From NCBI GenBank assembly GCA_913052485.1, contig CAJXDN010000007.1, forward strand, positions 1-55,319: 55,319 nt of DNA, in the 5' to 3' direction. Positions 1 through 55,319 of the stretch are shown here, piece after piece. This DNA comes from an uncultured Flammeovirgaceae bacterium. Lineage in GTDB: Bacteria > Bacteroidota > Bacteroidia > Cytophagales > MED-G16. Each line of letters begins with the position of its first letter. Position 1 is the first letter of the stretch. Below the pieces are notes generated by a model. The model worked only from the letters and a program-made list of their open reading frames with translations, was not told the origin of the DNA and did not search any database. The translations under genes were made by a program, and so were the position numbers.

Positions 1-261
1 AACTGCAGGCACATCTAGCGACTGGTTATACCTAAAGTATCCAATTAATGAAATTAATAAAATTCCCATACCACTCCATATTGCATATGTCACTCCAACA
101 GATAAGTCTTTTAATGTGAGAGACAAAAAATAAAATGCCAGAGAATACCCAACTAGTACAATTATCGATGGTAAGAGTTTTGTAAAACCAAGAGATTCCC
201 TAAGAGCAGATGTCGCAATAACTTCGAATATTATTGCAACTGCTAAATAAATCCATTTCAT
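1..261 (-). CDS. SMR-family multidrug efflux transporter, C-terminus cut off by window edge
   Basis: Reading the minus strand from an ATG at 261 gives 87 codons open to the window edge, so the C-terminal end is missing. The protein starts MKWIYLAVAIIFEV and carries the SMR hallmarks: a conserved Glu in the first membrane helix (Glu14), then a second helix, then the motif LSVGVTYAIWSGMG near residues 54-67. Family members are small four-helix proton-driven exporters of cationic drugs or guanidinium in the inner membrane, working as dimers. Which subclass (EmrE-like exporter or Gdx-like guanidinium exporter) cannot be told from this fragment. It lies just downstream of tRNA-Phe on the same strand, 7 bases from it, so the two could share a transcript. 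Confidence 0.85.
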   Translation of the reverse strand, partial: MKWIYLAVAIIFEVIATSALRESLGFTKLLPSIIVLVGYSLAFYFLSLTLKDLSVGVTYAIWSGMGILLISLIGYFRYNQSLDVPAV

Positions 262-268
262 AAAGTTG

Positions 269-341
269 TGGTGCTGGGCGGACTCGAACCACCGACTCAC
301 GGATTTTCAGTCCGATGCTCTACCACCTGAGCTACAGCACC
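269..341 (-). tRNA. tRNA-Phe (anticodon GAA)
   Basis: The minus strand folds as a full cloverleaf: acceptor stem GGTGCTG/CAGCACC (7 bp), D stem GCTC/GAGC, anticodon stem closing the loop CTGAAAA with anticodon GAA, T stem GGTGG/CCGCC with loop TTCGAGT. The discriminator base is A (269). CCA is not encoded; the genome reads CAA there, so CCA must be added by a nucleotidyltransferase. The outermost pair of the anticodon stem is a T-T mismatch. A good Bacteroidota promoter lies just upstream. Confidence 0.97.
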
Positions 342-355
342 TGGTGAATGTTTTG

Positions 356-386
356 CAAACCTAAATAAATTAACATTCCTCACAAA
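356..386 (-). promoter_or_regulatory. Promoter of tRNA-Phe
   Basis: On the minus strand TTTG (386-383), 19 bases, then TAGGTTTG (363-356). This matches the Bacteroidota primary sigma pattern (TTG about -33, TAnnTTTG about -7). Transcription should begin about 10 bases before the mature tRNA end at 341, leaving a short 5' leader for RNase P. Confidence 0.75.
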
Positions 387-460
387 ATTATTAATTTTGA
401 AATTAGATATTATTCATATAGCATAATTCAGATGTATCTTTAAGTAATTAATAAAATTAT

Positions 461-934
461 ATGTATGTTCCTTTTGAAAAGATAAGTGATAATTCAAAAT
501 GCTGGGTTTATATATTAGATAATAGCATTGAAAATTTTTCTAATAATATCAATAGCCTACTGATAGAAATATGTGACAACTGGAAGTCACACAATCTAAA
601 TATTAGATCATCATATAAAATTTATAAAAATAGATATATAATATTATTTGCTGAAGACAGCATAAGTGGATGTTCAATTGACGGATCGAATCGTATTCTA
701 AGAAATAAATTAAATGAATGTAATATTAACATAATGCCTAACTCCAAAATTGGTATATTTAATGAGAGTAAAATTCAATTTGAAGACAAACCTTCAATAA
801 TTGAAAAGATAAAAAAAGGAGAAGTTAAGCCTGATAATAAAATGATTAATACAACAATTCAAAATAAAGATGAGTATAACAAAAGTTGGGTTTTGGAAAT
901 AAATAAATCTTGGCTAGCTAATTTTATAAAATGA
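461..934 (+). CDS. Conserved Bacteroidota protein (often labelled 'ABC transporter ATPase'), function unknown
   Basis: A 157-residue soluble protein beginning MYVPFEKISDNSKCWVY. It resembles a short family in Flavobacteriia that databases often call an ABC transporter ATPase. There is no Walker A, Walker B or ABC signature in it, so that name is not supported here. It keeps the central motif SGCSIDGSNR (about residues 69-78), where a Cys and an Asp look conserved. The stop overlaps the start of the following PorE-like gene by 4 bases (ATGA), so the two are translated together. An imperfect -7 box, TATCTTTA, lies at 435-442, 18 bases before the ATG. Function is unknown; only the family resemblance and the gene order are being claimed. 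Confidence 0.75.
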   Translation: MYVPFEKISDNSKCWVYILDNSIENFSNNINSLLIEICDNWKSHNLNIRSSYKIYKNRYIILFAEDSISGCSIDGSNRILRNKLNECNINIMPNSKIGIFNESKIQFEDKPSIIEKIKKGEVKPDNKMINTTIQNKDEYNKSWVLEINKSWLANFIK

Positions 935-2898
935 AAGTACATAATCTCTTCTACCTATTAATTTTTTCATATAATTTTTTATCGTGTGTAACAACAAAAA
1001 ATGCAATAAAAGACTTTAATAATGCAGAATATTTTAATGCTGCAAATAAATTTGAAAAAACACTAAAATCAGGTGATGCTAAAAACAATTTTTTACTTGC
1101 AGAGTCACTAAGGAAATCAAATAGATTATGGCAAGCAGAAAAGTTTTATAGAAATGCAATTAAAAATGGGATTGATAATGAGATGGCATACTATTATCTA
1201 GTTCTATCTCTTAAGGCTAACAATAATTATGAGCAAGCAGACTCATTAATTAATAATTATTTAAAAAGGGGTGAGGATGAGTCAGTAATATCCTTATTAA
1301 GGAAGGAAGCCATATATATTAATAATCTAAAAAATTACCCGGATACCAGTTACTATAGGGTCAAAAACTTAAAAGCTATTAATACAAAATTTGCAGAATA
1401 TTCACCTTCATTTTCTAACGAAAAATTATATTTTGTTTCTAACAGACAATCAGAAAAGATTTATAGCGGAACAGGAACTCCTTTTACTGATTTGTATGAA
1501 ATCAAAAGCAGAGGAGCTAATGTTGATATTAATTCACTAAAGAAGTTAGAAGATAATATTAATCAAGAAAAGGTTAATGAGGGTTCCATTACATTTTCTG
1601 AGGATGGAACATATATGATTTTTGCAAAAGGAAATGACGGAAAGAGCTCAGGAAGAAACAATGTAGATTTATACTGGTCCAGATTTAGAAGAGGGGGCTG
1701 GACAAACCCAAGACTTTTAAATGTTAATACGTCTAGGAGTTGGGATTCAACACCATTTCTATCTAAAGACGGGAAGACATTATACTTTGCTTCAAATAGG
1801 TCAAAAGGATATGGTGGTACGGATATCTATAAGGCTAATGTAAACCGAAGAGGGAGATGGATTAATATTCAAAATATGGGCCCAGAAATAAATACTTCAG
1901 GGAACGAGCTATTTCCTTCAGTTACCGAAGATGGTAGATTATATTTTTCATCTGATAGTCATGAAGGCTTTGGAGGTCTTGATATTTTTGTTGCATCAAG
2001 AAGAGGAGGAAAAATTACAATTGTAAATCCTGGCAAACCTTTAAACTCAAGGGGTGATGACTTTGGAGTAAACCCATATAATCCGACTAGAGGATTTTTT
2101 ACATCAAACAGAGAAGGAGGCGCTGGGGATGATGACATATACACATTCGTTAATGATGACCCTAATTTGAAGATTGTAAATTACACACTTAAGGGAATAA
2201 CATTGACCCCTAAAAGTGATACAAAAGAACTTAATATATTAGGGAACAGCACTGTAAAACTTTTAGACCGGGATGGTCAAGTTATTGAGGAAACCTTTAC
2301 TGATAGCGACGGAAACTTTAAGTTCATTGTATATTCTGACGAAGAATATATACTGATAGGAGAAAAAGAAAATTATTTCAGTACGCGTGGAGAATTTTCA
2401 ACAATTGGAAAAGAACTAGATAAAAGTAAATTAAAGGAGTTTATAACAAACGTCGAGTATGAAAAAAATTTAATCTTAGATAGAATTATTGTTAACAAAT
2501 CAATTGTTCTTGATAATATCTATTATGACTTAGATAAATCCGATATAAGAGAAGATGCTGCAATTGAACTTGACAAGCTGATAGTAATATTAAGAGATAA
2601 TCCAAATATTAGTATAGAGTTAAGTTCACATACTGACGATCGCGCATCAGTTGACTATAACCAGAACTTATCACAAAGAAGAGCTGAGTCTGCTGTTTCA
2701 TATATCTTAAGTAAAGGTATTGATGATAATAGAATTACGGCCAGGGGATACGGTGAATCACAACTAATTATTCTTAATGCTGAAACAGAAGATGAACATC
2801 AAATAAATAGAAGGACTGAATTTAAAGTTACTAGCTATGAATTTATTGACACTTCAAATAGCGAGGACGAAGAGGATAAATTTTTTAATAACAATTAA
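931..2898 (+). CDS. PorE-like OmpA-family lipoprotein with TPR and PD40 beta-propeller domains
   Basis: A 655-residue exported protein with a lipoprotein signal peptide ending at a lipobox (FLSC, Cys19). Domains in order: a TPR-like helical part (about 30-110), a WD40-like PD40 propeller with repeated blades such as GKTLYFASNR and GRLYFSSDSH (about 140-405), a carboxypeptidase-regulatory-like beta-sandwich (about 420-490), and a C-terminal OmpA/MotB peptidoglycan-binding domain (about 530-645; NISIELSSHTDD and RRAESAVSYI, then NRRTEF). This is the order described for PorE of Porphyromonas gingivalis, which anchors the type IX secretion machine to peptidoglycan. Many Bacteroidota have several paralogues of this layout, so PorE identity is probable but not proven. 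It starts inside the stop of the preceding gene and ends 6 bases before purM. Confidence 0.8.
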   Translation: MKVHNLFYLLIFSYNFLSCVTTKNAIKDFNNAEYFNAANKFEKTLKSGDAKNNFLLAESLRKSNRLWQAEKFYRNAIKNGIDNEMAYYYLVLSLKANNNYEQADSLINNYLKRGEDESVISLLRKEAIYINNLKNYPDTSYYRVKNLKAINTKFAEYSPSFSNEKLYFVSNRQSEKIYSGTGTPFTDLYEIKSRGANVDINSLKKLEDNINQEKVNEGSITFSEDGTYMIFAKGNDGKSSGRNNVDLYWSRFRRGGWTNPRLLNVNTSRSWDSTPFLSKDGKTLYFASNRSKGYGGTDIYKANVNRRGRWINIQNMGPEINTSGNELFPSVTEDGRLYFSSDSHEGFGGLDIFVASRRGGKITIVNPGKPLNSRGDDFGVNPYNPTRGFFTSNREGGAGDDDIYTFVNDDPNLKIVNYTLKGITLTPKSDTKELNILGNSTVKLLDRDGQVIEETFTDSDGNFKFIVYSDEEYILIGEKENYFSTRGEFSTIGKELDKSKLKEFITNVEYEKNLILDRIIVNKSIVLDNIYYDLDKSDIREDAAIELDKLIVILRDNPNISIELSSHTDDRASVDYNQNLSQRRAESAVSYILSKGIDDNRITARGYGESQLIILNAETEDEHQINRRTEFKVTSYEFIDTSNSEDEEDKFFNNN

Positions 2899-2904
2899 AA
2901 TTAA

Positions 2905-4062
2905 ATGTCAAAAAGATATTTAGAGAGAGGTGTTTCCTCAAAGAAAGAGGATATTCATAACGCAATCAAAAATCATGATAAAGGTTTATTTAAAAATTCA
3001 TTCTGCAAAATTGTTCCTGATATATTATCTAATGACCCAGAATACTGTAATATAATGCATGCAGATGGGGCCGGAACAAAATCTGCGCTAGCCTATTTAT
3101 ATTGGAAAGAAACTGATGATTTAAGCATCTGGAGAGGAATTGCTCAGGATGCTTTGGTAATGAATATAGATGATCTTATATGTGTTGGAGTTACCAATAA
3201 CATAATCATGTCATCAACTATAGGTAGAAATAAGCATCTAATTCCTGGAGAAGTAATATCAGAAATAATTAAGGGAAACCTAGATGTTATTAATATGTTA
3301 AAAAAATTTGATATTAATATTACCTCAGCTGGAGGTGAGACAGCAGATGTCGGTGACATAACAAAAACAATGATAGTTGACAGTACTGTCATAGCCAGAG
3401 AAAATAGAAAAAATATTATTAATTGTGATATAAAAGATGGTGATGTAATAGTTGGACTTTCTTCTACTGGTAAAGCTTCATACGAGAAAGAGTTAAATAG
3501 TGGGATTGGCAGTAATGGTTTGACTTCAGCTAGACATGATATTTTATCAGAAATTTACAAAAGAAAATATCCTGAAACTTTTTCAGATGAAACAAACCCT
3601 GAATTTATTTATTCTGGAAAGAGAATGGTAACTGATCCATGCAATACAGCAATTAATATAGGTAAATTACTTTTATCACCAACAAGGACATACGCCCCAA
3701 TTATAAAAAAAATTATTTCATCTAATCTTAACGATATAAGTGGAATTATTCATTGCACTGGAGGTGGACAAACAAAAGTTTTGCATTTTATAGATAAAAT
3801 AAGAATTGTAAAAGATAACTTATTTGAAATACCTGAAATTTTTCAAATTATTCATAATGATACTGACACTACACTCAAGGAGATGTATGAAGTGTTCAAT
3901 ATGGGACATAGAATGGAAATTTATTGTAAACCAAGAGTTGCTGGTGACATAATTTCAATATCAAAAAGCTTTAACGTTGATGCAAAGATCATCGGCAAGG
4001 TAGAAAAATCAGTAAAAAAATCTTTGATAATTGAATCAGAAGAAGGTATTATTGAATATTAA
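2905..4062 (+). CDS. purM: Phosphoribosylformylglycinamidine cyclo-ligase (AIR synthetase)
   Basis: The 385-residue protein makes aminoimidazole ribotide from FGAM using ATP, step five of purine synthesis in the cytoplasm. Visible PurM features: MHADGAGTKSALAYLY near residue 50 (the GxGTK nucleotide and metal site), DALVMNIDDLICVGV near 90, and ITSAGGETADVGD near 135. A Gly-rich segment HCTGGGQTK sits near residue 285. The length is a little above the usual 340-350, as in other Bacteroidota. It follows the PorE-like gene by 6 bases with no promoter visible, so it is probably read from the upstream promoter. purH, purN and guaB occur elsewhere in the window but in separate units. Confidence 0.93.
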   Translation: MSKRYLERGVSSKKEDIHNAIKNHDKGLFKNSFCKIVPDILSNDPEYCNIMHADGAGTKSALAYLYWKETDDLSIWRGIAQDALVMNIDDLICVGVTNNIIMSSTIGRNKHLIPGEVISEIIKGNLDVINMLKKFDINITSAGGETADVGDITKTMIVDSTVIARENRKNIINCDIKDGDVIVGLSSTGKASYEKELNSGIGSNGLTSARHDILSEIYKRKYPETFSDETNPEFIYSGKRMVTDPCNTAINIGKLLLSPTRTYAPIIKKIISSNLNDISGIIHCTGGGQTKVLHFIDKIRIVKDNLFEIPEIFQIIHNDTDTTLKEMYEVFNMGHRMEIYCKPRVAGDIISISKSFNVDAKIIGKVEKSVKKSLIIESEEGIIEY

Positions 4063-4084
4063 ACGTATAACCGCTTAGGCAATT

Positions 4085-5782
4085 ATGTCAACAAGAAAAA
4101 TAGCATCTCTTATAAAAAAACTAGTTAAAATATCTGGAAAAGCTAACGTAGTTACTAAATCATGGGATAAGGAGGCATATGAGAAAGGATGGAGATATGG
4201 TAGTGGCAATGCTTTTGCAGTAACCAGACCAGGAAATCTATTGGAGCTATGGGAAATATTAAAAGCATGTAATAAGGATGGAGTTATAATAATTATGCAA
4301 GCAGCGAACACTGGACTAACTGGTGGATCAACACCACACGGCAATGACTATGATAGACCAGTAGTAATAATTAATACAATGAGGATAGATGATATTCATC
4401 TTATAGATAATGGAAAACAAATTATTGGACTAGCTGGAAGCACCCTATACAGCTTGGAAAGAAAACTTGAAAAATATGATAGAGAACCACACTCAGTTAT
4501 TGGGTCTACCTCTATTGGAGCGTCAATTATAGGAGGAGTATGTAATAATTCAGGGGGTTCATTAGTCCAAAGGGGCCCATCATTTACTGAATTAGCATTA
4601 TATGCCAGAGTAAATAAGGACGGAAAGCTTGAGCTAATCAATGAGTTAGGTGTAGATCTCGGATCTAATCCAGAGGAAATTTTAAAAAACTTAGAGGATA
4701 GAAATTATAATGAAAAAAACATAGTCCATTCTGACAAGTTAGCTTCAGACAATAAATATTCCGATATCGTTAGACAAATTGAATCAAAGATACCTGCAAG
4801 GTTCAACTCTGACAGTAGATTGTTGGGTGGAGTATCTGGTAGTTCTGGAAAAGTAGCAGTTTTTGCTGTTAGATTAGACACCTACCAGAAGCCAAAAAGA
4901 AATCAGGTGTTTTATGTAGGAACAAACAACCCTAATGTTTTTTGGAAAATGCGAAGAGATATCCTCTCAAAATTTAAAAATTTGCCAGTTCTTGGTGATT
5001 ACATGCACAGAGACTGCTATGATGCAGCAAAAAAATATAGCAAAGATACTTTTATTGTTATAGATAAATTAGGCACAAATTTTTTGCCCACACTTTTTGA
5101 GTTGAAGAGAAAAGTTGATTTACTGTCAAAAAAATTTAAATTTTTACCTGATAAGCTATCTGATAGAATAATGCAATTTTTAAGTTATTTGTGGCCAAAC
5201 CATCTACCTGCTAGGATGGATAAATTCAGGGACATGTATGAACACCATTGGATTATAGAGATGTCAGATGATGGTATTGAGGAAGCAAAAAATTATTTAG
5301 ATATCTTTTTTAAGGAGAATGAAGGTGACTATTTTGAATGTACAAAAAAAGAAGGGGAAAAAGCCTCACTACATAGATTTGTTTCTGCGAGTGCCTTCGG
5401 AAGATATCATGCAATCCATGACAAAAATCTTGGTGGCGCAATGTCGTTAGATGTAGCTTTCCCAAGAAATGAAAAAGAATGGTTTGAGAAGCTCCCAAAA
5501 GAAATTGATGACTTGATAGAACTGAAACTATACTATGGCCACTTATTTTGCCATGTTTTACATCAAAATTATTTAGTTAAAAAAGGTGTTGACCCTGATT
5601 TTTTATTAGAAAAAATATTAAAATTATATGATAGAAGAGGGGCAGAATATCCTGCAGAACATAATGTTGGCCACGAATATAAAGCGAAACCAAACCTATC
5701 AAAATTTTATAAAGATTTAGATCCGACAAATACTTTTAACCCTGGAATAGGGAAAACAAGTAAAAAAAAGAATTGGAAATAA
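4085..5782 (+). CDS. dld: Quinone-dependent D-lactate dehydrogenase
   Basis: A 565-residue FAD enzyme that oxidises D-lactate to pyruvate and passes electrons to quinones at the inner face of the membrane. The N-terminal half carries an FAD-binding type 4 domain: AVTRPGNLLELWEIL (about 40-54), AANTGLTGGSTPHG (about 73-86) and the cofactor loop VCNNSGGSLVQRGP (about 152-165). The C-terminal half, with HVLHQNYLVKKG and RGAEYPAEHNVGH, matches the membrane-binding and cap regions of E. coli Dld (571 residues), so the length agrees. It begins 22 bases after purM on the same strand; a promoter of its own is not obvious. It is followed by a 112-base gap holding the rpsU promoter. Confidence 0.92.
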   Translation: MSTRKIASLIKKLVKISGKANVVTKSWDKEAYEKGWRYGSGNAFAVTRPGNLLELWEILKACNKDGVIIIMQAANTGLTGGSTPHGNDYDRPVVIINTMRIDDIHLIDNGKQIIGLAGSTLYSLERKLEKYDREPHSVIGSTSIGASIIGGVCNNSGGSLVQRGPSFTELALYARVNKDGKLELINELGVDLGSNPEEILKNLEDRNYNEKNIVHSDKLASDNKYSDIVRQIESKIPARFNSDSRLLGGVSGSSGKVAVFAVRLDTYQKPKRNQVFYVGTNNPNVFWKMRRDILSKFKNLPVLGDYMHRDCYDAAKKYSKDTFIVIDKLGTNFLPTLFELKRKVDLLSKKFKFLPDKLSDRIMQFLSYLWPNHLPARMDKFRDMYEHHWIIEMSDDGIEEAKNYLDIFFKENEGDYFECTKKEGEKASLHRFVSASAFGRYHAIHDKNLGGAMSLDVAFPRNEKEWFEKLPKEIDDLIELKLYYGHLFCHVLHQNYLVKKGVDPDFLLEKILKLYDRRGAEYPAEHNVGHEYKAKPNLSKFYKDLDPTNTFNPGIGKTSKKKNWK

Positions 5783-5847
5783 AAAAAAGTAGATTTAATT
5801 AATAAAAAGTAAGATTGTTGTCATTAAATATAGCTCTATAAATAAAT

Positions 5848-5877
5848 TTTGATAGTTTAATTGTTTTCTTATCTTTG
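5848..5877 (+). promoter_or_regulatory. Promoter of rpsU
   Basis: TTTG (5848-5851), 18 bases, then TATCTTTG (5870-5877), a full match to the Bacteroidota pattern. The start of transcription is expected near 5882-5884, leaving a leader of only about 11-13 bases before the rpsU ATG at 5895. Confidence 0.8.
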
Positions 5878-5894
5878 CCACGCAAAAACAAAAT

Positions 5895-6086
5895 ATGATA
5901 AAAGTATCTATTAAAGAAAACGAAGACATTAACAGGGCCCTAAAGCGCTTCAAAAAGAAGTTTGAAAAAGCACAAGTCATTAAGGATTATAGAAATAATG
6001 CATTCTACACAAAAAAATCCGTACAACTTAGAGAGGAGAAACTAAGAGCAAGTTACGTCCAAAGGCTAAAGTCAAAAGAGTTATAA
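5895..6086 (+). CDS. rpsU: 30S ribosomal protein bS21
   Basis: A 63-residue basic protein starting MIKVSIKENEDINRALKRFK, a clear bS21. It is a small-subunit protein that in Bacteroidota helps cover the anti-Shine-Dalgarno end of 16S rRNA. It has its own strong promoter 17 bases upstream. The predicted leader (ACGCAAAAACAAAAT just before the ATG) has no purine-rich Shine-Dalgarno sequence, although in some Flavobacteriia rpsU is one of the few genes that keep one. The gene is followed 20 bases later by xerC, a linkage common in this phylum. Confidence 0.97.
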   Translation: MIKVSIKENEDINRALKRFKKKFEKAQVIKDYRNNAFYTKKSVQLREEKLRASYVQRLKSKEL

Positions 6087-6106
6087 ATTCATTATCTTTC
6101 ATTCCC

Positions 6107-6982
6107 ATGAAAGGTAGATTCATTAAATATCTAAGATTTGAGAAGAGGTTAAGTGAAAATACTGTAATTAGTTACGAGACTGACCTTAACCAATTTCTTT
6201 CATTTTATAAAGAATATTCTACAAGTCAAAAAATTGAAAAGGTTGATAAAAGGACTATAAGGTCTTGGATTGTCAAACTATCGTTAAGTAACCTTTCAGC
6301 AAAATCTATTAACAGAAAAATTGCTAGCCTAAAGTCATTTTTTAAGTTTTTAGTTAAGAGAGATCTAATTAAAAAGAATCCAAGCTCACATGTTACCTCA
6401 CTCAAAACAGATCAGAAGATACCAACCTTCATTAAAGAAAAGGATATTAATTTTTTATTCAAAAATATAGATGTAAAAGAAGATTGTACTGGACAAAGAG
6501 ACTTGTTAATTTTAGAGCTTTTGTATGGAACTGGAATTAGAATTTCAGAGCTGATAAATATTAAAATCAGTGATATTAATTTCGCGAAAAAAGAGATAAA
6601 AGTGATTGGTAAAAGAAACAAAGAAAGAATAATACCCCTGCATAATAATGCGATATATCAAACTAAAAAGTATTTACAATTAGCAGAAAAAGAAGGGTAT
6701 AAAAATCAATATCTATTATTTACAAAAAAAGGGGAGAAAATATATTCAATGTTGATTAATAGAATTGTAAAGAAACATCTTTCAACGTTAATTAAAAGTA
6801 AAAAATATAATCCCCATCTACTAAGACACACATTTGCAACTCACATATTAAATAAAGGAGGAGATTTAAATTCTATCAAAGATCTACTTGGGCACTCAAG
6901 CCTCGCTGCAACACAAGTATACACTCACAACTCCATCGAAAAACTTAAAGAGGCTTTCAATTCCTCACACCCCAGAGCTTAA
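6107..6982 (+). CDS. xerC: Tyrosine recombinase XerC/XerD type
   Basis: A 291-residue site-specific recombinase of the size used to resolve chromosome dimers at dif during division. An N-terminal SAM-like core-binding domain covers about 1-90; the catalytic domain carries Arg145 (GTGIRISEL), Lys169 (VIGKRNKER), His237 and Arg240 (HLLRHTFATH), His263 (GHSSLAATQ) and nucleophile Tyr272. All catalytic residues are present. Placement directly after rpsU and lack of phage genes argue for a housekeeping Xer enzyme, not an integrase. A near-match -7 box TATCTTTC (6092-6099) lies 7 bases before the ATG. The 3' end overlaps the convergent hydrolase gene by 18 bases. Confidence 0.93.
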   Translation: MKGRFIKYLRFEKRLSENTVISYETDLNQFLSFYKEYSTSQKIEKVDKRTIRSWIVKLSLSNLSAKSINRKIASLKSFFKFLVKRDLIKKNPSSHVTSLKTDQKIPTFIKEKDINFLFKNIDVKEDCTGQRDLLILELLYGTGIRISELINIKISDINFAKKEIKVIGKRNKERIIPLHNNAIYQTKKYLQLAEKEGYKNQYLLFTKKGEKIYSMLINRIVKKHLSTLIKSKKYNPHLLRHTFATHILNKGGDLNSIKDLLGHSSLAATQVYTHNSIEKLKEAFNSSHPRA

Positions 6983-7735
6983 AAAATTATCAACACTACT
7001 TAAAAAATCGCTCGGGTTTTCAGCATGAATCCAGTGACCTGAATTACTTACTATTTTAATTTTAAAATTCTCAAAATCAATAGATAAATTTTTAATATCA
7101 TCACTATTATAATATTGAGAATTCTGCCCAAATAAAAACAATGTTTCATTAAAAATTTTACTTCTCAATTTTACCTTAGATGATATCTCATTCAGTGATT
7201 TTTTTAATAATATTATATTTGGAGACCACTCAAAACCACTATCTATTCTCTTAAGGTTTTTAAGAACAAAATTTCTTTCTCCAATGTCTGAAATAAAATC
7301 AGAAATAGCCTCATTAATTTCACTTCTTGACTTAAAAGAACTTAAATTAATTTCACTTATCCCATTAAATATATAATTAAATCTATTTGAAGAATAATTT
7401 TTATTAGCAATATCTACTATAACCGCCTTGTCAACAAATGAAGAGTAATTATCAACATATTTTATAGCTAATTTTCCACCCATTGAATGGCCAATTATTG
7501 AAACCGAAGATAAATTTAATGATAAGAAAAGTTTATGAACTTTTTCAGACATTTGTTGATATGAGAACTTCTTGGTATGATAAGATTTACCATGATTAGG
7601 AAGATCAACTAAAATAACTTTGTATTTACTTGAAAGCGTTCTGGATATAGTAATCCAATTGTCCAGTGACCCTAAAAGTCCATGAAAAATAACAACAGGT
7701 TTACCACTTCCTAATACTTTAAAATTTAAATCCAC
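6965..7735 (-). CDS. Alpha/beta-fold hydrolase (YbfF-like esterase)
   Basis: A 256-residue cytoplasmic hydrolase. It shows the oxyanion motif VVIFHGLLGSLDNW (about 14-27), the nucleophile elbow GHSMGGKL with Ser84, and the catalytic His234 in SNSGHWIHAENP. This arrangement matches the YbfF/ABHD11 esterase group; the substrate cannot be read from the sequence. The start is GTG at 7735, one base after the pdxJ stop (TAG A GTG), so it is the second gene of a pdxJ unit. Its last 18 bases are shared with the end of xerC on the other strand. Confidence 0.85.
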   Translation of the reverse strand: MDLNFKVLGSGKPVVIFHGLLGSLDNWITISRTLSSKYKVILVDLPNHGKSYHTKKFSYQQMSEKVHKLFLSLNLSSVSIIGHSMGGKLAIKYVDNYSSFVDKAVIVDIANKNYSSNRFNYIFNGISEINLSSFKSRSEINEAISDFISDIGERNFVLKNLKRIDSGFEWSPNIILLKKSLNEISSKVKLRSKIFNETLFLFGQNSQYYNSDDIKNLSIDFENFKIKIVSNSGHWIHAENPSDFLSSVDNFLSSGV

Positions 7736-7736
7736 T

Positions 7737-8453
7737 CTATGAAATTTGTGATAAATATTTACTGATAGTGTCTTCTAATCCATATATTAAGGAGTCACAG
7801 ATTAGGGCATGTCCGATTGAAACCTCATAAAGAAAAGGAATATTTTCTTTTAAATAGTTTAAATTATTGAGATCTAAATCGTGACCCGCGTTAACATCTA
7901 AACCTTTATTTTTTGCATATTTGGATGCTGTAACACAATCATCGACTGCCGATAACTTATTTTTCTTAAATTTTTTTGCGTAGACGCCAGTATAAAGTTC
8001 AATTCTGTCGACTCCACAATTTAAGGCAAGATCTACCATTGAAGTTGTTGGATCAATAAATAAAGATACCTTTGGCCCTAAGTCTTTAATAGTACTTACA
8101 ATTGATTTCAAGTCAATATTCAGGTCCGATTCTAACCACCCCCTATTAGAAGTAATAACATCAGGAGAATCTGGGACAAGAGTCACTTGCTCTGGTCTAA
8201 TGTCATTAATAATCTCCATAAATCTCTGGTCAGGGTATCCCTCTACATTAAAATCCGTTTTCACTATTGCTGAAATATCATATACATCTTTAAGGGTTAT
8301 GTGTCTCTCATCAGGACGGGGATGAATAGTGATCCCATTTGCACCATATGACTCAATTTTTGTTACTAAATCAATTATGTCTGGATTATTAGAACCCCTC
8401 GCATTTCTTAAAGTAGCAAGCTTATTCACATTTACACTTAATCGAGTATTCAT
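7737..8453 (-). CDS. pdxJ: Pyridoxine 5'-phosphate synthase
   Basis: A 238-residue TIM-barrel enzyme that joins 3-amino-2-oxopropyl phosphate and 1-deoxyxylulose 5-phosphate to give pyridoxine 5'-phosphate, the last ring-forming step of the DXP-dependent vitamin B6 route. Diagnostic stretches are RLSVNVNKLATLRNARG at the N-terminus with the phosphate-binding NVN, GITIHPRPDERHI (about 40-52), PEQVTLVPDSP (about 87-97) and VNAGHDLDLNNL (about 191-202). It is divergent from yqeY with only 29 bases between starts, and the hydrolase follows after one base. Confidence 0.95.
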   Translation of the reverse strand: MNTRLSVNVNKLATLRNARGSNNPDIIDLVTKIESYGANGITIHPRPDERHITLKDVYDISAIVKTDFNVEGYPDQRFMEIINDIRPEQVTLVPDSPDVITSNRGWLESDLNIDLKSIVSTIKDLGPKVSLFIDPTTSMVDLALNCGVDRIELYTGVYAKKFKKNKLSAVDDCVTASKYAKNKGLDVNAGHDLDLNNLNYLKENIPFLYEVSIGHALICDSLIYGLEDTISKYLSQIS

Positions 8454-8468
8454 TATATTAGTATTTAA

Positions 8469-8476
8469 TAACTTTG
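8469..8476 (+). promoter_or_regulatory. -7 box of the yqeY transcript (predicts leaderless mRNA)
   Basis: TAACTTTG at 8469-8476 matches TAnnTTTG. The ATG of yqeY follows after 6 bases (8477-8482), close to where transcription should begin. No TTG box is seen 17-23 bases upstream, so this is weaker than the rpsU promoter. The box covers the TTG codon that would give a longer reading frame, which argues against that earlier start. Confidence 0.6.
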
Positions 8477-8482
8477 CAAAAA

Positions 8483-8920
8483 ATGGAACTCAAAAATACA
8501 ATAGATAAACAAATAAAAGAATCTATGCTTAACAAAGATAAGGGTAGATTACTTGCACTGAGAGCGGTAAAGTCTGCAATTTTACTTGAAGAAAAAGATG
8601 GTAATGGTAACTCAATAAATGAAATGCAGATTTTGATGAAATTAATAAAACAGAGAAAAGACTCATTATCTGTTTATAAGGAACAGAATAGACTTGATCT
8701 AGCAGAGATAGAGCAGAAAGAGATAAATATTATTCAAGAGTTTTTACCCGAACAAATGGAAGATAGTGAGTTAGAGATTAGGATAGAAAATATAATTAAA
8801 ACCGTAGGCGCAGAAAGTATCAAAGATATGGGTAAGGTAATGGGCATGGCCACTAAAGAACTTTTAGGAAAGGTTGACAACTCCAGAATTGCCGCAATGA
8901 TTAAAGAAAAATTAGATTGA
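8483..8920 (+). CDS. GatB/YqeY domain protein
   Basis: A 145-residue helical protein of the YqeY family, related to the tail domain of the amidotransferase subunit GatB. Recognisable parts are KGRLLALRAVKSAI (about 20-33), IIQEFLPEQM (about 86-95) and the C-terminal GKVMGMATKELLGKVDNSRI. Its exact role is unsettled; a link to tRNA or tRNA-dependent amidation has been proposed from domain similarity. I place the start at ATG 8483, not at an in-frame TTG at 8474, because that TTG lies inside the -7 promoter box. The stop overlaps the start of the cvpA-like gene (TTGA). Confidence 0.88.
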   Translation: MELKNTIDKQIKESMLNKDKGRLLALRAVKSAILLEEKDGNGNSINEMQILMKLIKQRKDSLSVYKEQNRLDLAEIEQKEINIIQEFLPEQMEDSELEIRIENIIKTVGAESIKDMGKVMGMATKELLGKVDNSRIAAMIKEKLD

Positions 8921-9447
8921 ACTTTATTGATATTTTATTTGCATTTGTACTTTTATATTTTTCGTATAAAGGATTCAGGAAAGGTTTTGTGATAAGTCTA
9001 ATTGGATTTTTATCTATCTTTTTAAGTGTTATAATATCACTTAACTATTCCCACATAACATCGAATTTTTTATTTATGATTTTCCCAAATAGCGAAGAAC
9101 TCCTTCTAAGTTTTGGATCTATAATTCTTACCTTTTTCTTATCTAGCTTCATAATAAACAGGATGACTAAAGCTGTAAAATATATTCTTGATATGACTCC
9201 AATAGGAATTATTGATGATTTATCTGGAGCTTTTTTTGGGTTTATAACAACAGCTCTAATCATAAGCTTTTGCATTAATATTTTTCAATATTTTGATATA
9301 GCTGTATTCGAAAAGGAAATCAAAGGCTCAGTTATTAGCTTCTACCTTTTAGACTTTGCCCCCAATACTTTTGCATACTTTATTGATTTTTTCCCATCCC
9401 TAGAGTTTATTGTTGAAAATAATGAAAGTAAAAAACTAAATACATAA
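8917..9447 (+). CDS. CvpA family membrane protein
   Basis: A 176-residue inner membrane protein with about four hydrophobic helices. It starts MNFIDILFAFVLLYFSYKGF, then RKGFVISLIGF, the usual opening of the CvpA family (needed for colicin V production in E. coli; general function in envelope stress or metabolism unclear). The start is TTG at 8917, overlapping the yqeY stop by 4 bases; an inner ATG would remove the conserved first helix. It is followed without a gap by a hydrolase gene, an order shared with other Flavobacteriia. Confidence 0.85.
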   Translation: MNFIDILFAFVLLYFSYKGFRKGFVISLIGFLSIFLSVIISLNYSHITSNFLFMIFPNSEELLLSFGSIILTFFLSSFIINRMTKAVKYILDMTPIGIIDDLSGAFFGFITTALIISFCINIFQYFDIAVFEKEIKGSVISFYLLDFAPNTFAYFIDFFPSLEFIVENNESKKLNT

Positions 9448-10185
9448 ATGATTAATAATAAAAATTATATTGAGAAAGGAAAGGGGAACCCAATAATACT
9501 ACTTCATGGTTTATTTGGAGCGCTAAGTAACTGGAAGACAGTAGTAAATGAATTTTCAAAGAATCACAGGGTTATCATACCAATGATACCGCTAACAGAA
9601 ATCAATGTAAAAGAAGCTAACCTCGAATCATTAACAAATTTTGTAAAGAGATTTATAAATAAAATGAACTTAAAAAATTTCATACTTATTGGAAACTCTC
9701 TTGGAGGACACATTGGATTAATTTATACAATTCTCTATCCAAAAAAAGTTAAAAAACTAATATTAACTGGGAGTTCAGGGTTATATGAGAATTCATTTGG
9801 AGGTTCATTCCCCAAAAGAGGAGACTATAATTATATAAATGACAGAGTAAACCACACATTTTATAACCCAAACATTTTAAGTAAAAAATATATTGATGAT
9901 GTCTTTGACACACTTAACGATAATGCTAAATGTCTTAACATAATTACGGTAGCAAGGTCAGCACAAAGGAATAATCTTGCTAAAAAGCTATATAAAATAA
10001 CTTGTCCAACACTATTAGTATGGGGTCTAAATGATACGATTACACCACCTTCGGTAGCACATCAATTTCATAAATTAATTCCAAAATCAAGATTAAAGTT
10101 TATTGATAAGTGTTGTCACGCTCCTATGATGGAAAGCCCATCTAAATTCAATCAATTAATTAAACCTTTCATAGAAGAGAAATAA
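9448..10185 (+). CDS. Alpha/beta-fold hydrolase
   Basis: A 245-residue hydrolase with all three catalytic positions: nucleophile Ser84 in GNSLGG, acid Asp196 in WGLNDTITP and His224 in KCCHAPMMESP, plus the oxyanion loop LLHGLFGALSNW. The lid region after residue 110 resembles C-C bond hydrolases and small esterases. The substrate is unknown. It begins right after the cvpA-like stop and its own stop overlaps the nadK start by one base, so it belongs to this operon. Confidence 0.85.
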   Translation: MINNKNYIEKGKGNPIILLHGLFGALSNWKTVVNEFSKNHRVIIPMIPLTEINVKEANLESLTNFVKRFINKMNLKNFILIGNSLGGHIGLIYTILYPKKVKKLILTGSSGLYENSFGGSFPKRGDYNYINDRVNHTFYNPNILSKKYIDDVFDTLNDNAKCLNIITVARSAQRNNLAKKLYKITCPTLLVWGLNDTITPPSVAHQFHKLIPKSRLKFIDKCCHAPMMESPSKFNQLIKPFIEEK

Positions 10186-11039
10186 TGATAGTTGGAATAA
10201 ATGGAATAAATATTAGATCAGAAAGGAAGAAAATTTTAAATTCTTTGATAGACCTATTAATACAAAAGGGGTTCAAAATTTTTATCTCCAAAGAACTTTC
10301 TAAGTCTTTCTCTAACTCTAAGCATAAGGTGTATAATGATAGAACCATTTTAAATATGGATTTTATTATCAGCTTTGGAGGAGATGGCACTTTACTTAAC
10401 ACTGTCACAAATGTAGGAAGAAAGGGTATAAAAATACTGGGTGTAAATGTAGGTAAACTAGGATTTTTATCATTTGATGTTTATGACGTTTTTGAAAAAC
10501 TTATTCATGATATACAGGAAGATAACTACACCCTTGAGAAAAGAACGCTTGTATCTATAAAAAATAAAAATAATAATATTCAAAATAATTTCGCTTTAAA
10601 CGAAATATCAGTAATAAAGAAAGACTCCTCATCAATGATCAAGATACATTGCTTCATTGACAACAAATTTATTTGTACATATTGGTCAGATGGTTTAATA
10701 ATTTCAACACCAACAGGTTCAACTGGGTACTCATTATCTTGTGGAGGACCGATACTGACGCCTGACTCAAAAAACCTTTTAATTACCCCGATAAGCCCTC
10801 ATAACCTGAGCTTAAGAAGCATTATAATCTCAGAAAAATCTAAAATAAAATTAGAGATAGAAAAACAAAAGTATAACTTTCTAGTTTCAATGGATTCCAG
10901 ATCATATACCTTCAAAGGTGATCAAAAATTTATCATAGAGAAATCAAATTTCAATATAAATTTAATCCATCCAAATAATTTTGATTTTTTTAAGACACTT
11001 AGAAAAAAACTTAACTGGGGACTTGACTTAAGAAATTAA
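10185..11039 (+). CDS. nadK: NAD kinase
   Basis: A 284-residue cytoplasmic kinase that phosphorylates NAD to NADP. Key motifs are FGGDGTLL (Gly65, Gly66, Asp67), the NE motif in ALNEISVIKKD, and TPTGSTGYSLSCGGP with a downstream LRSIIISE. Length fits the family. The start ATG shares its first base with the preceding stop (TAATG). It is followed after 24 bases by a DUF6089 outer membrane protein gene, as in many Flavobacteriia. Confidence 0.95.
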   Translation: MIVGINGINIRSERKKILNSLIDLLIQKGFKIFISKELSKSFSNSKHKVYNDRTILNMDFIISFGGDGTLLNTVTNVGRKGIKILGVNVGKLGFLSFDVYDVFEKLIHDIQEDNYTLEKRTLVSIKNKNNNIQNNFALNEISVIKKDSSSMIKIHCFIDNKFICTYWSDGLIISTPTGSTGYSLSCGGPILTPDSKNLLITPISPHNLSLRSIIISEKSKIKLEIEKQKYNFLVSMDSRSYTFKGDQKFIIEKSNFNINLIHPNNFDFFKTLRKKLNWGLDLRN

Positions 11040-11063
11040 TAAGATTAAATCTTTTTTTACGTT

Positions 11064-11807
11064 ATGGAGTGGATGAAACTTTTTAAAACACTTATTATTT
11101 TATTTTTCTCAGTAAAAGGCTTCTCACAATTTATCGAGCCAGGAATAAGTTCTGGATTTAATTCATACTCTGGAGACATTAAAAGAGGCTATTCTCTAAC
11201 CAATAGCTCAATAGGGTTTGAGGTATTTAATAGATTTAATATCAGTTCACACCAATCTGTTAAGATATCTTACAAGAGAGGAACTATAAGAGGTAGAGAA
11301 AAAATTGACGATGCCCTCTCCATCAATCGTGACATGTCATTTGAAAGTCAATTTTCAGAAATATCAATAAAAAATGAATATAACTTTTTAGACTATTTTG
11401 ATGAGATTGAGAGGGAAAACTTTACACCCTACTTATTTTTTGGTCTGGGTGGATCTTTGCTTGAAAACAAAAAAAATAGGAATAACCCAATAAGTAACAA
11501 TAAAAAACTTTTTATAAATATACCATTTGGTGTTGGGTTCAAATATTTAATAAATAAACAATTTTCACTTGCAGTAGAACTAGAGGTTAAAAAAACATTT
11601 TATGATAAAATTGACTACTTGACAGGAGCAAATACAAAAAACATTGATAATATAACTGGACTAGACTTTAATAGTAGTCAAAAAAACTACCAGTATGGAA
11701 GTGGAAACAATAATGATTTTTATTATTTCACTGGAATTAGTTTAAGTTATATATTCTATAGAATCCCATGCCCTAAAAACTCTGCACCTAATAATAGTAT
11801 ATATTAA
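11064..11807 (+). CDS. DUF6089 family outer membrane beta-barrel protein
   Basis: A 247-residue exported protein. The signal peptide begins MKLFKTLIILFFSVKGFSQ when read from the inner ATG at 11073, so 11073 is a likely alternative start; 11064 adds three residues only. The mature part has alternating beta strands such as FIEPGISSGFNSYSGDI and LFFGLGGSLLENK, and ends in a strand with aromatic residues, as expected for a small outer membrane barrel. Its position between nadK and uppS matches the DUF6089 gene of other Flavobacteriia. The molecular function of the family is not known; linkage to bamA suggests an envelope role. Confidence 0.75.
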   Translation: MEWMKLFKTLIILFFSVKGFSQFIEPGISSGFNSYSGDIKRGYSLTNSSIGFEVFNRFNISSHQSVKISYKRGTIRGREKIDDALSINRDMSFESQFSEISIKNEYNFLDYFDEIERENFTPYLFFGLGGSLLENKKNRNNPISNNKKLFINIPFGVGFKYLINKQFSLAVELEVKKTFYDKIDYLTGANTKNIDNITGLDFNSSQKNYQYGSGNNNDFYYFTGISLSYIFYRIPCPKNSAPNNSIY

Positions 11808-11816
11808 CTTTATAGT

Positions 11817-12521
11817 ATGAATGATCAGTCAAATAAACCAGAACATATAGCTATAATAATGGATGGTAACGGGAGGTGGGCAAAAAATAGAAATAAAAAC
11901 AGAATAAAAGGACACATAAAAGCCAGAAAAAGTGTGAGGGAAAGTATTGAGTTTTGTGTAGAAAAAAAAATTAAATATCTATCACTTTTTGCTTTCTCAA
12001 CTGAAAATTGGAGCCGACCAAAAATCGAAGTTAAAGCTCTAATGAATTTATTAAATAGTGTTATCGAAGAAGAGTTAAATAACCTAATTGACCAAAACAT
12101 TAAATTTTTAACAATTGGCAATATATCAGAGCTACCTCAAATCACAAGAAATAGTATTGAAATTGCAAAAGAGAAAACAAAAGGTAATGACGGCCTTAAC
12201 TTAATTTTGGCAATAAACTACTCTGGAAAATGGGATATAATAAATGCAATCAAAACCCTTTATAAATCAAAAAAAAGAAAAGATTTAAATAATTTTAACG
12301 AAAAAACTTTTGAAAAATATCTTTCTACGTATAATATTCCAGATCCAGAACTTATAATTAGAACAAGTGGTGAGGAACGAATTAGTAATTTTTATCTTTG
12401 GCAAGCTGCATATTCAGAGCTATACTTTACAGATATTTTATGGCCAGATTTTAACAAAAAAGAATTAAATAATGCTATTTTCGAGTTTGAAAAAAGAAAC
12501 AGAAGATTTGGAAAGATTTAA
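11817..12521 (+). CDS. uppS: Undecaprenyl diphosphate synthase (isoprenyl transferase)
   Basis: A 234-residue cis-prenyltransferase that adds isopentenyl units to farnesyl diphosphate to make the C55 lipid carrier for peptidoglycan and O-antigen. Seen: EHIAIIMDGNGRWAKNR with catalytic Asp16, LSLFAFSTENWSRP, and the C-terminal RTSGEERISNFYLWQAAYSE. In the usual RxxxxxxGHxxG segment the second Gly is replaced (IKGHIKARKS), a mild variant. A -7-like box TAACTTTA (11805-11812) ends 4 bases before the ATG, so a second, leaderless start of transcription is possible. bamA begins 4 bases after the stop. Confidence 0.95.
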   Translation: MNDQSNKPEHIAIIMDGNGRWAKNRNKNRIKGHIKARKSVRESIEFCVEKKIKYLSLFAFSTENWSRPKIEVKALMNLLNSVIEEELNNLIDQNIKFLTIGNISELPQITRNSIEIAKEKTKGNDGLNLILAINYSGKWDIINAIKTLYKSKKRKDLNNFNEKTFEKYLSTYNIPDPELIIRTSGEERISNFYLWQAAYSELYFTDILWPDFNKKELNNAIFEFEKRNRRFGKI

Positions 12522-12525
12522 TATC

Positions 12526-15321
12526 ATGAGATTTTATATAATAATATCAGTTGTTTTATTGGGTTTTAGCTATAAATCTTTCTCACAAATAAGGTATAAT
12601 CTCAATAATGATCAACAAATTGCTATAAGTTATACAAACCCTAAAACATATGAGGTAGCTGAAATAAAAGTTGAGGGTGAGAAATATTTGGATGAGATAG
12701 CATTAAAATCTCTAGCTGGGATAAAAGTTGGTGACAAAATTTCTATACCTGGAGAAGCAATTTCAGGAGCAATTAAAAAATTATGGAAACAAGGAATAAT
12801 TGGGGACATAAAAATAATTGTGAATAAAATTGAAGATGAAAAAGTTTATATCTCAATAGTTTTAAAGGAAAGACCCAGACTAAGTACATTTGAAATCAAT
12901 GGGATAGGGAGGACTCAAAAGTCAGAGTTAACTGAGAAAATAAATCTTATAAGGGGAAGAATTGTAACAGACGCAGTAATTAAGAATACACAAAACACAA
13001 TTGAAAACTATTTTAAAAAGAAAGGCTTCTTCAATACTATAGTTGACGTAAAACAAGAAATAGATACAATAGTATCCAACAGTATAAAGCTCAAAATCAA
13101 TGTTAGCAAAAGCAAAAAAGTTAAATTCAATAATATAAACTTTATTGGAAATAGCGAATTCTCTGATGCAAAATTAAAAGGTAAACTCAAAAAATCAGGA
13201 GAGAGAGTTAGGATACCAATATTCAAAGAAATATTCAATAAATCAACTGAACTATTTAAACCAAAAAATTTATTTGGAAGTAAAAATGGAGTTTCGTTTA
13301 AAGATCTAACAAAATTTATAACAGATAATGCTAAAATTAATCTCCTAAAATCAAGTAAATATATAACCTCAGAACTTGAAAATGACAAGGACAACTTAAT
13401 CTCATTCTACCAATCCAAAGGTTACAGGGATATTAAAATAATAGAAGAGAAAATTTCAAGAGATGGTGATTATGTCGACCTCGAGTTAACTTTAAAACCT
13501 GGAAATCAATATTTTTTTAGGAATATAAATTGGACAGGAAATTATATCTACAATGAGGACTTACTCAATGAAGTCCTAGCAATCTCTAAAGGAGACGTTT
13601 ATGACACAGAGACTCTTGATAAAAAAATAACATATAACCCTAAGGGTTCTGACGTGTCATCTCTATATCAAGATAATGGTTATCTCTTCTCAAATATACA
13701 ACCAATTGAAATTGGCATAGTAGGAGATTCAGTCGATATTGAGATGAGAGTATACGAAGGAGCTCAAGCTACAATTAACAAAATTTTTATTAAGGGAAAT
13801 GACAGAACAAGTGATCATGTTATAAGAAGGGAGTTAAGAACTATACCCGGTCAGAAGTATAATCGATCAGAGCTAATTAGGACTCAGAGAGAGCTGTCAC
13901 AATTAGGCTATTTTGATCCCGAGAGTATAAACCCAATCCCGGTTCCTAATCCACAAAATGAGACAGTTGATATAACCTGGGAACTTGCTGAAAAACCTAG
14001 CGATCAAGTTGAATTGTCTGGAGGGTGGGGAGGTTACTTTGGTTTTGTTGGTACTGTAGGACTAAGTTTTAGTAATTTTTCAGTAAAAAATATTAAAGAT
14101 TTTAGTAAATGGAGACCGTTACCTGTGGGTGATGGTCAAAAACTATCAATAAGAGTACAAGCAAATGGCAGGCAATACCAATCCTATTCATTTACCTTCT
14201 CAGAGCCATGGCTAGGTGGTAGAAAGCCAAATAACTTCAGTATCAATTATAGCTATTCTGTGAATAGGATGTTAGACTTCTTCGGAAGTGGAAGCTATAA
14301 TCCATATGGTGGATATGGAGGGTACGGTGGATATGGAGGGTACGGTGGATATGGAGGATATGGTGGATATGGTGGATATGGTGGATATGGTGGATATGGA
14401 GGGTACGGTGGATATGGTTATGGGGGACAATCCTCAAAGGACAGTAAAATAATTGGATCAATGAAAGTTCACGCTGTGACTATAGGTCTAGGAAGAAGAG
14501 TTGTTTGGCCCGATGACTTTTTTATAATTTCCAACTCTCTACTCTACTATAATTATGACCTCTTTAACTTTGGCCAATCCCTAGGTTTTGATACAGGTAT
14601 AACAAATACGGTAGCATTCAAAACTAATATATCCAGGAACAGTGTTGATAACCCAATGTTCCCAAGAAGTGGGTCAATGTTCTCACTTGACTTAGCAATA
14701 ACTCCACCCTACTCTAAATGGAATAATATAAACTATGAAACTGCTGAACCACAAGAAAAATATAAGTGGGCAGAGTATCATAAATGGATGATCGACACAA
14801 AGTTTTATACAAGAATAATTGGTGATTTAATCCTTGAATCTCGTGCACACTTTGGTTATATAGGATCTTACGGTGATGAAAAAAAAATTGGTCCGTTTGA
14901 AAGGTTTTATCTAGGGGGAGATGGCCTCTCCGGATCATATAGCAATTTCTTACTCGGAACAGAGAGAATTGCATTAAGAGGTTATGAAAATAATTCACTA
15001 GTCCCATATGACATCGAGAGAAATATTAGAGGGGGAACAATTTACAATAAATTTGTTTTCGAGTTGAGGCATCCCATCTCGCTTAATCCCAACGCAACAA
15101 TTTTTGGATTAACTTTTGTTGAGGCAGGAAACAATTGGAATTCACAAAAAGATTTTAATCCATTTGATCTTTACAGATCTGCTGGACTAGGTGTTAGAAT
15201 TTTCATGCCAGCTTTTGGGCTTCTTGGTATTGATTGGGGCTATGGTTTTGATAAATTACCTGGTCAGCCAAATAGGTCTGGGCCACAATTCCATTTTTCA
15301 ATTGGACAGCAACTCAGATGA
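12526..15321 (+). CDS. bamA: Outer membrane protein assembly factor BamA
   Basis: The central barrel of the BAM complex, which folds and inserts outer membrane proteins. From ATG 12526 it has 931 residues with signal peptide MRFYIIISVVLLGFSYKSFS; the longer upstream reading frame (from 12472) would destroy the signal peptide and is rejected. POTRA domains fill about 40-490 (for example AEIKVEGEKYLDE, and GNDRTSDHVIRREL near 425). The Omp85 barrel follows, with GLGVRIFMPAFGLLGIDWGYGFD near the C-terminus. Unusually, residues 594-629 are twelve Tyr-Gly-Gly units, placed between a strand after the first periplasmic turn (SEPWLGGRKPN) and the strand IIGSMKVHAVTIGLG, so most likely in an extracellular loop. 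The gene follows uppS by 4 bases and its stop overlaps the next start (ATGA). Confidence 0.95.
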   Translation: MRFYIIISVVLLGFSYKSFSQIRYNLNNDQQIAISYTNPKTYEVAEIKVEGEKYLDEIALKSLAGIKVGDKISIPGEAISGAIKKLWKQGIIGDIKIIVNKIEDEKVYISIVLKERPRLSTFEINGIGRTQKSELTEKINLIRGRIVTDAVIKNTQNTIENYFKKKGFFNTIVDVKQEIDTIVSNSIKLKINVSKSKKVKFNNINFIGNSEFSDAKLKGKLKKSGERVRIPIFKEIFNKSTELFKPKNLFGSKNGVSFKDLTKFITDNAKINLLKSSKYITSELENDKDNLISFYQSKGYRDIKIIEEKISRDGDYVDLELTLKPGNQYFFRNINWTGNYIYNEDLLNEVLAISKGDVYDTETLDKKITYNPKGSDVSSLYQDNGYLFSNIQPIEIGIVGDSVDIEMRVYEGAQATINKIFIKGNDRTSDHVIRRELRTIPGQKYNRSELIRTQRELSQLGYFDPESINPIPVPNPQNETVDITWELAEKPSDQVELSGGWGGYFGFVGTVGLSFSNFSVKNIKDFSKWRPLPVGDGQKLSIRVQANGRQYQSYSFTFSEPWLGGRKPNNFSINYSYSVNRMLDFFGSGSYNPYGGYGGYGGYGGYGGYGGYGGYGGYGGYGGYGGYGGYGYGGQSSKDSKIIGSMKVHAVTIGLGRRVVWPDDFFIISNSLLYYNYDLFNFGQSLGFDTGITNTVAFKTNISRNSVDNPMFPRSGSMFSLDLAITPPYSKWNNINYETAEPQEKYKWAEYHKWMIDTKFYTRIIGDLILESRAHFGYIGSYGDEKKIGPFERFYLGGDGLSGSYSNFLLGTERIALRGYENNSLVPYDIERNIRGGTIYNKFVFELRHPISLNPNATIFGLTFVEAGNNWNSQKDFNPFDLYRSAGLGVRIFMPAFGLLGIDWGYGFDKLPGQPNRSGPQFHFSIGQQLR
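14305..14412 (+). repeat. 9-bp tandem repeat, 12 units, encoding Tyr-Gly-Gly in bamA
   Basis: Twelve in-frame 9-bp units (TATGGTGGA and close variants TATGGAGGG, TACGGTGGA, TATGGAGGA), followed by TATGGTTATGGGGGA. Units 7-10 are identical; the other units differ only at third positions of codons, so selection holds the YGG protein motif. Some units also form an 18-bp higher-order pair (TATGGAGGG plus TACGGTGGA). Length changes by slippage would keep the frame. Confidence 0.97.
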
Positions 15322-15839
15322 TCAGATTAATAATATTATTATTTTTTACAATTATTTCATTAAATTCCTATTCACAAAAATTTGGATACGTTAATTCAGA
15401 GTTTATATTAAATTCTATGCCTGAATATAAAGAGGCATTTTCTGAAATTGAAAACCTTTCTAAAGCGTGGGAGAAGGAGGTAAGTGAAATGTACATTGAT
15501 GTTGAAAAAAAGGAGGTGATTTTAAAAAATGAGGAAATATTATTGACAAAAGAAATGTATGAAGAAAAAAGAATCGAACTAGACGAGGAATGGAATGAAG
15601 TTAGGAGCTACCAACAGAAAGTATTTGGCTTTGAAGGTTTATACTTTTTGAAAAAAAAAGAACTTATTCAGCCTATACAAGACATTTTATTTGAATCAAT
15701 CGAGAGAGTAGCAAAGAAAAACAGATTACAAATAATTTTTGATAAATCATCTGAACCAGTTTTATTATATACAAATCCGATTCATGACTACACTGATTAT
15801 GTTTTGGAAGATTTAGGACTAACTGAAAAAAATATATAA
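15318..15839 (+). CDS. OmpH/Skp-family periplasmic chaperone (first copy)
   Basis: A 173-residue exported protein with signal peptide MIRLIILLFFTIISLNSYSQ. The mature part opens with KFGYVNSEFILNSMPEYKEA, the conserved start of the OmpH/Skp family, followed by a charged coiled-coil hairpin (about 45-125) and the closing strand region LQIIFDKSSEPVLLY. Skp proteins hold unfolded outer membrane proteins in the periplasm and pass them to BamA. The start overlaps the bamA stop by 4 bases. A second family member follows, giving the bamA-ompH-ompH order common in Bacteroidota. Confidence 0.9.
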   Translation: MIRLIILLFFTIISLNSYSQKFGYVNSEFILNSMPEYKEAFSEIENLSKAWEKEVSEMYIDVEKKEVILKNEEILLTKEMYEEKRIELDEEWNEVRSYQQKVFGFEGLYFLKKKELIQPIQDILFESIERVAKKNRLQIIFDKSSEPVLLYTNPIHDYTDYVLEDLGLTEKNI

Positions 15840-15860
15840 TTTTGGGTAAATTTTATAAAC

Positions 15861-16394
15861 ATGAAAAACATTAAACTAATATTAATAAGCCTTTTACTTA
15901 TATCTCAAAATATTCTTTCACAAGAAATAAAAATAGGCTACACAAATGTTGAATATATTCTAAGTTTCTTACCAGAAACAAAACAAGTACAGAGTGAGGT
16001 TACAGCCTACGGTACTCAATTGCAAAATCAACTTCAATCTAAGATAACTGACTTTCAAAGCAAGGCAGAAACTTTTCAACAAGCAGCCGCTACAATGACT
16101 GACTTAATTAGAGCTGACAAACAAGAGGAACTCCAAAATTTACAGGCTTCAATTCAAAAGTTTCAAACTGAGGCTCAGACATCTATAGCTCAGAAGGAAC
16201 AAGATTTATTTAAACCACTTTTCGAAAAGATAAGCAACGCTATTAATGTCGTTGCTGAAAGAGAAAACTATTCACACATTTTCAGTGCTGGGGTCCCTGG
16301 TGTTGAAGTTCTACTTTATGCAAGACCAACCGATGACGTTTCAAGTTTAGTATTAGTAGAATTAGGCATTGACCCACCTGTAAATAACAATTAA
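15861..16394 (+). CDS. OmpH/Skp-family periplasmic chaperone (second copy)
   Basis: A 177-residue exported protein with signal peptide MKNIKLILISLLLISQNILSQ, then IKIGYTNVEYILSFLPETK, as in the first copy. The coiled-coil arm here is rich in Gln and Ala (about 55-120), unlike the Glu/Lys-rich arm of the first copy, so the two may hold different clients. A -7 box TAATTTTG (15837-15844) overlaps the end of the first copy and lies 16 bases before this ATG, so it may also be transcribed separately. It ends 3 bases before the convergent oxygenase gene. Confidence 0.9.
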   Translation: MKNIKLILISLLLISQNILSQEIKIGYTNVEYILSFLPETKQVQSEVTAYGTQLQNQLQSKITDFQSKAETFQQAAATMTDLIRADKQEELQNLQASIQKFQTEAQTSIAQKEQDLFKPLFEKISNAINVVAERENYSHIFSAGVPGVEVLLYARPTDDVSSLVLVELGIDPPVNNN

Positions 16395-16407
16395 AAGTTA
16401 TTTTTTT
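16382..16407. terminator. Possible terminator between convergent genes
   Basis: AAATAAC (16382-16388) pairs with GTTATTT (16397-16403) around an 8-base loop and runs into a T stretch (to 16407) on the plus strand. It overlaps the stop codons of both convergent genes. The stem is AT-rich and weak, so confidence is low. Confidence 0.4.
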
Positions 16408-17342
16408 AATCCGATTTCTCTAAGCCTCTGCTCAAGAAATTCTCCAGCAGTCATATCATCAAATGACTTTGGATTCTGATCATCTATACAATTTTCAAGA
16501 CAAGTCAAATCCATTTTCGGTTTTGGATGCATAAAGAAAGGTATTGAATATCTTGATGTATTCAGCTGATCTTTTGATGGATTTACAACCCTGTGTACTG
16601 TAGACATTAGTTTCTTATTAGTTAATCTTTCTAACATATCCCCAACATTTATAACTAACTGATCTGACTCTGATATTATTGGAATCCATTTGTCTTCTTT
16701 TGTTAAGATCTCCAGACCATCAGCACTTGCACCCATAAGAAGAGTTATTAAATTTATATCTCCGTGTGCTCCTGCTCTTACAGCGCCATCCTGTATATCT
16801 TCTTCCCTGAGTGGATAGTAATGTATAGATCTCATTATACTCTCTCCTCCCTTGACCTTATTTTCAAAATAATTCTTATCTTGATTTAAAAATAATGCAA
16901 TAGCCTCTAAAATTGTAAGGCCAATATTCTCTAAAGTTAAAAAAGCATCTGTACCTATTTCTTCAAATTGATCAACTTCTATTGGCCATATATTCTTAGG
17001 GTTAGATATGGCTGGATTGCCAATGTGAAAGAACTCTTTTAGATCTCCCTTTGAACTCCCTTTAGCATGCTCCTGGCCTTTTATTACATATCCTCTCTGA
17101 CCATATAATTCTGGAAAATAATATTTTACCTTCTTCTCATCATCTAGCTCAAAAAAAGTTTGAATTGATGAATAAAGCTTCTTTGTTGTCTCCTCAGTAA
17201 GACCGTGATTTTTTATTATTGCAAAACCTGTCTGGTTGAAAGAGTTCCCAAGGTCTTCGGAAAACTCCTTCACTAAACCCTGATTACCTGATGTGTACTT
17301 AGAAATATCAAGAGTTGGGACTTTATTTAAATAATCACTCAT
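16398..17342 (-). CDS. Isopenicillin N synthase-like Fe(II)/2-oxoglutarate dioxygenase
   Basis: A 314-residue cytoplasmic oxygenase. The N-terminal DIOX_N part includes GFAIIKNHGLTEE (about 39-51). The 2OG-Fe(II) core has the iron ligands His193 and Asp195 (AHGDIN) and His250 (STVHRV), and Arg264/Ser266 (RYSIPFF) for the co-substrate carboxylate. All metal ligands are intact. Family members oxidise small molecules, but the substrate cannot be deduced; an antibiotic role is not implied by the name. The start ATG overlaps the stop of the DUF4399 gene by one base, so the two are one unit. Confidence 0.87.
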   Translation of the reverse strand: MSDYLNKVPTLDISKYTSGNQGLVKEFSEDLGNSFNQTGFAIIKNHGLTEETTKKLYSSIQTFFELDDEKKVKYYFPELYGQRGYVIKGQEHAKGSSKGDLKEFFHIGNPAISNPKNIWPIEVDQFEEIGTDAFLTLENIGLTILEAIALFLNQDKNYFENKVKGGESIMRSIHYYPLREEDIQDGAVRAGAHGDINLITLLMGASADGLEILTKEDKWIPIISESDQLVINVGDMLERLTNKKLMSTVHRVVNPSKDQLNTSRYSIPFFMHPKPKMDLTCLENCIDDQNPKSFDDMTAGEFLEQRLREIGLKK

Positions 17343-17773
17343 TATTCTACATTTATTTCAATTGAGCTTGACATACTTTCACCAAATGATGCGTGTACCC
17401 CATCAGCAAACTGAAGAGATATAATATACTGACCAGGATCCAATTCAATGCTAGTATCTGTTTCTCCCTTACCAAAATGTAAAGTAGTGTCACTCATTGG
17501 AATGACTTCACCTTGGGGCCAGAACTTTTGATTGATAAGAATATGATGGTGGCCAAAACCTTCTTTGACAATACCTGCAGGTTCTACAACCATACCCTCA
17601 ACACCCATATCTATGAACACTGGACTTGCAACAGTAGCTCCATTTTTAGGCCATTTAAAAAAAACTTTTTTCTCAGTCACTAATTCCTGCTCTGAATTTT
17701 TATCTTCTGTAGGTTTATTTGATGAACACCCTATTAAAACTAACCCTATAAAAATGTATAATATTCGCATCAT
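17342..17773 (-). CDS. DUF4399 domain lipoprotein
   Basis: A 143-residue lipoprotein: signal peptide with lipobox LIGC (Cys16), a short charged linker, then a DUF4399 domain from about residue 37. Recognisable parts are FFKWPKNGATVASPVFI, EGFGHHHILINQ with three adjacent His, and LQFADGVHASFGESMSS. The His cluster could bind metal, which is a guess from composition. Two ATGs are adjacent (17773 and 17770). It overlaps the oxygenase start by one base and begins 3 bases after the recO stop. Confidence 0.82.
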   Translation of the reverse strand: MMRILYIFIGLVLIGCSSNKPTEDKNSEQELVTEKKVFFKWPKNGATVASPVFIDMGVEGMVVEPAGIVKEGFGHHHILINQKFWPQGEVIPMSDTTLHFGKGETDTSIELDPGQYIISLQFADGVHASFGESMSSSIEINVE

Positions 17774-17776
17774 ATT

Positions 17777-18439
17777 TTAATTAAAAATTTCCTTTAGTAC
17801 CACAGTGGAGTTTAACTTAATATTAATATCCATATGTCTACTGTAGTATTCCGTCAATAAATTTAAAACTTTATTTCTTAATATGTTATTCGAGTTATAT
17901 TTTACTTCGTAGTTTTTATTTATACAATGATCTATGAAGCGTAAGAGCTCATCCTCTGAGCCTGAGGGTGATAGCTGAGTTGATGATAAAATATCAATAC
18001 CATAAAATTTTGTCAGTTTTATAAAAAACTGAATATGAAAATTTGAGAATTGATTTTCAATATTATCAAAAGCGATAAGAGAATTAACTATAAAATTAAA
18101 TTGACTTTCATGTGTCTCGCTACTTTTTAATATTTTGGATAAGAATTCAGACATATAATAACAAACAGATATTTTCTTTATATCTGTATGTAAAGAATTA
18201 TATATAGTATCAAATTTTGCTTCTTTTATTCTCTGAATACCTGAGTTTTCTTTATAGTATATTACTAAATCTAAAATTGTCAAGGGCTGATAAAGAGCTG
18301 TGTTTTTTGATTTTGATTTTCTTATCCCATTTATAATAAATGATTGTATACTATTTTCCTCAGTATATATTTTACAGATTATAGAAGTTTCTCCATACTT
18401 AACATAACCCAATACTATTCCTCTAGTCTTAATAATCAT
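17777..18439 (-). CDS. recO: DNA repair protein RecO
   Basis: A 220-residue protein that helps RecR load RecA onto SSB-coated single-stranded DNA in the RecFOR gap repair route. The N-terminal OB fold is visible (IIKTRGIVLGYVKYGETSIICKIYTEE cut short here as about residues 2-28), followed by a helical domain with ISVCYYMSEFLSKIL near 90. The Bacteroidota type lacks the four-Cys zinc site, and none is seen here. It overlaps the porZ stop by 4 bases; recO next to porZ is a known neighbourhood in this phylum. Confidence 0.9.
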   Translation of the reverse strand: MIIKTRGIVLGYVKYGETSIICKIYTEENSIQSFIINGIRKSKSKNTALYQPLTILDLVIYYKENSGIQRIKEAKFDTIYNSLHTDIKKISVCYYMSEFLSKILKSSETHESQFNFIVNSLIAFDNIENQFSNFHIQFFIKLTKFYGIDILSSTQLSPSGSEDELLRFIDHCINKNYEVKYNSNNILRNKVLNLLTEYYSRHMDINIKLNSTVVLKEIFN

Positions 18440-20568
18440 AATACAAGAATTTTTCCAATCAAATACTCTTCGCCATCTTCTTGAGTTACAAATATTAGAA
18501 ATATACCTGGTTGGATTTTACTTCCTGTTTCCGACAGTAGGTTCCATGAAAACCCTCCTCCAATACTTTTTGTTTCATAAATTAAATCTCCTCCAATAGA
18601 TGTAACTCTTATCTTAGTAGGTGATGGCAATCCAGCAAAGTATAGCCTATCATGTTCTAATAATTTTAACGGATTTGGGTAGAAATTTATATTATCAGTG
18701 TTGATTTCAGGTCTTGTAATAGAGGTGTTTATTGATTGTAGTCCAAGATTAGTTAATACATACATCACACCTATCTGATTTGACTTTATACTTAAAACTG
18801 AATCTGAAAGAATTGGTGAACTGTCTTGGTTAAAGTGATATAGTATTTTATTTTTTTTATTATTAAATACAAAAACTCCATTGTTAGACCCCAACCAAAT
18901 ATTATTTGCATAATCAACTTCCAAAGTATTAATTTTTATTCCTCTAAATAAAAAGTTTGTACCATCATTAGGGATAATATATTCACTGTTAATTAAGTCA
19001 GACTCAGGATAATAGATTAAGCCTTCATCAGATGCTATCCATATATTTCCATCAAGATCAATCTTTATGTCATTAACTGAATTAGAATTCAGCCTTCCAT
19101 TATTAACACTCAAAATATCCGTATCTTCCGAAAACATATTATAGATTAATATTCCTATGTTAGTGCTTTCAGATATAATCCAGATATTTTCATTAATAAA
19201 CTCAAAACTTTTAGGGAAACTATTTGATAGGTAGCTGATATTATATCTCATCCATTCGCTATCTCCATCAAAAGAGAGTAAAGGATTCTCTACACCATAG
19301 TTTAAAATCCATAATTTATTATTCATAGACTTAAGGTCTGAAATATAAATATCATTTTCATTTATTTTTTCAAGTAGAGAGTTCGGTGTAAGATCGTTAA
19401 TCAATTTATTATCTGTATAGTTTATGATACCATCTTTTTTTGAGGAAATATATAATTTATCATCATGAATAGTGGCTGATGTCATCTCAGAAAATAAATT
19501 AACTTTTTTATTTCTCCACTCAAGATTACCTTCTCTCTCTGAGATAATATCGCTATCAGATAAACCAAATATGGTATTCTCATAGTTAACTAAATTATGA
19601 AAAGTTGATGCCACAGAGTTGTTTGGTGAAAAAGACATCATTTTATCTAAATTAAATAAACCATCACCCAAAGATGAAATCCAGAGCTCATTGTTGAATA
19701 CTAAAAAATCAGTAATTTGATTAATTTCTGCTGGAATTGAATAACCAATTATTTTACCATCCTCCACAAAGCCTAAATGATCATTATTTAGCTGATCGGT
19801 AGTGAGAACGTATATCTTACCATTATATTCTTTTACTTTTTTAATTTGGCGATCTATAGAGCCAAAAAATATCTTTTTATCCAAATTATAAATATTCTTT
19901 GTCGAGTAGTAATATATTAGATTATTAAACTCAAAAATTCCAATAGGGTGATCATCTAGAAAATATATTTCCTCCCACAAATTGTAATCTAAAGGATTTT
20001 GATTTACAAAATTAAAATGATAAACCTTATCATCAGACAAGACATAAATTGTACTGTCATTAACTATAGTCTTATGAATATTTTTAACTTCAGAATCATT
20101 TTCAAAGTATCTATATACTTCTTTAATGAACAAACCATCCAAAGAAACATTAAATACGCCTGATGAGGTAGAAATAAAAAGATTGTTTTTAAATAAAGAA
20201 ATTGAGTTAATATTAATTATGGAGTTGTCTTCACTTAAATTCAATATCTTTTTTTTATTCCCTGAAATGATTTCTATCGTCCCTGATGCGGTTCCTAAAA
20301 AAAAATAATTTGAATCTTGAGCTGTTGACCTAACACTTAGGTCGTCTAAATCTAAAGCATTTAAATTTCTAGATATTGAGTTATCAGATAAGTCCAGACT
20401 ATATAAACCAAGAGAAGAAAAACAATAGATGCTGTTTTCATATTTCACAATATGATAAACATCTTTTAGATTCAGGTGGAGATCCCAATCACTATCTGAA
20501 ATATATAGCTGAGAATATAACTTTATATTAATAAATAATATGAAAATTAAAATCTTATAAAATATCAT
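18436..20568 (-). CDS. porZ: PorZ-like beta-propeller protein of the type IX secretion system
   Basis: A 710-residue secreted protein with signal peptide MIFYKILIFILFINIKLYSQ. Most of the chain is two beta-propellers built of two-component-regulator-like blades (for example DNSIININSISLFKNNLFIS, DLDGNIWIASDEGLIYYP and VDYANNIWLGSNNGVFVF). The last about 80 residues form a type IX sorting-type domain beginning NINFYPNPLKLLEHDRLYF and ending near GEEYLIGKILVL. In P. gingivalis PorZ sits on the cell surface with the PorU sortase and helps deliver anionic LPS. Domain order and the recO linkage support PorZ over other propeller proteins. Confidence 0.8.
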   Translation of the reverse strand: MIFYKILIFILFINIKLYSQLYISDSDWDLHLNLKDVYHIVKYENSIYCFSSLGLYSLDLSDNSISRNLNALDLDDLSVRSTAQDSNYFFLGTASGTIEIISGNKKKILNLSEDNSIININSISLFKNNLFISTSSGVFNVSLDGLFIKEVYRYFENDSEVKNIHKTIVNDSTIYVLSDDKVYHFNFVNQNPLDYNLWEEIYFLDDHPIGIFEFNNLIYYYSTKNIYNLDKKIFFGSIDRQIKKVKEYNGKIYVLTTDQLNNDHLGFVEDGKIIGYSIPAEINQITDFLVFNNELWISSLGDGLFNLDKMMSFSPNNSVASTFHNLVNYENTIFGLSDSDIISEREGNLEWRNKKVNLFSEMTSATIHDDKLYISSKKDGIINYTDNKLINDLTPNSLLEKINENDIYISDLKSMNNKLWILNYGVENPLLSFDGDSEWMRYNISYLSNSFPKSFEFINENIWIISESTNIGILIYNMFSEDTDILSVNNGRLNSNSVNDIKIDLDGNIWIASDEGLIYYPESDLINSEYIIPNDGTNFLFRGIKINTLEVDYANNIWLGSNNGVFVFNNKKNKILYHFNQDSSPILSDSVLSIKSNQIGVMYVLTNLGLQSINTSITRPEINTDNINFYPNPLKLLEHDRLYFAGLPSPTKIRVTSIGGDLIYETKSIGGGFSWNLLSETGSKIQPGIFLIFVTQEDGEEYLIGKILVL

Positions 20569-20645
20569 TACTGATTTATTATTAATTTTAACATAGATAA
20601 ATTAATTCATATATATTTATTGTTAAACGAAAAAACTAAAAAATA

Positions 20646-21443
20646 TTGGATTTTAACTCTTCGACCCAAAGACATCTTAAGGAAATAAATAAGAAGTTTG
20701 AATCTCGTAATGTCAATGGGAAAGACATATTAGAAATTACTACATACCAGCAATTAAACCTCTTCATTCTAAAAAACCTATATGATAAGTGGGTATACAA
20801 TTTTAATTCAAACAAAATAAAATACTTTAACTATGAATCAAAGGATGTCATTCAAACATCAAAAAAACTAATGAATATATTATCAAATAATATATCAATA
20901 GATATAAATGATTTCGGTAGTCTTTTCCAAGAATCTTCAAATGACCTACTAGAGTTAGTCAGAAATCCAAAAAAATATATTAAAGAAGATTTAATTGTTG
21001 AAGAGTGGTATGACGAAGAAAAAATTAATAAAAGATCTAAATACTATTATTATCATAAAAAGCTTTTTGATATGTTAATTCATGAAATGAAAACTAAAAA
21101 TGAGGTTTCGGTAAAGTCAAGAGAGATAGTAAGATATGTTGATACTATAACTGTTGATAATAACGAGGAGCTAATAAATGATGCCTGCAATTTTTTTGAT
21201 TGTTCAAGAAACCAACTACTAGAAGTTGAAGAAAATGACTCTGAAGACTACTATAAATTCTTTTCCATGAGTAAGGGAGACGTAGATAATTTGTTATCTG
21301 AGGCTATCTCAAAAAAAAATTTCGAAGAGTCAATGAATCATATCCTAAATAATATCAATAAAAGTTATTTAAATAAGTTTTCCAGTAATGATCTCCGAGA
21401 GTTTTTTCATAAGATAAAGGAAAAAGGGTCACTATCGAGCTAA
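20646..21443 (+). CDS. Hypothetical protein, unrecognised
   Basis: A 265-residue, hydrophilic, Lys/Asp/Glu/Asn-rich protein with no signal peptide or membrane helix. I do not recognise a family. Predicted to be mostly helical; it includes an aromatic-rich stretch (YYYYHKKLFDMLIHEMK, about 133-149) and a Ser/Asp/Glu acidic stretch near 200. The first codon is TTG at 20646; the next Met is far inside (about residue 76), so the TTG start is tentative. No clear -7 box is seen in the 77-base gap shared with porZ. Its last 12 bases overlap the end of rodA on the other strand. Codon use looks like that of its neighbours, so recent transfer is not suggested. Confidence 0.6.
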   Translation: MDFNSSTQRHLKEINKKFESRNVNGKDILEITTYQQLNLFILKNLYDKWVYNFNSNKIKYFNYESKDVIQTSKKLMNILSNNISIDINDFGSLFQESSNDLLELVRNPKKYIKEDLIVEEWYDEEKINKRSKYYYYHKKLFDMLIHEMKTKNEVSVKSREIVRYVDTITVDNNEELINDACNFFDCSRNQLLEVEENDSEDYYKFFSMSKGDVDNLLSEAISKKNFEESMNHILNNINKSYLNKFSSNDLREFFHKIKEKGSLSS

Positions 21444-22694
21444 AATTGATGGCTTAACACTATTTAATTTTAAAAAGACAAATAGCAAAAGACTAAAGGA
21501 TAAGAGCGATGAGCCACCATAACTTACAAAGGGGAGGGGTATTCCAATAACAGGAAATAATCCTAGGGTCATAGATATATTAACAGAAAAATGAAATAAA
21601 TAAATTGAAAAAATAGAGTAGCCAAAAACCCTTGCGAATCTATCTTTCTGATTTTCAGATAAGAATAGAATTCTATAAAGGAAGATGATGTAGATTGTTA
21701 TGAAAAAGAAAGATCCTATAAAACCAAATTCTTCACCAATGACAGAGAAAATAAAATCAGTACTTTGAATAGGAACAAAATTTAATCCGGTCTGGGTTCC
21801 CTTCAAGAACCCTTTGCCCGTAAATCCACCAGACCCAATAGCAATTTTTGACTGAGTTATATTCCAACCAGAACCTAAAGGGTCTAAATTAGGGTTAACA
21901 AGGGTTTCAACTCTCTGCTTCTGCCTTTCAGATAACACATTATTTAAAATAAAACCCTGTCCGTTAATAACTAAAATAGCTAAAACAAGTAAAATAGAAG
22001 AGTTAATAATTTTTCTAATATCCCTTATTGATACCCCAACATAAACTAAAAATATAATAGTTATAACTATATATAGTATATAAATATCTACTAAAAGACC
22101 TAGGATAAATATTATACTCATAGAAAGAAATAGAATTAAATAATTTACCGATAAACCCTCCCTAAGAAATACTAAAAAAAAGGAAAAATAAACAAGAGCA
22201 GTTCCAGTATCTCCTTGTATCAATATAATTATAGAGGGTATAATAAATATTAATGATACCAAAAAAACACTCTTTAAGTTGTTTAATTTAATTGAAGATG
22301 AGTCAAATACCTTTGCTAATAAAAGAGCTGTTGAAAACTTAGAAAATTCTGAAGGTTGGAACTTCAAACCAAAAAAATTAAACCAGGATGAATGATTGTT
22401 AACCTCTTGACCAAAGAAAAGAACAAGAATTAAGAGTAAAAGTGAAATAAAATAAAGAGGAATTGCTAAATCAAATATAAATCTGTACTCAAGAATTGAA
22501 ACTGCAAAAAATATTATTAAGCATATTGAAATCCACATTAATTGTTTAAATGACTCGTTCTGATACGATAAAAAATTATATCCATCGGTATTCTGAGATG
22601 AGTATATAGATATAAAACCAAAAAATAAAAGCATGATGTATCCACCTGTCAGGATAAGGTCATTAGAAAAAAAATTATTTTCAATCTTCCTCAT
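21432..22694 (-). CDS. rodA: Rod shape-determining peptidoglycan polymerase RodA
   Basis: A 420-residue SEDS-family membrane protein with about ten helices. It polymerises lipid II into glycan strands for cell elongation, together with PBP2. Diagnostic segments: GLKFQPSEFSKFSTALLLAK (about 128-147) and VIGIPLPFVSYGGSSLLSF near the C-terminus, plus SKIAIGSGGFTGKGFLKGTQ in the large periplasmic loop. It overlaps the mrdA gene by 14 bases. Last gene of the mreB-mreC-mreD-mrdA-rodA unit; the 3' end overlaps the convergent hypothetical gene. Confidence 0.96.
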   Translation of the reverse strand: MRKIENNFFSNDLILTGGYIMLLFFGFISIYSSQNTDGYNFLSYQNESFKQLMWISICLIIFFAVSILEYRFIFDLAIPLYFISLLLLILVLFFGQEVNNHSSWFNFFGLKFQPSEFSKFSTALLLAKVFDSSSIKLNNLKSVFLVSLIFIIPSIIILIQGDTGTALVYFSFFLVFLREGLSVNYLILFLSMSIIFILGLLVDIYILYIVITIIFLVYVGVSIRDIRKIINSSILLVLAILVINGQGFILNNVLSERQKQRVETLVNPNLDPLGSGWNITQSKIAIGSGGFTGKGFLKGTQTGLNFVPIQSTDFIFSVIGEEFGFIGSFFFITIYIIFLYRILFLSENQKDRFARVFGYSIFSIYLFHFSVNISMTLGLFPVIGIPLPFVSYGGSSLLSFSLLLFVFLKLNSVKPSILAR

Positions 22695-24483
22695 CTATAA
22701 AGTCTCCTTTTAATACATAGTCTTCTAGCCATGTCCTTTTTATTTCTTTATTAATGAATTTTTCAGCAACTAGACTTGATATTGATGCAGCAGCCCTACC
22801 CCCCCATCCTGAGTTCTCAATATAAGCTGCAATTGCAATTTTAGGGTTAGCCTTTGGTGCAAAACCTATGAAACCTGAATGGTCATATCCAAATGGATTT
22901 TCAACTGTACTTGTCTTTCCACATAGTTCTAAATCTTTTTGAAATCCTCTACGTGCCGAACCTGACATAACAACCTCTTCCATAGCATTAACAACGTACT
23001 CGAAATGTTCACTTGAAATGTTCACTTGATTTATATCAGACTCAGGGACTTTTTCATTTCCTATCTCTAAGACAATATTTGGATTATAGTAGAAACCTCG
23101 ATTTGCTATAATCGCAGCAAGATTAGCCATTTGAATAGGTGTAACTAGTAATTCCCCCTGTCCAATACTTAGAGAATAAATATTTGAAAACTTCCACCTA
23201 TTAACACCATAATAAGTATTGTAATAATTTGAGGATGGAACAAATCCAGAATTAGTAGCTGAGATATTAAAATTTAAATTTGATCCTAAGCCAAACATTT
23301 TAACAAAATTAGACCACTCATCTAAACCAATTCGAGAGTCCACATAGGTATTAGAATTCTTATCTTGGTTAATTATAGATCGAAATAAGTTATAAAAATA
23401 ATTATTAGATGATTTAATTATTGCCTTGGATAGATCATACATACCCTCAGGAGCCAAATCCCCAATTCTATTGTTTCTAATATATACTTGCTCGTCATAA
23501 CTTACTAAATTTTCTTCAAGACCAATTAGAGATTGGATGAGCTTAAACATAGAGCCTGGAGGATAGGTAGCCATTAATGCACGATTATAAATAGGTTTTA
23601 AGGTGTCTTTTTGTAAACTAAGAAAATTTTTAGAAAAATTTCTTCCAGATAGTAAATTCGGGTTGTAAGAGGGGGAGGAAGCAATAGCTAAAATTTCTCC
23701 AGAAGAAGGCTCTAAAGCCACAACGCTGCCAACCTTTCCATCCAATAGTTTCTCAACATATAATTGTAACTGGGAATCAATTGAAATTTTTATGTTTCTC
23801 CCGTTAGATACTAGCTTATCTTCTACGCCATCATTAAAATTTCCTACAGAAATACCATTTACGTCATATAATTTAAGTTTATAACCCTTAACTCCCCGCA
23901 AATCTTTTTCGTAAGACTTTTCAATTCCTGATGTGCCAATAAGATCTCCTTGTATGTAATAGTTTGAAGTATCTAGATTTAACTGATTAGGACCAATCTC
24001 TGAAACATAGCCTAGCATATGGGATAGAATTGGTTTTTTATAAGATCTAGTTGGTTTTGGGCTGTGAAAAATTCCTTTAAAATTATAAAGTTTGCTTTGG
24101 ATAGAGGAAAATGAAGAAACATCCATCTCTCTATAAAATATTGATGGTCTGTGGATTGAATATCTTTTTGCCTTATTAATTTTTATATTCAATTCTTCCT
24201 CTGTTAATGAAAATGAAGTTAAAAACTCTAAAGTATCTTCAACCTTAAATTGTTTAGGAATTATATAAAAATCATATGTTGGCTGATTTTCAACAATAAC
24301 CGAGTCATTTCTATCAAATACAATCCCTCTTGAAGGATAAACAGATTCAAGATGAACAGTATTATTTTGTGAGAGCTCACGGTACTTATCTTCATAAATT
24401 TGAAGATTAAATAGCCTAAATGAAATGACTAAAAAAATAATTAATAGAATTAATTTAAAAATAAACGATTTATCTCCACTCAT
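22681..24483 (-). CDS. mrdA: Penicillin-binding protein 2 (elongasome transpeptidase)
   Basis: A 600-residue inner membrane protein with one N-terminal anchor, a pedestal domain (about 45-210, GTSGIEKSYEKDLRG near 183-197), and a periplasmic transpeptidase domain. Active-site motifs: SMFK with Ser311, SNN at 359-361, and the third motif which reads KTS (523-525, GKTSTVENP) instead of the usual KTG. The codon is AGT, so Ser is read unambiguously. It cross-links glycan strands made by RodA. It overlaps mreD upstream (14 bases) and rodA downstream (14 bases). Confidence 0.95.
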   Translation of the reverse strand: MSGDKSFIFKLILLIIFLVISFRLFNLQIYEDKYRELSQNNTVHLESVYPSRGIVFDRNDSVIVENQPTYDFYIIPKQFKVEDTLEFLTSFSLTEEELNIKINKAKRYSIHRPSIFYREMDVSSFSSIQSKLYNFKGIFHSPKPTRSYKKPILSHMLGYVSEIGPNQLNLDTSNYYIQGDLIGTSGIEKSYEKDLRGVKGYKLKLYDVNGISVGNFNDGVEDKLVSNGRNIKISIDSQLQLYVEKLLDGKVGSVVALEPSSGEILAIASSPSYNPNLLSGRNFSKNFLSLQKDTLKPIYNRALMATYPPGSMFKLIQSLIGLEENLVSYDEQVYIRNNRIGDLAPEGMYDLSKAIIKSSNNYFYNLFRSIINQDKNSNTYVDSRIGLDEWSNFVKMFGLGSNLNFNISATNSGFVPSSNYYNTYYGVNRWKFSNIYSLSIGQGELLVTPIQMANLAAIIANRGFYYNPNIVLEIGNEKVPESDINQVNISSEHFEYVVNAMEEVVMSGSARRGFQKDLELCGKTSTVENPFGYDHSGFIGFAPKANPKIAIAAYIENSGWGGRAAASISSLVAEKFINKEIKRTWLEDYVLKGDFIDEED

Positions 24484-24982
24484 CTCTTACTTTATTTTCA
24501 AAAAACAGATACTGAAATAATAAAATAAATACATAATTAGCAGAAGCTGAAGATACAATGAATAATAAATTATTTGCCGAAAAAAATAATTCAGACTCAA
24601 AAAGAGAGAGAATTGAAAAGAAAAGAATAATTAAGGGAGAAGAATAAATTAAATTTTGAAAAGCACCTAACTCGTAAACAGACATAATACTAATTTCTTC
24701 TGTCTTCTCTTCACCAATAATTTTTAAAACCCAAAAATTTCTAAAGTACATTACAACAATACAAGTAACAATGTAGACGCCAAGAGAATCATTAAAAATA
24801 TCAAGTAGTAACCCTGATACAAAAGATACTATCAAACTTTCTTTTGAATCTTTTTGATAATTATATAATAGAAGTATTATCAGTATTGGAGATAGGACTA
24901 TATATTTATAAAAAAGAACCTTATTTAATACAAAAATTTGTAAAAAGAATAAAAAGCTAAATAGAAAAAAATTATTTCTCAT
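24470..24982 (-). CDS. mreD: Rod shape-determining protein MreD
   Basis: A 170-residue inner membrane protein with about five hydrophobic helices, fitting MreD in length. Similarity across the family is low, so the call rests on its place between mreC and mrdA and on the pattern FVSGLLLDIFNDSLGVY (about 55-71), typical of the second helix region. It overlaps mreC by 11 bases and mrdA by 14. Confidence 0.88.
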   Translation of the reverse strand: MRNNFFLFSFLFFLQIFVLNKVLFYKYIVLSPILIILLLYNYQKDSKESLIVSFVSGLLLDIFNDSLGVYIVTCIVVMYFRNFWVLKIIGEEKTEEISIMSVYELGAFQNLIYSSPLIILFFSILSLFESELFFSANNLLFIVSSASANYVFILLFQYLFFENKVRDEWR

Positions 24983-25775
24983 CTGTTGATGTTTCTAAAT
25001 TTTTCTTCTCTTCCATTAATTTGTTATCAATTACATAGACCGAAGATAGATTAAAAAAATTTTGAGATGATGTCATACTGATGTCGTAAAAATTTGAGTT
25101 CACATCTTCATCTATAGATAAAATTTGACCCAATAATATTCCTTTTGGAAAAATACTATCAAAAGATGATGTTATAACGCTATCCCCTTTGTTGACCTCT
25201 ATGTGTTTAGGTACATATAAAAGATTAAGTTCTTCTGGGTTTTCACCAATCCAGTTTACAGAAGATAAGGTATTAGAATTACTAATTAATGATGAAACGT
25301 AATAAGACGTATTCAGAAGAGAAATGACGGTTGAGAAATTTTTTGAAACATATTTTATTTTTCCAACTACCCCAGAGTTTGAGATTACTCCCATACCTTC
25401 CCTTATTCCATCATCATAACCTTTATCGATTGTCAAATAATTTTTTTTCTTTCTAATAGAATTATTTATTACGGAAGCATCAATGAAGTCATACTGATCA
25501 TTTTTTGATAGGGGATCTTTTTCAAAGTTTATAACTCTGTCAATAAGTAATTTATTTTCAAATTGAAGGAGTTTGTTCTTTTCTCTTAAAGTGAAATATT
25601 CAGTTATGGAGCTTTGAACGTTGTATATGGAGCCCGAAATATAATTAGATGAGTTAAAATATTTTGATTTTAAGATAATATTTTCGTTTACCAGAAAGTA
25701 TAAACCTATTAAAAAGAGAGAATAAAATGTTATCGAGTAATTATATAAACCTATAAACTTAATAAGGTTACGCAT
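24972..25775 (-). CDS. mreC: Rod shape-determining protein MreC
   Basis: A 267-residue periplasmic scaffold anchored by one N-terminal helix (about 10-29), followed by a coiled coil (about 60-85, REKNKLLQFENKLLIDRVIN) and the beta-rich MreC domain with LTIDKGYDDGIREGMGVISN and GVVGKIKYVSKNFSTVISL. It links MreB inside to PBP2 and RodA outside. The start is 7 bases after the mreB stop. Confidence 0.95.
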   Translation of the reverse strand: MRNLIKFIGLYNYSITFYSLFLIGLYFLVNENIILKSKYFNSSNYISGSIYNVQSSITEYFTLREKNKLLQFENKLLIDRVINFEKDPLSKNDQYDFIDASVINNSIRKKKNYLTIDKGYDDGIREGMGVISNSGVVGKIKYVSKNFSTVISLLNTSYYVSSLISNSNTLSSVNWIGENPEELNLLYVPKHIEVNKGDSVITSSFDSIFPKGILLGQILSIDEDVNSNFYDISMTSSQNFFNLSSVYVIDNKLMEEKKNLETSTDEK

Positions 25776-25782
25776 CTATTTA

Positions 25783-26808
25783 TTAGGACATTAAAACAGC
25801 TCTAAAACCATCTATGTTTTTTAACGCAATACCTGTACCTCTTACTACAGCCCTTAATGGTTCTTCAGCTACATGAATTGGTAATTTTGTTTTCAAATTT
25901 AATCGTTTATCAAGCCCTCTAAGTAAAGCACCTCCACCAGTAAGGTAAATTCCATTATCGTATATATCTGCAGAAAGTTCAGGTGGTGAGCTCTCAAGAG
26001 CTTTAAGAACAGCTTCCTCAATTTTTGATATTGATTTATCCATTGCAAATGCTATTTCCGAATAAGTAATTTTAACAACCTTAGGGATTCCAGAAACTAA
26101 ATCTCTCCCTCTAATATCAAAATCTTCAGGAGCGTCTTTTAGCTCAGTCATTGCGGACCCTACCTCTATCTTAATTTTCTCTGCAGACCTCTCACCAATT
26201 AACAGATTATGCTGCCTTTTCATATAATCAAGAATATCATCTGTAAAACTATCTCCAGCTACCCTGATCGATTGATCTGTAACAATACCTGATAGTGCAA
26301 TTATGGCAATCTCTGTAGTTCCTCCTCCAATATCTACTATCATTGATCCAACCGGCCTCTCTATATTGATACCAATACCTATTGCTGCAGCTAAAGGTTC
26401 ATGAATCATATATACTTCTTTTGCTCCTGCGTGTTCTGCAGAATCTCTAACTGCTCTTTTTTCAACTTCAGTAATTCCTGAGGGAATACATATTACCATC
26501 CTATGAGATACGGGTAGAAACCTCTTACCACTGTCAATCATTTTAATTAAACCTCTGATCATATGCTCAGCGGCATGGAAGTCAGCGATTACACCATCTT
26601 TTAGCGGTCTAATTGTTTTAATATTCTCGTGGGTCTTCTCGTGCATCTGCATCGCCTCAGAGCCAACAGCTAAGACCTTATTTGAAATTCTATCAATTGC
26701 TATTATTGAAGGTTCATCAACTACTACAGACCCCTTGCTGATAATTAAAGTATTTGCTGTACCTAGATCGATGGCTAAATCATTATTAAAGTAATCAAAA
26801 AAGCTCAT
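25783..26808 (-). CDS. mreB: Rod shape-determining actin homologue MreB
   Basis: A 341-residue actin-fold ATPase that forms filaments under the membrane and steers the elongation machine. Phosphate 1 motif DLGTANTLI (about 15-23), phosphate 2 region MIVDIGGGTTEIAII (about 157-171), adenosine motif YLTGGGALLRGLD (about 288-300). Length and motifs are fully typical. First gene of the shape operon, with a -7 box 28 bases upstream. Confidence 0.98.
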   Translation of the reverse strand: MSFFDYFNNDLAIDLGTANTLIISKGSVVVDEPSIIAIDRISNKVLAVGSEAMQMHEKTHENIKTIRPLKDGVIADFHAAEHMIRGLIKMIDSGKRFLPVSHRMVICIPSGITEVEKRAVRDSAEHAGAKEVYMIHEPLAAAIGIGINIERPVGSMIVDIGGGTTEIAIIALSGIVTDQSIRVAGDSFTDDILDYMKRQHNLLIGERSAEKIKIEVGSAMTELKDAPEDFDIRGRDLVSGIPKVVKITYSEIAFAMDKSISKIEEAVLKALESSPPELSADIYDNGIYLTGGGALLRGLDKRLNLKTKLPIHVAEEPLRAVVRGTGIALKNIDGFRAVLMS

Positions 26809-26836
26809 ATCAATAATTTATATTGGTTTATAAATA

Positions 26837-26844
26837 CAAAAGTA
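26837..26844 (-). promoter_or_regulatory. -7 box upstream of mreB
   Basis: TACTTTTG read on the minus strand (26844-26837), matching TAnnTTTG, 28 bases before the mreB ATG. No TTG is seen at the right distance upstream. The box lies between the purH stop and mreB, so the shape genes can be expressed apart from purH. Confidence 0.5.
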
Positions 26845-26867
26845 AGAAAATATATCTTATAGTATTA

Positions 26868-28358
26868 CTAATGATAAAAATGTCTTATACCCGTATGGTA
26901 CATGGATATATTTCGTTCATCACATGCTTGGATAGAAAGATTATCTTTAATCGACCCTCCAGGTTGTACAATCCCTACAACCCCTGCGTCAGAAGCTATC
27001 TCCACACAATCGGGGAATGGAAAGAATGCGTCAGAAGCCATAACGGATCCCTTCAAATTAAAATTAAAAGTTTTGGCTTTCTCTATAGCAAATTTTAGAG
27101 CATCAACTCTAGATGTTTGACCAACACCACTTGAGAGCATTTGTTTACCTTTTACCAGAACGATAGCATTTGACTTGGAGTGTTTTACGACTTTATTTGC
27201 AAATTCTAAATCTTCAATACTTGACTTATCTAATTTGTTATCTGTAACTAATTTCCATGAATTATGATCCATAATTTTATTATCAGCGTCTTGCTTTAAT
27301 TTTCCGTTTAGAGCATCTCTTGAAACATAAGATTTTATAATATTTTTCTTTTGAACTAAGATTATTCTATTCTCCTTAGATTTCAATATATCTAATGAGT
27401 CATCTGAATATTTTGGTGCAATAATTATCTCAAAAAATAAATCATTAATTTTTTTAGCAGTTTGTTTATCTAAAGGGCCATTGTAAATTAGAACTCCACC
27501 AAATGCGGATAGAGGATCTGCATCAAAAGCTTTTGAATATGATGCTAATGCATCAGTAGAAGATGCGATACCACATGCATTATTATGTTTTAAAATTGCA
27601 AATGTTGGTTCATCAAATTCTGAAATTAATCTTACCGCAGCATCTACATCTAACAAATTATTATAAGAAAGTTCTTTACCATTTACCTGGCTAAAAACAT
27701 CTTCAATATCTCCTTTAAATATTCCTTCTTGATGAGGGTTTTCTCCATATCTCAACTTCTTGTATACGTTAGTATTTAGTCCAAAATATTCTTCGATATC
27801 AGAGTCATAATTAAAAACCTCATGAAATGCTTCGAAAGCCATTCTTTTCCTAAATTTTAAATCTGATGAGAAGCTGTTCTCCGAGAGGTAATCTATAACT
27901 TTACTGTACTGAGATCGCGAAGATACTATCAACTTATCAGCAAAATTTTTCGCCGCTGCCCTAATTAAAGAGACACCTCCAATATCTATTTTTTCAATAA
28001 TATCATCCTCATCTTTAGCAGACTCTACCGTTTCCTTAAATGGATATAAGTCAACAATAACTAGATCAATTTTTGGAATATTAAACTTGTTAATATCTTC
28101 AATGTCTGATGGATTTTTTTTTCTAGACAATATTGCACCGAAAACTTTTGGATGTAATGTTTTTACCCTGCCTCCAAGGATAGATGGGTAGTCTGTAAAA
28201 GACTCAACTGATGTTACTGGTATATCAAGTTTTTCAATATATTTTTTTGTTCCTCCAGTTGAAATTATTTGAACATTATTTTGATGGAGCTTGGTGCAGA
28301 GGTCATCTATGCCTTCTTTATTGAAAACTGATATTAGTGCAGATTTTATTTTTTCCAT
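26868..28358 (-). CDS. purH: Bifunctional AICAR transformylase / IMP cyclohydrolase
   Basis: A 496-residue enzyme for the last two steps of IMP synthesis. The N-terminal MGS-like cyclohydrolase domain covers about 1-130 (QIISTGGTKKYIE and GGRVKTLHPKVFGAILSR), and the AICAR transformylase domain follows (KLRYGENPHQEG near 195, AILKHNNACGIAS near 255, and SDAFFPFPDCVEIA near the end). I place the start at ATG 28358; the longer frame starting at TTG 28364 would begin inside a -7 promoter box. It follows purN by 14 bases but has a full promoter of its own. Confidence 0.96.
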   Translation of the reverse strand: MEKIKSALISVFNKEGIDDLCTKLHQNNVQIISTGGTKKYIEKLDIPVTSVESFTDYPSILGGRVKTLHPKVFGAILSRKKNPSDIEDINKFNIPKIDLVIVDLYPFKETVESAKDEDDIIEKIDIGGVSLIRAAAKNFADKLIVSSRSQYSKVIDYLSENSFSSDLKFRKRMAFEAFHEVFNYDSDIEEYFGLNTNVYKKLRYGENPHQEGIFKGDIEDVFSQVNGKELSYNNLLDVDAAVRLISEFDEPTFAILKHNNACGIASSTDALASYSKAFDADPLSAFGGVLIYNGPLDKQTAKKINDLFFEIIIAPKYSDDSLDILKSKENRIILVQKKNIIKSYVSRDALNGKLKQDADNKIMDHNSWKLVTDNKLDKSSIEDLEFANKVVKHSKSNAIVLVKGKQMLSSGVGQTSRVDALKFAIEKAKTFNFNLKGSVMASDAFFPFPDCVEIASDAGVVGIVQPGGSIKDNLSIQACDERNISMYHTGIRHFYH

Positions 28359-28361
28359 CCA

Positions 28362-28391
28362 CAAAAGTAATATTATAATTGATTTAACAAA
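28362..28391 (-). promoter_or_regulatory. Promoter of purH inside the end of purN (predicts leaderless mRNA)
   Basis: On the minus strand TTTG (28391-28388), 18 bases, TACTTTTG (28369-28362): a full match with the same spacing as the rpsU promoter. The -7 box ends 3 bases before the purH ATG at 28358. The -33 box lies in the last codons of purN. Confidence 0.75.
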
Positions 28392-28942
28392 TATTTTTCA
28401 ATAATTAGGGGATAATACTTATACTCTAAATCATGTATTCTGGAACTTAATGAATGAACATCATCATCATCATATACAGGTGTTGACTCTTGGAATAAAA
28501 CCCTCCCACCGTCATAAATTTCATTAACAAGGTGTATAGTTATTCCGGACTTTTTCTCTTTTGAGTCTAATACACTATTATGTACATGATGGCCATAAAA
28601 ACCTTTTCCCCCAAACTTTGGTAGAAGAGATGGATGAATATTGAAAATTTTATTCTTGAATGATTTAATAATTTCAGATGGAATTAATCTTAAATATCCT
28701 GCCAGGATTATATGAGTTATTTTATGTTTATTTAATCTTTCAAGTAAGTTTTCCGGCGTAGTAGTTACATAATTAAAACACTCACTTTTAATATTAAGAT
28801 TTTTTGCTCTTTCCAAGACGAAAGAATCTTCTCTATCTGAAAAAACAACAACAGGTATTATAGAATTATGACTCTTAAAATATTCACATATATTCTGGAC
28901 ATTTGTTCCACTTCCTGAAGCAAATAAAGCTAATCTATACAT
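28373..28942 (-). CDS. purN: Phosphoribosylglycinamide formyltransferase
   Basis: A 189-residue enzyme transferring a formyl group from 10-formyl-THF to GAR, step three of purine synthesis. Visible: LALFASGSGTNVQNICEYF (phosphate loop, about 4-22), ILAGYLRLIPSEII (about 79-92), the catalytic NIHPSLLPKFGGKGFYG with Asn and His (about 100-116), and GITIHLVNEIYDGGRVLFQ with the Asp (about 134-152). The start overlaps the ccmF stop by 8 bases, so it is read as the last gene of the cytochrome c maturation run. Confidence 0.95.
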   Translation of the reverse strand: MYRLALFASGSGTNVQNICEYFKSHNSIIPVVVFSDREDSFVLERAKNLNIKSECFNYVTTTPENLLERLNKHKITHIILAGYLRLIPSEIIKSFKNKIFNIHPSLLPKFGGKGFYGHHVHNSVLDSKEKKSGITIHLVNEIYDGGRVLFQESTPVYDDDDVHSLSSRIHDLEYKYYPLIIEKYLLNQL

Positions 28943-31415
28943 TTTTTATCTTCATTTTTTTAAATGATAAATACAAACCAAAAGTCATAATAAAGAATCC
29001 AATCCACATCAGATTAATTAGAGGCTTTTTAGAAGCTTCAATAATTACCCAATTTTTTTGAGTTGTCTCAAATGAAATTTTAAATTTGTCTTGTTTAGGC
29101 AGAATCTCAGATAAATAGACTTTAACTCCTAAATCTTCAATTATATCTGGAACTAATCCAACCTTATTGCCATCAATTATGTATGCTGGCCTAGCTATAT
29201 ACTCCTGACCTTCGGCCTGAATTTTAATATTTGCCTCAACTAAAAATTGATTTGACACCAAATCGCTTGATTTAGTCTTAACTGTTTCAACTGAGGAGAC
29301 ATAATCATTTAAGTAGAAGATCTCATTAAGGGCCACATATACTGAATCCCTGCCAGACCATATAACTTCTTGGTCTGGATCTGGATACGTCCTTACATGG
29401 ACATAGAAATCTTCTAAAAGTTCATTGTTTACATCAGGGGAAAAAACGATCATATCTGAATTAGAATCTGTCTGAACCTTAGGGAATAATGTAATTTCTT
29501 CTGATCCATTGACAAAGGATATCTCAAAATATGTTATGTCTTTATTATCAACCTCTATAGTATCATTTTCATTAATTAAGTTACCATCTAGATTAAAATC
29601 GCTCTTAGCTATATATTTATTTATGATTGGAATATATTCTAAAAGATTAGCATTAATAAATCCCCCACTATTTTCAACTTTTTTTCTTGTCCCTAAATAT
29701 TTAGCTTCATACTTACCTATTCTCCTCTCCTCATTTAAGAATAAAAGCATGTTTTCATTATTAACCTCATCTGGGAAGTCGCTGTTCCAAACTAATCCCG
29801 TATAGTTTGTAGATTGAATCGAAGAGTATCCTGAAGAAAATAAAATACCTATAAGCATTATGGCTAGACCAATATGAGAGACAGAACCTGATGATATAAG
29901 GTCTCTTTTCTTATAAAAATATAGTAGTACACTGCCATTAGAAAAAATTGAAAAAACACTAGCAGTTATTAAAACCATGTAGGATGGTTTATTTATTGGA
30001 TATAATAAAATAATAATGCCAGAAATTACCATTGTAAAAATTAGTGATCTAGAAAATAATGAGAATTTCTCACTTGTTCCATTTCCTCTCCACCATAGAA
30101 CCTGAGCTATAGAAGATAATACCGCAAGGGATGAAGCAAACCATATCTGTGCATTCGAGTAGAAGATTTCTTTCTCAATTGGAGGTGCAAGATTGGAAAA
30201 ACCACCAAAAAATTCTACTATAGCATTATAAACTGGAATTGAGGTAGGAAAAATAACCTGAAAAGACATAAGAATTAGTGTAAATACACCAATATAAAGC
30301 CAAAAATCAGCATTATATATTTTTGCTTCCTTTTCAGAGTAAGGAATATTGTTCCATCTATATATAAATAAATAGAGGCTAATTAGAATAAAAGTAAAAA
30401 GATATATTAATAACTGTCCGCTCAAACCAAGGTCAGTAAATGAGTGGACAGAGCTGTCACCTAGAATTCCACTTCTAGTTAAAAAAGTTGAATATAAAAT
30501 TAAGATAAAACTAACTATAGATAATATTAGAGACATCTTGTAATACTGTTTATTTTTTTGAGTTAAAATGACAGAATGTAAACTTGCAACTAAAAATAAC
30601 CAGGGCACATAGACAGCATTCTCAACAGGGTCCCAGTTCCAATAACCTCCAAAATTTAAGGTTTCATATGCCCAGTATGCACCCATCATGATACCTACAC
30701 CAAGAACAATGATTGATAAGACTAACCATTTTTTTGCAGGTAGTATCCATGACTTATAATCATTAAGTCTGAGTGCAGATATTGCATATGAGAATGGAAC
30801 TATAGATATAGCGAAACCAAGAAATAATGTTGGAGGATGTATCACCATCCAATAATTTTGAAGAAGTGGGTTAAGCCCTGTTCCGTCCTCAGGTAAATAG
30901 TTAGGGTCCAATTGAAAAATAGGTGCTGATATTGCATCTCTAAGAAGTATAAATGGAGAGCTTCCAATTTTAATATCAAAAAACACTACACCTAAAATCA
31001 TAGATGATAATATTAACTGAGTGAAACCTATAACCACCATAATAGATACATTCCACTTGGTTAGTGGCCTTAGACAGAAGTAGAGACCGATCAGGACATT
31101 CCAGAACATCCAGAGAAGAAATGAACCCTCTTGACCCTCCCAAAAAGAAGAAATTTTAAAATAAGTTGGTAGCGTAATAGAAGTGTGCTGAAATGCATAA
31201 TAATATCGAAAATCATCTGTCAATAAAATAAAATATAGAGAAGAGATCACTCCTAAAATTGAGATCGTATGAAAAAAATAGCTATATCTTCCAAATCTAA
31301 ACCAATCAAGATTATAATTATTTCTCTCTGAGAGTAGGTAACCGATTAGAAAGGACACAGAGAAAACAAATGAAGAAATCACTAGTAAGTGACCGATATT
31401 CCCAATACTCAACAT
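28935..31415 (-). CDS. ccmF: Cytochrome c heme lyase subunit CcmF
   Basis: An 826-residue multi-helix inner membrane protein that attaches heme, delivered by CcmE, to apocytochrome c on the periplasmic side. The tryptophan-rich WWD heme motif lies at about 248-275 (WAYETLNFGGYWNWDPVENA), with candidate axial His residues in FQHTSITLP (His77) and VIHPPTLFLG (His193). After about residue 520 comes a large soluble periplasmic domain, then a final helix (about 797-817). Longer than the E. coli protein (647) because of this domain, as usual in Bacteroidota. It starts 4 bases after the ccmE stop. Confidence 0.94.
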   Translation of the reverse strand: MLSIGNIGHLLVISSFVFSVSFLIGYLLSERNNYNLDWFRFGRYSYFFHTISILGVISSLYFILLTDDFRYYYAFQHTSITLPTYFKISSFWEGQEGSFLLWMFWNVLIGLYFCLRPLTKWNVSIMVVIGFTQLILSSMILGVVFFDIKIGSSPFILLRDAISAPIFQLDPNYLPEDGTGLNPLLQNYWMVIHPPTLFLGFAISIVPFSYAISALRLNDYKSWILPAKKWLVLSIIVLGVGIMMGAYWAYETLNFGGYWNWDPVENAVYVPWLFLVASLHSVILTQKNKQYYKMSLILSIVSFILILYSTFLTRSGILGDSSVHSFTDLGLSGQLLIYLFTFILISLYLFIYRWNNIPYSEKEAKIYNADFWLYIGVFTLILMSFQVIFPTSIPVYNAIVEFFGGFSNLAPPIEKEIFYSNAQIWFASSLAVLSSIAQVLWWRGNGTSEKFSLFSRSLIFTMVISGIIILLYPINKPSYMVLITASVFSIFSNGSVLLYFYKKRDLISSGSVSHIGLAIMLIGILFSSGYSSIQSTNYTGLVWNSDFPDEVNNENMLLFLNEERRIGKYEAKYLGTRKKVENSGGFINANLLEYIPIINKYIAKSDFNLDGNLINENDTIEVDNKDITYFEISFVNGSEEITLFPKVQTDSNSDMIVFSPDVNNELLEDFYVHVRTYPDPDQEVIWSGRDSVYVALNEIFYLNDYVSSVETVKTKSSDLVSNQFLVEANIKIQAEGQEYIARPAYIIDGNKVGLVPDIIEDLGVKVYLSEILPKQDKFKISFETTQKNWVIIEASKKPLINLMWIGFFIMTFGLYLSFKKMKIKNV

Positions 31416-31419
31416 AAAA

Positions 31420-31824
31420 TTAGATTTTTATATTTTCCTCTGTATACTTTGACGGACACTTTAATAAAATATCATCAGCAACAAATTGATTGTTTTCATA
31501 GCCCCCAATGACAACTACTTGTTCGGATAGTAAAAAATCAGGTGGCATCGGCTCGCCAAAAAAAACCCTTTCTAGTTTGCCATCTTCATCAATCATTTGA
31601 AAGCTAAAACTTAGTTTATCATCACTTTTACTAATCCCCTGTATTATGTTATTTTCATTTTTTGTAAGTTTCCCAACAACATGGAACTTTGACATACTTC
31701 CAGACTCGTAGACATCCCTAGCCTTTGAAAAGCTAACGTAGGTACTGGCATCACCAAAAGTTGATATAATTATTATTATAACAATGCTTATGAAAACTAT
31801 TGAAATTGCACTTGTATTTTTCAT
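31420..31824 (-). CDS. ccmE: Heme chaperone CcmE, cysteine-type
   Basis: A 134-residue periplasmic chaperone with one N-terminal membrane anchor (about 7-22) and an OB-fold domain (HVVGKLTKNENNIIQGIS and LSEQVVVIGGYENNQFVADD). In the classical protein a His in HxxxY binds heme covalently. Here the same place reads LLKCPSKY, so Cys123 takes that position with Tyr127 kept: the CxxxY type known from some archaea and sulfate reducers. The start overlaps the ccmD stop by 4 bases (ATGA). Confidence 0.92.
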   Translation of the reverse strand: MKNTSAISIVFISIVIIIIISTFGDASTYVSFSKARDVYESGSMSKFHVVGKLTKNENNIIQGISKSDDKLSFSFQMIDEDGKLERVFFGEPMPPDFLLSEQVVVIGGYENNQFVADDILLKCPSKYTEENIKI

Positions 31825-31997
31825 CCCCTTTTTTCTAAACGATCAATTTTTTTTTCTAATCTATGCAAATACAAAAATAACGCGATCAATATGACGAGAA
31901 ATATTACGACAACTACATATATCTTACCATCAGTTCTCAATGCATCAGCCATCTCAACTTCTTGTAATAACATTATAAATAATATAAAAAAGCTCAT
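31821..31997 (-). CDS. ccmD: CcmD-like small membrane protein (heme exporter subunit)
   Basis: A 58-residue gene easily missed because of its length. From ATG 31997 it encodes a first short hydrophobic stretch (MSFFILFIMLLQEVEMADA), then LRTDGKIYVVV and a membrane helix (about 26-44), ending in a charged LHRLEKKIDRLEKRG tail. This layout matches Bacteroidota CcmD proteins, which connect CcmC and CcmE and help release holo-CcmE. Both ends overlap neighbours by ATGA (ccmC stop, ccmE start), strong evidence that it is translated. An inner ATG (MADALRTDG, residue 16) is an alternative start. Confidence 0.88.
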   Translation of the reverse strand: MSFFILFIMLLQEVEMADALRTDGKIYVVVVIFLVILIALFLYLHRLEKKIDRLEKRG

Positions 31998-32641
31998 CTC
32001 TTATCAGTCAGTTTTAAAAGTTTAAATTTTATATTAGCAATCCATAGACCTAGACATATAAACCCAATAACAGCTGGGTAGAATACTAATCTAAGTTGAG
32101 AATTAAGATCATAAACATTAAACCCGGGATTACCTCCATTTCCTGGATGGAGAGAATCTGTTAATCTCGGAAGAATAAATATTAATGGTATTAACATAGA
32201 AAAAGCAAAAACACTATATACTGACGACACCTTTGCCTTTTTGGATTCATCTTCTATAGAATTTCTTAATACAAAATATCCAAAGTAAATTAAAAGGCCG
32301 ACAGCCGATCCATTTAATTTAGGGTCGTTTGTCCAGAAAGTTCCCCAAGTATAATTAGCCCAAATCATACCAGTGACAATTCCTAAAACACCAAAATAAA
32401 CACCTACGTGAGCGTAATTATAAGAAATTAAGTCATATTTAATATTTTTTGTAGATATAAATTTATACGCATTAAATGATGACAATAGAAGTAAAAAAAT
32501 CATCGTAAACCACATTGGTACATGGAAGTATAATACGCGGATTGTCTCATTAAGTATAGGTAGCCTTGGAACTTCGAGAAGAATTCCAGCAGCAGCCGTA
32601 TAGATAAGGAGTAGAACTGAAAGGGTTTTAACTAATTTCAT
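31994..32641 (-). CDS. ccmC: Heme transfer protein CcmC
   Basis: A 215-residue inner membrane protein with about six helices that loads heme onto CcmE. The WWD motif is seen as WANYTWGTFWTNDPKLNGSA (about 97-116), with candidate axial His in YFHVPMWF (His39) and DSLHPGNGG (about 168). Length is slightly below the E. coli protein (245), which is usual here. It starts 3 bases after the ccmB stop and overlaps ccmD by 4 bases. Confidence 0.94.
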   Translation of the reverse strand: MKLVKTLSVLLLIYTAAAGILLEVPRLPILNETIRVLYFHVPMWFTMIFLLLLSSFNAYKFISTKNIKYDLISYNYAHVGVYFGVLGIVTGMIWANYTWGTFWTNDPKLNGSAVGLLIYFGYFVLRNSIEDESKKAKVSSVYSVFAFSMLIPLIFILPRLTDSLHPGNGGNPGFNVYDLNSQLRLVFYPAVIGFICLGLWIANIKFKLLKLTDKR

Positions 32642-32644
32642 ATT

Positions 32645-33307
32645 TTAATTTCTCCATAAAAATTTAAATAATATCTTGGTCATAGCAATCAAAATTATAT
32701 TAAGCAAAATTAAAAGATAGAAATCATCTTGGATAATATTCCATGAAAATTCTGATGAAGACATCTTACTTAATTTTATTAAGATTAACAGGATGGGTAT
32801 AATTACTGGAAAGCTTAAAACAGCAGTTAGTATGGAATTATTTTTTACTTGGTGACCTATAGCTGAAATTAAGGTTAAACAGTTTGATATACTTAATGAG
32901 CCCATAAATAAGAGTGTGATAAAAAATGAATAAGAATAAATAAAATTTCCAAGCAAAGAGGAAAAAACCAGAAACGTAAGAAAGGTAACAAAAACTATGA
33001 AAAGAAAATTATAAATAAGTTTTGAAAAAATCAACTCATCAGGGCTTAGTACAAAATAATAGTAATAGTTTCTACTACCTGATTCCTGAAAAAAACTTTT
33101 AGATACAGCAGTTATCGAACTAAATAAAATAATTACCCAAAAAATTGACACCCAATGTTCCAAACCTAATATTCCAGTAGGTTGGTATGATATATAAATT
33201 ATATATATAGAGGAAATAACATAAAGACCAACAGAGAAAAACAAATGACTCTGGTTAATCTCAATCTTAAGGTCTTTATAAAGGATTGAAAATATTTTAT
33301 TTATCAT
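32645..33307 (-). CDS. ccmB: Heme exporter membrane subunit CcmB
   Basis: A 220-residue protein with six hydrophobic helices, the membrane part of the CcmAB ABC transporter that drives release of heme-loaded CcmE. Conserved CcmB parts: KDLKIEINQSHLFFSVGLYV near the N-terminus and FQESGSRNYYYYFVLSPDEL (about 73-92). Its ATPase partner CcmA is not in the window. First gene of the ccmB-C-D-E-F-purN run, with a -7 box 7 bases upstream. Confidence 0.92.
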   Translation of the reverse strand: MINKIFSILYKDLKIEINQSHLFFSVGLYVISSIYIIYISYQPTGILGLEHWVSIFWVIILFSSITAVSKSFFQESGSRNYYYYFVLSPDELIFSKLIYNFLFIVFVTFLTFLVFSSLLGNFIYSYSFFITLLFMGSLSISNCLTLISAIGHQVKNNSILTAVLSFPVIIPILLILIKLSKMSSSEFSWNIIQDDFYLLILLNIILIAMTKILFKFLWRN

Positions 33308-33314
33308 TGTGGCA

Positions 33315-33322
33315 CAAAATTA
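33315..33322 (-). promoter_or_regulatory. -7 box upstream of ccmB (near-leaderless)
   Basis: TAATTTTG on the minus strand (33322-33315) fits TAnnTTTG; the ccmB ATG follows after 7 bases. There is no good TTG 17-23 bases upstream. The gap between ccmB and cysC is only 30 bases, so the upstream box would fall inside cysC. Confidence 0.5.
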
Positions 33323-33337
33323 ATAAGAAGATATCAC

Positions 33338-33934
33338 ATGAATACATCTGAAAACTTATTTCCACACGACCATTATGTTAATGCAGAAAGAAGAAAAGAG
33401 ATCATAGATCAGAAGCCTGTTTTAATTTGGTTGTCCGGGCTTTCAGGTTCAGGAAAATCTACAATTGCTAATGAGTTAGAAAAAAAACTTTATGAAAATG
33501 GTTACCTCTCCTATTTACTAGATGGAGATAATATTAGAATAGGTTTAAATAAAGACCTTGGGTTTACTGATGACGATAGGAAAGAAAACATAAGAAGAAT
33601 ATCAGAGGTTTCAAGGCTAATGCTTGATGCGGGTCTAATTGTAATTACAGCATTTATATCCCCATTCGAAGAGGAAAGAGAACTTGCAAAAAGTTTAGTA
33701 AAGGAAGAAAACTACTTCTTGGTTCATGTCCATTGTTCTGTTGAAAAGTGTGAGGAGAGAGACGTAAAGGGTCTATACAAGAAAGCGAGAGCAGGTGAAA
33801 TTAAAAATTTCACTGGAATAGATTCTCCTTATGAAATACCAAACGAACCAAACCTAATTGTTGATACTGAAAATGAAACAGTTAAAGAATCTGTTGATAA
33901 AATATTTCTTGCGATAGCTGACAAAATAAAATAG
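33338..33934 (+). CDS. cysC: Adenylylsulfate (APS) kinase
   Basis: A 198-residue cytoplasmic kinase turning APS into PAPS, the activated sulfate used for sulfation or assimilation. P-loop GLSGSGKST at 34-42, LLDGDNIRIGLNKDLGF (about 59-75), ENIRRISEVSRLM and the APS-binding TAFISPFEEERELAK. Full length. It overlaps cysQ by one base. The sulfate adenylyltransferase genes cysD and cysN are not in the window. Confidence 0.95.
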   Translation: MNTSENLFPHDHYVNAERRKEIIDQKPVLIWLSGLSGSGKSTIANELEKKLYENGYLSYLLDGDNIRIGLNKDLGFTDDDRKENIRRISEVSRLMLDAGLIVITAFISPFEEERELAKSLVKEENYFLVHVHCSVEKCEERDVKGLYKKARAGEIKNFTGIDSPYEIPNEPNLIVDTENETVKESVDKIFLAIADKIK

Positions 33935-34704
33935 TGTATAAATATTCCGAAGAACTAGAAATTGCAATATCTGCAGCAATTGAAGCTGGAGATGAAATAA
34001 TGGATGTTTATAATAATACTGAAGATATTAATTACGAAAAAAAATCTGATGATTCCCCTTTGACAATAGCTGACAAAAGATCCCACAATAAGATAATATC
34101 TTTTCTAGAGAAGACAGGTATTAACATTATAAGTGAAGAGAGTAAAAGTGTTAGGTATGAAGATAGAAGAGATTGGGAAGAATATTGGCTAGTAGATCCG
34201 CTTGATGGTACAAAAGAGTTTATAAAAAAAAATGGCGAATTTACTGTTAATATTGCCCTGATAAAAAATAACAAACCTCTCCTTGGGATTGTATACTGCC
34301 CCACACATGAAACTTTATATTATAACGATCATGAAAAAAATGTTTTTAAAAAGGTTGGAGATGATATTACTACCCTAAATAAAAGAAAATCAGTGAATGA
34401 AAGCACTGAGGGACTGAGAGTAGTTGTCTCAAGATCACACATGAGTGAAGAGACATCAGATTATGTAAATAAACTAATTAAACCTAAACTGATTTCATGC
34501 GGTAGCTCTTTAAAGTTTTTGTATATAGCTGATAACAGAGCTGACATCTACCCAAGGTTTGGTCCAACCATGGAGTGGGATACCGGCGCCGCACACTCTA
34601 TTTTAAACGCATTAGATATACAAGTAATAAATTTAGATACTGGGAGAGAACTCTCTTACAATAAAGAAAATTTACTCAATCCTTACTTTATCATTAAGGC
34701 ATAG
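33934..34704 (+). CDS. cysQ: 3'(2'),5'-bisphosphate nucleotidase
   Basis: A 256-residue Mg-dependent phosphatase of the inositol monophosphatase superfamily, which removes the 3' phosphate of PAP made by PAPS-using enzymes. Metal ligands are seen in SEES (Glu68/69) and DPLDGTKEF (Asp88, Asp91), and MEWDTGAAHSIL near 211. The start is GTG at 33934, sharing its first base with the cysC stop TAG. The cysC-cysQ pair makes and clears PAPS products. Confidence 0.93.
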   Translation: MYKYSEELEIAISAAIEAGDEIMDVYNNTEDINYEKKSDDSPLTIADKRSHNKIISFLEKTGINIISEESKSVRYEDRRDWEEYWLVDPLDGTKEFIKKNGEFTVNIALIKNNKPLLGIVYCPTHETLYYNDHEKNVFKKVGDDITTLNKRKSVNESTEGLRVVVSRSHMSEETSDYVNKLIKPKLISCGSSLKFLYIADNRADIYPRFGPTMEWDTGAAHSILNALDIQVINLDTGRELSYNKENLLNPYFIIKA

Positions 34705-34728
34705 TCAAATTATGTTTTTAATATTTTC

Positions 34729-34759
34729 TTGAAATAGAAGGGGCAGTCCTATATCTTTG
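34729..34759 (+). promoter_or_regulatory. Promoter of pheS (predicts leaderless mRNA)
   Basis: TTG (34729-34731), 20 bases, TATCTTTG (34752-34759). The pheS ATG at 34766 follows the -7 box after 6 bases, about where transcription should begin. The TTG within this box is the only basis for a longer reading frame from 34757. Confidence 0.7.
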
Positions 34760-34765
34760 ATTTTG

Positions 34766-35749
34766 ATGAAAGAAAAAATAAATTCTATCAAGGAAGAAAT
34801 AAATAGCTATTCTGGTGCTGACTCAGAGAGTGTAGAATTTTTTAGAGTAAAATATATTAGTAAAAAAAGTCTGATCAATGATCTTTTCGAAGACTTCAAA
34901 AAACTTTCTGTTAAAGAGAAAAAAGAACTTGGGAAACCTCTCAATGAGCTTAAGACTCTAGCAAAAGAAAAACTTATATCTCTATCCATAGAAACTTCAA
35001 AAGAAGGTTCAGATGATAACAAACTTGATTATTCTCTTCCTGCCGAAGATGATAGCATTGGATCTCTTCATCCACTAAGAATTGTAAGAAATAACATAAT
35101 TAAAATTTTTAGAGATATTGGATTTAGCATAGAAGATGGTCCTGAGATTGAAGAAGACTGGTATAATTTTACTGCATTAAATTTCCCTAAGAATCATCCG
35201 GCAAGGGAGATGCAAGACACATTCTTCATTTCTAAAGATCCAGATATTGTATTAAGAACACATACTTCTAATGTCCAGATTAGGCTCATGGAAAAACAGA
35301 AACCACCTATGAGAGTAATTATTCCAGGGAGAGTGTACAGGAACGAAACTGTTTCCGCTAAGTCCCACTGTTTCTTCCACCAGGTTGAAGGGTTATATAT
35401 TGATAAAAATGTGAGTTTCAAAGATCTTAAAGACACCTTATATTATTTTGCAAAGGAAATGTTTGGTTCTGACACTAAGGTTAGATTTAGACCCTCCTAT
35501 TTTCCATTTACAGAACCAAGTGCTGAGATGGATATCTCTTGGAAAAACGGCTGGTTAGAAATTTTGGGGTCTGGACTTGTCGACCCTAACGTTCTAAAAA
35601 ATTGCGGGATAGACCCTAAAGAATATTCAGGTTTCGCCTTTGGTATGGGGATAGAAAGAATTGCGATGCTGAAATATGGTATCGATGACCTTAGATTATT
35701 TTCTGAAAATGACAAAAGATTCCTAAGGCAGTTCAGGGGTGCACATTAG
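34766..35749 (+). CDS. pheS: Phenylalanine-tRNA ligase alpha subunit
   Basis: A 327-residue class II synthetase subunit that charges tRNA-Phe (the tRNA itself is at 269-341). The N-terminal coiled coil covers about 1-80; the catalytic domain shows motif 2 (PGRVYRNETVSAKSHCFFHQ, about 189-208), then RFRPSYFPFTEPSAEMDI and motif 3 GFAFGMGIERIAMLKYGI. Start placed at ATG 34766, because the longer frame begins inside the promoter. The beta subunit gene pheT is not adjacent: a 107-base gap with no gene follows, then a gene on the other strand. Confidence 0.95.
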   Translation: MKEKINSIKEEINSYSGADSESVEFFRVKYISKKSLINDLFEDFKKLSVKEKKELGKPLNELKTLAKEKLISLSIETSKEGSDDNKLDYSLPAEDDSIGSLHPLRIVRNNIIKIFRDIGFSIEDGPEIEEDWYNFTALNFPKNHPAREMQDTFFISKDPDIVLRTHTSNVQIRLMEKQKPPMRVIIPGRVYRNETVSAKSHCFFHQVEGLYIDKNVSFKDLKDTLYYFAKEMFGSDTKVRFRPSYFPFTEPSAEMDISWKNGWLEILGSGLVDPNVLKNCGIDPKEYSGFAFGMGIERIAMLKYGIDDLRLFSENDKRFLRQFRGAH

Positions 35750-35856
35750 AGTTTTAAAAATCTATTTATGCTAAAGTGCCAACTACTCCAGTAATGTTAA
35801 AACTTTCTAAAGTATTTCTAAAAAATAGGGGATTTTATACTAAGCTAAAACTGATT

Positions 35857-36306
35857 TTAATCTATAAAAGATTCTTTATTTAAAATAGAATAAATCTGAT
35901 CAACATTCTCATCAGATATAATTCCTATGCCTATGACACCAAAATATTTTTTGTTTTTGCAATCATAGAAGGAGTAAACATTATCATCAACCTTGAACCT
36001 TCTTAAGAACCCACACTCAGATAATATCTCCCTCCTTATGCTCATCATCAGATCTTTGCTTAAAAGATTTATCTCAAATGTATTTATTACGTTTTCAGGA
36101 GTGTCTTCTTTGTAATAATAAATTTCTCCTAACTCAGAATGGGTAGCTTTTACATAGAACTTACTGCTCTCGTTTGTACTCCAAAAATTATCAAAAATAT
36201 TCTGGGCAAATATGTCCGAATTCTCCCAACCCTTGATATCCTGGAAGTTAAGCTCCTGTGCGAAAATAAAATTTGGAAAAATAATTAGTAAAAATACTTT
36301 ATTCAT
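35857..36306 (-). CDS. Secreted hypothetical protein, unrecognised
   Basis: A 149-residue protein from ATG 36306 with a signal peptide MNKVFLLIIFPNFIFAQ (signal peptidase I type, no lipobox). The mature part, opening with ELNFQDIKGWENSDIFAQN, is small, with two Cys (SECGFL and YDCKNK) that could form a disulfide. I do not recognise a family. The start ATG overlaps the stop of the SurA-like gene by one base, so it is probably the last gene of that unit and may act in the periplasm. Confidence 0.7.
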   Translation of the reverse strand: MNKVFLLIIFPNFIFAQELNFQDIKGWENSDIFAQNIFDNFWSTNESSKFYVKATHSELGEIYYYKEDTPENVINTFEINLLSKDLMMSIRREILSECGFLRRFKVDDNVYSFYDCKNKKYFGVIGIGIISDENVDQIYSILNKESFID

Positions 36307-37643
36307 CAATTTACAATGTTACACGAATTGTACTCAGGGTCAATATTAATAAACACATCTTCCCTTGCTTTGATAAACCATTTATCTAATTCAATGCTTT
36401 GTTTTCTATTTAAAGTAAAATTTCTAAAACGTTGATAATCCTCTTCTAAATTACCAAGGTGAGGTGGGATTTTCTCCTTAAAAAAAATTAATTTATATGC
36501 TAATTTTCCATCATCAGTTCTACTCTCAAAAGGAATAGAAATCTGACCAACATCCATAGTATCAATAGTAAAAAAAATGACTGGGTCTAGCTCCTCAACT
36601 AAAACATTCTCGCTTCCCATAGCGTCAGTAAAATATCCTCCAAAAGATGAAGTAAATTTATCATCAGAATATTCTCTTGCTAATTCCTCGAAAGTGATAG
36701 AATCGGAATACGCTAAATTTTTAATACTATCTAAAAAGTGTTTTGTGTTTTGTATATCTAAGTCAGAAAATTGGGGTTGTAATAAAATATGTCTGGAATT
36801 AAATAAATTACCCCTCCTCTCGATAAGCTGTATAAGATGAAATCCGAATTCCGTCTCGACAGGAAGAGATATCTCACCTTCTTTTAGCTTAAAAGCCGCT
36901 GCTTCAAACTCTGGCTGGAATACTCCTCTTCCTACAAACCCAAGATTTCCACCATTCTGGGCACTACCTGGGTCCTGACTATATAGTGTTGCCAAAATTT
37001 CGAAGCTTTCTCCTTTAATAATTCTATCTCTAATTTTTAAAAGTTCATCTCTAGTCTTGTCTTTCTGATCTTTACCTATTTCTGGGATTTTCACAATTTG
37101 AGAAACCTTCACTTGAGTAGAAAAATAGGGTAAACTGTCTGTTGGTACACTCTCATAAAAATCTTTTACCTCTTCGGGGCTAACAGAAACATCTGATAGA
37201 ATTTCCTGTCTCATTTTTCTGACAACCAATTGCTCTTTGGTATCATCAAACAACTCTCTTTTAAATTCAGCAATGGTCTTATTATAATACCTTTCGATCT
37301 CTTCCTCAGAACCTATTTGATTAATTATGACAGCCATCCTAGAGTTTAGTTCCTGATCAACCTGACCATCTTCTACAATCACAGAATCAATCTCAGCTTT
37401 TGCAACTAGTAATTTACTAGTAAGGAGATCTTTCAAAACAGCACATTTTGTGTTTCCAGATATTCTCTCACCCCTAGATAAAATTTCAAGGTAAGTACTC
37501 TCTAGCTCAGACCTTAAAACAATGTAATCATCAACTCTACCAATAATTTCATCTACTACAACACCGCTATTTTGGGATCTTGATGGAAGATAAAAGAAAG
37601 TTAAAATAAAGGTGAAAAAAATAATTTTAGTAATATACCTCAT
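36306..37643 (-). CDS. SurA-like periplasmic peptidyl-prolyl isomerase
   Basis: A 445-residue exported chaperone. The signal peptide begins MRYITKIIFFTFILTFFYLP, giving start 37643; the longer frame (to 37694) runs into the upstream gene without a signal-like start. An N-terminal SurA chaperone domain covers about 25-165, then two parvulin rotamase domains at about 175-277 (SAQNGGNLGFVGRGVFQPEF, GFHLIQLIER) and 283-390 (SRHILLQPQ, SSFGGYFTDAMG). SurA guides unfolded outer membrane proteins to BamA. The start overlaps the preceding lipoprotein gene by 17 bases. Confidence 0.9.
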   Translation of the reverse strand: MRYITKIIFFTFILTFFYLPSRSQNSGVVVDEIIGRVDDYIVLRSELESTYLEILSRGERISGNTKCAVLKDLLTSKLLVAKAEIDSVIVEDGQVDQELNSRMAVIINQIGSEEEIERYYNKTIAEFKRELFDDTKEQLVVRKMRQEILSDVSVSPEEVKDFYESVPTDSLPYFSTQVKVSQIVKIPEIGKDQKDKTRDELLKIRDRIIKGESFEILATLYSQDPGSAQNGGNLGFVGRGVFQPEFEAAAFKLKEGEISLPVETEFGFHLIQLIERRGNLFNSRHILLQPQFSDLDIQNTKHFLDSIKNLAYSDSITFEELAREYSDDKFTSSFGGYFTDAMGSENVLVEELDPVIFFTIDTMDVGQISIPFESRTDDGKLAYKLIFFKEKIPPHLGNLEEDYQRFRNFTLNRKQSIELDKWFIKAREDVFINIDPEYNSCNIVN

Positions 37644-38466
37644 AATCAATACCATTAACGGAATTATTAAATATACTATCACGCAAGTTATCAAATAAAT
37701 ATTGTTTTCTATTATTTAAAAGAATTGTATTAATAATTTCCTCCTCGAATGAAATAGGTGAAAAGTCTCCAATTAATTTTTTATCTAAAATTCTCATAAA
37801 GTGGATATAGTCACTATCCTTAATCTCATAAAATGACCTAGAGTTTAGAAATTTAATTTTGTCTGTTTCTGAAGGGAAAGGAACATTCATTAGTATATCA
37901 TCAAATTTTATCCATGTGGAATCTTCTAGAAATGATTTTTCTGCAAATTGAAAACAATAAGAAACAATTTCTGTAGTATCAGAGTTTGGATATTTTCTTA
38001 GGTTAGATCTAAATGAATTTATTGAAGGTGCATCGACAGGAATCTTTGCATATAGGGTCTTAACTAAATTGAATGGTAATATAAAATCATTTCTATTCTC
38101 TTCATAATATTTAGTTATCTCGGATTCAGATATTTCATAATTGTAAGATGTTGAAAACAAATATTTTTCAAACTCAAACAGTATTAGATTCTCCCTGTAA
38201 GATGAGACCTTCCTATCAATTTTATCTACAACAGCTTGATTTTGAAAAGCTAAACTTAAAACCAACTGTTTCTTTATCCACATGTCAATTTGCTGATTGA
38301 AGACATTAGTACTATCACCTAGGGAGGGTTCATAAACTATGTCATCAACATAAAGAATTGATGAACCAACTCTTGCCAGGACACTTTCCTCCTGTTCTTT
38401 CGAAGAACTCCTCCAGTCACAGGACTGTAGTAAAACAACAACAATACATAAAGCTTTTTTAACCAT
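37627..38466 (-). CDS. SurA-related lipoprotein without a clear isomerase domain
   Basis: A 279-residue lipoprotein from ATG 38466 with lipobox LLQSC. After a short Ser/Glu linker come segments like the N-terminal region of SurA/PrsA chaperones (ARVGSSILYVDDIV, then NQQIDMWIKKQLVLSLAF) and a middle helical part (YNYEISESEITKYYEENRND). The expected parvulin signature with GGxLGxF is not seen, so it may be a holdase only. It lies between the SpoIIE-like gene (8-base overlap) and the SurA-like gene (17-base overlap). Similar lipoproteins occur before surA in other Flavobacteriia. Confidence 0.75.
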   Translation of the reverse strand: MVKKALCIVVVLLQSCDWRSSSKEQEESVLARVGSSILYVDDIVYEPSLGDSTNVFNQQIDMWIKKQLVLSLAFQNQAVVDKIDRKVSSYRENLILFEFEKYLFSTSYNYEISESEITKYYEENRNDFILPFNLVKTLYAKIPVDAPSINSFRSNLRKYPNSDTTEIVSYCFQFAEKSFLEDSTWIKFDDILMNVPFPSETDKIKFLNSRSFYEIKDSDYIHFMRILDKKLIGDFSPISFEEEIINTILLNNRKQYLFDNLRDSIFNNSVNGIDYEVYY

Positions 38467-40003
38467 TGTTAACACTAGTCATTAATAAAGTAATATCATC
38501 ATCAATTAGGTTATTACCTTTAAATTCATTCAAGTCTGTAATCACATTTTTAATAAATTTTTTTGGTTTTTTCCTATTCTCTGTAAATAATTTATAAACT
38601 CTTTTTGTACCGTAAAAATCCCCAAAATCATTTTGTGTTTCAATCAGGCCATCAGTATAACAAAAAAGATGAAAGCTTTCTTTAACTGAAATTTTTGAAA
38701 CTTTGAATTTTGGTAATTCTCTGAACATACCTAATACTGTAGAGCCTTTATCTAATGACTCAACTTTTTTGTCATAAAATATGATAGGGTGTGGATGCCC
38801 ACAATTAACGTATTCTAATGATTTTAGTGAAAAGTCGTAAACACATAGGAACATGCTAACAAACCTCTCGCTTAATCCTCTCAAATTAATTTGAAAATTT
38901 AGCTCTTCTACAATTTTTTGGAGGCTGTCCGTTTGCCTTGCCATAGTTCTTAAGGAAGCCTGTACATTTGACATAAGTAGAGCTGCAGGAACCCCTTTCC
39001 CAGATACATCAGCGATACAAACAAGAAATTTATTGTCATTTAGAGGGATGTAGTCATAGTAATCTCCACCCAAGGCATAATGAGGCATGTAAGATGAGGT
39101 GATCTTTAGTTTTTTTGAGTTTGGCAGGACATTTGGAATTAAGTTTTCTTGAACCTTACGTGCCACATACCTCTCATTCTGGAAATCGTCAAATACAGGA
39201 GATGTTGGTAAATTAAAGATGTTAATTAGGATAGAAACAGAGAGATAAGTGAAATTAAACCCCATTAATAATATTAAAAATAGCAAAGTTTTAATATCAA
39301 AGTATGGTATGAAGAAAGCTTGATTTATAACGAAGAATTGATATATGAGAATGTTAGAAAATATTAAAAATATTGATATCAAAATCGTCTTCCACTTCTC
39401 ATCAAATAACATATAGGCTATCCATCTCTGATTAAATACCAATATTCCCCCGAGTACAAATAAGACGGCCAAGCACAGTTGATAAAAGTCCGATGGGTAG
39501 AAATTGTAAATTATATCAAATGCAAAAATCATGACTGCACCATACTGAAATATTAAGAAAATATTTTTCATTAATGGTGTTGACTCAAATAGAATTAATC
39601 TCTTAAAAAAAATAAAGTTTGTTATGAGGAAAAGTAAAGAAATACCAACAACTAGCTCATTTACTAGTGTAGAAAATAAAGGTGAAAGAATTAAATTCTC
39701 ACCTACTTCAAAGAAGTATAATAAAAAAATTAGTAGTATCGGAAAAATAGATTTAATACTAAAAATTAAAATTTTAAAAAAATTACTGAATATTTCTTTC
39801 CTGCTAACCTTAGAAAAGACAAGATCATAATATCTATAAAATGAGAATATAAAAGAACCTAAAAAGCCAAGGTAAATTGTTCTGTATATAGGAAGACTTA
39901 CCTCCTGTGACTCAAAGAACAGTGTGATGTGAAAGAAAGAAAATAATATCCAAAATAGTATCCCCGTAAACAGATATATTTTTGGATTAAATATTAAGCT
40001 CAT
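38459..40003 (-). CDS. Membrane-bound PP2C-type (SpoIIE/RsbU) serine phosphatase
   Basis: A 514-residue protein with about eight membrane helices in the first 265 residues, then a cytoplasmic PP2C-like SpoIIE domain (about 290-512). Metal-binding residues are in place: GGDYYDY (Asp314), CIADVSGKG (Asp332), FCYTDGLIE, and NNLIDDDITLL at the end. In other bacteria such enzymes reactivate anti-sigma antagonists in partner-switching. No STAS antagonist, anti-sigma kinase or sigma factor lies nearby, so partners are unknown. The membrane half is not a 7TM sensor type I can name. A -7 box ends 4 bases before the ATG. Confidence 0.87.
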   Translation of the reverse strand: MSLIFNPKIYLFTGILFWILFSFFHITLFFESQEVSLPIYRTIYLGFLGSFIFSFYRYYDLVFSKVSRKEIFSNFFKILIFSIKSIFPILLIFLLYFFEVGENLILSPLFSTLVNELVVGISLLFLITNFIFFKRLILFESTPLMKNIFLIFQYGAVMIFAFDIIYNFYPSDFYQLCLAVLFVLGGILVFNQRWIAYMLFDEKWKTILISIFLIFSNILIYQFFVINQAFFIPYFDIKTLLFLILLMGFNFTYLSVSILINIFNLPTSPVFDDFQNERYVARKVQENLIPNVLPNSKKLKITSSYMPHYALGGDYYDYIPLNDNKFLVCIADVSGKGVPAALLMSNVQASLRTMARQTDSLQKIVEELNFQINLRGLSERFVSMFLCVYDFSLKSLEYVNCGHPHPIIFYDKKVESLDKGSTVLGMFRELPKFKVSKISVKESFHLFCYTDGLIETQNDFGDFYGTKRVYKLFTENRKKPKKFIKNVITDLNEFKGNNLIDDDITLLMTSVNNG

Positions 40004-40007
40004 AACG

Positions 40008-40015
40008 CAAAAATA
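40008..40015 (-). promoter_or_regulatory. -7 box of the SpoIIE-like/surA transcript (predicts leaderless mRNA)
   Basis: TATTTTTG on the minus strand (40015-40008), followed by CGTT and the ATG at 40003, so only 4 bases separate box and start codon. No TTG box at the standard distance. It would drive the four-gene run down to the secreted unknown at 35857. Confidence 0.55.
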
Positions 40016-40027
40016 GAAAAGAATAGT

Positions 40028-41488
40028 TTATTTCTTAGAATAATTTGGAGCCTCTCTCGTAATAAAGATATCATGAGGGTGACCCTCGACAGACCCCGCA
40101 TTTGTAATTCTAACAAATTTTGCCTCTTGAAGTTTGGAGATGTTTTTTGCCCCAACGTAACCCATTCCCGCTCTTAGACCACCAACCAACTGATAAATGA
40201 CTTCTCCAACATCACCTTTATACGGCACTCGTCCTACAATACCCTCGGGGACTAATTTCTTTGGGTTATCTTCATTATGCTGAAAATACCTGTCCTTAGT
40301 GCCTTCCTCCATTGCTTCTACTGATCCCATACCTCGATACGCTTTGTATTTTCTACCCTCATAAATAATTATATCACCTGGTGTTTCATCGGTTCCAGCA
40401 AATAATGAGCCGACCATGACGGTATTAGCTCCCGCAGCCAAAGCCTTTACTATATCTCCAGAGAACCTTATTCCACCATCGGCAATTATTGGAACACCAG
40501 AATTTTTTATTGACTTAGCCACTTCATATACAGCTGAAAGCTGTGGTACACCAACCCCAGCAATAACTCTTGTCGTGCATATACTTCCAGGCCCCACCCC
40601 AACTTTTACAGCGTCAACTCCTGATTTTACTAATGCCTTAGCCGCATCACCAGTAGCAATATTTCCGGCAATTAGCTCTATATCATAATTGGATTTAATA
40701 TTTTTAATAAGATCAATGACAGACTTAGAATGTCCGTGGGCTGTGTCGATAGAAATAACATCAACATTTGATTTAATTAACCCATTTAGTCTTTCCTCCC
40801 AGTCATCAGAAACTCCCAACGCAGCACCTACTCGTAACCTTCCCAATTGATCCTTACATGCATTAGGCATAGACTTATTTTTAAGTATATCCTTATATGT
40901 AATTAGACCTACAAATTTATTGCCGTCAACAATTGGTAATTTTTCAATTTTATGTTTCTTTAAAACCTTCTCTGCATCATCTAGACTTATCCCAACCTTT
41001 GCAGTAATCACACTTTTAGTCATAATACCTGAAAGTTTTTTCGAATTATCTTTCTGAAAGCGTAGATCACGATTAGTTACAATACCGACTAACTCCTCTC
41101 TGGGATTTACAATTGGTATACCACCAATCTGATTTTTCTTCATAATATGTAAAGCATCACTAACAGAAGAATCTTTACCCATTGTTATTGGATCCTTAAT
41201 CATTCCACTTTGAGAGCGCTTAACTCTTCTGATTTCCTCTGACTGTTCACTTATGGTCATATTTTTATGGACAATACCAATGCCCCCCTTTAGTGCAATT
41301 GCAATAGCTAATTTAGATTCCGTTACCGTATCCATAGATGCTGAAACTAGCGGTATGTTTAGGGCAATGTTTTTAGAAAGTTTTGTTTGAACATTTGCCT
41401 CCGACGGTATAACCTCAGAGTATGATGGGACTAGAAGAACGTCATCAAAAGTGAGCGCTTCGGAATGAAATTTATAATCTTTTTTCAT
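40028..41488 (-). CDS. guaB: IMP dehydrogenase
   Basis: A 486-residue cytoplasmic enzyme oxidising IMP to XMP, the committed step to GMP. The barrel opens with LTFDDVLLVPSYSEV, two CBS domains are inserted at about 98-205 (regulatory), and the active site is GPGSICTTRVIAGVG with nucleophile Cys304; the flap region follows (YRGMGSVEAM). Length is typical. The gap to the SpoIIE-like gene is 24 bases and that gene carries its own -7 box. Confidence 0.98.
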   Translation of the reverse strand: MKKDYKFHSEALTFDDVLLVPSYSEVIPSEANVQTKLSKNIALNIPLVSASMDTVTESKLAIAIALKGGIGIVHKNMTISEQSEEIRRVKRSQSGMIKDPITMGKDSSVSDALHIMKKNQIGGIPIVNPREELVGIVTNRDLRFQKDNSKKLSGIMTKSVITAKVGISLDDAEKVLKKHKIEKLPIVDGNKFVGLITYKDILKNKSMPNACKDQLGRLRVGAALGVSDDWEERLNGLIKSNVDVISIDTAHGHSKSVIDLIKNIKSNYDIELIAGNIATGDAAKALVKSGVDAVKVGVGPGSICTTRVIAGVGVPQLSAVYEVAKSIKNSGVPIIADGGIRFSGDIVKALAAGANTVMVGSLFAGTDETPGDIIIYEGRKYKAYRGMGSVEAMEEGTKDRYFQHNEDNPKKLVPEGIVGRVPYKGDVGEVIYQLVGGLRAGMGYVGAKNISKLQEAKFVRITNAGSVEGHPHDIFITREAPNYSKK

Positions 41489-41490
41489 AG

Positions 41491-41522
41491 CAAATAAGAA
41501 TTTTATCTATTTGCCAAGCAAA
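41491..41522 (-). promoter_or_regulatory. Possible guaB promoter
   Basis: TTTG (41522-41519), 20 bases, CTTATTTG (41498-41491) on the minus strand. The -7 box keeps TTTG but not the TA. It ends 2 bases before the guaB ATG at 41488. Weak match, listed because the position fits the leaderless pattern seen at four other genes. Confidence 0.35.
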
Positions 41523-41570
41523 ACTAATACATTATAATTGAGTTAAAAAATTCTTTGAAATAATATTAAT

Positions 41571-42131
41571 ATGTCTTATATCGAAATAATAGCTGCATCA
41601 ATGGGAGTGCTTAGTGTATGGTACGCACGCAAAAACAATGTTTTGGTATTTCCGACTGGTATCATCAGTGTAGTAATATATGTCTTCATTACATATGAAA
41701 ATAAAATATATGCTGAATCTGGAATTAATATTTATTACTTCATAATGAGTGTTTATGGATGGATATTATGGACATCAAAAAATAAAAAAATAAAAAAAAA
41801 CATATCAGTATGCACGAAAAAAGAGAATATAATATATTTAATTGCATTTCTTGCTTTTTTTTCAATACTATTATTAGTTCTAAAAAATACAGATAGTGAT
41901 GTTATTTTTTTAGATAGTATAACGACAGCATTTAGCCTAACTGCTATGCTACTGTTAGCTAGAAGAAAATTAGAGAACTGGATTTATTGGATACTTGCAG
42001 ACCTAATATATATACCCTTATTTATCTATAAAGAGCTTTACATAACAAGCCTCCAATATTTTGTTTTCCTAGCACTGGCAATATCTGGTTACTTTCTATG
42101 GAGAAAAAAAGTTAAGCATGAAAAAGATTAG
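41571..42131 (+). CDS. pnuT: PnuC-family vitamin transporter, probably thiamine (PnuT type)
   Basis: A 186-residue inner membrane protein with about seven helices. Family features: SVWYARKNNVLVFPTGIISV (about 16-35) and FIMSVYGWILW (about 57-67), with NWIYWILADLIYIPLFIYK (about 137-155). PnuC proteins move nicotinamide riboside by facilitated diffusion; the PnuT branch moves thiamine in Bacteroidota. A TPP riboswitch and a TonB-dependent receptor lie downstream, so thiamine is the likelier substrate; this is inferred from context only. It overlaps the kinase gene by 14 bases. Confidence 0.82.
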   Translation: MSYIEIIAASMGVLSVWYARKNNVLVFPTGIISVVIYVFITYENKIYAESGINIYYFIMSVYGWILWTSKNKKIKKNISVCTKKENIIYLIAFLAFFSILLLVLKNTDSDVIFLDSITTAFSLTAMLLLARRKLENWIYWILADLIYIPLFIYKELYITSLQYFVFLALAISGYFLWRKKVKHEKD

Positions 42132-42630
42132 CATTGTAGGACCTGAGTCCTCTGGAAAAAGTACTTTAGGTGTCTATTTGTCCAGAGTTCTGGATTGTAG
42201 TCTAATTCTAGAATATTCAAGGGAGTATCTAGGAAATAAAAAAAAATACGGATTTTCTGATCTAACAAAAATTGCAGAAAAACAGAATAGGCTGTATAAC
42301 AAAAAAATTAATGAGAGAGGAAACTTTATAATTTCTGACACATGTCTTTTAGATATCGAAGTTTGGAGTGAAATAAAATTCAAAAAAGTAGATAAAAAAA
42401 TATTAAAACTTTCTTTGGATGAAGCTTATGATGTTTACTTTTTATGTGCTCCTGATATCCCCTGGCAAGAAGACATTTTAAGAGAAAACCCTGAAGAAAA
42501 TAAACGAAAATTAATTTTTAAATTATTCGAAAAAAAAATGTCTAATAGAAATCTGAACTATTACGTTGTAGATGGAAATCTAACAAAAAGATTAAAAAGC
42601 TGCCTTGGTATTATTCATAAAATGATGTAA
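42118..42630 (+). CDS. NadR-like P-loop ATPase/kinase (AAA_28 type), possibly a vitamin kinase
   Basis: A 170-residue cytoplasmic P-loop protein. Walker A is GPESSGKST (residues 8-16), followed by LILEYSREYLG (about 32-42) and FIISDTCLLDIEVW (about 74-87) with a Walker B-like Asp. This resembles the kinase domain of NadR, which phosphorylates nicotinamide riboside. Coupled to a PnuT-type permease, which moves substrate passively, a kinase that traps the vitamin by phosphorylation makes sense; thiamine is the guess from the riboswitch. It overlaps the permease gene and ends 14 bases before the riboswitch. Confidence 0.8.
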   Translation: MKKISIVGPESSGKSTLGVYLSRVLDCSLILEYSREYLGNKKKYGFSDLTKIAEKQNRLYNKKINERGNFIISDTCLLDIEVWSEIKFKKVDKKILKLSLDEAYDVYFLCAPDIPWQEDILRENPEENKRKLIFKLFEKKMSNRNLNYYVVDGNLTKRLKSCLGIIHKMM

Positions 42631-42635
42631 ATTTA
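42605..42635 (+). promoter_or_regulatory. Possible promoter for the riboswitch and receptor transcript
   Basis: TTG (42605-42607), 20 bases, TAAATTTA (42628-42635). The last base of the -7 box departs from consensus. Transcription would begin near 42641, a few bases before the aptamer. If real, the receptor has its own start in addition to read-through from the kinase gene. Confidence 0.35.
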
Positions 42636-42644
42636 TATTATAAA

Positions 42645-42739
42645 GGGGTGCCTTAAATATAAGGGCTGAGACTATACTCTTAAAGCTGATCCAGGTAATG
42701 CTGGCGTAGTAATTTGTTACATACATGTTTAGGAACCCC
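42645..42739 (+). promoter_or_regulatory. TPP riboswitch (THI-box)
   Basis: The region reads GGGGTGCC, a short P2 hairpin (GCCTTA/TAAGGGC), CTGAGA, then CTGATCCAGGTAATGCTGG followed by CGTAG, which are the diagnostic TPP aptamer sequences, including a CCAG/CTGG stem around GTAATG. The 3' limit is less sure: about 25 extra bases lie between CGTAG and AGGAACCCC, where ACCCC (42735-42739) can pair with the opening GGGGT. No T-tract terminator is seen, so control at the level of translation is more likely. The receptor ATG is 18 bases downstream. Confidence 0.93.
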
Positions 42740-42757
42740 GCAAATAAATAAATAATA

Positions 42758-45094
42758 ATGAGACTACTGTATCTAATACTTTTATTTGTAACCAAGTTTA
42801 CAAATGCACAAGAATTTACTATTTCAGGAAAAGTTTTTGATAGTAATGCCAATGTTTTAGCTGGAGCCTCTGTTAATGTGGAAAGCACTAACTTAGGTTC
42901 GTCATCAGATATGAACGGAGAATTCAAAATAAGTTTAATAAAAGGTCAATATACTTTATCAATATCATACACTGGATTTCAAACTGTCAGAAAAGAAATT
43001 ATATTAAATGAAAATAAAAAAATAAATATTACACTACTACCCGAAAACTTAATTTTAGACGAGGTACTAGTAACTTCAGTCAGGGCTAACAATGATATAC
43101 CAGTAACTTTCTCAAATATAAATAAAAGGGATATTGCCAAAAGAAATTTAGGCCAAGATATTCCCTTACTTCTAAATTACCTACCATCAGTAATTTCCTC
43201 ATCAGATGCAGGTGCTGGTGTTGGATACACTTACTTAAATGTAAGAGGTTCTAACAGCGAAAGAATAAATGTCACAATAAATGGAATACCATATAATGAT
43301 GCTGAAAGTCAAGGTACCTTCTGGGTAAACTTAGGAGATTTTGCTTCGTCTACAGAAAACATACAGCTACAACGTGGAGTTGGAACTTCAACTAATGGAT
43401 CAAGTGCGTTTGGTGCAAGCCTTAACATATTAACTGATGCGATATCTGATGAGGCCTTTGGTGAGTTCTCAAACTCATACGGATCATATAACACCAGGAA
43501 GCATACAGTAAAATTTTCTACAGGAAAACTTAATAATCATTTTGAAGTTTCAGGAAGACTTTCAAATATTTATTCAGATGGATATGTTGATAGGGCCTTC
43601 ACTGATTTAAAATCGTATTTTATTCAAGGGTCCTACATTGATGAAAATACTTTAATTAAAGCACTGAGCTTTGGTGGAGCAGAGAATACCTACCATGCGT
43701 TTTATGGATTAGACGCCCAACAACTGTTAGAGAATAGAAGGCAAAACCCTTACACATATGATAATCAGGTTGATGACTACAATCAAAATCATTACCAATT
43801 ACACTGGAATGAAAAGTTTAGTGAAAACTGGTCAACAAATTTGAGTTTGAACTATACAAAAGGTGCTGGGTATTTTGAGCAATATAAAAAAGAAGAGTCT
43901 TCTGTAAAGTTCAATAATATAATTAATGAAGGTAGTGACTTAGTTGTTAGGAGATGGTTAGATAATGATTTCTATGTAATAAATTTTAATTCTACATATA
44001 CTGATAAAAAGCTAAATCTAATATCTGGGGTTTCTTATAGTAACTATTCGGGTGATCATTTTGGAGAAGTGATCTGGGGAAGTGATCTGTCACCGGGCGC
44101 TATGATTGGTGCAAGATATTACTTTAGTGATGCGTTGAAAAAAGACTTTAATGTTTTTTCAAAAGGAACATATAAGGTTAATGACAGGTTATCTACGTAT
44201 CTAGACCTTCAAGGACGTTTTGTCAACTACCAAACCTACGGATTAACTTCAAGTAGAGACCCAATAGATGTAAATAAAAGTTTTAATTTTTTTAATCCAA
44301 AGGCAGGCTTTGTATATAGATTAAAAGATGAAAATAGACTCTATCTCTCATACGCTAGAGCACAAAAAGAACCTAATAGGAATGACTTCGAAAACGGTGT
44401 TTCTACATCTGAAAAGCTTGACGACTATGAGTTAGGATGGCGATATTACAGTAAAGATTTTAGCATAAACTCTAACTTATATTATATGAATTATAGCAAT
44501 CAGTTAGTTTTAACAGGAGACATAGATGATGTTGGTGCGCCAGTAAGGGCGACTAGTGGAAGCAGCTACAGACTGGGTATTGAGTTAGACTTTGATATCA
44601 TTATAAATGAAAAGTTTTCATTAAGGCCTAATGCAGCTCTAAGCTCAAATAAAAATCGGGATTTCAAGTCAACAATAAATGGAGCACTAATAAATTTAGG
44701 AAATACTCAAATCTCCTTCTCACCTAACCTAATAGTTGGAAATATTTTTGTCTATCAACCTTATAAAAAACTACAAATAAGCGTTTTATCTAAATACGTT
44801 GGAGAACAGTACATGAGTAACTTAAATAGTAAAGTTACAGAGCAAGATGTTCTAGAAGGATACTTAATCAGCGATATCAACTTTGAATACATCATTAAAC
44901 CAAAAAGAATATTTCACTCTATAATTATTAACGGGTTGATAAATAATATTTTTAATAAAGAGTATGTAAATAGGGGATACTACTATACATATAATTACTC
45001 TGATAATAATGGAAATATCATTACCGGTGACGGAGCAGCATATTATCCACAAGCAACCACAAACTTCCTTATAGGATTAAAAATAAAGTTTTAA
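42758..45094 (+). CDS. TonB-dependent outer membrane receptor, predicted thiamine uptake
   Basis: A 778-residue outer membrane receptor. Signal peptide MRLLYLILLFVTKFTNAQ; carboxypeptidase-regulatory-like domain about 20-97; TonB-box-like LDEVLVTS at about 100-107; plug domain about 115-230 (YLNVRGSNSERINVTINGIP and VQLQRG-like IQLQRGVGTSTNG); a 22-stranded barrel then ends in LIGLKIKF with a terminal Phe. The TPP riboswitch directly upstream points to thiamine or its phosphates as the cargo, taken to the periplasm with TonB energy and then to the PnuT-type permease. Confidence 0.93.
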   Translation: MRLLYLILLFVTKFTNAQEFTISGKVFDSNANVLAGASVNVESTNLGSSSDMNGEFKISLIKGQYTLSISYTGFQTVRKEIILNENKKINITLLPENLILDEVLVTSVRANNDIPVTFSNINKRDIAKRNLGQDIPLLLNYLPSVISSSDAGAGVGYTYLNVRGSNSERINVTINGIPYNDAESQGTFWVNLGDFASSTENIQLQRGVGTSTNGSSAFGASLNILTDAISDEAFGEFSNSYGSYNTRKHTVKFSTGKLNNHFEVSGRLSNIYSDGYVDRAFTDLKSYFIQGSYIDENTLIKALSFGGAENTYHAFYGLDAQQLLENRRQNPYTYDNQVDDYNQNHYQLHWNEKFSENWSTNLSLNYTKGAGYFEQYKKEESSVKFNNIINEGSDLVVRRWLDNDFYVINFNSTYTDKKLNLISGVSYSNYSGDHFGEVIWGSDLSPGAMIGARYYFSDALKKDFNVFSKGTYKVNDRLSTYLDLQGRFVNYQTYGLTSSRDPIDVNKSFNFFNPKAGFVYRLKDENRLYLSYARAQKEPNRNDFENGVSTSEKLDDYELGWRYYSKDFSINSNLYYMNYSNQLVLTGDIDDVGAPVRATSGSSYRLGIELDFDIIINEKFSLRPNAALSSNKNRDFKSTINGALINLGNTQISFSPNLIVGNIFVYQPYKKLQISVLSKYVGEQYMSNLNSKVTEQDVLEGYLISDINFEYIIKPKRIFHSIIINGLINNIFNKEYVNRGYYYTYNYSDNNGNIITGDGAAYYPQATTNFLIGLKIKF

Positions 45095-45100
45095 TTAATT

Positions 45101-45134
45101 AAGTAAATAAAACTTGTTTTATATTGTTTTACTT
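45101..45134. terminator. Possible bidirectional terminator hairpin
   Basis: AAGTAAA (45101-45107) pairs with TTTACTT (45128-45134), enclosing an inner hairpin ATAAAA/TTTTAT around loop CTTG. It lies between the convergent receptor gene and prmC and overlaps the last prmC codons. Entirely AT-rich apart from one pair, so only moderately convincing. Confidence 0.35.
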
Positions 45135-45964
45135 GTAAATGAAGTTACCCTTAAAAACCTCTGCTCACCGTAAAAGTCTTTAGTAATGGAATACTTACAA
45201 CCCCTTAGCATTGAAATCAGCAACCCGACATAGTTTTGATTTATTTCAAAATAAATAACACCATTCTCATTGAGATAATCCTGAGCAAAGCTTAGGATAG
45301 TTTTATAAAAATAAATTGGATCTGAGTCTACAAAAAGAGCATCATGAGGTTCATTTTTTAATACTATATCATCAACCTTTTCAATATCTGATTTTGGAAT
45401 ATATGGAGGGTTGCTAATAATCACATCAAAAAATTTGTGTGGCTTGTATTCTTCAACTTTTGAGTATATAAACTTAACTTTATTTGATGTCAAAGAATTA
45501 TTTTTCTTTGCAACTTTAATTGCTTCCATGGAACTATCAATTCCAACCACGTTAGATTTTATATGATTACTTATGGTGATTGCAATACAGCCACAACCAG
45601 TTCCTATATCAAGTATTTCTTTTTTAACATTACTTCTCTCTAGTTTAATTACATTGTTAACTAATTCCTCCGTCTCAGGCCTAGGAATTAGTGTATTTTT
45701 ATTTATATAGAATTTACTATCATAAAAAAACTCTGAACTAGTGACATATTGAACCGGTACTTTTTTTAATATCTGATCTATATCATTTATAAAAGATTTT
45801 TCTTGATTTTCTCCCCATGTAAATTTCTTATTTAAAAGCAAATCTGAACTAGTAATATTAAATTTGAGAAACATATACTTAAGAGAGATATTCTTTGCCT
45901 CTCTGTCTGGAAAACTTTTTAATTTTTTTAGTAATTGAGAGTATATTAATTTTGATTCTACCAA
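45119..45964 (-). CDS. prmC: Release factor glutamine methyltransferase
   Basis: A 281-residue SAM-dependent enzyme that methylates the Gln of the GGQ motif in release factors RF1 and RF2. The N-terminal helical domain covers about 1-75, then the Rossmann domain with ILDIGTGCGCIAITIS (about 117-132) and the substrate motif NPPY at 185-188. The LIPRPETEELV segment (about 92-102) is also typical. The start appears to be TTG at 45964; no suitable ATG is near. A -7-like TATTTTTA sits just upstream on the minus strand, so a leaderless TTG start is possible. Divergent from ribD with 14 bases between starts. Confidence 0.92.
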   Translation of the reverse strand: MVESKLIYSQLLKKLKSFPDREAKNISLKYMFLKFNITSSDLLLNKKFTWGENQEKSFINDIDQILKKVPVQYVTSSEFFYDSKFYINKNTLIPRPETEELVNNVIKLERSNVKKEILDIGTGCGCIAITISNHIKSNVVGIDSSMEAIKVAKKNNSLTSNKVKFIYSKVEEYKPHKFFDVIISNPPYIPKSDIEKVDDIVLKNEPHDALFVDSDPIYFYKTILSFAQDYLNENGVIYFEINQNYVGLLISMLRGCKYSITKDFYGEQRFLRVTSFTSKTI

Positions 45965-45978
45965 TGTAAAAATATTTT

Positions 45979-47001
45979 ATGAAAGATAATCACAAAAAAT
46001 ACATTCAGAGAACTTTTTATCTTGCAAAAAAGGGTATTGGGAAAGTAGCTCCTAACCCATTAGTTGGTTGTGTAATAGTTAAAAATAATAAAATAATTGG
46101 AGAGGGTTACCACAAAGAGTATGGAGATAAACACGCTGAGATTAACGCTATCAATAGCGTATCTAATAAGAAAGAAATAGATGGTAGCAGTGTTTATATA
46201 AACCTTGAACCCTGCAATCATTTTGGCAAGACTCCACCCTGTTCAGATGCTCTTGTGAAACTCAAGCCTAAAGAGGTTATTATATCTAACAAAGATCCAA
46301 ACCCTTTAACAAACGGAAAGAGCATTAAAAAATTAATCGATAATAATATCAATGTAAAAAGTAATATTCTCAAAGAGGAGGGAGAGGAACTGAATAAAAG
46401 ATTTTTTAAAAATCAAACTAAAAAGCTACCATTTATAATTTTGAAATGGGCACAGACATCAGATGGGTTTATTGCTAAATCAGATGGTAGCTCAAAATGG
46501 ATATCAAATGATATATCGAGAACACTTGTTCATAAATGGAGGTCAGAGGAATTGGGTATCTTGGTCGGAGCCACAACCGTTAATAGTGACAACCCTAAAT
46601 TAAATGTTAGATCTTGGAATGGAAAAAATCCAATCAGGGTTATCATTGATCCAAATAATAGATGTTCTAATGAAAATGATATCTTATCAGACTCTCTACC
46701 AACACTGATTTATAATAAAAAAAGAGAGAGTAAAGTTCAAAATAAACAGTTTGTGAGGTTGTTAGAGTTTGATTTAATGAACATTTTAAAAGATATTTTA
46801 AGTAGAGGAATCTCTAGTATAATGGTAGAGGGTGGGTCGTTTACACTAAAGTCATTTATTGAAAATAATCTGTGGGATGAAGCTAGAGTGTTTGTATCAG
46901 ATGGAAAGTTTAAAAATGGTATAAAGGCACCCAAAATAAAGTTAAGCAACCCACAAAAAATTGGAAGTGACCTGTTATATTTAATTAAAAACTATGCATG
47001 A
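45979..47001 (+). CDS. ribD: Bifunctional riboflavin biosynthesis deaminase/reductase
   Basis: A 340-residue enzyme of flavin synthesis. The N-terminal cytidine-deaminase-like domain has HAEINAINS (His52, Glu54) and EPCNHFGKTPPC (Cys79, Cys88), the zinc site that deaminates the pyrimidine. The C-terminal reductase domain begins near 150 (ILKWAQTSDGFIAK) and contains GATTVNSDNPKLNVR and IMVEGGSFTLKSFIE. Both halves are intact. The end overlaps the fRMsr gene by 8 bases. Confidence 0.95.
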   Translation: MKDNHKKYIQRTFYLAKKGIGKVAPNPLVGCVIVKNNKIIGEGYHKEYGDKHAEINAINSVSNKKEIDGSSVYINLEPCNHFGKTPPCSDALVKLKPKEVIISNKDPNPLTNGKSIKKLIDNNINVKSNILKEEGEELNKRFFKNQTKKLPFIILKWAQTSDGFIAKSDGSSKWISNDISRTLVHKWRSEELGILVGATTVNSDNPKLNVRSWNGKNPIRVIIDPNNRCSNENDILSDSLPTLIYNKKRESKVQNKQFVRLLEFDLMNILKDILSRGISSIMVEGGSFTLKSFIENNLWDEARVFVSDGKFKNGIKAPKIKLSNPQKIGSDLLYLIKNYA

Positions 47002-47485
47002 TTTTTTAATACCAAAGGATAAAAGCAAAGAGGAAAAATATAGAAATATTGTTTCGCAAATTGAGAGTTTAGTTGAGAACGAAAGTAATATTATTAGTAT
47101 TCTCTCTAATATTTCAGCAGCTATTCATCAAACATTCAAATGGTTATGGGTTGGATTTTATATAGTAAAAGGGGATGAACTTATACTTGGCCCATTCCAA
47201 GGTCCAGTAGCATGCTTTAGAATTAAAAAAGGAGAAGGAGTATGTGGTAAAACATGGTTACTTAGGAAGACAATAATAGTTCCCGACGTAGAAAAGTTTC
47301 CCGGGCACATAGCTTGTAGCTCTCAGTCTAGGTCAGAGATAGTATTGCCTATTTTTAAAAATAAAAAAACTTATGGTGTTCTTGATATCGATAGTGAAGA
47401 GCTAAATACATTTGACAGTATAGACCAACAGTACCTTGAAGTTTTAGTGGGAATAATTGAAAGAAAGTTAATTGATAATTCCTAA
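46994..47485 (+). CDS. Free methionine-(R)-sulfoxide reductase (GAF domain)
   Basis: A 163-residue GAF-fold protein. The three Cys typical of the enzyme are present: Cys74 (GPVACFRI), Cys84 (GEGVCGKTW) and Cys108 (GHIACSSQSRSEIVLP). It reduces free oxidised methionine with thioredoxin in the cytoplasm. Its start lies within the end of ribD, so it is cotranslated. Its last 18 bases overlap the end of the convergent psd gene. Confidence 0.9.
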   Translation: MHDFLIPKDKSKEEKYRNIVSQIESLVENESNIISILSNISAAIHQTFKWLWVGFYIVKGDELILGPFQGPVACFRIKKGEGVCGKTWLLRKTIIVPDVEKFPGHIACSSQSRSEIVLPIFKNKKTYGVLDIDSEELNTFDSIDQQYLEVLVGIIERKLIDNS

Positions 47486-48118
47486 CTCAGTTACGCCAGC
47501 GATTGTTGTCTGATCTACTTTTATTTTAGGTTTGAAATCTAGGGGTAAAAATATATCTGCTCTAGAGCCAAACTTAATAAAACCCAACTGGTCGGACTGT
47601 TTTACACTCGAATTAAGTTTAGAATAATTAATTATCCTCCGGGCTACAAGTCCAGCGATTTGTCTAACTAAAATAGTAATATTTTTATTCTCAATAACCG
47701 TAGTAGTTCTTTCATTCTTTGTACTAGATTTAGGGTGCCAAGCAACCAGATATTTTCCCTTATGATACTGGTAGTAATTAATTTTTCCAGAGATAGGATA
47801 TCTATTTACATGTACATCAAATGGAGACATAAAAATTGATATCTGTAGTTTTTTTTCTTTAAAATATTCTCCCTCATAAGATTCGCCAATAAATACTACT
47901 TTACCGTTTGCTGGTGAAATAATACAATTTTCTTTATCTCTCTTATCAATTTTTGGGCTTCTAAAGAACTGAAGAAAAAATAAAAAAACAGAAAATGTTA
48001 ATATACTAGAAATAAGAAAAATTGATGAAAGTAAATAGAAAATAAATATGTTTATGACAACTACTGAGACAAACAACATACCTAAAAAAAACCTCCCCTC
48101 TTTATGAATCCTCATCAT
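47468..48118 (-). CDS. psd: Phosphatidylserine decarboxylase proenzyme, short type
   Basis: A 216-residue membrane-linked enzyme making phosphatidylethanolamine. Two hydrophobic stretches lie at about 9-50; then ISPANGKVVFIGES, MSPFDVHVNRYPISG (about 97-111), and the self-cleavage site KFGSRADIFLP with Gly184-Ser185, where Ser becomes the pyruvoyl group. I chose ATG 48118 (MMRIHKEG; 48115 is equally possible) because family members begin with a similar HKEG segment; the longer frame to 48175 lies inside gdh. It overlaps the end of the glutamate dehydrogenase gene by 17 bases. Confidence 0.9.
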   Translation of the reverse strand: MMRIHKEGRFFLGMLFVSVVVINIFIFYLLSSIFLISSILTFSVFLFFLQFFRSPKIDKRDKENCIISPANGKVVFIGESYEGEYFKEKKLQISIFMSPFDVHVNRYPISGKINYYQYHKGKYLVAWHPKSSTKNERTTTVIENKNITILVRQIAGLVARRIINYSKLNSSVKQSDQLGFIKFGSRADIFLPLDFKPKIKVDQTTIAGVTELGIIN

Positions 48119-49406
48119 TTTTTTGAAAAGTAAAAGAGCCATCTCTATACCTATAAGTACGAGAAACCTTATCAATAGCAGCTATGTATGCGGCTGTCCT
48201 CAAAGAAATATTATATTTTCTTGATATGGCAAAAACATTATTAAAAGCTTGCTTGATAATAGAGTCACTCCTTCTATATACCCTATTCTTTGTCCACTTG
48301 AACCCTAACCTATTTTGAACCCACTCGAAATATGATACAATAACACCCCCAGCATTAGCTAAAATATCAGGCACAGCAACTATTCCCTTCTTCTCCAGAA
48401 TTGGGTCTGCTTCATGTGAAGTTGGACCGTTTGCCCCCTCAACTATTAATTTTGCTTTTATTTTATCTGCATTTTTTTCAGTTATTGTGTTTTCAAGGGC
48501 TGCTGGTATTAAAACATCTACCTCTAGGGTTAGGAGCTCCTCGTTTGAAATTTGATTTCCACCTTGAAAATTTTCAAGAGTTCCATTATTTTCATTTTTA
48601 TGAGTTATTGCCTTACCTACATCTATTCCGTCTTTATTAAAATAACCACCGGTAACATCAGATATTGCAACAACCGTACATCCCCTTTCCTTCAACAACT
48701 GTGCTGCCCATGTCCCAACATTCCCAAATCCCTGTATTGCTACAGTTGCCTTAAATGGATTAATTTTCATTTTAGTCAAGGCAGATAAAGTAGATACCAT
48801 TACTCCCCTTCCTGTAGCTTCAATTCTTCCAACTGAACCACCAAGGATAATTGGTTTTCCTGTAACGACTGCATTTACAGTTGTACCTTTTGCTCTTGAG
48901 TATTCATCCATAAGCCATGCCATTTGATTTGGGCCCGTTCCCATGTCAGGAGCTGGAATATCCTTGTCTGGACCGAAAACATCGTGCATAGCTTGAGTGT
49001 ATGCCCTAGTTAATCTCTCTAACTCCGATTGGCTCATCTGATGGGGATTACATTTAACTCCTCCCTTGGCTCCACCGTAGGGTATATCAACAACAGCACA
49101 TTTCCAAGTCATCCAAGCAGCAAGAGCAGTAACTTCATTTAAATCTACGCTATCATCAAATCTAAGACCTCCCTTTGAGGGTCCTAATATATTTGAGTGA
49201 ATTACCCTGTAGCCCTCAAAAACTCTTATTGATCCGTCATCCATAGAAATTGGTAAAGAAACAATTATTTTTTTTACCGATGACTTTAGCACACTATAGA
49301 CTTCATCATCTAGCTTGAGATACTCTGCAGCAACATGGAATCTCTTCATCATAGATTCAAGAGGGTCCTTGTCGTGTGAGATAGGAGCCGGTTCTTTATA
49401 ACTCAT
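48102..49406 (-). CDS. gdhA: Glutamate dehydrogenase (Glu/Leu/Phe/Val dehydrogenase family)
   Basis: A 434-residue cytoplasmic enzyme interconverting glutamate with 2-oxoglutarate and ammonia. Catalytic lysine region VDIPYGGAKGGVKCNP (about 108-123), PAPDMGTGPNQMAWLMDEY, and the NAD(P)-binding AIQGFGNVGTWAAQLL (about 222-237). Substrate choice (Glu over branched amino acids) is inferred from the length and overall match; other family members remain possible. The cofactor cannot be decided by eye. It sits between cdsA and psd, interrupting two lipid genes. Confidence 0.92.
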   Translation of the reverse strand: MSYKEPAPISHDKDPLESMMKRFHVAAEYLKLDDEVYSVLKSSVKKIIVSLPISMDDGSIRVFEGYRVIHSNILGPSKGGLRFDDSVDLNEVTALAAWMTWKCAVVDIPYGGAKGGVKCNPHQMSQSELERLTRAYTQAMHDVFGPDKDIPAPDMGTGPNQMAWLMDEYSRAKGTTVNAVVTGKPIILGGSVGRIEATGRGVMVSTLSALTKMKINPFKATVAIQGFGNVGTWAAQLLKERGCTVVAISDVTGGYFNKDGIDVGKAITHKNENNGTLENFQGGNQISNEELLTLEVDVLIPAALENTITEKNADKIKAKLIVEGANGPTSHEADPILEKKGIVAVPDILANAGGVIVSYFEWVQNRLGFKWTKNRVYRRSDSIIKQAFNNVFAISRKYNISLRTAAYIAAIDKVSRTYRYRDGSFTFQKNDEDS

Positions 49407-49442
49407 ATCTTTGTTTGGGTTTAATTATGTAAATCTACAATT

Positions 49443-50273
49443 TTAAGTGAGCTGATCAATAATTTTTAGATAAAAATACACGTAAGGTATTACAAAAAAA
49501 AAGCTGTCAAAACGATCTAAAAAACCGCCGTGACCTGGCAATTTATTTCCACTATCTTTTAAATTGAAATTTCTTTTTAGTAACGACTCAAAAAGATCAC
49601 CAAAAACACCTGATATCAAAACTACAATAGAGAAAAACACCCAGTAAATTAATGTTTGGTGTCCACTCCAAAAGAATTCTTTTATTAAGTAAGCCATTAA
49701 AATATTCGCCGAAAGCCCAAATAATACACCTTCCCACGTTTTCATTGGAGATACTGATTCAAATAGTTTTTTTCTACCGAAAAGAGATCCGCCAAAATAT
49801 GCAGCAGATTCGCTGGTCCATAAAAATAATAATGTTGCCATGAGGTATATTGAATTATAACCATTGCCATCAAACACAATAAAATTGAGTAAAGAGATGG
49901 GTAAAGAAATATATAGTATACCAAAAAATGTTACGGATACATTTGATAGTGTCTCGCTATTGTTTGAACTGTAAAGGGCGGAAAGACAGACTAAGGGTAA
50001 TATAGGTATCAATAGAAAATAAATCCCTAACAAGCTTCCCTTACTAGCATAAAAAAAAGTAGTAATAAATATGACAACTGACAGAAAAACCCCAAGATTA
50101 TAATTTGGCCTAAATCCGTTACTGCCTAATATCTTGAAATACTCTCTAGAAGATAAAAAAATAATCAATACAAAAACAGCTAAATAAGAGACCTCATGAA
50201 GTGCTGAAAGGAGCAGCAGAGAACCGCCAAACATTCCAGTTAAAACGCGGCGCTTAAGATTGTCCTTATTCAT
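49443..50273 (-). CDS. cdsA: Phosphatidate cytidylyltransferase (CDP-diglyceride synthase)
   Basis: A 276-residue inner membrane protein with about eight helices that makes CDP-diacylglycerol for all phospholipids. The family signature is seen at the C-terminus: KDSGNKLPGHGGFLDRFDSF with the metal-binding Asp residues. SAAYFGGSLFGRKKLFESVS (about 165-184) and PMKTWEGVLFGL are also typical. It overlaps the CPBP gene by 8 bases and lies close to psd, in keeping with phospholipid synthesis. Confidence 0.95.
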   Translation of the reverse strand: MNKDNLKRRVLTGMFGGSLLLLSALHEVSYLAVFVLIIFLSSREYFKILGSNGFRPNYNLGVFLSVVIFITTFFYASKGSLLGIYFLLIPILPLVCLSALYSSNNSETLSNVSVTFFGILYISLPISLLNFIVFDGNGYNSIYLMATLLFLWTSESAAYFGGSLFGRKKLFESVSPMKTWEGVLFGLSANILMAYLIKEFFWSGHQTLIYWVFFSIVVLISGVFGDLFESLLKRNFNLKDSGNKLPGHGGFLDRFDSFFFVIPYVYFYLKIIDQLT

Positions 50274-51117
50274 AATTTTTACTTAAAATATTTCTAGTTT
50301 TTACAACAGCTAGAATGAATAGGAAAAAACTAAATGCTAAAATTGAGATTGGTATATCAGGAGACGAGTTTATTGGCATGTCAAAATCTTCACCAAAAAA
50401 ACCACTTTTAGCTGCATAAACTAAAGATATTCCTATAAAATTATTTAATGCATGAGCAATTACTGGGTAAATTAAACTTCCAGACCAGTAGAACATATAG
50501 CCAAATAATACACCCAGAAGAAATCGAGGGAAAAACCCATAGAATTGTAAATGAAAAGCACTAAATAACAATGCACTCAACACAATTGCGACATGGGGAT
50601 TATTAAGTAATAGTTTAAAGTTTTTTTGAAGCACTCCCCTGAAAAAATATTCTTCGCAGAAGCCTGGTATTATAGCTATCGTTAATATACCTATTAGGTA
50701 TTCGGTAGTGTTATCAAAAGATATAAGATGTATGGTTAAGCTCTCTAATTGTTTTTCTTTCAATGTAGCCCATTCCTCAAATCCAGACATAAACTCAGGA
50801 AATGATATGGCTCTATTCCATTCTATAACTGGAGCATTTAAAATGATAAATAAAAAAGTAGTTATAATAATAAAAACAAAAGGTAAAATCCTAAAATGAT
50901 TAAAATTCATTAAATAATCTTTATTCTTTCGAACTACAAAAAAGGGTAGAAGAAAAAAAAGAAGAAATAATGAATTTGAGAACATTAGCATCTTCCTATC
51001 TATTCCTTCGTAAGATATATCGGCTGGAACCTCAACCATATTAGAGAGAATACTTAATATTAAGAGAGGAGAGACTGATAAAATAATAAATAGCAATTCT
51101 TTGAAGTGTTTATTCAT
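50266..51117 (-). CDS. CPBP-family intramembrane glutamic endopeptidase
   Basis: A 283-residue membrane protein with about eight helices. The CPBP (Abi, Rce1-like) motifs are complete: GFCEEYFFRGVLQ with Glu155, Glu156 and Arg160; FSAFHLQFYGF with His189; and IAHALNNF with His222. Such proteases act on membrane substrates; the target is unknown. The link to cdsA and psd recurs in Flavobacteriia. Divergent from dusB across 47 bases. Confidence 0.88.
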   Translation of the reverse strand: MNKHFKELLFIILSVSPLLILSILSNMVEVPADISYEGIDRKMLMFSNSLFLLFFLLPFFVVRKNKDYLMNFNHFRILPFVFIIITTFLFIILNAPVIEWNRAISFPEFMSGFEEWATLKEKQLESLTIHLISFDNTTEYLIGILTIAIIPGFCEEYFFRGVLQKNFKLLLNNPHVAIVLSALLFSAFHLQFYGFFPRFLLGVLFGYMFYWSGSLIYPVIAHALNNFIGISLVYAAKSGFFGEDFDMPINSSPDIPISILAFSFFLFILAVVKTRNILSKNYE

Positions 51118-51164
51118 TATGTTTTTTATTTGTGAATTATTAAAAGGTTAAAATACTTCTTTTT

Positions 51165-52160
51165 ATGAAGATTGACAATTTAGAATTAGGTGATTTCCCA
51201 TTACTTCTTGCCCCTATGGAGGATGTCAGCGATCCCCCATTTAGATCTGTATGTAAATTAAATGGTGCAGACTTAATGTACACAGAATTTATATCGTCTG
51301 AGGGCCTTATAAGAGATGCAGAAAAAAGTGTTCAAAAACTTGATATATACGATTCTGAGAGACCAATAGGAATTCAAATATTTGGAGATAAAATAGATTC
51401 TATGAGACAGGCCGCTAGCATAGCCGAATCTGCTCAACCCGAGATACTTGATATAAATTATGGATGTCCTGTAAAAAAAGTTGCCTGTAGAGGAGCAGGT
51501 GCGGGAATACTAAAAGATCTAGATAAAATGCAGAAAATGACTGCAGAAATCGTAAAACAAGTAAATATCCCGGTAACAGTAAAAACAAGACTCGGATGGG
51601 ATGATAACACAATCAAAATAGTTGAGGTTGCTGAGAGATTACAGGATGTTGGAATCAAGGCCCTATCAATTCATGGTAGGACAAGAAAACAAATGTATAA
51701 AGGCACCGCTAACTGGAATTACATTGCCGAGGTAAAAAACAATCCGAGGATATCAATTCCTATTTTTGGTAATGGTGATATAGATTCCCCAGAGAAAGCG
51801 AAAGAATACAAAGAAAAATATGGTGTGGATGGTATTATGATTGGTAGGGCAGCTATTGGGAATCCGTGGATATTTAATCAAATTAAAACGTACTTAAATA
51901 CTGGTGAAAAAATGGAAAAGCCGAGCATAAAAGAGAGGGTAAGTATTCTAAAAAAACACCTAAACTTCTCAATAGAATGGAAAGGCGAGAAATTAGGACT
52001 GGTTGAAATGAGGAGACACTACTCAAACTACTTCAGGGGTGTAGAGAATTTTAAAGAGTACAGAATGAAATTAGTTTTAAGTGAGTCTTACAGTAATTCC
52101 ATAGAAATTTTAAATGAAATTTCAGAAAAGTTTATAGCTAAAGAGAATGTTCTTACATGA
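51165..52160 (+). CDS. dusB: tRNA-dihydrouridine synthase B
   Basis: A 331-residue FMN enzyme that reduces uridines in the tRNA D-loop. TIM barrel with LLAPMEDVSDPPFRSVCK (about 14-31), LDINYGCPVKKVACRGAGAG including the catalytic Cys (about 96-115), TVKTRLGWDD, and IFGNGDIDSPEKA followed by GIMIGRAAIGNPWIF. A helical tRNA-binding end follows. The stop overlaps the EamA gene by 4 bases (ATGA). Confidence 0.95.
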   Translation: MKIDNLELGDFPLLLAPMEDVSDPPFRSVCKLNGADLMYTEFISSEGLIRDAEKSVQKLDIYDSERPIGIQIFGDKIDSMRQAASIAESAQPEILDINYGCPVKKVACRGAGAGILKDLDKMQKMTAEIVKQVNIPVTVKTRLGWDDNTIKIVEVAERLQDVGIKALSIHGRTRKQMYKGTANWNYIAEVKNNPRISIPIFGNGDIDSPEKAKEYKEKYGVDGIMIGRAAIGNPWIFNQIKTYLNTGEKMEKPSIKERVSILKKHLNFSIEWKGEKLGLVEMRRHYSNYFRGVENFKEYRMKLVLSESYSNSIEILNEISEKFIAKENVLT

Positions 52161-53035
52161 AAAATCAAAATGTGTTAGCTTGGTTTTTGTTGCTTTTGCT
52201 AGCTGTAATATGGGGTAGCTCTCCAATTCTCATAAAGAAAGCATTAATCCAGCTTGATCCCTTCGAAATTGGTGCCCTCAGACTCAGTTTAGCTTCTATA
52301 GTCTTAATGCCATTTCTATATAAAAACCTGAAGGAAATTAGGAGAGGTGATTACTTTATCTTATTTATTTCAGGAGTTGTAGGAAGTGTAATTCCTTATT
52401 TTCTTTACCCAATTGCTCAAACTAGAATTGATAGCGCGACCTCAGGAGTTCTAACTTCACTCACCCCTTTTTTTGCTCTTATAATTGGGGTTATTTTTTA
52501 TAAACTTAAAGCTACAAAAAATAATATTTTTGGTTTGGTTTTTGGCTTTTTAGGAACCTCTATTTTAATATTATTTTCTAGCTCAACAGATGGTTTTAAG
52601 GCTGATCTTTTTGGTTTATTTGTTGTTGCTGCTACCCTATTATATGGCATCAATCTCAATCTCGTTAAGTATCACCTGAGCCACCTAAAGCCAATAACTA
52701 TAACTAGTTTCTCCATAGTCTCAATTCTACCAATCACCTTATATATTTTATTTGCAAATACTGAGTTTTTATCTCATCTAGAGAATATTAACCAATTTAA
52801 AAATGAATTTACCTACGTATTTATTCTCGGGGTTCTTGGGACTTCAATAGCCACATTAATCTTTTATAATTTAATTAAAATTAAGGACACTGTTTTTGCC
52901 TCTATGGTCACATATTTGATGCCGATAGTAGCTATTGCCTTTGGGGTACTAGATGGTGAAAAAATAAACCTAACTCAACTTCTAGGTATGCTTCTAATAT
53001 TGTTAGGTGTTTATGTTAATGGAAGAAAAAACTAG
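52157..53035 (+). CDS. EamA-family (DMT superfamily) metabolite exporter
   Basis: A 292-residue inner membrane protein with ten hydrophobic helices in two EamA repeats. The first repeat opens with LLLAVIWGSSPILIKKAL (about 13-30) and ends before ATKNNIFG; the second begins near DLFGLFVVAATLLYGIN and ends LLGMLLILLGVYVNGRKN. Substrates in this family range from amino acids to nucleosides, and nothing nearby tells which one. It starts within the dusB stop and ends in a terminator that overlaps the convergent gene. Confidence 0.88.
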   Translation: MKNQNVLAWFLLLLLAVIWGSSPILIKKALIQLDPFEIGALRLSLASIVLMPFLYKNLKEIRRGDYFILFISGVVGSVIPYFLYPIAQTRIDSATSGVLTSLTPFFALIIGVIFYKLKATKNNIFGLVFGFLGTSILILFSSSTDGFKADLFGLFVVAATLLYGINLNLVKYHLSHLKPITITSFSIVSILPITLYILFANTEFLSHLENINQFKNEFTYVFILGVLGTSIATLIFYNLIKIKDTVFASMVTYLMPIVAIAFGVLDGEKINLTQLLGMLLILLGVYVNGRKN

Positions 53036-53964
53036 GCCACTTCCCAGGCCTTTTTCATAAGTCTTTTAGTGAGTGCTATTCCATCCATCTCTGAGTGGCT
53101 TGTGCCTTCATATTCAATAGAGACATAACCCCCATATCCAAAGTTTTTTACGATTTTCATCATTTTGAAAAAATCTATCTCTATACAATTACCCTCCTCA
53201 TCAAAGTTTATCGACTTTGCACTAACACTTCTAGCAAAAGGAAGTAACTCCTGAACTCCTTTATATTTATCATACTCAACCGCACAACCTCCCAAAGCCC
53301 CCCAATCCGATAATTGTTCTGGTTTGGATCTAATACAAAAATTACCAAAGTCCGGTAATGTACCTATATTATTTAATTTGGAATTTTTAATGACATCTAC
53401 GAGCCATTTTGCATCTGACGAATACCCACCATGGTTCTCAACAATAACATCAATTCCAAAAGGCTTAGAGAACTCTCCTAGGGCAAATAAAGATTCTGAT
53501 GCATACTTACTAACCTCTGACTCACTACCTCTTCCAGCTGCATTTACCCTTATATGATCACAACCTATAAACTGTGCTGCCTCTACCCATTTCTTATGAT
53601 TTTCAACTGCCTTATTTCTTTTTCTATAATTTGATTCGCCTAAGTTTCCTTCGTTATCGATCATGATCAATAAGTTCCTTACCCCAATTCCGTTAGAGCG
53701 TTGCTTCAACTCTGAAAGATAGCTTTTGTTTTTAGCCTTATTGTGAAAAAATTGATTCACGTATTCAACAACTTCAATACCGAATTGCTCCTTTGCTACT
53801 TTAGCAAAATCTAAATTATCCAACTTACCAGAATTAATAGATTTATTTAATGACCACTGTGCTAAACCTATTTTAAGGGGGGCACTTGAATTTCCATATA
53901 AATTACCTGAAGATAATAATGGGATCGATAAAAGAGAATTCTTTATAAATTTTCGTCTAAACAT
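53032..53964 (-). CDS. Secreted sugar-phosphate isomerase/epimerase-like TIM-barrel protein
   Basis: A 310-residue protein of the xylose isomerase-like TIM-barrel family. The N-terminus MFRRKFIKNSLLSIPLLSSG has a twin-arginine type signal (RRKFIK), so it is probably exported folded by Tat. The barrel shows LKIGLAQWSLNKSI (about 30-43), GCDHIRVNAAG, DVIVENHGGYSSD with a metal-binding Glu and His, and GYGGYVSIEYEG near the end. Relatives in Bacteroidota work in sugar breakdown, but the substrate is not known. Its end overlaps the EamA gene by 4 bases. Confidence 0.83.
   Translation of the reverse strand: MFRRKFIKNSLLSIPLLSSGNLYGNSSAPLKIGLAQWSLNKSINSGKLDNLDFAKVAKEQFGIEVVEYVNQFFHNKAKNKSYLSELKQRSNGIGVRNLLIMIDNEGNLGESNYRKRNKAVENHKKWVEAAQFIGCDHIRVNAAGRGSESEVSKYASESLFALGEFSKPFGIDVIVENHGGYSSDAKWLVDVIKNSKLNNIGTLPDFGNFCIRSKPEQLSDWGALGGCAVEYDKYKGVQELLPFARSVSAKSINFDEEGNCIEIDFFKMMKIVKNFGYGGYVSIEYEGTSHSEMDGIALTKRLMKKAWEVA
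53034..53055. terminator. Bidirectional intrinsic terminator
   Basis: AGGCC (53034-53038), loop ACTTCCCA, GGCCT (53047-53051), then T5 on the plus strand. On the minus strand the same GGCC stem is followed after TAG by TTTTTT (complement of the A stretch at 53025-53030). So it can end both the EamA transcript and the convergent isomerase-like transcript. The stem and loop code for the last residues of the minus-strand protein. Confidence 0.7.
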
Positions 53965-53984
53965 AATCTTTAATATATAAAAAA

Positions 53985-54866
53985 TTATTGATAGACACTA
54001 CTAAATAAAACTCCATCATAATTTTTTTCTCCAGCACTGATCTTAACAGGTAACTTATTTTCTTTTCGTGGCACTGGACAAGTGGTGAATATTGAAAATA
54101 CACATGGTGGATTTAATGATTTATTAAAATCAATGATTACGTTACCATTCTCATCTTCAGGTAAAATATACAAATACCTTCCTCCTCCATAAGTATCGTA
54201 TCCATTAGTTAAGTCCTCAAATGCAACAAAAAATTTTCCAGAAGCAGATATAGTTGGCTCAAAAGAAAAATCTTTATCACCAAAATTAAAATGAATAACT
54301 CCAGGAATAGCATCTAAATAACTATCGCCCAATATATTTTTAAAGCTTAAAACTTTAGGCATATCATATTTTTCATATCTACCCTGAATAACATAATCTA
54401 ACGAATAAGGAAAAAAATCGATCACTAACTTAGTATCTAACATTTGGTGTTTTAAATTCCTGATTCTAATAGCCTTAGATCCTGAATCCAAATGAACAAA
54501 CCAAACATAACTCCCCAACGAAAAAGAATTTTTTATATCATAAAAATTATATGAAATCCTTTCTACCTCTAAAGTGTCATTCAAGATAACCGGTAAATTA
54601 AATTTAAAAGTAATTAGTGAATCTTCAAGAATTACATTAGCTAATAACTCAGGAAGATCACCTGGAATTTTAATGTCATTTGATTCTCCTGAACCCATTA
54701 AATAGTTACCATCCTGAACTGGATAGAGTCCTGCAATATTTAGATACCCATCATCTGTAAAAAGCTCATCATATCTCTTTTTTTTCCACGAGATATGCTC
54801 TTCAGGATCTTGGGTTTCACATGCAGAAGTGAAAAGAAATGAAAAAATTAAAACTCTAAATTTCAT
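53985..54866 (-). CDS. DUF1684 lipoprotein
   Basis: A 293-residue lipoprotein from ATG 54866 (MKFRVLIFSFLFTSACETQ; lipobox TSAC). The longer frame upstream to 54974 has no signal-like start and would run through the divergent ThuA-like gene, so it is rejected. DUF1684 features are clear: LNIAGLYPVQDGNYLMGSG (about 45-63), then YGGGRYLYILPEDENGNVII, DFNKSLNPPCVFSIFTTCPV and PRKENKLPVKISAGEK. The three Cys-Pro type residues near the end are typical of the family. Function unknown. It precedes the isomerase-like gene by 20 bases and may be one unit with it. Confidence 0.88.
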   Translation of the reverse strand: MKFRVLIFSFLFTSACETQDPEEHISWKKKRYDELFTDDGYLNIAGLYPVQDGNYLMGSGESNDIKIPGDLPELLANVILEDSLITFKFNLPVILNDTLEVERISYNFYDIKNSFSLGSYVWFVHLDSGSKAIRIRNLKHQMLDTKLVIDFFPYSLDYVIQGRYEKYDMPKVLSFKNILGDSYLDAIPGVIHFNFGDKDFSFEPTISASGKFFVAFEDLTNGYDTYGGGRYLYILPEDENGNVIIDFNKSLNPPCVFSIFTTCPVPRKENKLPVKISAGEKNYDGVLFSSVYQ

Positions 54867-54891
54867 TATATTTATAAAGTTAATATATATA

Positions 54892-55319
54892 ATGATTCTT
54901 AAAATACTCTTTGCTATACTTCTATTCCCTCTGTCCCAAAAAAAGGATAAAACATTCATAAAGACAGAATACATTTCAAAAGAAAATGAATTTTCAGTAA
55001 TAGTCTTAACAGAAACGCAAGGCTATGTCCACCACGCTGCTATCAAACAAGGGATAAAACTTATTTCAAGACTTGGGAAAGAAAATAACTTTAATGTAAC
55101 CCATACAAATAGCTCAGAATATTTATCCAGTAAAATTCTAAAGAAAAATGATGTTTTAATTTTTCTATGTACAACTTTAGATGTTTTAAATGAGAATGAA
55201 GAGGAGAGAATGAAAAAATTCATAAAAGACGGAAAGGGTTTTGTTGGAATTCACTCTGCAACTGATACTGAATACGATTGGGGATGGTATGGAAAATTAG
55301 TAGGAGCTTACTTTTTAGA
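54892..55319 (+). CDS. ThuA-like domain protein, C-terminus cut off by window edge
   Basis: From ATG 54892 the frame stays open for 142 codons to the window end. A short hydrophobic N-terminus (MILKILFAILLFPLSQ) is probably a signal peptide. The rest matches the ThuA-like fold (class I glutamine amidotransferase-like): VIVLTETQGYVHHAAIKQGI, then DVLIFLCTTLDVLNENEEER and FIKDGKGFVGIHSATDTEYD, then WGWYGKLVGAYF. ThuA-like proteins in this phylum are linked to sugar use, fitting the neighbouring isomerase-like protein. It is divergent from the DUF1684 gene with 25 bases between. Confidence 0.85.
   Translation, partial: MILKILFAILLFPLSQKKDKTFIKTEYISKENEFSVIVLTETQGYVHHAAIKQGIKLISRLGKENNFNVTHTNSSEYLSSKILKKNDVLIFLCTTLDVLNENEEERMKKFIKDGKGFVGIHSATDTEYDWGWYGKLVGAYFL

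Follow-up and report, generated by a model that had tools for sequence, protein, structure and literature searches.

BamA is essential and builds the outer membrane. In an uncultured Flammeovirgaceae bacterium its third extracellular loop (EL3) carries a tandem array of Tyr-Gly-Gly (YGG) units, and the length of this array varies among relatives. Slippage alters the DNA of the array while purifying selection holds the Tyr-Gly-Gly motif, a conclusion that is well supported by the comparison of species, and the array length varies by whole in-frame units. Tandem arrays of glycine plus an aromatic residue (or methionine) seem to have arisen several times in EL3, in scattered Cytophagales.

The array is situated in a stretch of 55,319 nucleotides (the window) belonging to a draft genome that is 1.19 Mb long and 78% complete. 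Relatives of the same clade have been deposited as uncultured Marinoscillum sp., Flammeovirgaceae, Cytophagales and Rhodothermaeota MED-G19 draft genomes, and the clade is taken to be one of marine Cytophagales. The gene and its neighbours are arranged as follows.

11817-12521, plus strand: uppS (undecaprenyl diphosphate synthase), directly upstream of bamA, from domain and profile matches.
12526-15321, plus strand: bamA, 931 amino acids, with a signal sequence, POTRA domains and a 16-stranded barrel, from profiles and an AlphaFold2 model.
15318-16394, plus strand: two consecutive OmpH/Skp-like genes downstream (15318-15839 and 15861-16394), the first matching PF03938, the second by resemblance only.

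The mechanical open reading frame of bamA begins at 12472, and the ATG at 12526, just past the end of uppS, is the likelier start. With this start, which gives 931 amino acids, the numbering of the repeats as residues 594-629 in the first-pass annotation is right. The identification of the gene as bamA in that annotation is confirmed by a TIGR03303 match at the equivalog level (312.6 bits against a cut-off of 297.15), by Pfam matches to POTRA and Omp85 domains, and by the best structural matches, which are BamA proteins of Bacteroidota. The 16-stranded barrel follows the POTRA domains, as seen from the strands of the AlphaFold2 model and from fold matches to solved BamA structures. The nearest solved relatives are 9n2d-f from F. 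johnsoniae, 9hiv from B. thetaiotaomicron and close entries. The genome also encodes another Omp85-family protein, a 483-residue frame (L002; G000:C8:39661-40521), which is without a YGG array.

The array consists of twelve YGG units followed by YGYGG, in frame in bamA and exact to the base as first annotated.

14305-14412, plus strand: twelve tandem YGG units with a 9-bp period, from the sequence and TRF.
14314-14349, plus strand: 18-bp higher-order unit TATGGAGGGTACGGTGGA, in two adjoining copies, from the sequence.
14359-14394, plus strand: four identical 9-bp units TATGGTGGA (units 7-10), from the sequence.
14413-14427, plus strand: YGYGG, a degenerate last unit, from the sequence and comparison with relatives.

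Units 1 and 7-10 are TATGGTGGA, units 2, 4 and 11 are TATGGAGGG, units 3, 5 and 12 are TACGGTGGA, and unit 6 is TATGGAGGA; all differences between them are synonymous. The four identical units reported earlier stand, and their block is the most recent-looking expansion in the array. The order of the codon variants is slightly higher than was then described, the 18-bp unit being present three times, with its third copy at 14395-14412. Several congeners also have YGYGG or a relative of it. Among the tandem repeats that TRF finds in the window, the array ranks far ahead, with a score of 160 against 57 for the next best (12.8 copies of period 9), and its GC content is 50%, compared with 31% for the window.

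The AlphaFold2 model was made from 23 BamA sequences. It has a mean pLDDT of 71.6 and a pTM of 0.46, the low value of the latter being ascribed in part to flexible parts. Barrel strands are predicted at residues 494-501, 507-516, 539-547, 551-560, 570-583 and 642-658, with the loop 584-641 following the strand 570-583. Barrel strand 1 runs outward from the periplasmic POTRA side, so that the loop after strand 5 would be EL3.

14206-14232, plus strand: PWLGGRKPN, periplasmic turn T2 (beta4-beta5), a conserved anchor upstream of the loop, from the AlphaFold2 strand order and invariant columns.
14275-14448, plus strand: EL3, residues 584-641 (58 amino acids), from the AlphaFold2 strand order and the match to the position of EL3 in B. 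thetaiotaomicron.

The prediction, which had been proposed as a check on the topology, thus models the repeat between strands 5 and 6, facing outward according to strand order and homology. The outward orientation given in the first-pass annotation is retained. Its placement in the second extracellular loop is ruled out by the strand order, and the array is assigned to EL3 (beta5-beta6). The assignment, founded on strand order and homology, agrees with phmmer, which aligns the YGG array with the BamA loop of B. thetaiotaomicron. The T2 turn contains the invariant alignment columns P561, W562, G564 and G565, and the T1 turn, here residues 517-538, agrees with the long T1 of F. johnsoniae (PMC12611786). 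EL3 is composed of 50% Gly and 29% aromatic residues, with a single Asn. Its pLDDT is about 22-36 over most of its length, consistent with disorder, which pLDDT alone cannot prove.

Fifteen genomes of the family were searched. A bamA match was found in 13 of these, and a Tyr/Gly array is present in EL3 in all 13. The array core is 26-47 residues long in seven intact genes. L004/L041 has seven YGG units plus YGYGG, compared with twelve units in the window, and some relatives have LGG, MGG or FGG units. Alignment of the bamA genes of relatives and counting of the units, as suggested at first, showed that array lengths differ between species. Searching at the codon level for three successive YGG units gave matches in the window genome and in 12 of the 15 family genomes, each time in bamA only, and a reversed-pattern control gave no matches, which sets the array apart from chance. 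A genome-wide habit of YGG is ruled out within the family by this restriction to bamA.

Matches to YGG across the class are not further cases of BamA; apart from one in another protein, they fall in kinases. These are Wzc-like polysaccharide tyrosine kinases of five further Bacteroidia genomes (L194, L195, L196, L197 and L198, 3-kb loci of G486, G520, G519, G567 and G701). The YGG array there forms the C-terminal tail or a near-terminal part and directly follows a Tyr cluster (SKYYYNRYSYGYYGGYGG...), with additional residues beyond the array in L198. The codon array is similar to that of the window, but the carrier is unrelated and lacks BamA homology. In another Bacteroidia genome a 553-residue frame without BamA homology (L192; G591:C61, around 10165) has a YGG-rich stretch in Asn/Tyr-rich surroundings.

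The assemblies of relatives are often broken at the array: contigs of G007, G009 and G014 end inside it, and G003 has a run of N. In the related draft G005, bamA is frameshifted exactly within the YGG array (L047, the same as L013/L016; G005:C29 near 10774); since bamA is essential, an error of assembly is likelier here than a genuine allele. Such breaks are expected of the short-read assembly of a repeat, perhaps one that is polymorphic in length, and are no proof of polymorphism. They might also be taken to mean that the array is itself an assembly artefact or a chimera. However, long contigs of several relatives span the whole array, at lengths that differ between them, some of these relatives being single-cell genomes, as their isolate names suggest, and the array occurs in three genera. 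An artefact is therefore extremely improbable and, for the feature as such, refuted by the arrays of the relatives, the count of twelve units being that of the assembled sequence. That the array is genuine is shown by the arrays of differing length in each of the 13 family genomes in which bamA was matched.

The dominant unit differs by species. It is TACGGTGGT in L005 and TATGGTGGA in L004 and L014; the array of L007 alternates between TATGGTGGC and TAYGGAGGT, and that of L017 is all-GGA. A dominant unit of each species' own is the mark of homogenisation by slippage or unequal exchange. The codon variants among distinct xGG units within arrays comprise 50 synonymous and 8 amino-acid-changing ones, units with a replaced Gly being excluded from this count, as against about 30% synonymous expected from single-base changes; the P values are only indicative, because the units are not independent. 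Without filtering, only 6 of the 275 core residues of the seven intact arrays are other than Tyr or Gly. The synonymous turnover, the kept motif and the species-wise homogenisation together give good support to the earlier suggestion that both selection and slippage act on the array.

The lengths of the BamA loops were compared in an alignment of 148 barrels from Cytophagales and other Bacteroidota, the sample of the latter being limited; Bacteroidales loops entered the comparison from the PDB alignment and published papers only. EL3 is short in most of these proteins, with a median of 8 residues by the strand limits of the model. Gly-rich loops of at least 20 residues are confined to EL3, where 18 proteins have one; the 14 remaining loops and turns have none, which rules out a general tendency of BamA loops to Gly-rich expansion. 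YGG units occur in the family of the window (f1) and in genera g56 and g93 of f10, FGGG or FGGGG units with some Leu in L021, L027, L028 and L030, and GM units in L019. Charged residues make up 0-9% of the long Gly-rich EL3s, compared with 21% of the short ones. Length variation in some lineages extends to EL4 and EL5, whose expansions are never Gly-rich. In another Bacteroidota lineage (L177 and L178, from G365 and G312) EL3 has a Tyr cluster (GLYDYYYYDLYGLPLPPDSLL) and is not Gly-rich.

A maximum-likelihood tree was calculated for 63 proteins with the EL3 columns left out, and a stricter Gly-rich label, carried by 14 proteins, was placed on it. The label changes state seven times, six of the changes being forced by well-supported branches, a count that cannot separate gains from losses. 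A single clade of all Gly-rich EL3 loops is rejected (p-AU 6e-74), excluding a common origin for all of them. A clade uniting just the YGG groups, two in number, is rejected less firmly (p 0.04, a weak rejection), and these two may have a common origin. The different repeat units across lineages speak for separate expansions.

These observations bear on the possibility that slippage is simply tolerated. EL3 would then be the one loop in which added residues are harmless, and 9-bp repeats would grow and shrink in it, solubility and flexibility being all that is asked of them. The species-specific homogenisation and the in-frame changes of length agree with this, as do the short EL3 of most relatives and the varying lengths of EL4 and EL5. 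Nevertheless, the variants are overwhelmingly synonymous, the array stands out from the window in GC content, separate lineages reach a similar make-up of Gly plus hydrophobic residues with few charges, and Gly-rich expansion is never seen in EL4 or EL5. We consider harmless slippage a somewhat unlikely, though serious, explanation.

Loops of related composition are known from Bacteroidales. EL3 has 13 Tyr in 38 residues in B. thetaiotaomicron, and that of P. gingivalis has 12 among its 39; the loop has no cryo-EM density in either and probably projects inside the dome (PMC12578637). Across 861 homologues EL3 is enriched in Tyr, Gly and Asn, and the B. thetaiotaomicron loop was described as flexible and probably not binding other BAM subunits, its function being called unclear in 2025 (PMC12578637). 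No described function for EL3 was found in the literature searched, subscription papers being mostly outside its scope. The first-pass annotation had called the loop of the window unusual, which is true insofar as most sampled Cytophagales have a short EL3, but not for the phylum, in which a Tyr/Gly/Asn-rich EL3 was already published (PMC12578637).

The window EL3 resembles the B. thetaiotaomicron and P. gingivalis loops (PMC12578637; PDB 9hiv) in being the same beta5-beta6 loop of BamA, rich in Tyr and Gly, long and, to judge by very low pLDDT here and missing density there, probably flexible. It differs in having 58 residues rather than 38-39, and in being a perfect tandem of YGG with turnover at the DNA level and almost no Asn, whereas the published loops are irregular in Tyr, Asn and Gly. 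As the Asn enrichment, a trend in the logo and not a requirement, is not found in it, the window EL3 is called a variant of the Tyr-rich EL3 and, given the published loops, a tandem version of something already known. Three aspects were not found described in the literature searched and are new in this sense: the perfection of the tandem, its homogenisation species by species, and recurrence in EL3 only. The BamA of F. johnsoniae (9n2d-9n2f; PMC12611786) is the closest solved BamA overall. It has a short EL3 and, unlike the window BamA, an extra beta-sheet domain in EL5 that binds BamM (PMC12611786).

The eL3 of B. (Phocaeicola) vulgatus is the same loop, likewise long and of low complexity, with 44 residues of which half are Tyr and Asn (PMC8546649). 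Mutations that make Bacteroidales resistant to bacteroidetocin map to where eL3 begins and to the eL2 and eL4 rims (PMC8546649). The resistance-determining Asp of B. vulgatus is at the strand-loop border, outside the repeat; D584 of the window protein is near there and may be its equivalent. The positions of these mutations, together with the differences in array length between species, would fit a surface shield, in which EL3 forms a flexible bristle that hides the conserved rim of the BamA barrel from phages, bacteriocins and antibodies and in which length alters access. However, the targets of attackers usually diversify in amino acids, whereas the motif is nearly invariant across species here. 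The published position of EL3 is, moreover, under the lipoprotein dome, which may already shield BamA, and a search gave no phage or bacteriocin acting on the group of the window. Such a shield is unlikely.

In composition alone, repeats of Gly and Tyr are also reminiscent of structural and adhesive proteins, and the loop might be an adhesive or silk-like element that binds other cells, polysaccharide or particles. There is only one short loop per BAM complex, probably inside the dome in the published complexes (PMC12578637), and runs of at least three YGG codon units occur nowhere else in the genome, making an adhesive role highly improbable.

The explanation that we favour, to which we give slightly less than an even chance, is that the EL3 array, situated beneath the extracellular dome of BAM, acts as a flexible loop of the sticker-and-spacer kind. 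As proposed for the Tyr-rich EL3 of Bacteroides and Porphyromonas, the array would project into the cavity under the lipoprotein dome, with the aromatic residues acting as stickers and the glycines as spacers. Its contacts, weak and promiscuous, would be with outer loops and hairpins of client barrels that have yet to fold; alternatively, it may fill and guard the cavity. What counts would be composition and rough length rather than the exact sequence, so that slippage would be tolerated and different lineages could use YGG, FGGG, FGGGG or GM. Counting against the sticker-and-spacer loop, most sampled Cytophagales and Flavobacteriia have a short EL3, and the loop is thus dispensable for BAM in general.

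A FadL-family protein that scores above the Pfam cut-off is a candidate BamG of the window genome (78% complete), with no sequence match to the solved BamG in the PDB. Its gene (L216; 1342-2892, minus strand, G000:C6) adjoins one for a secreted-looking protein of 445 amino acids with a long low-complexity Ser/Arg/Gly tail (L217; 4975-6312, minus strand), whose C-terminal 264 residues have no Pfam match. In the 78% of the window genome that is represented, neither BamH nor a dome subunit could be identified, and the surroundings of the FadL-family gene hold no clear candidate for BamH.

FG-repeat nucleoporins are likewise disordered, with aromatic or Leu stickers spaced by Gly and few charges. 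They are alike at most in action: there is no kinship, the window loop is far shorter, and there is no evidence of cohesion. An extended form of the proposal, that EL3 is a recurrently invented FG-nucleoporin-like chaperone loop in which Gly-spaced aromatic (or Met/Leu) stickers fill the BAM cavity and hold client loops soluble during barrel closure, with slippage tuning its length, is decidedly doubtful.

Tandem arrays that recur in EL3 only, under strong codon constraint, present a testable comparative problem, as relatives with and without the loop exist. Whether composition, length or sequence is the decisive variable becomes separable by comparison. Since BamA is a target of bacteriocins and antibacterials, it would be useful to know by what its outer face is guarded or occupied.
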